DNA of 33,371 nt from an uncultured Bacteroidota bacterium (GTDB lineage: Bacteria > Bacteroidota > Bacteroidia > AKYH767-A > JABDAW01). Within the stretch, counting starts at the first letter, position 1, and each line of letters starts with the position of its first letter. Below the pieces are notes generated by a model that saw only the letters and a program-made list of their open reading frames with translations, was not told where the DNA came from and searched no databases. Both the position numbers and the translations under genes were made by a program. Below are positions 1 to 33,371 of this stretch, piece by piece. The DNA lies in the NCBI GenBank assembly GCA_903911135.1, contig CAIWCG010000127.1:1-33371 (forward strand). Reading direction: 5' to 3'.

Positions 1-183
1 CGAAAAGGCGAAGCCTTTTCGCCGCAGCCAGGTTTCTCATAAAAAGCCGATTCGAAGCAACCTGCCGCCATAACTAGCCCCGATAGTAGCGGCAGCCCGC
101 TGCTTTGTGTCGGCAATGGGGATGCAGCGGCTACAGCGGATAGCGGGACGAAGATGGAACGAGAAGAGAACATAGGCTCCTAA
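1..183 (-). repeat. Structured intergenic element, copy 1, downstream of moaCB; ends in a terminator-like GC hairpin (CGAAAAGGC gaa GCCTTTTCG)
   Basis: Reverse complement closely matches 33063-33256 (shared blocks: GGAGCCTATG, GTCCCGCTATCCGCTGTAGCCGCTGCATCCCCATT, AAAGCAGCGGGCTGCCGCTACTATCGGGGCTAGTT, GGCTGCGGCGAAAAGGCTT). Confidence 0.85.
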
Positions 184-235
184 AAAGAAAACCTCTTGAC
201 CTACCCATCTATCGCAGAAAAATTGGGAGGAATCT

Positions 236-1147
236 TTACTCGTGGCCCATGTCTTCCATGATTCGGAAGAGGTGGATGACGAAGGGAAAGAGGGCGTTCA
301 TCGACTCTTCGGCGCCTTTGGTGGAACCGGGGAGCGTGAGGATGAGCGACTTGCCTTTGAGGCCTGCAACACCGCGCGAAAGCATGGCGAAAGGGGTGCG
401 CTCCATGCCGAAACTGCGGGCGGCTTCCATGATGCCGGGAATTTCCTTGTCGAGCAAGGGACGGATGACGTCGGGGGTGATGTCGCGCGAAGAAACGCCT
501 GTGCCTCCAGTGAAAATGATGAGGTCCATGCCTTGGCTGGCGTGCTTTTCGAGCTGGTCTTTTATCTGCTGCGCATCATCAGCTATTACGTCGTAACTTT
601 CTATGTGTATGGAGCAGCGTTCGAGTTTTTGCATCACCATCTTGCCTGCTTTGTCTTCCTTTTTGCCTGCCGAAACCGAATCGGAACAGACTATGACGGC
701 GGCCTTTAACGCTGTGTTGTTCAAGTGCTTGTAATCCGACTTGCCGCCTTTCTTTTCTATGAGCTTTATCGAATGTATTTCTACGCCTTTGTCTATCGGT
801 TTCAGCATGTCGTACATGGTCAGGGCCGCTACCGATGCTCCATGCATGGCTTCTACCTCCACACCGGTTTTGTAGATGGTTTTCACCTCCACAATGATGG
901 TTATTTCCATGTCGGACAGCTCTGCTCGTATCAAAGCGAACTCTATCGGCATCGGATGGCAATCGGGTATCACGTCGCTGGTTTTCTTGATGGCCAAAAG
1001 CCCTGCAGCACGAGCCATTTCGAAGATGTCTCCCTTCGGCACCGTCTTGTTTCTGATGGCTTCGATGGTTTCTTTTCTACTTACCTTTACCGTCGCTTGC
1101 GCTATGGCTATGCGGAGCGTACTTATCTTTTCGGTTATATCATTCAT
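236..1147 (-). CDS. moaCB: Bifunctional molybdenum cofactor biosynthesis protein MoaC/MoaB
   Basis: N-terminal MoaC-like region ([22 protein letters not shown]...[21 protein letters not shown]) fused to MoaB/MogA-like domain ([20 protein letters not shown]...[17 protein letters not shown]). Confidence 0.93.
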
Positions 1148-1149
1148 CG

Positions 1150-1602
1150 TTAAAATTTATTTTCTTTCCATTGATAACTGTCGTCTTCAAAATATTCTTT
1201 GCCGAATATGGGCACTTCCTTTTTAATCCTGTCCACCAATTCCCTGCAGGCTTCGAAAGAGGCATTGCGATGTGGTGAAGACACAAAAACGAAGAAGCAT
1301 ATTTCACCCGCATTCAATCGGCCCAAACTATGCAATACATGGGCGCAGGTCAAACCGTGTTTTACTATGGTTTCCTCCCTTATCTTATCCATTTCTTTCT
1401 CTGCCATCTCCTTATAGGCTGAATATTCAATGCCACAAACGGTCTTGTTTTCTATCATATCGGCTCTTACTTGGCCTAAGAATATATCATGTGCACCTAT
1501 GTTCTTCTTCTTGCTGTGCTTGCTTATGCTGTCAGCAATAAAATCTGGACTGATGGCTGTATCGGTAAAGTATTCTTTTTTCTTTTTTGATTCGTCGTTC
1601 AT
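1150..1602 (-). CDS. moaE: Molybdopterin synthase catalytic subunit MoaE
   Basis: MoaE-like: [13 protein letters not shown]...[17 protein letters not shown]...[50 protein letters not shown]; 4-nt overlap with upstream gene. Confidence 0.93.
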
Positions 1603-2339
1603 GTTTTTCTTTTGATTTTCATTTCAACGATGGTATTGTAGAGGGAATTGTAGATGATCAGTTTGCCTGCACATACCTCTCCTATTCCAGTAATCATCTT
1701 GATAACTTCATTTGCTTGCATTGTACCAATGATGCCTGGCAAAATGCCAATCACACCGCTGATGGAACAATTGATTTCCATTTCCTGTTCCTGTCCTTCA
1801 GGAAAAACACAACGATAGGTAGGGCTCAATGTGCCATCTTTCATTTGATGATTGAAAACGGATAATTGTCCTTCAAACTTATGGATGCCACCGTAAACAA
1901 AGGGTTTGTTTAGCCTTACGCATGCATCATTAATTAGATACCTTGTCTCAAAATTATCACTGCAATCAACAACAATTCCGTATTCGGAAATAATTTTCTG
2001 TGCATTAGTTGCATCTAGGCTAAGATTGTAAATGATTGTTTTAATGAAGGGGTTATTTGCCTTGATTTTTTCAGAAGCAATCAATGACTTTAGTTTGCCT
2101 ATATCATCATCTGCATATAAAACCTGACGATGCAGATTGGTAATATCTACCATATCATAATCAATGATGCCAATTGTTCCAACCCCTGCAGCACCAAGAT
2201 ATTGAAGAACAGGACAACCCAAACCACCTGCTCCAACAACCAATACTTTTGCATTTTTCAATTGCTCTTGTCCATGTTTCCCAAAATCAGGCAAGAGCAA
2301 CTGCTTACTGTATCGGATTATTTCTTCTTTACTAATCAT
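1599..2339 (-). CDS. moeB: ThiF/MoeB/HesA family adenylyltransferase (MoaD-activating)
   Basis: RYSKQLLLPDFGKHGQEQLKNAKVLVVGAGGLGCPVLQYLGAAGVG...DxxDxxNLHRQ; located between moaE and moaD. Confidence 0.9.
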   Translation of the reverse strand: MISKEEIIRYSKQLLLPDFGKHGQEQLKNAKVLVVGAGGLGCPVLQYLGAAGVGTIGIIDYDMVDITNLHRQVLYADDDIGKLKSLIASEKIKANNPFIKTIIYNLSLDATNAQKIISEYGIVVDCSDNFETRYLINDACVRLNKPFVYGGIHKFEGQLSVFNHQMKDGTLSPTYRCVFPEGQEQEMEINCSISGVIGILPGIIGTMQANEVIKMITGIGEVCAGKLIIYNSLYNTIVEMKIKRKT

Positions 2340-2345
2340 AACAAA

Positions 2346-2573
2346 TCAACCTCCTGCAAATGGCGGCAACAAAGCAATTTCATCACCTTCATTAATTGTC
2401 ATGTCGCTATAATCAATTTGTTTGTTGATGGCTATGACAAAATTATAACTCCTCAATATTGGATGCTTTAACATCAAATTTTCTTTCAGTGAATTTGCAT
2501 CAGGAGATGTATCCATTTCAATCGTTTTTTCTCCAATCGCATCTATCAAAACTCCAAACAGCAATACTTTCAT
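2346..2573 (-). CDS. moaD: Molybdopterin synthase sulfur carrier subunit MoaD
   Basis: Small beta-grasp protein of 75 aa ending in GDEIALLPPFAGG, with the diagnostic C-terminal GG. Confidence 0.93.
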   Translation of the reverse strand: MKVLLFGVLIDAIGEKTIEMDTSPDANSLKENLMLKHPILRSYNFVIAINKQIDYSDMTINEGDEIALLPPFAGG

Positions 2574-2581
2574 AATCTAAA

Positions 2582-3766
2582 TTATTTTGGAAGGATATGT
2601 ATTTCCACGAGATCCCCTTCTTTTATATGCCGTGTTTCCTTGCTCAAATAAATCAATACATTCGCTTTAGCGAAAGATTGTAGCATTCCTGAATCCTGTC
2701 CTTCCAATGGCATTACCCCTTCATCAGTTTTTATTGCTCGGATAAATTGGGAACGGTCTTCTTTCTTGCTAATGCCCTTTAAAAGTTTTGATGTTTCCGT
2801 TGGTAAATGGGAATTCTCAATTCCGCTTATCATTCGTATCGTTGGGTAGGCATATTCATAAAAGCAGACTAAGGATGAAGCGGGATTTCCTGGCAATGCA
2901 AATATCCATTTGTCATTTATTTTCCCCGCTAATAGCGGTTTCCCGGGCTGTTGAGCAACTTTATAAAATATCGTTTGAACTCCCAAGTCATTCAATACCT
3001 CCAATACAAAATCATATTTGCCAACGGAAATGCCTCCTGTTATCAATACCACATCTGATTTTAATATGACATCTTGAACCCTTTCTTTCAATAGCATCTT
3101 CTCATCCCGAACAAAATGGATATCGGAAACATTTACTCGCATCTCTTGCAATGCTGCGTTTAGCATATATGAATTGGATTCATATATTTCTCCGGCACTT
3201 AATTCTTTACCTGGGCTTACTATTTCATCCCCAGTTGCGATTATCGTTACATTCGGTTTGCAATAAACATCTATTTTATCGATTCCTAAAGCAGCCAATA
3301 ACCCAATTGATGCAGCATTTAAAATTGTTCCTTTTTTCAATGCCAAATCACCACGTGCAATTTGTGATCCCTTTCTTCTAATAAACATTCCTTGATGGAA
3401 ATTTTCCATCAAGGAAATGCAATCATCATTTCGTTCCACCCTTTCTTGAATTATGATCCCATCTGCACTAGATGGTACAGCTGCTCCAGTAAATATTCTT
3501 ACCGCTTCGCCCTGATTCAAATGAAAATCTTTCCCATCTCCTGCCTTGATTTCACCAATAACCTTGAATCGTTTATTGTCTGTCAAATCGCCATTTGCTA
3601 TGGCATAGCCGTCCATGGATGATTGATCGAACAGCGGCAAATCAATTGGCGAATGTAGGTCTTCATAAAGCACGAATCCGTATGCGTCTTTTAGCGGTAA
3701 TGTTATCGGCAGTGATTTTTCAATCGCCCCAAATAATAATCCTTTTGCCTCCTCAACTGTTATCAT
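2582..3766 (-). CDS. moeA: Molybdopterin molybdenumtransferase MoeA
   Basis: PIDLPLFDQSSMDGYAI, RIFTGAAVPSSADGIIIQE, TGDEIVSPG, ITGGISVGKYDFV, LPGNPASSLVCFYEY. Confidence 0.95.
   Translation of the reverse strand: MITVEEAKGLLFGAIEKSLPITLPLKDAYGFVLYEDLHSPIDLPLFDQSSMDGYAIANGDLTDNKRFKVIGEIKAGDGKDFHLNQGEAVRIFTGAAVPSSADGIIIQERVERNDDCISLMENFHQGMFIRRKGSQIARGDLALKKGTILNAASIGLLAALGIDKIDVYCKPNVTIIATGDEIVSPGKELSAGEIYESNSYMLNAALQEMRVNVSDIHFVRDEKMLLKERVQDVILKSDVVLITGGISVGKYDFVLEVLNDLGVQTIFYKVAQQPGKPLLAGKINDKWIFALPGNPASSLVCFYEYAYPTIRMISGIENSHLPTETSKLLKGISKKEDRSQFIRAIKTDEGVMPLEGQDSGMLQSFAKANVLIYLSKETRHIKEGDLVEIHILPK
3388..3416. repeat. Perfect 14-bp inverted repeat with a 1-nt centre inside moeA: TTCCTTGATGGAAA-T-TTTCCATCAAGGAA
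   Basis: Read directly from sequence; both arms are exact reverse complements. Confidence 0.95.
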
Positions 3767-4501
3767 TTATCCTATTAATAATTTTGTACAGGCAAAAAGC
3801 AAAACGATTGAAAGTATATATTTCAAAACTACATGATTGAACTTTATGCTTCCATAAAATGCACCTAAACTTCCTCCCATGATTGCTGCTGCTGCCCATA
3901 AATAAATGTTGGACGAGAATAGTTCCCCTCCAATCGTGGTGCCAATTAATCCGGATGCCGAATTAAGGAAAATAAATGCCGCACTGATGGTGGCAGTTTG
4001 TTTTATGTCAGCCCATTTGAACATCAATAAAATTGGACTTATTAGGATGCCTCCTCCGATACCTATCATGCCTGAAATGAATCCTAATAACCCGCCAATA
4101 AATAGGGCAGGCATAAATGGCAATTTGGCTATTTCAAAAGTCTTGTTCCGATTATATAATCCCAATATTCTTATGGTTGCCATCAAAAGACAGATGCCTA
4201 AAATAACTTTGTATGTGTGCGTTTCGATGTGAATCTTAGCCCCGATAAATGACATGGGAATTGAAAGAATGATAAATGGCATCAATAATTTCCACCGGAA
4301 GAATCCTTGCTTACGATATTGTACGAATGCGATGGTGGAAACGAATAAATTCAATATCAAAGCCGATGGTTTCATCAATTGTGGACTGATGCCAAACAGC
4401 ACCATCAAGGCGAGATATCCACTTGCCCCGCCATGCCCTACGGATGCATATAGAAATGCCACAATGGCTATCAACAATAGAAATGCAGTTTCTTGAAACA
4501 T
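3767..4501 (-). CDS. TauE/SafE family sulfite/anion permease
   Basis: Multi-pass membrane protein with ASVGHGGASGYLALM and GFISGMIGIGGGILISPILLM repeats typical of TauE/SafE; abuts moeA. Confidence 0.88.
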   Translation of the reverse strand: MFQETAFLLLIAIVAFLYASVGHGGASGYLALMVLFGISPQLMKPSALILNLFVSTIAFVQYRKQGFFRWKLLMPFIILSIPMSFIGAKIHIETHTYKVILGICLLMATIRILGLYNRNKTFEIAKLPFMPALFIGGLLGFISGMIGIGGGILISPILLMFKWADIKQTATISAAFIFLNSASGLIGTTIGGELFSSNIYLWAAAAIMGGSLGAFYGSIKFNHVVLKYILSIVLLFACTKLLIG

Positions 4502-4522
4502 TTAATTCGATTAATTCATTGG

Positions 4523-4530
4523 CAAAAATA
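4523..4530 (-). promoter_or_regulatory. Bacteroidetes-type -7 box TATTTTTG upstream of the TauE-moeA-moaD-moeB-moaE-moaCB operon
   Basis: CAAAAATA on the + strand, reverse complement TATTTTTG (TAnnTTTG), ~20 nt from the ATG at 4501. Confidence 0.6.
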
Positions 4531-4718
4531 CTATTAAAAAATAAATTATGTCATTTCTGAGATTGAATAGGGCCAAAATATCTTGGATGATTCTCCTCCC
4601 GTAGTGTATTTTAGGCTTAATTATGGTATTATATTAGTTGTAAATAACCGATTTAGGGCTAAAAAATCAATTATGTCATCTCCGGAATAACAGAAAAGAC
4701 CTATTTTTTCAATTTAGT

Positions 4719-4928
4719 CATATCTGGTTTCCCAAAACAGGCTAAAACTTTCAATTAAATCGTATCCGGTTTTCTGGAATAGGCTAAAACTTTCCAATAG
4801 GTCGTATCTTGTTTTCCAGAACAGGTTAAAACTTTCTATTAGGTCGTATTCGGTTTTTCGGAATAGGTTGAAACTTTCTATCAAGTCGTATCCAGTTTTC
4901 CGGAATAGGCTAAAACTTTCAATTAAGG
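4719..4928. repeat. Intergenic tandem array, five 42-bp units (e.g. CGTATCCGGTTTTCTGGAATAGGCTAAAACTTTCCAATAGGT)
   Basis: Units at 4719, 4761, 4803, 4845 and 4887 align without gaps with scattered substitutions. Confidence 0.95.
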
Positions 4929-5004
4929 CCTTTCCAAATTTAGGAGGGTGGCTTAATTGAAATCGGAGGCAGATTAAGTTATTTGTAGACAAATCAAAGG
5001 ATTA

Positions 5005-5025
5005 AAATAGGTAATTCACCTATTT
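5005..5025 (-). terminator. Weak stem-loop at the trmN6 stop codon (AAATAGGT gaatt ACCTATTT)
   Basis: AAATAGGTAATTCACCTATTT at the 3' end of the - strand operon. Confidence 0.4.
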
Positions 5026-5737
5026 ATTTTAATGAAACATAATAATCTTTTGTGAGATTTATGTATTCATCACTATAGCTATGGTCTTCATTTCTGATGA
5101 TGAGCATCGATTCTTTAAGCTCCGTTTTTGTAAATGAAAACTGCATCATCAATCTTTTTTCAGGCTTTGAAATTTTGGACTTTACCCTAACTAACTCATT
5201 GCAGAAAAGTCCTTCCGTTTTCATGATTTCTATAAAGATGTTGCCTTCATTCAATGGAAGGATTACAAAGAATTTTCCATGTGGTTCCAATAATTTTCTG
5301 ACACCTTCGGCAAGGTCTCCGAACGAAAGGTTGTCGGTATGTCGGGCATTGTTTCTGCTTACCTCTGCAGGTTTATAAGTTTCATCAAAGTAGGGAGGAT
5401 TGCTGATGATGAGGTCATATTTTTTGTCAATATGTTTTGCATGGTTCTGGAGTGAGATATGGAAGATGTTTATCCGATGTTTCCAAATGGAATTTAAGGC
5501 ATTGTATCTGGCTTGCTCTAATGCCTTTTCATCGATGTCAATGGCATCTATAATGGCATCGGTTTTCTGGGCGATCATCATGGCGATGATGCCAGTACCG
5601 GTACCTATGTCCAAAACGGATTGCGATTCAGGAGCATTCACCCAAGACCCCAACAGTACGGCATCGGTGCCTACTTTCATGGCGCATTTATCCTGAGCAA
5701 TGGAGAACTGTTTAAAGCGGAAAGTGGAATCATTCAT
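5024..5737 (-). CDS. trmN6: tRNA1(Val) (adenine(37)-N6)-methyltransferase
   Basis: FKQFSIAQDKCAMKVGTDAVLLGSW, VLDIGTGTGIIAMMIAQ, DLIISNPPYF (N6-adenine MTase NPPY motif). Confidence 0.9.
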   Translation of the reverse strand: MNDSTFRFKQFSIAQDKCAMKVGTDAVLLGSWVNAPESQSVLDIGTGTGIIAMMIAQKTDAIIDAIDIDEKALEQARYNALNSIWKHRINIFHISLQNHAKHIDKKYDLIISNPPYFDETYKPAEVSRNNARHTDNLSFGDLAEGVRKLLEPHGKFFVILPLNEGNIFIEIMKTEGLFCNELVRVKSKISKPEKRLMMQFSFTKTELKESMLIIRNEDHSYSDEYINLTKDYYVSLK

Positions 5738-5752
5738 AAACGAACTATGAAA

Positions 5753-6274
5753 TTAAATATCTAAAAATCCTTCAGGCAAATCGACGGTAATGACTTTTAT
5801 CTTTTTATCAATATCAGTTACCAATGGCGTTACCAAGGGAATCAAAACCTCTTTGGAATTATAATTTATTTGAAGCAAAAGTTGTTGAGGATACTCCAAG
5901 ATATCAAGGACAGTGCTCAATTCGCCAAATGTTTTGTCAACAATCATGAAGCCAATCAAAGAAGTCAAATCGTCTTGTTTCTTCTTTGCTTTTGGTAGCT
6001 CTTTGGTAGGAATATATACGGACTTGTCGATAAGCTTTCGCGCCTTGTCCTGGCTATCGATGTCCTCGAACAAAACGATGATGACAGGAACCTCGCCACC
6101 AGTTTCCTCAATGAAAAAAGGTATCAGCTGATTGTTTATTTCCAGCAGCAAGGTCTTCAGCTTTTCAATTTTAATGGAGTCGCTCACGGCATCATCGATA
6201 ATGATTTTCACTTCACCCTTGAAACCATGAGACTTGGAAATGAAGCCAATCTTTATGCAATCATTCTTGTCCAT
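5753..6274 (-). CDS. rimM: Ribosome maturation factor RimM
   Basis: IKIGFISKSHGFKGEVKI N-terminus; LIGFMIVD...G and VLIPLVTPLVTDIDKKIKVITVDLPEGFLDI C-terminus. Confidence 0.92.
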   Translation of the reverse strand: MDKNDCIKIGFISKSHGFKGEVKIIIDDAVSDSIKIEKLKTLLLEINNQLIPFFIEETGGEVPVIIVLFEDIDSQDKARKLIDKSVYIPTKELPKAKKKQDDLTSLIGFMIVDKTFGELSTVLDILEYPQQLLLQINYNSKEVLIPLVTPLVTDIDKKIKVITVDLPEGFLDI

Positions 6275-6281
6275 ATAATAT

Positions 6282-7079
6282 TTATTGAAGATTGAAATAT
6301 GTTTTGATGACGGCTAGAAATTCATCGTGAATCTTTCCATTGGTGGCCAGAATCTCCTCTCCGAAAAGATAATTCTCTCCGCCCGAAAAATCAGTGACAC
6401 GTCCTCCTGCTTTCTGCAGAATATAAATCCCTGCCGCCACATCCCATGGATTCAATCCATATTCGTAAAAGGCTTCGAAGCGCCCACAGGCAACATAGGC
6501 CAAATCAATGGCTGCAGAGCCAAGACGACGCAAGCCATGTGTATTCTTCATGCAATGTTTAAAGACCTCCATGTAGGCATCCATGCGGTGGTATTTTATC
6601 GTGGGGAAACCGGTTGCGATGAGCGATTTATCCAAAGAACTTATGTCGGTAACTTTAATGACCTGGTCGTTCAGGAAAGCATCGATGCCTTCCCAAGAAT
6701 AGAAACACTCACCGGATATGATTTCAAAGATGATGCCTAATACCAGCTTATCCTTAAGCCGAAGGGCCACGCTGATGCAAAACGGAGGAAGCCCATGCGT
6801 GAAATTGGTGGTGCCATCCAGTGGGTCGATGATCCAATTGTAATCTTCTGAAACCTTGTTGATTGTTTTCTCTTCGGTGATGAAGCCCGATGATGGTATT
6901 AATGCTTGAAGTCCTGCTACCAATTGCTTTTCGGCAGTTTTGTCGACATAAGAAACCAAATCGTTCTTGCCTTTATATTCAATCAGCGAAGTGTTGAAAC
7001 TTGCCGATTCCTTTTTGATGAATGCCCCAGTAGCCTTGACTATTTCAACTGCTTGCTTTCCAATTTCATCAAGATTCAT
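6282..7079 (-). CDS. suhB: Inositol monophosphatase family protein
   Basis: DLVSYVDKTAEKQ, ITEEKT, WIIDPLDGTTNFTHGLPPFCISVAL, GLRRLGSAAIDLAYVACGRFEAFYEYGLNPWDVAAG. Confidence 0.93.
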   Translation of the reverse strand: MNLDEIGKQAVEIVKATGAFIKKESASFNTSLIEYKGKNDLVSYVDKTAEKQLVAGLQALIPSSGFITEEKTINKVSEDYNWIIDPLDGTTNFTHGLPPFCISVALRLKDKLVLGIIFEIISGECFYSWEGIDAFLNDQVIKVTDISSLDKSLIATGFPTIKYHRMDAYMEVFKHCMKNTHGLRRLGSAAIDLAYVACGRFEAFYEYGLNPWDVAAGIYILQKAGGRVTDFSGGENYLFGEEILATNGKIHDEFLAVIKTYFNLQ

Positions 7080-7082
7080 AAG

Positions 7083-8255
7083 CTAATTCGATAGCGATTT
7101 TTTATGCCTGTTATGATAAAATATCACACCTGTCAATCCCAATAGGAAAAGGATAGGTGCAATGATCTGTGCCTGGGTGATTCCCATTCCGAAGATATGA
7201 TATTGCGTGTTGATTCGGATGTGTTCCACCGCAAAGCGTTCCATGCCGTTGAGCATCAGATAAAAAGAAAACATGACGCCAGGTGCAACTATTCTCTTTC
7301 GTAAGGACCACAAAAGAAAGAACAATGTGATGCACACAATCGCTTCATATAACGGTGTTGGAAAAACTGGATCGGCCAACTGGAAGCAATGTTTTCCATC
7401 GCAGCCAGGTATCGGAATGCCTTCGCCCACCACATTGTGAGGATAGCGATATGACCACACCCAATCGGGCAGGAAGCTCATCCATCCGGGCTTTGGTGCC
7501 AGATTGTTTATTCCCCAATCGCCATCTCCTGCCACTTGACATCCCAACCGTCCGACACCATAGGCCAACATGAGCGATGGAGCCGTGGCATCGACCATAT
7601 GAATGGGTTTTACGCCATATGAATTGGTATAATAAATCACCGCAAAGGCGGCCAAAATCAACCCTCCATAAAAAGTCAATCCACTAAAGAGATTCGCTCC
7701 TGGGTTGGCAAGGAACTCTTGTATCTCGGAAGGATTCTCGAGCATGTCGAACAGCTTGCTTCCGGCAAATCCGAAGATGGCCGCCACGATGGTAGTGTTG
7801 CCCACTATCTGAAAAGGATGAATCGTTTCCTCCTCCCATTGTGGCGTTTCCAGTTTCTTTTTGTTCACCTCCCGATACTTCGAATACGCAGCCAAAGCAG
7901 CACCTATCAGGCCTCCCAAAACAGAACCTTTTCCTGATAATATGTATGCTCCCGGATTGGAAGATGCATCGCTATAGTTGATGATGAAATCAAGAATCTT
8001 ATAGCCCAAAACAAATCCTATCAATCCTGAAACGATGAGTTCTGTAGGCTTCACAGCTTCGCCGGTGAGTGTTTTCTTGACGAACGGTTTAAGCAATCCG
8101 TTCTGTTCCTTGCGTTTCAATTCGATGGAAAGACACCCTGCCGCAAAAAGAAACGATATGGCCACCAACAACCCGAAAGATTGTATCATGGTGAATGGAA
8201 ACGGCAGTTGCCATCCCGTGAAATCCTTGAAAAAATCTGCGAAAGTGGGGTACAT
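7083..8255 (-). CDS. lgt: Prolipoprotein diacylglyceryl transferase (extended)
   Basis: DATAPSLMLAYGVGRLGCQVAGDGDWG, HNVVGEGIPIPGC, PTPLYEAIVC, GMERFAVEHIRIN. Confidence 0.9.
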   Translation of the reverse strand: MYPTFADFFKDFTGWQLPFPFTMIQSFGLLVAISFLFAAGCLSIELKRKEQNGLLKPFVKKTLTGEAVKPTELIVSGLIGFVLGYKILDFIINYSDASSNPGAYILSGKGSVLGGLIGAALAAYSKYREVNKKKLETPQWEEETIHPFQIVGNTTIVAAIFGFAGSKLFDMLENPSEIQEFLANPGANLFSGLTFYGGLILAAFAVIYYTNSYGVKPIHMVDATAPSLMLAYGVGRLGCQVAGDGDWGINNLAPKPGWMSFLPDWVWSYRYPHNVVGEGIPIPGCDGKHCFQLADPVFPTPLYEAIVCITLFFLLWSLRKRIVAPGVMFSFYLMLNGMERFAVEHIRINTQYHIFGMGITQAQIIAPILFLLGLTGVIFYHNRHKKSLSN

Positions 8256-8675
8256 CTATTTAAGTTTCATTTGTGCATAATATGGATGGTCGGGGTTGAC
8301 CACCATTTCTTCCCGCAATGGAAGTATCACCACATCCATATCTTCCAACGGGATGGAACCCAACAATGGCTCCGTATCTCCCTGTAGCAACATGGCGTTG
8401 CAAACCGTCCTGCGGTTCTTGAACTTCACCACCACAGGGCCAACAATGTCGAACTCCTGAATGCTCCCATCTGCCATCTGCGCCTTTCGTTTTTCTATGA
8501 ACGGCAGCTCCAGCTGTTCCTGGATATTTTCATTGATGCAAAGATTATAAGCACCTGTATCCACCAGCATTTTCACGGTCATGTGCTTCACCTCCTCTTC
8601 GCCGATGAAATGCCGTCTTGCCAACTCGACATCTCCAGCATTAACCAACTCTATTTCTGCATAAATCAAACCCAT
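8256..8675 (-). CDS. Clan AA (retropepsin-like) aspartic protease family protein
   Basis: MLVDTGAYNLCI active-site-like motif and PLLGSIPLEDMDVVI. The ATG at 8675 (MGLIYAEIELVN) is preferred over the TTG at 8699 because the latter lies in the -7 box. Confidence 0.8.
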   Translation of the reverse strand: MGLIYAEIELVNAGDVELARRHFIGEEEVKHMTVKMLVDTGAYNLCINENIQEQLELPFIEKRKAQMADGSIQEFDIVGPVVVKFKNRRTVCNAMLLQGDTEPLLGSIPLEDMDVVILPLREEMVVNPDHPYYAQMKLK

Positions 8676-8696
8676 AATCTCTTTATTAATTTGGTG

Positions 8697-8704
8697 CAAA
8701 GATA
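8697..8704 (-). promoter_or_regulatory. -7 box TATCTTTG for the aspartyl protease-lgt-suhB-rimM-trmN6 operon
   Basis: CAAAGATA on the + strand, 22 nt upstream of the ATG at 8675. Confidence 0.6.
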
Positions 8705-8941
8705 TAAAAAACCCCTAAACCTTTCTTTTCCCTACATTCCTCCGAATAAGGAGATGCTTGTTTATCCTAATGTTTCCAAGTTCATTAATGCCATGATGGC
8801 ACCGCCACAGCGGATGCAATTATTGCATTTATGATGATTGAGAAATAAACCAATCCTGATACTATATATATAAGGATAACTTTTTGGCCATCGGTTTTTT
8901 GATGAAAGTGATATTCAAAATGTCGATATCATTGATTTTTG

Positions 8942-8949
8942 TACTTTTG
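8942..8949 (+). promoter_or_regulatory. -7 box TACTTTTG upstream of the toxin-antitoxin pair
   Basis: TTTTTGTACTTTTGC, 25 nt before the ATG at 8975. Confidence 0.55.
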
Positions 8950-8974
8950 CAATCATATATAGACTCCAAAACAA

Positions 8975-9232
8975 ATGTCAACGCAAGAATTAAAACAAGA
9001 AATACTCAAGACGATAGAAGAAATTCCCGAATCTGTTTTAAAGGATATTCTTGAATATCTCAAACATATTAAAGATACCGCTTCGACACCTGATGACGAG
9101 GACCGGAAATTCTGGATGAATGTTTCCAAACAAGGCATTGCAAGAGCCTATTCTGATGATGAACCTGAATATTCTCCCAACGATGTAAAGGAGCCGAATC
9201 CTCTCTATAAATCATGGAAGAAGGACAAATAA
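8975..9232 (+). CDS. Type II antitoxin-like small acidic protein (DUF2281-like N-terminus)
   Basis: MSTQELKQEILKTIEEIPESVLKDILEYLKHIK...; 85 aa; overlaps the downstream MazF-like ORF. Confidence 0.75.
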   Translation: MSTQELKQEILKTIEEIPESVLKDILEYLKHIKDTASTPDDEDRKFWMNVSKQGIARAYSDDEPEYSPNDVKEPNPLYKSWKKDK

Positions 9233-9549
9233 TCCTTACTGTTTTCGAGACGGACAAGGCAAAGAAAATCCGTCCGGCTTTGGTGCTGCGCAAGGCTCCC
9301 AAATACAATGATTATTTGGTATGTGGAATCAGCTCCAAGTTGTATGAAGAGGTGGATGATTTCGATATGTTGATAAATGAAGGCCATCCCGATTTCAAAA
9401 ATTCCGGCTTGAAGCATGATGGCTTGATACGCTTGTTTTTTCTTGGAATGATTCGGGAGGAGGAGATTTTAGGCAGCATCGGTTCCGTCAGCAAAGCTAC
9501 TTTACATACCCTTCAAGGTCGTTTGGCCGATTATATTCATCAAAAATAA
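9214..9549 (+). CDS. PemK/MazF-like type II toxin
   Basis: GQIILTVFETDKAKKIRPALVLRKAPKYNDYLVCGISSKL...KNSGLKHDGLIRLFFLGMI...LGSIGSVSKATLHTLQGRLADYI; overlaps the antitoxin by 19 nt. Confidence 0.8.
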   Translation: MEEGQIILTVFETDKAKKIRPALVLRKAPKYNDYLVCGISSKLYEEVDDFDMLINEGHPDFKNSGLKHDGLIRLFFLGMIREEEILGSIGSVSKATLHTLQGRLADYIHQK

Positions 9550-9641
9550 ATGCCTCTCAAAAGGTAAATCCCTATTTTTATTTGATTGGGCAGCTCCCCA
9601 TCAAAAATTTTCTCTTGCTTGATGATAACTATTTTATTATG

Positions 9642-9649
9642 TATATTTG
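9642..9649 (+). promoter_or_regulatory. -7 box TATATTTG with a -33-like TTG at 9619, upstream of array and CDS 10202
   Basis: CTTGATGATAACTATTTTATTATGTATATTTGCC; matches the TTG-N(19-21)-TAnnTTTG pattern. Confidence 0.5.
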
Positions 9650-9887
9650 CCATGTCCAATAAACGGACCCTATCAAGAACTTACAATCCTTCCTTATGGC
9701 TTAAAAGATTATAGACGAACACATATAAACCTCACCGGCAGAAAAAAATTCAATTATGATGATGAATGTACCTCGGCTGGTAACCTATAACCTTTTCCCC
9801 GTTCCCCATTTCTTCGGTTTTTCTCAAAATTCAAGTGCCGACAAGCTAAAAGTCTCTCTTTTTGGCTCAAAACATGTTTTAGGACAA

Positions 9888-10103
9888 CTCCCGAATGACA
9901 ATTTGGACGAGATTTTAGTCATTCGGGAGCTCCCGAATGAACATTTGGACGAGATTTTAGTCAATCGGGAGCTCCCGAATGAACATTCGGACGGGATTTT
10001 AGTCAATCGGAAGCTCCCGAATGAACAATTTGTCGAGATTTTAGTCAATCGGAAGCTCCCGAATGAACAATTAGACAAGATTTTAGTCAATCGGAAGCTC
10101 CCG
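9888..10103. repeat. Intergenic tandem array, five 42-bp hairpin units plus a partial (CTCCCGAATGAC-N18-GTCATTCGGGAG)
   Basis: Units start at 9888, 9930, 9972, 10014 and 10056. The first unit has perfect 12-bp inverted arms; the first junction is a perfect 22-bp palindrome (9919-9940 TCATTCGGGAGCTCCCGAATGA). Confidence 0.95.
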
Positions 10104-10201
10104 TTGTGGTATCTTTTTAATGCTTTTGATGCCATTGATATAGTGCATCATCATAAATACAATCGTTTTATAAATAATCATAAACTTAAAAATTAAAAAT
10201 C

Positions 10202-11173
10202 ATGGAAGAAGACAGAGTAGAATTAGAATCAGAAGAAAAAGTTGTCAACCAAATCACGGAGGCTTATGCCAGGCATTTTGGCGTTCCGGTGCCAGACCGA
10301 TTTCTGGATACGGAGGTGGTGGCCGAACTGAATGAATTCAACACCGATTTGCCCATCAGCATAGCGGCTCGAGATGTGGCCCTGGGCAATGAAACGACTT
10401 ATTTGGCCTTGACAAAAAATGCTCATCTTCCATTGTTCAGGCGCTGTTCGGCGTTTTATAACGAACTGGCAGGTCATGTTGATTGTGGCGATGTGCCGGT
10501 AGGTGCCTTGTCGTTTTTTGGCCTCGACAGCAAGGGCAATCATTTGTCCATGATAACCGATGCCGATCTGCTGTCGGCTTCGGATAAGATTCGTTTGGGA
10601 AACTTGGCCATGATAGCAGCCGGATATGCTCCCAATACTGGCTTTACGGCAGCAAGCATCTTGGCCTTGCGAACGCCTTTTAAAGTCATTGTAGATGAAA
10701 AGGACAACAAGAAACAAACGGCGGCAAATGCCGAAATAGCAACCGCTGCCATGGTGAAGCTGGCGAAAGCTACCGGCGATGAGGTTTTTGCGCAATCAAA
10801 GATACATACACGCAAGATGGAGGTGGGAGCGGCTCGAGATTTCATGCGTACTTATGGCATTCATTTCGAGGCTCCGAAGGTGAAGACCATCATCGGTGGA
10901 GAGGTGTTTTTGCCTACTGCCGAGCATGCCAATGGGGCCGAAGTTCGCATCGGCCCGATAGAAACCAAAAAGGGAAGAGCCAGCCAGGAAGGAGTAGTGG
11001 GCCATACCAACGCCAAGGGGCATTTCGAGGTGATAACCGTGATAGAAGGCGACACGTTTGTGAATGTGCGCATGCTGAATTGCAAGGATGCCCACATTCC
11101 GATAACCATCGTGGCAGGAACAAACCAAACTGCATTGACCATCACACTGGTGGCTGGCACATCGAGCTTGTAG
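10202..11173 (+). CDS. Hypothetical protein with possible C-terminal carboxypeptidase-regulatory-like (beta-sandwich) region
   Basis: 323-aa ORF with no signal peptide. C-terminal GVVGHTNAKGHFEVITVIEGDTFVNVRMLN.. resembles Gly-rich regulatory beta-sandwich repeats; function not recognised. Confidence 0.75.
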   Translation: MEEDRVELESEEKVVNQITEAYARHFGVPVPDRFLDTEVVAELNEFNTDLPISIAARDVALGNETTYLALTKNAHLPLFRRCSAFYNELAGHVDCGDVPVGALSFFGLDSKGNHLSMITDADLLSASDKIRLGNLAMIAAGYAPNTGFTAASILALRTPFKVIVDEKDNKKQTAANAEIATAAMVKLAKATGDEVFAQSKIHTRKMEVGAARDFMRTYGIHFEAPKVKTIIGGEVFLPTAEHANGAEVRIGPIETKKGRASQEGVVGHTNAKGHFEVITVIEGDTFVNVRMLNCKDAHIPITIVAGTNQTALTITLVAGTSSL

Positions 11174-11280
11174 AAGGGCATTAAAGCTACTCGACAATGA
11201 ATTATTTTTGATGGATTCATTGATAATTGCTTTGCTTTAGGCAAGCCATCATCAATAAATCCTCCATGTCAATAAAAGCA

Positions 11281-11313
11281 AAAAGGCAGATGAACGAATC
11301 CATCTGCCTTTTT
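11281..11313. terminator. Bidirectional Rho-independent terminator
   Basis: AAAAGGCAGATG aacgaatc CATCTGCCTTTTT between convergent CDS 10202-11173 (+) and 11337-12578 (-). Confidence 0.85.
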
Positions 11314-11336
11314 ATATTTTCAATCAATGATTTTCC

Positions 11337-12578
11337 TTATCCGCTCACCACCGTGTCGCCCACATATTTGCCTTCCTTAAGATTGACGAGAACCTTCGAG
11401 AACGCAGCGATGGTATAGTCCACATCTTCCAAAGTATGCGCAGCCGTAGGGATGAGGCGCAGCATGATGATGCCCTTTGGCACCACCGGATAGACCACCA
11501 TGGAGCAGAATATGTCATAATTCTCACGCAGGTCGAGAATCAGATTGGTCGCTTCGGGGATGGTGCCGTTCAGATAGACCGGAGTCACCGGACTTTGGGT
11601 GTTTCCTATCTCAAACCCTGCTTTCGTAAGGCTCGATTGAAGCGCATGGACTATTTTCCAGAGGTTGTTTTTTAATTCTGGTTGAGTCCGGAGCAGCTCC
11701 AGTCGTTTCATGGCGCCAATAACCAAAGGCATGGGCAATGACTTGGCAAAAATCTGTGAACGCATGTTATATCGTAGGTATTCCACCACCGATTGTGTGC
11801 TGCTGATGAATGCCCCGATACTTGCCATCGCCTTCGCGAAGGTCCCGAAATAGATGTCTATCCCATCTTGTACTCCTTGTTCTTCGCCAGTTCCGGCACC
11901 TGTCTTTCCCATCGTTCCAAATCCGTGGGCATCATCCACAAAGAGGCGGAAATCATACTTTTTCTTGAGTTCCACTATCTCTTTCAGCTTGCCTTGGTCT
12001 CCCGACATGCCAAAAACACCTTCCGTGATGACCAAAATGGCTCCACCCGAAATTTCGGTGAGGTGAGTGGCCCTTTCCAGTTGCTTTTGCAAGTTTTCAA
12101 TGTCGTTATGAGGATAAACAAACCGTTTTCCCATGTGCAAACGAAGTCCGTCGATGATACATGCATGAGCCTCGGAGTCATAAACGATTACATCGTGCCT
12201 ATCCACCAAGGCATCAATGGCCGAAACCATTCCCTGGTACCCATAATTGAGTAAAATGGTGTCCTCTTTCCTCATGAAGTCCGACAGTTGTGCCTCCAAT
12301 TCCTCGTGCAGGTCAGAGTTGCCCGACATCATCCTGGCTCCCATCGGCGTAGCGAGGCCATATTGCTTAGAAGCCTCGGCATCCACTCTCCTTACTTCAG
12401 GGTGGTTAGCCAGCCCAAGATAATTATTGAGACTCCAGATGAGTTGCTTCTTCCCCCTGAAAATCATTTTGTTTCCTATTTCACCTTCCAGCTTTGGGAA
12501 GGTAAAATATCCATGGGCGTTCTTGGCATGCATGCCTAATGGGCCACGATTTTTAGATAATTTTTCAAATAAATCCAC
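11337..12578 (-). CDS. Alpha-oxoamine synthase family PLP aminotransferase (serine palmitoyltransferase/KBL-like)
   Basis: WSLNNYLGLANHPEV, GARMMSGNSDLHEELEAQLS, VYDSEAHACIIDGLRL, VDDAHGFGTMGKTGAGTGEE, YFGTFAKAMASIGAF. Confidence 0.88.
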   Translation of the reverse strand: MDLFEKLSKNRGPLGMHAKNAHGYFTFPKLEGEIGNKMIFRGKKQLIWSLNNYLGLANHPEVRRVDAEASKQYGLATPMGARMMSGNSDLHEELEAQLSDFMRKEDTILLNYGYQGMVSAIDALVDRHDVIVYDSEAHACIIDGLRLHMGKRFVYPHNDIENLQKQLERATHLTEISGGAILVITEGVFGMSGDQGKLKEIVELKKKYDFRLFVDDAHGFGTMGKTGAGTGEEQGVQDGIDIYFGTFAKAMASIGAFISSTQSVVEYLRYNMRSQIFAKSLPMPLVIGAMKRLELLRTQPELKNNLWKIVHALQSSLTKAGFEIGNTQSPVTPVYLNGTIPEATNLILDLRENYDIFCSMVVYPVVPKGIIMLRLIPTAAHTLEDVDYTIAAFSKVLVNLKEGKYVGDTVVSG

Positions 12579-12679
12579 GTTACAGTTTTTCTTTTGATTA
12601 ATAATATGAATATCGAGGCGAAATTACGAAATGCAGCGCAAATGAATGAGAAGAATTTTCAAATGACCAGATATATTAG

Positions 12680-12687
12680 TATATTTG
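12680..12687 (+). promoter_or_regulatory. -7 box TATATTTG immediately upstream of bamD (likely leaderless)
   Basis: TAGTATATTTGCCGCCATG. Confidence 0.55.
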
Positions 12688-12692
12688 CCGCC

Positions 12693-13529
12693 ATGAGAAG
12701 TAAATCCGGCTATATATATGTCTTGTTTTTGGTTGTTGTTTCGATGATGGTTTCATCGTGCAGCAAGTATCAGCAGTTGCTTAAGAGCAATAGAAACGAA
12801 GATAAATATACTGCTGCTGTTCAGTTTTACGAAAAGAAAGATTATGACAGGGCACTGCCATTATTTGAGCAATTGTTGACTATCTCCAAAGGAACAAGCA
12901 AGTACGAAATGGTGTTTTATTATTATGCCAATTGCTATTACGGACAAGGAGATTATGAAGAAGGCAGTTTTTATTTCGAGAACTTCGTTACCAATTTTCC
13001 AAACAGTAAATATGCTGAAGAATGTTCATTTATGGGTGCCTTTTGTTATTATTTGAATTCCCCAAACTCCTCCTTAGACCAGTCGAATACAAAAAAGGCC
13101 ATGCTTCAGTTACAGCTTTTCACTAATAAATACCCGAAAAGCACCAAGGTTGACCAGTGTAATCAGTTGATAGATTTATTAAGAGAGAAATTAATGAAAA
13201 AGGATTATGAAACGGCTAAGTTATACTATAACATGAATGATTATAGGGGAGCTACAGTTTGTTTCAAGAATTTGGTTAAGAACTTCCCTGACACTAAATA
13301 TAAGGAAGAAAGCTTGTACTTGTGCGTAAAGTCCTATTATAATTGGGCGAATAACAGTATTGAAACAAAGAAGGAAGAACGTTTTAAAGCTACCGTGGAA
13401 GCATATAATATTTTCATAGACAACTTCCCAAAAAGCAAATATGTGAAGGAATCGGAAGGCTATTTTGAAGGTGCTTTAAAACAATTGGACAAGAAACGTA
13501 TTGCAGAAAAAATAACTTTAGGAAATTAA
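12693..13529 (+). CDS. bamD: Outer membrane protein assembly factor BamD (lipoprotein)
   Basis: Lipobox VVSMMVSSC, TPR-like YEKKDYDRALPLFEQLL, FPNSKYAEEC repeats. The ATG at 12693 is preferred over 12594 (promoter placement, signal peptide). Confidence 0.88.
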   Translation: MRSKSGYIYVLFLVVVSMMVSSCSKYQQLLKSNRNEDKYTAAVQFYEKKDYDRALPLFEQLLTISKGTSKYEMVFYYYANCYYGQGDYEEGSFYFENFVTNFPNSKYAEECSFMGAFCYYLNSPNSSLDQSNTKKAMLQLQLFTNKYPKSTKVDQCNQLIDLLREKLMKKDYETAKLYYNMNDYRGATVCFKNLVKNFPDTKYKEESLYLCVKSYYNWANNSIETKKEERFKATVEAYNIFIDNFPKSKYVKESEGYFEGALKQLDKKRIAEKITLGN

Positions 13530-13544
13530 ATAAATCAAAATAAA

Positions 13545-13874
13545 ATGAGTCATAACACAAATTACAAAGCGATTGCTTCAACAACAGTAACTAGAGACCT
13601 TCGCGAATTTGATCCAAAAACTGAAAACATTTATCAGTCGGTTGCCATCATTTCTAAAAGGGCAAACCAGATTGCGGCTGAGATAAAGGAAGAATTGTCA
13701 AGTAAGTTGGAAGAATTCAGTACTGGTGGAGATAACTTGGAAGAGGTTTTTGATAATCCAGAACAGGTTGAGCTGTCAAAGCATTATGAAAGGTTGCCAA
13801 AACCTACATTGATTGCCATTCATGAATTCCTTGATGGTAAGGTTTATTCAAGGATTCCAGGAAAAGATCAATAA
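13545..13874 (+). CDS. rpoZ: DNA-directed RNA polymerase omega subunit, Bacteroidetes type
   Basis: TENIYQSVAIISKRANQIAAEIKEEL...SKHYERLPKPTLIAIHEFLDGKVYSRIP; between bamD and coaBC. Confidence 0.88.
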   Translation: MSHNTNYKAIASTTVTRDLREFDPKTENIYQSVAIISKRANQIAAEIKEELSSKLEEFSTGGDNLEEVFDNPEQVELSKHYERLPKPTLIAIHEFLDGKVYSRIPGKDQ

Positions 13875-13890
13875 TCATTTCTTTAGGATT

Positions 13891-13920
13891 GGGGATTAGG
13901 AATTTCGGGAGCTAATCCCC
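13891..13920 (+). terminator. Stem-loop between rpoZ and coaBC
   Basis: GGGGATTAG gaatttcgggag CTAATCCCC followed by CCTTT. Confidence 0.45.
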
Positions 13921-13943
13921 CTTTCCATAATCAATAATCCGTG

Positions 13944-15140
13944 ATGAGAGGTAAAAAGATAATACTGGGCGTAACTGGTAGCATAGCTGCTTATAAGGCT
14001 GCCTATTTGGTGCGACTTATGGTCAAATCAGGTGCCGAGGTAAAAGTGGTTATGACCCATTCTGCCAAGGATTTCATTACCCCGATTACATTATCCACTC
14101 TTTCAAAAAATCCGTGCTACATTGATTTTGTCAAGGGAGCGAATGGCGAATGGAATAATCATGTGGAGTTGGCTTTATGGGCCGATTTTTTGCTGGTAGC
14201 TCCCGCTTCGGCGAATACCATTGGCAAGATGGCCAACGGTTTATGCGATAATTTGCTGCTGGCCACCTATTTGTCTGGCCGCTGTCCGGTTTATATTGCG
14301 CCAGCTATGGATGAAGACATGTGGAAGCATCCATCGACAAAGAAAAATATGGAAACATTGGCATCTTTTGGCAATATCATCATTCAGCCGCAAGATGGCG
14401 AACTTGCCAGCGGTTTGATGGGCGAGGGGAGGATGGATGAGCCGGAAAATATCCTTGCTTTCCTGCAAAAGGAACTCGATAAAACCAGATTATTGATGAA
14501 TAAAAAAGTGCTGGTTACCGCTGGCCCTACTTATGAATCCATTGATCCGGTTCGGTTTATCGGGAATCATTCGTCGGGGAAGATGGGTTTTGCAATTGCC
14601 GAGGAATTGGCGAGGCAAGGTGCTGAGGTGACCTTGATTAGCGGGCCGACTTCGATGGAAATAAATAATCCGGACATTAATCTGATCAAGATTGTTTCGG
14701 CCGAGGAGATGTATAAGGCGTGCTTGAATAGTTTTAAAACTGCCGACATTACGGTGATGGCTGCTGCGGTGGCCGATTATTCGCCTTCTGAACAATCATC
14801 AAAAAAGATTAAAAAGAAGGTTCAGAAAATTGAAATAAAATTGAGCCCTACCAAGGATATATTATATGAATTGGGCAAATTGAAGAACAAGAAACAGTTT
14901 CTTTGTGGCTTTGCGTTGGAGACGGAAAACGGCATTGATAATGCGAAACTCAAACTTAAAAGAAAAAATCTTGACATGATTGTTTTGAATTCGTTGAGCG
15001 ATGTGGGGGCCGGATTTCAAACCTCTACCAACAAGATTTCAATCATCAATTCAAGCAATAAAATCATTAATTTCGGGCTTAAGGACAAGAAGCAAGTGGC
15101 TGTTGATATTGTAAACCATATCATTAATAATTATAAATAA
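13944..15140 (+). CDS. coaBC: Bifunctional phosphopantothenoylcysteine decarboxylase/phosphopantothenate-cysteine ligase
   Basis: KIILGVTGSIAAYKAAYLVRLM, ITAPAMDEDMW-like APAMDEDMWKHPS, VLVTAGPTYESIDPVRFIGNHSSGKMGFAIAEE. Confidence 0.95.
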   Translation: MRGKKIILGVTGSIAAYKAAYLVRLMVKSGAEVKVVMTHSAKDFITPITLSTLSKNPCYIDFVKGANGEWNNHVELALWADFLLVAPASANTIGKMANGLCDNLLLATYLSGRCPVYIAPAMDEDMWKHPSTKKNMETLASFGNIIIQPQDGELASGLMGEGRMDEPENILAFLQKELDKTRLLMNKKVLVTAGPTYESIDPVRFIGNHSSGKMGFAIAEELARQGAEVTLISGPTSMEINNPDINLIKIVSAEEMYKACLNSFKTADITVMAAAVADYSPSEQSSKKIKKKVQKIEIKLSPTKDILYELGKLKNKKQFLCGFALETENGIDNAKLKLKRKNLDMIVLNSLSDVGAGFQTSTNKISIINSSNKIINFGLKDKKQVAVDIVNHIINNYK

Positions 15141-15206
15141 TTGGACGATGATAGGCTCGATTATCAATGATGCTTTTATGAATAATCTCACTATTAATTC
15201 AAAAAT

Positions 15207-15269
15207 GGCGATGCCCCTTTGTGAAAGGGCGATGACCCTTTGCGAGGGAGAGATGGGAAAAACACAGTT
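15207..15269. repeat. Short 21-bp tandem array: two clear units plus one degenerate (GGCGATGCCCCTTTGTGAAAG / GGCGATGACCCTTTGCGAGGG / AGAGATGGGAAAAACACAGTT)
   Basis: Direct alignment of adjacent 21-mers. Confidence 0.65.
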
Positions 15270-15302
15270 TCTATTGAAAAATCTGATAAATTAATCATTA
15301 AA

Positions 15303-16202
15303 ATGAAAAAATATATTGTAATGCTGTTCTTGGGTGTGCTGGCGAGTACGGTTTATGGTCAAGAATTAAACGCAACGGTGATGGTCAATGCACCTACGAT
15401 TACCGGCATTGACAAGCATGTTTTCGAAACATTGAAAACGGCTATTCAGGAGTTTTATAATAATAGAAAATGGACGGAAGATGCGTTTTTGAATCAGGAA
15501 AGAATAGAATGCACCATCAATATAAATTTACAAACGATGCCTTCTACCGGGATATTTCAAGGCACCTGCCAGGTACAGTCACGTCGTCCTATTTTTGGCA
15601 CTTCCTATAACTCGCCGATGGTGAATTTTTATGATGAGAACTTCAATTTTACCTATCAGGAAAATACTCCACTCGATTTTAATGACCAGACCGATTTGAG
15701 CAATCTCACTTCCATGCTTGCCTATTATGCCTACGTTGTGATAGGTATGGATTATGATTCTTATTCATTGAATGGCGGCGGGGCTTATCTACAAAAGGCG
15801 CAGAACATCATCAACTTTTGCCAGAGTGAAGCCGAAAAAGGCTGGAAGGCATTTGAAAATACCAAGAATCGATATTGGTTTATGGATAATCTTTTGGATC
15901 AGCAATTCAAGGGTGTCCGCGAGGCTTCGTATAAATATCATCGCAAGGGTTTGGACATCATGTCGGAGAAACCGGATGAGGGTAGAAAGATAATTACCGA
16001 TTGCGAAGAACTGGTTTATAACGCTTTCAAGAACAAGCCGGGAGCGTATCTGTTCAAGATTTATTTTGATACCAAGGCCGATGAACTGGTAAATATTTTC
16101 ACACAAGGACAACCAGATGAAAAGACAAAAGTGGTGGCTTATTTCAATGAAATGGACCCTGCAAACGGCAATAAATATCAAAAGATAACCGCTGGAAAAT
16201 AA
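15303..16202 (+). CDS. DUF4835 family secreted protein
   Basis: Signal peptide MKKYIVMLFLGVLASTVYGQ then ELNATVMVNAPTITGIDKHVFETLKTAIQEFYNNRKWTEDAF; position between coaBC and recN is typical of this family. Confidence 0.85.
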   Translation: MKKYIVMLFLGVLASTVYGQELNATVMVNAPTITGIDKHVFETLKTAIQEFYNNRKWTEDAFLNQERIECTININLQTMPSTGIFQGTCQVQSRRPIFGTSYNSPMVNFYDENFNFTYQENTPLDFNDQTDLSNLTSMLAYYAYVVIGMDYDSYSLNGGGAYLQKAQNIINFCQSEAEKGWKAFENTKNRYWFMDNLLDQQFKGVREASYKYHRKGLDIMSEKPDEGRKIITDCEELVYNAFKNKPGAYLFKIYFDTKADELVNIFTQGQPDEKTKVVAYFNEMDPANGNKYQKITAGK

Positions 16203-16208
16203 AACAGA

Positions 16209-17876
16209 ATGCTCTCCAGGCTGGTCATTCAGAATTATGCTCTCATCGATTCTTTGGATATTCATTTTACTGAAGGATTAAACATCATTACCGGTGAAAC
16301 AGGTGCCGGCAAATCGATATTGCTGGGGGCTTTGGGCTTGATACTTGGTCATCGAGCCGATACGCAGTCATTATTGAACAAAGAGAAAAAATGTTTCATC
16401 GAAGGCGAATTCAATATTGAAGAATATTCCTTGAACGATTTCTTTGGTGAGCATAATCTCGACTATGAAAAAACAACCATCATAAGAAGGGAAATAAATC
16501 CGGATGGCAAATCAAGGGCATTTATAAATGATACGCCCGTTGCGCTAGGAATTTTGAAGGAATTGTCATCACGATTGGTGGATATTCATTCGCAGCATGA
16601 AAATTTATCCATAAATAATCCGGCATTTCAGTTATCCTATATCGATGCCTTTGCATCCAATCAAAAGTTATTGAAGGAATATAAAAAACTCTTTGACGGG
16701 TATCAAAAATCAAAGGAAAAATTGGCCTTGAAGATTGCTGAAGGCGATCAGTTGACAAAGGATTTGGATTATTTTCAGTTTCAATTTAATGAATTGGATG
16801 ATGCGAAACTTGTTGCCGGTGAACAAGCTGAATTGGAACAACGGTTGGAAACACTGAATAACTCCGAAACAATAAAATCGGGCATTGGAAGAGTTTTGTT
16901 TCTGGTAAATGACGACGAAAATTCAATGACCAATCAGATGATGGAAACGAAAAGGATAGTATCATCATTGTCACGATATAATCCAAAGTTTCAAGAATTG
17001 CATGACAGATTGAACAGCGTTGCAATAGAGATCAATGATATATCCAATGATTTGGAAGAGTTAGGATTAGACACCGAATTCGAACCGACAATGATAGATC
17101 AAATTAATGAACGCTTGGATTTGATATATCGTCTTGAACAAAAACATCGTCTCCATGATATAGCAGAATTATTAAGCCTTCAGGAGTCATTGAAATCGAA
17201 AATAGATAGCATTAATTCCATTTCAGATGACATAGCGAAACTTCAAATCGATTTATCGAAACTCGAACGGGAAATCATATTAAAGGCAGACGAGATTTCA
17301 AAAAACAGAAAGAAGGTTATTCCTCAAATTGAGAAGAAATTAAAAGAATTGTTTAATGAAGTGGCATTGACGAATGCAGTTTTAAAAATCAATCATGAAG
17401 TGTTGCCTCATGCTCTAATAAATTCATCAGGTTTGGATAAAGTGCATTTTCTTTTTTCTGCAAATAAGGGAGTTGAATATATGGAGCTAAGCAAGGTTGC
17501 ATCGGGTGGAGAATTGTCCCGGCTTACCCTTTGTTTAAAGGCATTGATAACCGAGTTGATGGAGCTTCCTACCATCATTTTTGATGAAATTGATGCAGGT
17601 GTTTCCGGTGAGGTGGCTAATAAGGTTGGGTTGTTGATGCAATCCATAGCGAAGAAACATCAAGTCATTACCATAACGCATTTACCCCAGATTGCTAGCA
17701 AGGGTAGGAGTCATTTCTTTGTATATAAAGAGGTTAAGAACGATAGAACTTTCACAAATATCAAGTTGCTTGACAAAAAGGATAGGGTCATTGAAATTGC
17801 CAAGATGCTGAGCGGTGAAAACCCAACCACTAATGCAATGGAAAACGCCAAAGAACTATTAAGTTCATCAATTTAA
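16209..17876 (+). CDS. recN: DNA repair protein RecN
   Basis: MLSRLVIQNYALIDSLDIHFTEGLNIITGETGAGKSILLGALGLILG; VASGGELSRLTLCLKAL; TIIFDEIDAGVSGEVANKVG; ITITHLPQIASKGRSHFFV. Confidence 0.96.
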   Translation: MLSRLVIQNYALIDSLDIHFTEGLNIITGETGAGKSILLGALGLILGHRADTQSLLNKEKKCFIEGEFNIEEYSLNDFFGEHNLDYEKTTIIRREINPDGKSRAFINDTPVALGILKELSSRLVDIHSQHENLSINNPAFQLSYIDAFASNQKLLKEYKKLFDGYQKSKEKLALKIAEGDQLTKDLDYFQFQFNELDDAKLVAGEQAELEQRLETLNNSETIKSGIGRVLFLVNDDENSMTNQMMETKRIVSSLSRYNPKFQELHDRLNSVAIEINDISNDLEELGLDTEFEPTMIDQINERLDLIYRLEQKHRLHDIAELLSLQESLKSKIDSINSISDDIAKLQIDLSKLEREIILKADEISKNRKKVIPQIEKKLKELFNEVALTNAVLKINHEVLPHALINSSGLDKVHFLFSANKGVEYMELSKVASGGELSRLTLCLKALITELMELPTIIFDEIDAGVSGEVANKVGLLMQSIAKKHQVITITHLPQIASKGRSHFFVYKEVKNDRTFTNIKLLDKKDRVIEIAKMLSGENPTTNAMENAKELLSSSI

Positions 17877-17918
17877 GTTCATCTTTTTTTGAAATTTCTT
17901 TTTTGTGTTTACAATAAC

Positions 17919-17926
17919 TATTTTTG
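17919..17926 (+). promoter_or_regulatory. -7 box TATTTTTG upstream of the TPR membrane protein
   Basis: ACAATAACTATTTTTGCCCC, 22 nt before the ATG at 17948. Confidence 0.55.
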
Positions 17927-17947
17927 CCCCTGAATTTATTGCGATAA

Positions 17948-19984
17948 ATGAATAAGGAAAAACAAATCAAGAAAACAACGAACAGTTCAATAGCAACAAA
18001 CCTTGACAAGAATAATGGTAATTTAAAACGAAATTTAACCTGGCTGATTTTCGTTTTTGCTTTTATACTGTATGCACAAAGCATTTCCTTTGACTATACC
18101 TTGGATGATGGTTCTGTCATCAAGGAGAATGTAGTTACAAAGCAAGGCATCAAAGCTATTCCGACAATTTTCAAACATAGCTATTGGTATGGAATAAATG
18201 ACACCAGGGTGGCTGAATATAGACCGACTTCGCTTGCCATGTTTGCTGTGGAGTGGCAATTGTTTCCTGGAAACCCTGCTGTCAATCACTTCATGAATGT
18301 GTTGCTGTTTGCAATCACCTGTGGGCTTTTGTTTTTGTTGCTGGCGGATTTGTTTTCCAATAATAAGGAATCAAAAAATACCCAAAACCTCATCGTTCCG
18401 TTCCTTTGTTCTTTGCTTTTTGTGGCACATCCCATCCATACCGAGGTGGTGGACAGCATCAAGAGCAGAGATGAAATCCTTTGCTTTCTTTTTTCATTGG
18501 TGGCGGCTTATTGTTTCTTGAAATCCTTAGCCGACAATTCCATATTGAAAATAATTCTTGGCTCCATTTCTTTCTTTCTGGCGATGGCATCGAAAGAAAC
18601 TAGCATTTCGTTTTTAATCATCATGCCATTGATGTTTTATGTTTTTACTGATGCTAAATGGAAACAAATCCTTAAAGTATTTATAATCCTTTTGGCAATG
18701 ACAGGCCTCTATTTCTTCATCCGTTCATTGGCTTTGCGAACCATTACACAAACCTTGGATGCCTCGCCATTCAACAATACCCTTTATGCTGCCACCGATT
18801 TCGTAAGTCAAAAGGCAACGGCATTTTATATTCTGTTAAAATATATCTTGCTGTTGATTTTGCCGCATCCCCTGTCGTATGATTATTCTTTTTCCCACTT
18901 CCCGATTCTTAAGATTACGGATCCTATGGCGCTGCTTTCCATTCTCGTTTATGCAGGTATCGGAATCTATGCTTTCCTACATATCCGCAAGAAAAATATC
19001 GTAGCATTTGCCATCTTGTTTTACCTGGTTTCATTGGCTCCGGTATCGAATATCTTTATCATGATAGGAGCCACCATGGCTGAAAGGTTTATGTACATGC
19101 CTTCATTAGGATTTTGTTTGGCGGTTAGTTTTTTGATTGTCAAGCTCATCAAGAACAAGGCTCCTCAGCAGAAAATAAACAACCTCAAACAGCTCTTTTC
19201 TGCCAACTCCACTGCCTTGATGATTGTGGTGGTCATTGCAGGATTATATTCTGTAAAAACGCTTGCCAGGAGCCAAGACTGGAAGGATAACCCTACCTTG
19301 TATGCTCATGATATAGAGGTGGTTCCGAACAGTGCCAGGGCAAACATCAACTTGGGCATTTCGCTCTTGAAAGATGTATATACAAAGGAGCGGAATGATG
19401 CGGCAAAGCCCGCCATTGTGGCCAAAGCCATCCCTTATCTTAAGCGGGGCTATGAAATTTATCCCGAGAGTGGCGACTGTTTCGATGCCTTGGGGCAAGC
19501 GTTTTTTGCCTTGAAGGATTACCCGAACGCCATCCTTTATTTCGAGAAACTTTTTAAGGAATATCCGCCCAAAAGCGCCGACGATTACAAGCTTGCCAGC
19601 GTTTGCTATGACGAAACCAAGCAATACGAAAAGGAACTGGCTGTGCTTGATTCGGTTTTGAAATTCGAGCCCAAGGAAGTGGAGTCCTACATCAAGAAAG
19701 GCAGGGCTTATGGTTATCTTGGCAAAGATTCATTGTCGATACAATCCTTCCGGAAGGCGATTGAAATCAATCCGAATTCGAAGACGGCATACAAGGATAT
19801 GGGCATCAGTTATGCTTTCAAGAACAGGCTGAACGAGGCTTTGGATTGCTTGAACAAGGCGCTGAAAATAGATTCGTTGGATGCTGAAACCTATGGCTTT
19901 ATCGGCAAGATTTATCAGGCTGGTGGAGACCAGGCGAAGGCAAAACAATTCTTCGACAAATCAGCGGCATTGGAGCACAGATAA
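17948..19984 (+). CDS. TMTC/DUF1736-like multi-pass membrane protein with C-terminal TPR repeats (GT-C-type glycosyltransferase candidate)
   Basis: ~10 TM segments; DYTLDDGSVIKENVVTKQG and EYRPTSLAMFAVEWQLFPGNPAVNHFMNVLLF, AHPIHTEVVDSIKSRDEILCFLF; TPRs at the C-terminus (GDCFDALGQAFFALKDYPNAILYFEKLF...). Confidence 0.8.
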   Translation: MNKEKQIKKTTNSSIATNLDKNNGNLKRNLTWLIFVFAFILYAQSISFDYTLDDGSVIKENVVTKQGIKAIPTIFKHSYWYGINDTRVAEYRPTSLAMFAVEWQLFPGNPAVNHFMNVLLFAITCGLLFLLLADLFSNNKESKNTQNLIVPFLCSLLFVAHPIHTEVVDSIKSRDEILCFLFSLVAAYCFLKSLADNSILKIILGSISFFLAMASKETSISFLIIMPLMFYVFTDAKWKQILKVFIILLAMTGLYFFIRSLALRTITQTLDASPFNNTLYAATDFVSQKATAFYILLKYILLLILPHPLSYDYSFSHFPILKITDPMALLSILVYAGIGIYAFLHIRKKNIVAFAILFYLVSLAPVSNIFIMIGATMAERFMYMPSLGFCLAVSFLIVKLIKNKAPQQKINNLKQLFSANSTALMIVVVIAGLYSVKTLARSQDWKDNPTLYAHDIEVVPNSARANINLGISLLKDVYTKERNDAAKPAIVAKAIPYLKRGYEIYPESGDCFDALGQAFFALKDYPNAILYFEKLFKEYPPKSADDYKLASVCYDETKQYEKELAVLDSVLKFEPKEVESYIKKGRAYGYLGKDSLSIQSFRKAIEINPNSKTAYKDMGISYAFKNRLNEALDCLNKALKIDSLDAETYGFIGKIYQAGGDQAKAKQFFDKSAALEHR

Positions 19985-20065
19985 TCACGATGCTTGCCTC
20001 CAGACAATAAGCAAAAACATCAACGAATTATATCAACAATCGATATCTTGGAGTGGGCAGAATGA

Positions 20066-20737
20066 TTAGGTAGTCATCGGCACCACTACCGCATTCATTG
20101 TTACCATTGGGTTCATGCCGTTGGTATTAAATTTCACGGCTCGGCTTCTTACCAACGAACCGCCTGTCAAATGTTCCACTATCACCGATGATTTGGTGGT
20201 TACATCAATGAAAAACACGGATGTTCCTACGGTAAGTTTCAATTGTGCAGGTCCTGATTGTTCAAGTGTGGCGGTCATGTCGGTAGATGTCATGGTAAGG
20301 GTACCATAAGATAGGTCATCGAATCCCCATTCTATCTTTATCTTGTCGCCAAAGTTGGTCATGGTATATTTCAGGTCAACAAAATTGCTTGGAACGCCCA
20401 CTCTTGCAGTGTTGTCGCTCGAAGCCTTCAGGCCTGCAAGGGCAATGGTGCCAGCATTTCCATCAGCTACCAGATCTACATCATTATAATTGTTTTCCAT
20501 CTTTGTTTTGCAGATGGCAAGATGATCCTGATAGGCCTTTTCGGCTACTGGGCCATCATTTTTTAACGATAACAATCCATAAAGAGTTAACGCTGCAGCT
20601 TTAATGACTGGCCCTGTGTTCGGAATTTCGGGGAATGTCAAGGTGTTGGCAATCAATTTGGTGCCATGATTGTTCATGTAGGTAGGCCTTTCAAATTCTG
20701 ACAAGCCATCAAATTCTCTTAATACTTTGTAATACAT
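20066..20737 (-). CDS. Hypothetical protein, possible helical N-terminus plus beta-sandwich C-terminus
   Basis: 223-aa ORF; C-terminal alternating beta pattern (KIKIEWGFDDLSYGTLTMTSTDMTATLEQSGPAQLKLTVGTSVFFIDVTTKSSVIVEHLTGGSLVRSRAVKF). Confidence 0.7.
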   Translation of the reverse strand: MYYKVLREFDGLSEFERPTYMNNHGTKLIANTLTFPEIPNTGPVIKAAALTLYGLLSLKNDGPVAEKAYQDHLAICKTKMENNYNDVDLVADGNAGTIALAGLKASSDNTARVGVPSNFVDLKYTMTNFGDKIKIEWGFDDLSYGTLTMTSTDMTATLEQSGPAQLKLTVGTSVFFIDVTTKSSVIVEHLTGGSLVRSRAVKFNTNGMNPMVTMNAVVVPMTT

Positions 20738-20840
20738 AATTATTGGTTTTTAGTTTTATTGTTAATGATTATTTTTATGTCTGATAAGTTAATGCTGAAT
20801 ATCTTGTATGAATTGTCAAAACTCTGATATGTTTTCCTGC

Positions 20841-21197
20841 GATCTTTGCAGAAGTTTGATTGATGTTTGCAGAGATTTGGCGAATCTTTACAGGTATTTC
20901 ATCAATCTTGCACAAGATTTTATCAATCTCTGCATAAAAACCGTGAATCTCTGCATAAATACTGAGAATCTTGAACAAGAAACTTGGAATCTTGTACAAG
21001 AAACTACCTATTTTATACATAAACCATTCAATCTTGTACAAGATTAGGCTAAACTTGTACAAGATTTGAGGAATCTCCATCAAGATTCGGCAAATCTCTG
21101 CAGAGATTCGTGAAATTTCTGCAAAGATTCGTGAAATCTTGTGCAAGATTGATGAAAAGCCTGTAAACATTGACAAGATGGCTGTCAAGATTGACGA
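20841..21197. repeat. Intergenic tandem array of 17 clear 21-bp units with 16-bp palindromic cores (AATCTTGTACAAGATT / AATCTCTGCAGAGATT)
   Basis: All units start in register (20841 + 21n). Perfect palindromes at 21030-21045 and 21093-21108; more degenerate units extend towards 20799 and 21260. Confidence 0.95.
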
Positions 21198-21264
21198 ACA
21201 ACCTTCACCTTCCATCGAAATGTTTGAATCTTTTGCCTGAATGTCTTGTAAGAATTTCATGGCG

Positions 21265-21272
21265 CAAAGGTA
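21265..21272 (-). promoter_or_regulatory. -7 box TACCTTTG on the - strand, reading into the 21-bp array
   Basis: CAAAGGTA on +; reverse complement reads TTTGAATATACCTTTGCGCCATG, placing an ATG at 21260. Confidence 0.55.
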
Positions 21273-21320
21273 TATTCAAACATAGTTCAAAAAATTTTAA
21301 AATGAACCTTTCGTAAATTT

Positions 21321-21566
21321 TTATTTATCCCTCCATTTATCCTTTTGCCTCTTTATGGTTGAATGATTCCTTTTGGTATGATTAGGCATCTCGCTGATTT
21401 TTGTGGTCTTGCCAAATTCCTTTTCATTCTCATCAATGATGATCTGTTTCAACAACCTAGCTATATGTAATATAGCATGCTGATCGTTTTGAAAATCCTT
21501 TTTAACTTTCTCGGCACCGCCAAGTTTTTTAATCCATTTTCTGTTGTCATCCGAATAATCTTCCAT
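21321..21566 (-). CDS. Small hypothetical protein
   Basis: 81-aa charged ORF (MEDYSDDNRKWIKKLGGAEKVKKDFQNDQHAILHIARLLKQIIIDENEKEF...); plausible composition, no recognised family. Confidence 0.5.
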   Translation of the reverse strand: MEDYSDDNRKWIKKLGGAEKVKKDFQNDQHAILHIARLLKQIIIDENEKEFGKTTKISEMPNHTKRNHSTIKRQKDKWRDK

Positions 21567-21680
21567 AGTTTTATTTATTGGTAAATGAATATTGTCAATG
21601 CCTTCTACAAAAAGGCTAATGTAAAATTAGTCATTAAGAATGACAAAAACTAATTTATAGGAATCTCCGTTTTCTTTTAT

Positions 21681-21688
21681 TAATTTTG
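21681..21688 (+). promoter_or_regulatory. -7 box TAATTTTG directly upstream of the outer-membrane beta-barrel CDS
   Basis: TTATTAATTTTGCCTAGATG. Confidence 0.55.
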
Positions 21689-21693
21689 CCTAG

Positions 21694-22434
21694 ATGAAAA
21701 CGATGACCATATTTATTCTGCTGCTGATGCTTTCTGTTGGGATGAAAGGGCAACGGTTTTATGTAAATGCTGGTATTGGTCAAGAATTTAATTCGGGTTC
21801 AAGCAGTAATTATGCATCGCCTTTTAGCCCACCTGCAAACTTAAATGATTTTGGTGCAGGTTCTAATGAATTCTTCACATTAGGATATACAATATTCAAA
21901 CATTTAAGTATAGAATTGGGAGCTTCTTATATCCAAGTTGAAGGTGAATCACAAAATGGATTTACTCCTTATGGCACATCGATGGACAATCATTTATCAG
22001 CCGACAGGTATCGAGCGATACCTGGCCTAAAGTTGTCGGGAGCATCTGATGAAATCAATCTGTTCGGGCGAATAGGAATGATATGTGGAGTAGCAGGAAT
22101 CATGACTAGAGATTTTCGAAGCGGTTCTTCATCATATGGAACATCAAATAATGATTATGAAACAATAATACGTTATAATGGAAATATTTCAGCAGGGATA
22201 TTGCTGGCATTAGGTTTTGAAATTCAATTTTTCAAATGGCTTTCATGGAATACTGAAATATCTTATACCAATGAGCAATGGTTGCCAAGAAATGCAGATA
22301 TAATTTATAACGTGTTAAATGGGTTGCCGACAAATTCGAATCCTAATCTCCCCCAATTTAAACCACTTTATACAATAAGTTCTTGGGGTATCAATACTGG
22401 CATAACCTTTAAGTTTGGCAAGAAGAAAAGTTAG
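21694..22434 (+). CDS. Outer membrane beta-barrel protein
   Basis: Signal peptide MKTMTIFILLLMLSVGMKGQ; alternating beta strands, ends SWGINTGITFKFGKKKS. Confidence 0.78.
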   Translation: MKTMTIFILLLMLSVGMKGQRFYVNAGIGQEFNSGSSSNYASPFSPPANLNDFGAGSNEFFTLGYTIFKHLSIELGASYIQVEGESQNGFTPYGTSMDNHLSADRYRAIPGLKLSGASDEINLFGRIGMICGVAGIMTRDFRSGSSSYGTSNNDYETIIRYNGNISAGILLALGFEIQFFKWLSWNTEISYTNEQWLPRNADIIYNVLNGLPTNSNPNLPQFKPLYTISSWGINTGITFKFGKKKS

Positions 22435-22464
22435 TGATTTTCAATTGCTGATTTTCCATCAAAC

Positions 22465-22498
22465 AAAAAAGCCGTCCAATAATCTTGAACGGCTTTTT
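22465..22498. terminator. Bidirectional Rho-independent terminator
   Basis: AAAAAAGCCGTCCAATAATCTTGAACGGCTTTTT between convergent genes. Confidence 0.85.
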
Positions 22499-22541
22499 CA
22501 TTGATGATTTATAATCTATAATTCATCATTCATAATTTCCA

Positions 22542-24914
22542 TCAGCTTCCGCAAGCCTCGCATCCTTCGGGATCATCTATCGAACAACTGATGGCAGCCA
22601 TGGCTTTGTCCTTGTCTTCACCCACCACATAGTCAATGATTGCAGGCTCGGCTTGTTTCTCCACCGTAAACTTGATGGCATCGGTAGCAGCCTTGGTTCG
22701 AAGATAGTACATGCCTGTTTTGAGTCCCTTTTTCCATGCATAGAAATGCATAGAGGTCAGCTTGCCGAAGTTGGCATCCTGAATGAACAGGTTAAGGCTT
22801 TGACTTTGGCAGATGAAAGCCCCACGGTCGGCAGCCATATCTATGATGGTTCGCTGTTTTATTTCCCACACTGTCTTATAGATGTCCTTGATCAGTTGAG
22901 GAATCTCAGGAATGTCTTGAACAGAGCCATTGGCAGCGATAATCTTGTTCTTTAGGTCGCCATTCCAGATACCCAATTTCACCAGGTCGAGCAGCAGATG
23001 CTTGTTCACCACAATGAATTCGCCACTCAACACACGGCGGCTGTAAATGTTTGAAGTATAAGGCTCGAAACATTCATTGTTTCCAAGAATCTGCGAGGTG
23101 GAAGCGGTAGGCATCGGAGCCAGCAGCAAGGAATTGCGAACACCGTGCTTCTTTACTTCTTCTTTCAGCACATCCCATTCCCATCGGTCGGTAGGTTTCA
23201 CATTCCACATGTCGAATTGGAAAATGCCTTGCGAAACAGGTGAGCCATTGTAGGTTTCATAAGGACCTTCTTTCTTGGCAAGATCCTTGGAAGCCGTCAT
23301 GGCTGCATAATATATGGTTTCGAAGATTTCTCGGTTGAGCATTCGTGCATCTTCGCTCTCGAAAGGGTATTTCAACAGCATGAAGGTGTCAGCCAATCCT
23401 TGAACACCGATGCCTATCGGGCGATGACGCATGTTGCTTTTTCGAGCCTCTTCAACAGGGTAATAATTTACATCGATGATCTTGTTTAGATTCTTCGTAA
23501 TCGTATAAGCCACATCAAACAATCGCTGATGATCGAATTTGCCATCGATTACAAAGCGAGAAAGCGCGATGGAAGCAAGATTGCATACCGCAATCTCGTC
23601 AGGAGCTGTGTATTCTACTATTTCAGTGCAGAGATTGGAGCTCTTTATTGTGCCGAGATTCTTTTGATTTGACTTCTCATTGCAAGCATCTTTATAAAGC
23701 ATGTAAGGTGTGCCGGTTTCTATCTGACTTTCCATGATGGCAAACCAAAGATCTTGTGCCTTGATTGTTTTTCTTGCCTTGCCATCGTTTTCATATCGGG
23801 TATAAAGTTGCTCGAACTCCATGCCATAGCAATCTGCCAACCCAGGACACTCATTAGGACAGAACAATGACCAATCACCGTTCTCCTCAACTCGTTTCAT
23901 GAACAGATCAGGTATCCATAGGGCAAAGAAAAGGTCACGGGCACGCAATTCTTCTTTACCATGATTCTTTTTAAGCTCAAGAAATTCGAAAATGTCGGCA
24001 TGCCATGGCTCAAGATAGATGGCGAAAGAACCTTTACGCTTTCCACCGCCCTGATCTACATAACGCGCTGTATCATTAAACACTTTCAACATCGGAACAA
24101 TGCCATTGGATGTTCCATTGGTGCCACGGATATAAGAACCGGTAGCACGGATGTTATGAATGCTTAAGCCTATTCCCCCAGCCGACTGAGATATCTTGGC
24201 ACAGTTCTTCAATGTATCATAAATACCATCAATGCTGTCATTCTTCATCGTCAATAAAAAGCAAGAAGACAATTGTGGCTTCGGAGTTCCTGCATTGAAT
24301 AAAGTAGGTGTGGCATGAGTAAACCAACGTTCACTCATCAAGTTATAGGTTTCTATGGCCGAGTCAATATCTTCCTTATGAATACCGATTGCAACGCGCA
24401 TCAACATGTGTTGAGGACGCTCTGCCACCTTTCCATCCACCCTTAACAGGTAGGATTTCTCCAAAGTCTTGAAACCGAAGTAATCATAACCGAAATCGCG
24501 ATCATAGATGATGGTACTATCAAGCAGCTCCGCATTCTTTTCGATGATTGCATATACTTCATCAGAAAGCATAGGGGCCTTCTTGCCAGTCTTTTGATCA
24601 ATGTATAGATACATCTCCTTCATTGTTTCAGAGAAGGACTTCTTGGTATTCTTATGAAGGTTGCTTATGGCAATTCTTGATGCCAACAGTGCATAATCGG
24701 GATGCTTGGTGGTTAATGATGCCGCAATTTCTGCTGCAAGGTTATCCAAATCAGAGGTTGAAACCCCATCATAGATTCCTTCAATGACCTTTTGGGCAAC
24801 GCTTAACGGTTCTACATGTTCAGGATTCAAGCCATAGCATAACTTCTGAATCCGAGCTGTCACTTTATCGAATTTGACGGACTCACTCTTGCCGTCTCTT
24901 TTAATTACATACAT
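22542..24914 (-). CDS. nrdA: Ribonucleoside-diphosphate reductase subunit alpha (class Ia)
   Basis: ATP-cone N-terminus, [54 protein letters not shown]-terminal CEACGS. Confidence 0.97.
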
Positions 24915-24953
24915 GATATTTGATTTTCGTTAGTGGATGTTGTATTTTGATGC

Positions 24954-25919
24954 TTAGAAATCCTCGTCCATCTTGAATACGTTCTGGTCTTTGGTGGACA
25001 TTACACCAGCCTTTTGGTATTCACCGACACGTTTCTCGAAGAAATTGGTCTTGCCCTGCAAGGATATAAGTTCCATGAAGTCGAAAGGATTAGAAGCATT
25101 GTATATTTTCTTCTGTCCCAAGGCAACCAACAACCTATCAGCCACAAATTCAATGTATTGCGACATCATCTTGGAATTCATCCCAATCAAATCAACAGGT
25201 AAGGCGGTAGAAACGAATTCTTGTTCAATGTTTACCGCATCCCTTATCATCTCCACAACTATTTCCTTGTCCAATTTGTTCTCCAGCATGCCATAAAGCA
25301 AACAGGCAAAGTCGCAATGCAAACCTTCATCACGAGAAATGAGTTCGTTCGAGAAACTCAAGCCAGGCATCAGTCCTCTTTTCTTCAACCAGAAGATAGA
25401 ACAGAAACTGCCAGAGAAGAAAATCCCCTCTACGGCTGCAAATGCAATCAATCTTTCCGCAAAACTCCCCTTGCTTATCCAACGCATAGCCCATTCCGCC
25501 TTTTTCTTCACACATGGCACCGTTTCTATTGCGTTAAACAGGCGGTTTTTCTCCGCCGTATCCTTGATATATGTATCAATCAACAACGAATACGTCTCCG
25601 AGTGGATATTCTCCATCATGATTTGAAATCCATAGAAACAACGGGCCTCCGGCAACTGAACTTCTTTCATGAAATTGACAGCCAGGTTCTCATTCACTAT
25701 ACCATCGCTGGCAGCAAAGAAAGCCAACACGTTAGTGATGAAATAACGCTCACCATCATTCATCCTATCCCAATCTTTTTGGTCTTGCGACAGGTCTATT
25801 TCCTCCGCAGTCCAGAAACTCGCCTCATGTTTCTTGTACATCTCCCAAATCTTTGGGTAGTTTATCGGAAAGAGCACAAAACGCTCATTATTTTCTTCCA
25901 GTAATACTTCTTTTTTCAT
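24954..25919 (-). CDS. nrdB: Ribonucleoside-diphosphate reductase subunit beta
   Basis: [76 protein letters not shown]. Confidence 0.96.
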
Positions 25920-26219
25920 ATGTTTATATCTTTTATTTTAGTCTTAGTAGGTGTTTTTGTGTTTTCGAAAGTTTTTTGGGGAGGCAAAAATTCATTTTTT
26001 TTTCCTTCTTTGCAATCATTTTTTCTTAACATTGCCTTAAAGTTTTGAACACACTCCATTTTTCTGATGTTGATAAATATTTATTCGTTTGACCTTGTAA
26101 ATTTAAAACCCATTACCAAACAAATAGTGACCCATAGCCTCAAAATTCTCACCAGGCCATGTTAGTAACTTTTTCTTCCCTAAATCTTGGTTTGGAAAAG
26201 AATTTGATTATGGCCAAAA

Positions 26220-26795
26220 CTAATCTTCCAGGCCCTCCAATTCGGCAGCCACCAGCGTCAATTGCTTATACCAACCCTCGCCATACTTGCGTGTCAGGCT
26301 TTCTTGGAGAAAAACATACACCGGTACGCCCAGTTTCTTCCCATTCTTGCAAGCCGGGTTGCAGATATCCCATTTATCGTAGTTCACAGCCTCATAACCC
26401 TTGTGTTTGGTGATGCGAACTGGATATAAATGGCAAGAAATAGGTTTCTTGAAATCAATTTTTCCCTCCTTATAGGCTTTTTCTATCGCACAAAAGGCTA
26501 TCTCGTTCTCAAAATAAACATAAGCGCACTCCTTGCCCTGAACCAAAGGCGTAGAATACTCATCGCCGCCATCAAGAATGTATAATCCATGCTTTTCCAC
26601 CTCTTTTATTCCTCTGGAGGACATATAGGGCTTCACTTTATTGTAAATTTTTGTCAATACAGGCAGTTCATCCGCATCCAAAGGCGCACCCACATCTCCT
26701 GCAATGCAACATTCGCCCTTGCATTTGTTCAAATCGCACACAAACTTGCGCTCCAACAGGTCTTCCGAGACCAAGGTATCTTCTATCGCTATCAT
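26220..26795 (-). CDS. DUF3109 family cysteine-rich protein
   Basis: FVCDLNKCKGECCIAGDVGAPLDADEL, GKECAYVYFENEIAFCAIEKAYKEGKIDFKKPISCHLYPVRI, CNPACKNGKKLGVPVYVFLQE. Confidence 0.88.
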   Translation of the reverse strand: MIAIEDTLVSEDLLERKFVCDLNKCKGECCIAGDVGAPLDADELPVLTKIYNKVKPYMSSRGIKEVEKHGLYILDGGDEYSTPLVQGKECAYVYFENEIAFCAIEKAYKEGKIDFKKPISCHLYPVRITKHKGYEAVNYDKWDICNPACKNGKKLGVPVYVFLQESLTRKYGEGWYKQLTLVAAELEGLED

Positions 26796-26799
26796 GTCG

Positions 26800-26807
26800 C
26801 AAAGTTA
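26800..26807 (-). promoter_or_regulatory. -7 box TAACTTTG immediately upstream of the DUF3109 gene (leaderless arrangement)
   Basis: CAAAGTTA on +; reverse complement TAACTTTGCGACATG. Confidence 0.55.
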
Positions 26808-26923
26808 ATAAATATCCCGCTATTGATAACCCCCATGATGCTATCTTTATGGGCCAAAAGGGCACTATAAAGATAGAATAATTCATTGAAAATCATCAAC
26901 GATTTATAAAATCTACGCCTGCT

Positions 26924-27220
26924 TCAATTCTTTCTTGATTTTTTCGCCTGCAGGGCCAACCATATCATCAATATGGGCGAGGTAAAGGCACTGTATTGAA
27001 AAAAATTGATGAAGGAAGTGAGCCTCGAGGCATTATCAATCAAAAAAAACGTGTATTTTATCGTCACCGTATCGGGGATTAAGGAGGCCGCCATCTCCAC
27101 TTGGTCCTTATACAAGGCCGAAATATTGTAAATCTCGAACAATGAAAACAGAAAATACACTCCCAGCAACGCCATGCCGGCATATAGCAGCCTTAGTTTT
27201 GCCTTTTTTGAGACTATCAT
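26924..27220 (-). CDS. Small membrane protein of unknown function
   Basis: ATG at 27220 (MIVSKKAKLRLLYAGMALLGVYFLFSLFEIYNI...); two or three hydrophobic segments. Confidence 0.55.
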   Translation of the reverse strand: MIVSKKAKLRLLYAGMALLGVYFLFSLFEIYNISALYKDQVEMAASLIPDTVTIKYTFFLIDNASRLTSFINFFQYSAFTSPILMIWLALQAKKSRKN

Positions 27221-27329
27221 ATATAATATATAGCGTATCGTTTCATTTTTTGCCAATCATCATCAAAACTTATAAACGAAGTTCAAAAAATACTATTGTC
27301 AAGCCTTTTCATTAATGATAAGCATCGAG

Positions 27330-27497
27330 ATTTGGGGTAATGAGATCAGATTTTTGACAATCAAGTCGTTAGATTTGGACATAAGGGTGAAAATTTTGGA
27401 CATATGGCAAATTATTTTGGACATCTTCAATGAATAATTGGACATTTGTCTTCTTATTTTGGACATTAACCTCCAAATTTTGGACACAAAGGTGGCT
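27330..27497. repeat. Intergenic tandem array, eight 21-bp units with conserved core ATTTTGGACAT and variable remainder
   Basis: Units at 27330 + 21n; strongest from 27372 to 27497. Confidence 0.9.
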
Positions 27498-27508
27498 AAA
27501 ACAGTCGT

Positions 27509-28447
27509 TTATTTATAGACAACTACCTTAACTATCCCGTCTTTTAAAGGATTTAAGCTAACTACAACACAAGCGCTGTGGCCTTTGCCCATCACCAGTT
27601 CGCCATAGGCAGGAAGCTTCTCGCCAGGGGAGTCGGTAGTCTGTCCCTTATATACCATCAGGTCAAAATCTACCATGCTTGTCATGATGCTGTTAAGAAC
27701 AATATGGTGTAATATCTTTTCGCTCGCCATATCTATGGTACTTATCTGGTCTCTCTCTTTTGATGGCGCATCGGAGGTGTCAAAACCATAATCGCCCAAT
27801 GTTCTGGCGTCATCCTGGTGGCGACTGTGCAGAAAATTGGCGAATTTATGAATGTTGATCTCCGGAATCGACATGTCCTCGTTTCTTGCCGCTGTCTCGC
27901 TTTCCGAATCTCTGAAATTTTGCTTCGAATCGTTCTTCTGCGTCACCGCACCAGTCAGTTGGGTGGTCAATGTCGCCATCACCCAGCCACGCTCCACCAG
28001 CAAGGGCTCTATCGAAGCCGTGCCTGCCGCAAAGGTGAGGTAATGCGTGTTTATGGCTTGAAACAAAGTTATCTGATCGGCCTGTGTGGTAGGGAAATGT
28101 GCCGCTCCACTAGCGCTGAAATCGAATCCCCAGTCGTTTCCATTGATATAATTTGGGGCATTAAGGTTTTTCAATTCTTGAGAAATGGCTCTCGACACGG
28201 TATTTATCTTGTCGAACACCACATGGGCCTCGGCATTGTTCTTTTCGCCCAATCGGAACAGCTTTGCGCTCGCTATTTCGTGCACCAGAGCCGCCTCTGC
28301 ATTGGTTACATCGGCATCCACATCAATACTTTGGGCAATGATGAACTTGGCACACTCGCCACCTACGCCATCGGTGGTCACTTTTTCCTTTATGGCCTTG
28401 CTTAGGGTAATTCTTCCTGTTGTTGTTGTTGGTAAATCGATTTCCAT
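27509..28447 (-). CDS. Hypothetical protein
   Basis: ORF from ATG 28447 (MEIDLPTTTTGRITLSKAIKEKV...). The -7 box at 28487-28494 excludes the longer ORF start at 28513. Confidence 0.7.
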   Translation of the reverse strand: MEIDLPTTTTGRITLSKAIKEKVTTDGVGGECAKFIIAQSIDVDADVTNAEAALVHEIASAKLFRLGEKNNAEAHVVFDKINTVSRAISQELKNLNAPNYINGNDWGFDFSASGAAHFPTTQADQITLFQAINTHYLTFAAGTASIEPLLVERGWVMATLTTQLTGAVTQKNDSKQNFRDSESETAARNEDMSIPEINIHKFANFLHSRHQDDARTLGDYGFDTSDAPSKERDQISTIDMASEKILHHIVLNSIMTSMVDFDLMVYKGQTTDSPGEKLPAYGELVMGKGHSACVVVSLNPLKDGIVKVVVYK

Positions 28448-28486
28448 TTCAGTTTTTTTTAAGGTTATTATTTTTATATATCGATG

Positions 28487-28494
28487 CAAAGATA
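28487..28494 (-). promoter_or_regulatory. -7 box TATCTTTG for CDS 27509-28447
   Basis: CAAAGATA on +; reverse complement GTTATCTTTGCATCG. Confidence 0.55.
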
Positions 28495-28555
28495 ACATTC
28501 TGCGTGACATCACTATTTATTTCATGCATATATATATAGCCACCAAAAAAAATGA

Positions 28556-28579
28556 AGCCTACCACTCACGCGGTAGGCT
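28556..28579 (-). terminator. Hairpin AGCCTACC gcgtgagt GGTAGGCT followed by TCATTTTTTTT on the - strand
   Basis: Perfect 8-bp stem and T-tract reading on the - strand. Confidence 0.5.
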
Positions 28580-28745
28580 CCACCAAAAAACATTACTTAA
28601 ACCAAAACTCTTTAAAACTATTTCAGAAAGACTTTTATAATTTTAGCGTTGCAAAATTAATACCTAAAAGAGGCCAGATGGGTTAAAGACTCTTTAATTT
28701 TGGTTAATGATGAGTTAAATAATCATTAATGATGTTTGAAAGTCC

Positions 28746-28753
28746 TATTTTTG
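28746..28753 (+). promoter_or_regulatory. -7 box TATTTTTG upstream of the histidine kinase (likely leaderless)
   Basis: CCTATTTTTGCGTGGTCATG. Confidence 0.55.
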
Positions 28754-28760
28754 CGTGGTC

Positions 28761-30356
28761 ATGTTAAGGAATAAGATATATGCCATCATCATTCTGATGA
28801 GTTTTGCCCTCATAGGGGTAATACTTGTGCAGATATACTGGATTGATACTGCATTAAAGATTCGCCATGAGCAATTTGTCGGAAAAGTGAATGATGCCAT
28901 GAATGCCGTGGTGACTAAACTGGAGACGCAGGAGGCTTTTGAGGCCATAACGAAACAAATCAGCCCATCGGGCCTTGATAATGACCAGGATGAGGATGAA
29001 AAGGACAAGGCTTTTTCTGGTATCATCGAGCCTTTCTTCGATGGCATGATGGTGCCTGATATCGGCATCAACGATTCGGAGATAAACTTCAGTTTGCGGA
29101 AGAATCCGCTGCGCATAGCCCAGAAAAGGGTGGACGTATCGTCGAACATAGTGGGCGAAATGAGCGCAAAGAAGAAGATGATGATTCATACCATCAACGA
29201 TTCGGTTCAATTTTACCTGAAACAGAGCATGAACATGATGAATTCGAAGATGAACCAGGTGAGCGAGGTGATGCAGAAGATGGCAACGGAGTTTTTGCAC
29301 AGCGATGACAACATCATGCAGCGGATTCACCCCGAGGTGATGGAAAACATGATCAAATCGGAGCTGGCGAACCATAACATCCATGCAGATTTCGTATATG
29401 GTATCGTCAATACGTCGGACCATAAGGTGCTGCTGGCGCAAGCGCCCAAGAACGACAAGAATTTGTTGAAGTCGAATTATAAGATACAGCTTTTCCCGAA
29501 CGACATCTTCGTGCATCCGGATAAGTTGGTGCTATATTTCCCCGGCAGCAAGACTTGGGTCATCAGAAGACTCTGGGGAATGTTGCTGTTGTCTATTGTT
29601 TTCACATTAATTATTATCTTTGCATTCACTTACACGATCATAATCATATTCCGACAGAAAAAATTATCCGACATTAAAACCGATTTTATCAATAACATGA
29701 CACACGAATTCAAAACACCCATAGCGACTATTTCTTTGTCGGTGGATTCGATAAATAATCCGAAGGTTTTTGAGAACAAGGAGAAGCTGCATTATTTTAC
29801 CAACATCATCAAGGAGGAAAATAACCGGATGAACCTGCAAGTGGAGCAGGTGCTTAAGATGGCCATGCTGGATAAGGGGGAATACAAGTTGAATTTTGAG
29901 GAAGTGGACATGCATCTTGTCATCAATAATGCAGTTAGGAACATCAATCTTCAGGTTGAGCAGAAGAATGGGCTGATAGCGGAAAATCTGACCGCCAAGA
30001 ATGCGATAATAGAGGCGGATTCGGTGCATATTTCGAACATCATATTCAACCTATTGGATAATGCGAACAAGTATTCGCCTGATAGACCTGAAATCAAGGT
30101 TTCCACGTGGAATGATGACAAAGGCATTTATATTTCGGTGGCGGATAAGGGCATAGGAATGAAAAAAGATGCACAAAAAAGGATATTCGAGAAGTTTTAT
30201 AGGGTTCCTACTGGCAATTTGCATGACGTAAAGGGTTTTGGACTGGGGTTAAGTTATGTAAAGGAGCTGGTAGAGGCGCATCAAGGCACGATAACGGTAA
30301 AAAGTGAACCATTCAAGGGAAGCATCTTTGAACTATTCCTTCCTTTTAAACAATAA
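28761..30356 (+). CDS. Sensor histidine kinase (RprX-like)
   Basis: H-box DFINNMTHEFKTPIATISLS, N-box IIFNLLDNANKYS, G-box VADKGIGMKKDAQKRIFEKFYRVPTGNLHDVKGFGLGLSYVKEL; two flanking TM segments. Confidence 0.93.
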   Translation: MLRNKIYAIIILMSFALIGVILVQIYWIDTALKIRHEQFVGKVNDAMNAVVTKLETQEAFEAITKQISPSGLDNDQDEDEKDKAFSGIIEPFFDGMMVPDIGINDSEINFSLRKNPLRIAQKRVDVSSNIVGEMSAKKKMMIHTINDSVQFYLKQSMNMMNSKMNQVSEVMQKMATEFLHSDDNIMQRIHPEVMENMIKSELANHNIHADFVYGIVNTSDHKVLLAQAPKNDKNLLKSNYKIQLFPNDIFVHPDKLVLYFPGSKTWVIRRLWGMLLLSIVFTLIIIFAFTYTIIIIFRQKKLSDIKTDFINNMTHEFKTPIATISLSVDSINNPKVFENKEKLHYFTNIIKEENNRMNLQVEQVLKMAMLDKGEYKLNFEEVDMHLVINNAVRNINLQVEQKNGLIAENLTAKNAIIEADSVHISNIIFNLLDNANKYSPDRPEIKVSTWNDDKGIYISVADKGIGMKKDAQKRIFEKFYRVPTGNLHDVKGFGLGLSYVKELVEAHQGTITVKSEPFKGSIFELFLPFKQ

Positions 30357-30383
30357 ATTATTAACCATAACAAAACAATAGCA

Positions 30384-31070
30384 ATGAAAATTTTATTAGT
30401 AGAAGACGATCGCAACTTTGGAACAGTTTTAAAGAACTATCTGGAGTTAAACGACTATCATGTGCACCTTTGCAGCGATGGTCAGGAAGGTGTTGATTCC
30501 TTTCAAAGCAAAACTTATGATTTATGCATTCTCGATGTGATGATGCCTAAGAAAGATGGCTTCACGGTAGCATTTGAGATCAGACAATTGAATCCTGATG
30601 TACCTATTATTTTCCTCACGGCCAAAACCATGAGGGAAGATATGCTGAAAGGGTTCAAATTGGGTGCTGATGATTATATTACCAAGCCGTTCGACTCGGA
30701 AGTATTGTTGGCGAAGATTAAGGTTATCTTGAAACGTTCTATTGATGAAACCTCAACCCAAAAGGCGCAGAATGATTTTGTGGTGGGGAAGTTTCATTTG
30801 AATTATAAATTGAGAATTTTGACCATTGATGGCCAGCAACAGAAGCTATCTCCCAAAGAAGCGGACCTTTTTCGCCTATTTGTCATGAACCTGAATGATG
30901 TTTTGACACGGGATAAGGCCTTGAAGTCAGTTTGGGGCAGAGATGACTATTTTGCAGGACGAAGCATGGATGTTTACATCACCAAACTTAGGAAGATTTT
31001 GAAACAGGATCCAACCTTGGACATTATAAATGTTCATGGGAGCGGCTATAGGATGGTAGATGGGTTATAA
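30384..31070 (+). CDS. OmpR-family response regulator (RprY-like)
   Basis: MKILLVEDDRNFGTVLKNYLE, CILDVMMPKKDGFTVA, FLTAK, GADDYITKPF; winged-helix SMDVYITKLRKILKQDPTLDIINVHGSGYRM. Confidence 0.95.
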   Translation: MKILLVEDDRNFGTVLKNYLELNDYHVHLCSDGQEGVDSFQSKTYDLCILDVMMPKKDGFTVAFEIRQLNPDVPIIFLTAKTMREDMLKGFKLGADDYITKPFDSEVLLAKIKVILKRSIDETSTQKAQNDFVVGKFHLNYKLRILTIDGQQQKLSPKEADLFRLFVMNLNDVLTRDKALKSVWGRDDYFAGRSMDVYITKLRKILKQDPTLDIINVHGSGYRMVDGL

Positions 31071-31190
31071 GTTCTTCTATTGGTTTTAATCGACCAAAAT
31101 AAAGGTGGAATTGTTAATAAGTTTCAGTTGAATTAGCTTATTTATTTTCAAAATAGTTAAGATTTATTTGGAAAATAAAATAAATTTACA

Positions 31191-31198
31191 TAGTTTTG
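31191..31198 (+). promoter_or_regulatory. -7 box TAGTTTTG with TTTG at 31167-31170 upstream of the His/Cys-rich secreted protein
   Basis: TTTG-N20-TAGTTTTG. Confidence 0.55.
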
Positions 31199-31240
31199 TC
31201 GCTCAAAATAAATAACAATAACTACCAAAACAAAAAAAAC

Positions 31241-31567
31241 ATGAAGAAAATCTTATTACTAATTTCATTCGGATGCTTTGCTATGGTGATGTCTTCTTTT
31301 GGGCAAACGCAGGCATCTGTACTTTCACCTCCATCTGAGACGAAGGTTACGATGAAGGAAGATGCCGGCGATAATCCAAAAAAGGAAACAACGGCTACTG
31401 AGGCAGAGTCTCATCATCATCACGACCATGACGCAAGTACCTGCACCAAGGCCGGTTGTACCCACGAACATGAAATAAAGAAGGATTGTTGCAAGAAAGA
31501 CAGCACTAAGGCTGACAGCAAACCAACCTTCATGCAATTCAAATCCTCCGATCCTAAAAGAGATTGA
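31241..31567 (+). CDS. Small secreted His/Cys-rich (putative metal-binding) protein
   Basis: Signal peptide MKKILLLISFGCFAMVMSSFGQ; ESHHHHDHDASTCTKAGCTHEHEIKKDCCKKDS. The ATG at 31241 is preferred over 31196. Confidence 0.75.
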   Translation: MKKILLLISFGCFAMVMSSFGQTQASVLSPPSETKVTMKEDAGDNPKKETTATEAESHHHHDHDASTCTKAGCTHEHEIKKDCCKKDSTKADSKPTFMQFKSSDPKRD

Positions 31568-31587
31568 TAAATAAGTTTAACAATACA

Positions 31588-31620
31588 AACCCGCAATGCT
31601 TGAAACCATTGCGGGTTTTT
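31588..31620 (+). terminator. Rho-independent terminator
   Basis: AAACCCGCAATG cttgaaac CATTGCGGGTTTTT. Confidence 0.88.
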
Positions 31621-31681
31621 AAGTTTATACCAGTTAGCCGATACTTTAATTAATTTTACGCCCTTATCAAACAATGAATAT

Positions 31682-33025
31682 ATGGAATTGAATGAATTGA
31701 ATGCCATATCGCCGGTGGATGGCAGGTATCGCAAACAGACCAACGACTTGGCAAACTACTTTTCGGAGGAGGCCTTGATAAAGTATAGGGTGCAGGTGGA
31801 GATAGAATATTTCATCGCTTTGGTTAATCTCCCTTTGAATGAACTGAAGGCTTTCGACAAGGCCTCGTTTCCTGCCTTGAGAAAGATTTATGTTGATTTT
31901 AATACCACCGATGCCCAACGAATAAAGGACTTGGAAAAGACCACCAACCATGATGTAAAGGCTGTAGAATATTTCCTGAAAGAGGAATTCACTAAGCTGA
32001 ACCTGGGCGATTTCAAGGAATTCATCCACTTCGGGTTGACATCACAGGACATCAACAATACCGCCGTGCCACTGTCATTGAAAGAAGCCATTCGCGATGT
32101 TTACAACAAGCATTTGAACCAGTCCATAGACCTCTTGTCGAAGCTGGCTGACGACTGGAAAGCCATTCCTATGTTGGCCAGAACACATGGCCAACCTGCC
32201 TCTCCCACTCGTCTTGGAAAGGAGTTGATGGTGTTTGTGGAACGCCTGAAAGGGCAGCAGCAAAGTCTCCATACTATTCCTTTTTCTTCCAAGTTTGGTG
32301 GAGCCACAGGCAATTTCAATGCCCACCATATTGCCTATCCCGAAGTGAACTGGGTGACTTTCGGCAACCATTTCGTAAATGACATCTTGGGCCTTAGCCG
32401 AACGCAGATTACCACCCAGATAGAACCCTACGACCATCTGGCTGCCTTGTTCGACAACATGAAGCGCATCAACACCATCTTGATAGACCTGAACCGGGAC
32501 ATCTGGATGTATATTTCCTCCGATTATTTCAAGCAAGTCATCAAGGAGGGCGAGGTAGGTTCTTCGGCCATGCCGCACAAGGTGAACCCGATAGATTTCG
32601 AAAACTCGGAAGGCAATCTGGGTGTTGCCAACGCCCTTTTCGAGCATTTTTCGAACAAGCTGCCCATCTCCAGGTTGCAGCGCGATTTGACCGATTCCAC
32701 CGTGTTGAGGAACATTGGGGTGCCGATAGCCCATACCTTGATAGCGTTCAAGTCCTTGGTGAAAGGGCTGAACAAGCTGCAACTCAACCAAGATGCCATC
32801 AACCGAGACCTGGAAAACAACTGGGCGGTAGTGACGGAAGCCATCCAAACGGTATTGCGCAAGCACGGATATCCTTCGCCTTACGAGGAGCTGAAAAAAC
32901 TTTCACGCACAAACAAATCCATCGGCAAGGCCGAAATCCATGCCTTCATAGACGCCCTGCAGGTAGACCCCACCCTCAAGGAATTGCTGAAAACCATCAC
33001 CCCATACAACTATACAGGCATCTGA
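31682..33025 (+). CDS. purB: Adenylosuccinate lyase
   Basis: MELNELNAISPVDGRYRKQT, HFGLTSQDINNTA, MLARTHGQPASPT, EVGSSAMPHKVNPIDFENSEGNL. Confidence 0.96.
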   Translation: MELNELNAISPVDGRYRKQTNDLANYFSEEALIKYRVQVEIEYFIALVNLPLNELKAFDKASFPALRKIYVDFNTTDAQRIKDLEKTTNHDVKAVEYFLKEEFTKLNLGDFKEFIHFGLTSQDINNTAVPLSLKEAIRDVYNKHLNQSIDLLSKLADDWKAIPMLARTHGQPASPTRLGKELMVFVERLKGQQQSLHTIPFSSKFGGATGNFNAHHIAYPEVNWVTFGNHFVNDILGLSRTQITTQIEPYDHLAALFDNMKRINTILIDLNRDIWMYISSDYFKQVIKEGEVGSSAMPHKVNPIDFENSEGNLGVANALFEHFSNKLPISRLQRDLTDSTVLRNIGVPIAHTLIAFKSLVKGLNKLQLNQDAINRDLENNWAVVTEAIQTVLRKHGYPSPYEELKKLSRTNKSIGKAEIHAFIDALQVDPTLKELLKTITPYNYTGI

Positions 33026-33062
33026 TTCCTCCCCCTCCTCCCTCCTAATTTCTAATTCCTAA

Positions 33063-33256
33063 TTCTTTTAAGGAGCCTATGGTTTCTTCTCGTATCAAGG
33101 TGCGTCCCGCTATCCGCTGTAGCCGCTGCATCCCCATTACCGAAACAAAGCAGCGGGCTGCCGCTACTATCGGGGCTAGTTTTGGCGGCAGGTAGCTTCG
33201 AAGCGGCTTTTGGCGAGTAACGTGGCTGCGGCGAAAAGGCTTTGCCTTTTCGCCGC
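33063..33256 (+). repeat. Structured intergenic element, copy 2, downstream of purB; ends in perfect hairpin GCGGCGAAAAGGC ttt GCCTTTTCGCCGC
   Basis: Near-identical to the reverse complement of 1-183. Confidence 0.85.
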
Positions 33257-33319
33257 TAGCTAAGCAATTATTTATGCATTGATAATCAATAAAAGTCGAT
33301 GACGATTTTTTTTCGACAC

Positions 33320-33371
33320 CATCCATTTAACCCTCCGCAGCATCCATTTAACCCTCCGCAGCATCCATTTA
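33320..33371. repeat. 21-bp tandem array CATCCATTTAACCCTCCGCAG, two exact units plus a partial, cut by the window end
   Basis: 33320-33340 and 33341-33361 identical; 33362-33371 continues the pattern. Confidence 0.9.

Follow-up and report, generated by a model that had tools for sequence, protein, structure and literature searches.

The window, by which we mean the whole stretch of DNA that was analysed (33,371 nucleotides), is contig C127 of G000, a draft genome of an uncultured Bacteroidota (3.80 Mb, 296 contigs, 98% complete). It was compared with sequences of two other species of the same genus, G001 and G002, and of a sister genus, G003. G001 is the MAG 'uncultured Bacteroidetes bacterium Umea1_bin-1585' (locus L163), and from such genome names we infer that G000 and G001 are freshwater organisms. 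The features of the window that matter here are as follows.

72–154, plus strand: Flavo-1 element
4707–4927, unstranded: second array of the class, period 42 bp, with an unrelated unit around the core ATCCGGTTTTCCGGAAT and no significant stem coverage over all units
9888–10103, unstranded: third array of the class, period 42 bp, with an unrelated unit that includes the palindrome TCATTCGGGAGCTCCCGAATGA
15203–15255, unstranded: short intergenic stretch of 21-bp tandem duplication, about two copies, possibly a young or vestigial array
20066–20737, minus strand: flanking gene, 223 aa, no Pfam match, syntenic in G002
20775–21260, minus strand: 161-codon open frame across the reported array
20841–21197, unstranded: the reported array, 17 units of 21 bp, each a 16-bp dyad core plus a 5-bp spacer
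21321–21566, minus strand: small flanking gene, 81 aa, syntenic in G002, anchoring the other side of the array
33099–33181, minus strand: Flavo-1 element
33320–33371, unstranded: start of a further 21-bp array, cut by the contig end and lying 140 bp from a Flavo-1 element

The array at 20841–21197 is real, as the original prediction had it, and all of its 17 units fit an exact 21-bp register. The two 16-bp cores singled out there, AATCTTGTACAAGATT (21030) and AATCTCTGCAGAGATT (21093), are indeed perfect palindromes, and the six positions at which they differ form three compensating pairs. Over the whole array, 92 of 136 symmetric cells were Watson-Crick paired, compared with a mean of 79.6 when the 3' halves were reshuffled among units (P = 0.0012), and covariation across units was also found, with 14 doubly changed yet paired cells against 8.3 expected (P = 0.005); both P values are optimistic, as related units were treated as independent. 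The proposed dyad axis ranked best of all 42, with 0.68 of cells paired (0.54 for the next axis, 0.28 on average), while the units at the array edges are degenerate and retain 2–5 of 8 pairs. The suggestion that the units lie on one DNA face fits the strict register of multiples of 21 bp (21n).

From the preserved symmetry it was proposed that the array may consist of dimer-binding operators, and in the form considered here each such array would be bound on one face of the DNA by a dimeric repressor of its own and would control the neighbouring genes. Palindromes of 16 bp in phase, with compensated changes, speak for such a reading, as does the core CTTGTACAAG that three arrays of G000 have in common, namely the reported one at 20841–21197 and those at 11121–11404 of contig C111 and 9839–10083 of contig C273. 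The likeness among these three is confined to the array itself.

The reported array turned out to belong to a large class. Our counts, which cover 25% of G000, gave 140 arrays, and by extrapolation there should be about 550–560 in the genome, or roughly one per 5 kb. Tandem Repeats Finder, run on 721 kb of G000, returned 137 arrays whose units differ and whose periods are nearly all 21, 42, 63, 84, 105 or 126. With an independent autocorrelation detector, 149 of 159 periodic segments in 953 kb of G000 and 34 of 38 in G001 (179 kb) were 21n, while in G002 such periods are mixed with others. After merging, the intergenic arrays of at least 60 bp in G000 were 21n in 137 of 141 cases (the remaining four have periods of 54, 62, 64 and 125), whereas only 9 of the 25 intergenic repeats shorter than 60 bp were. 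Lengths of 60–99 bp are rare and the majority of arrays exceed 150 bp, with a median of 209 bp, or about ten units. As long arrays are nearly all 21n and short duplications are of mixed period, it seems that almost only the 21-bp register attains full size. At 10.5 bp per turn of the helix, a constant whole-number period can keep phase only if it spans an even number of turns, and the observed periods match this expectation.

The main rival of the reading that we finally prefer is that the arrays are non-adaptive satellites, produced by a lineage-specific quirk of replication or repair that duplicates intergenic DNA in 21-bp steps, in which case they would be an unusual minisatellite. We consider this rather unlikely. 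The restriction of long arrays to 21n, when short duplications come in many periods and sizes of 60–99 bp are rare, is unlike free slippage. Even this reading would be notable, because we know of no mutational process that makes nearly all long arrays 21n while leaving short duplications unrestricted.

The units follow each other directly at 21 bp, without unique spacers, and adjacent copies mismatch at about 12% of positions. Indels are few, at 0.058 per mismatch in arrays compared with 0.154 in dispersed Flavo-1 copies of the same genome. Unit identity is higher at a lag of 42 (0.80) than at a lag of 21 (0.66), so that in many arrays two diverged 21-bp units take turns. There was no sub-period of 7 bp within the 21-bp units (lag-7 excess 0.007 ± 0.006) and none of 10–11 bp. 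Most units are unique to their locus, although 38 of 9730 pairs of G000 arrays share units, against 5–10 expected by chance; in these the likeness mostly stops at the array borders and occurs in either orientation. Array sequence is thus copied from one locus to another at times.

Several other accounts were considered and rejected. An assembly artefact is contradicted by the finding that arrays contain only 13 of the 145 natural contig ends, and by the recurrence of the pattern in the separately assembled G001. Absence of a lag-7 signal speaks against an origin from heptamers, and the units have no outstanding 10.5-bp harmonic of the kind expected for curvature or bending. The DNA flanking the arrays shows hardly any 21-bp periodicity, and hence does not look like decayed array. 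A CRISPR array should have identical repeats and unique spacers, which were not found.

Symmetry proved to be a property of the class as well. Perfect short stems account for 17.4% of array bases in real units, compared with 6.0% after column permutation (which does not keep dinucleotides), while array-free gaps exceeded their own shuffles only slightly (0.133 versus 0.112). Dyad-symmetric units in helical phase are present at the reported locus and, by stem coverage at P ≤ 0.04, significant in 38% of arrays genome-wide, while roughly one third lack any excess. A dyad test gave a weak result on 21-bp consensus units, whereas the stem test on real units gave a strong one. Among 52 dyad-rich arrays, double changes that keep pairing outnumbered those that break it by a ratio of 1.25, while in 20 column-permuted sets with re-optimised axes the ratio averaged 0.88 and did not exceed 0.98. 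From stem coverage and this ratio, we conclude that dyad symmetry is widespread and compensated, but not universal. The idea that symmetry rather than sequence is preserved is therefore supported, and it extends beyond the locus for which it was put forward. One should bear in mind that hairpins promote slippage and template switching, which counts for the satellite reading: hairpin units would slip most easily and template switching would perfect palindromes, giving both symmetry and compensation without any function.

Another possibility is that the units fold in transcripts, and that the arrays would act in termination, in mRNA stability or as protein-binding RNAs. Arrays do fold more stably than their column-permuted versions (mean z about −1.8). 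On the sense strand between co-directional genes, G-U exceeds A-C (14 arrays versus 3; 81 versus 47 cells), and the sense MFE is lower in 35 of 52 arrays, which gives this reading weak support. However, a G-U to A-C ratio near 1.24 is expected from base composition alone, and permutation z-scores did not differ significantly between the strands (P = 0.09). There is also no preference for the 3' or 5' side of genes, and RNA has no need of a 21-bp register. Of the hairpins proposed at the outset, RNA hairpins are thus a possibility for which the evidence of strand asymmetry is weak, and we regard a role in RNA as quite improbable.

For the position of arrays, genes were called with our own simple codon-usage caller. 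Arrays are almost all intergenic, few being genic, and the gaps that hold them are co-directional, convergent and divergent in 54, 22 and 18 cases, in proportions roughly like those of other gaps (159, 50 and 75). They sit in mid-gap, at a median of 197 bp from the upstream stop and 191 bp from the downstream start, and we found no bias toward the 5' or 3' sides of genes or toward gene starts. The idea that arrays mark only the ends of transcription units was rejected, as co-directional gaps carry them at the expected frequency.

Arrays are also evenly spaced. In G000 the mean spacing is 5.6 kb with a CV of 0.43, compared with 0.76–0.86 when arrays were placed at random in gaps or along the contig (none of 1000 placements was as even), and only 5% of spacings are below 2 kb, against 31–34% under random placement. 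In G001, where regions were picked by homology and not randomly, the mean is 4.3 kb, the CV 0.33, and no spacing is below 2 kb. Long gaps in 69 outgroup loci are spaced less evenly than arrays (CV 0.55–0.67, 21–34% below 2 kb). Array spacing and long-gap spacing are nevertheless not independent, as most gaps longer than 400 bp hold an array. Such evenness, with very few pairs closer than 2 kb, would not be expected if satellites were born at random.

Comparison of homologous loci, which the original prediction had called for, was informative. In G002 the locus orthologous to the reported array has the same flanking genes (72–78% identity) and a gap of similar length (687 versus 708 bp), and this gap holds an array of unrelated but palindromic units around TTTTCCCTGGAAAA, which again supports preservation of symmetry over that of sequence. 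In two further anchored gaps, compared between G001 and G002, arrays are present in both genomes with differing units, although one of these gaps has only one closely anchored flank; in a fourth, G002 has an array and G000 has none. Such co-occurrence is partly expected, since most long gaps carry arrays, and the sample is small. No 21n arrays were seen in G003 (45 kb) or in about 250 kb from elsewhere in the order. In a set of 80 named Bacteroidota loci, they occur in scattered MAGs (L170, L178, L181, L213 and L216); those at L178 3887–4067, L213 2247–3059 and L216 5714–5931, with periods of 21 or 42 bp, belong to MAGs from outside the genus. The near restriction of arrays to gaps, their fast turnover, some copying between loci and their absence from the sampled sister genus all speak for satellites.

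It is at this point that the operator reading becomes very improbable as a general account. A single dimeric protein is unsupported in general, as there are some 550 loci, mostly with different palindromes or none, and more than half of the arrays have no significant dyad. Nor is there a bias toward gene starts. Replacement of the motif at the orthologous G002 locus would, moreover, require a co-evolving regulator for each array. Taken as a whole, the original interpretation is partly supported.

We also considered whether arrays could encode heptapeptide repeats of small proteins. Read from an orthologous ATG, the frame across the reported array is open both in G000 and in G002, and its first residues are similar in the two; arrays have on average 2.46 open frames of six compared with 1.90 in permuted arrays, stop triplets being slightly depleted. 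On the other hand, all six frames are closed in 14% of arrays, the frame across the reported array has a low coding score, and a coding function would be served by any multiple of 3 and not by 21n alone. In general, we regard this explanation as highly unlikely.

Flavo-1 (Rfam RF01705) adjoins 31 of the 140 G000 arrays at a median distance of about 140 bp. Its RNA strand is directed away from the array in all 39 of 39 cases, and eight arrays are flanked by an inverted pair. Besides the two copies in the window, elements lie at loci L023, L027, L029, L043, L052, L109, L110 and L112; a pattern search of the G001 and G002 samples found none. Mobilisation by a RAYT was rejected, as the sole Y1_Tnp region of G000 is broken and has stop codons, and so was an expansion of HU/IHF, of which there are two copies, the same as in relatives. 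No candidate protein that would read the arrays was found.

We judge it most likely, although tentatively and from sequence comparison, that the reported array belongs to a set of several hundred intergenic elements with a DNA-level role in structuring the chromosome. Twenty-one base pairs make two turns of B-DNA, so that each unit presents the same face. A low-specificity architectural protein or topoisomerase, or supercoiled DNA itself, might then read the phased and often symmetric repeats, and each array might serve as an anchor, an insulator or a supercoil sink. What selection would maintain is that an array is present and in register, and in many cases that it is symmetric; its letters would be replaced through slippage and through copying from one array to another. 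Constraint does seem to lie on register, and in about 40% of arrays on symmetry, rather than on sequence. This DNA-level role is supported by the dominance of 21n among long arrays, the low indel rate and the even spacing in G000 and G001, as well as by stem coverage, compensated changes and the array of unrelated units at the orthologous G002 locus; occurrence in gaps of every orientation and in mid-gap suits it better than a role in UTRs. Against it are the third or so of arrays that are stemless, the missing 10.5-bp bending signature, the unexpanded HU/IHF, the tie between array and gap spacing, the few loci behind positional conservation and the lack of a candidate reader. It is possible, though doubtful, that we see a sequence-free, phase-coded organisation of the chromosome, in which elements at even intervals would be recognised by helical register and symmetry, the locus and the 21-bp register persisting through replacement of the letters.

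Iterons and phased operator or centromere repeats are direct repeats of about 20 bp in helical phase, bound on one DNA face. They differ from the present class in that they comprise one or a few loci, one sequence and one cognate protein, compared with some 550 loci of differing sequence here. Tandem repeats of the archaeal Borg elements resemble our arrays in their many arrays per replicon, nearly all-unique sequences, fast turnover, intergenic copies and absence from relatives. They are, however, perfect, A-rich, located in ORFs in about half of cases and of variable unit length, with only 14–38% of intergenic unit lengths divisible by 3 (PMC9879509), whereas the G000 copies are imperfect (about 12% mismatch), fixed at 21n and almost all intergenic. 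REP/BIME elements are likewise palindromic, intergenic and present in hundreds per genome, with proposed roles in supercoiling, termination or mRNA stability, but the REPs of a genome have a sequence in common and are associated with RAYT transposases (PMC3733652, PMC2817692), while most G000 loci have none in common and Y1_Tnp is present only as a broken copy. Intergenic heptamer repeats (the SPADE survey, PMC6344855; TAACTGA repeats, PMC4679880) are also abundant short-period arrays, and 21 is a multiple of 7, but the G000 units have neither a lag-7 signal nor a common sequence. Descriptions of 21n arrays in Bacteroidota were not found in the open-access literature, and no described system that combines these features is known to us or was found. 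Each of the nearest systems (Borg, heptamer, REP/BIME) departs from the present arrays in at least one tested defining feature. If selection holds register and spacing but not sequence, such a class of elements would be invisible to homology searches, and it would offer a natural test of whether phase and symmetry alone can write the architecture of a bacterial chromosome.

Some minor observations should be added. G002 also has arrays of 7 and 14 bp, which are rare in G000, for instance AGTGAAT repeated 37 times (L131 3716–3973). In one orthologous gap, the arrays of G001 (L126 7830–8050) and G002 (L132 8145–8410) match in opposite orientation, and the former seems to flip to its own reverse complement half-way. 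Three proteins of 220–335 aa without a clear Pfam family are encoded in the window (20066–20737, 10202–11173 and 27509–28513), and arrays lie immediately upstream of two of them. Paralogs of the first are present on contigs C184, C176 and C33, and a search of named genomes with the flanking gene gave no match. In a small sample, arrays often seem to sit at breaks of gene order. Neighbour tests for loss of gene order across arrays gave 0 of 15 against 22 of 63, but we draw no claim from them, as they are few and miss at least two loci that are conserved by DNA anchors. Finally, nrdA and nrdB are adjacent in G000 (window 24914–24954), while in G001 (L117 5825–10964) and G002 (L116 3803–7430) they lie 3.6–5 kb apart, with an array beside nrdB.
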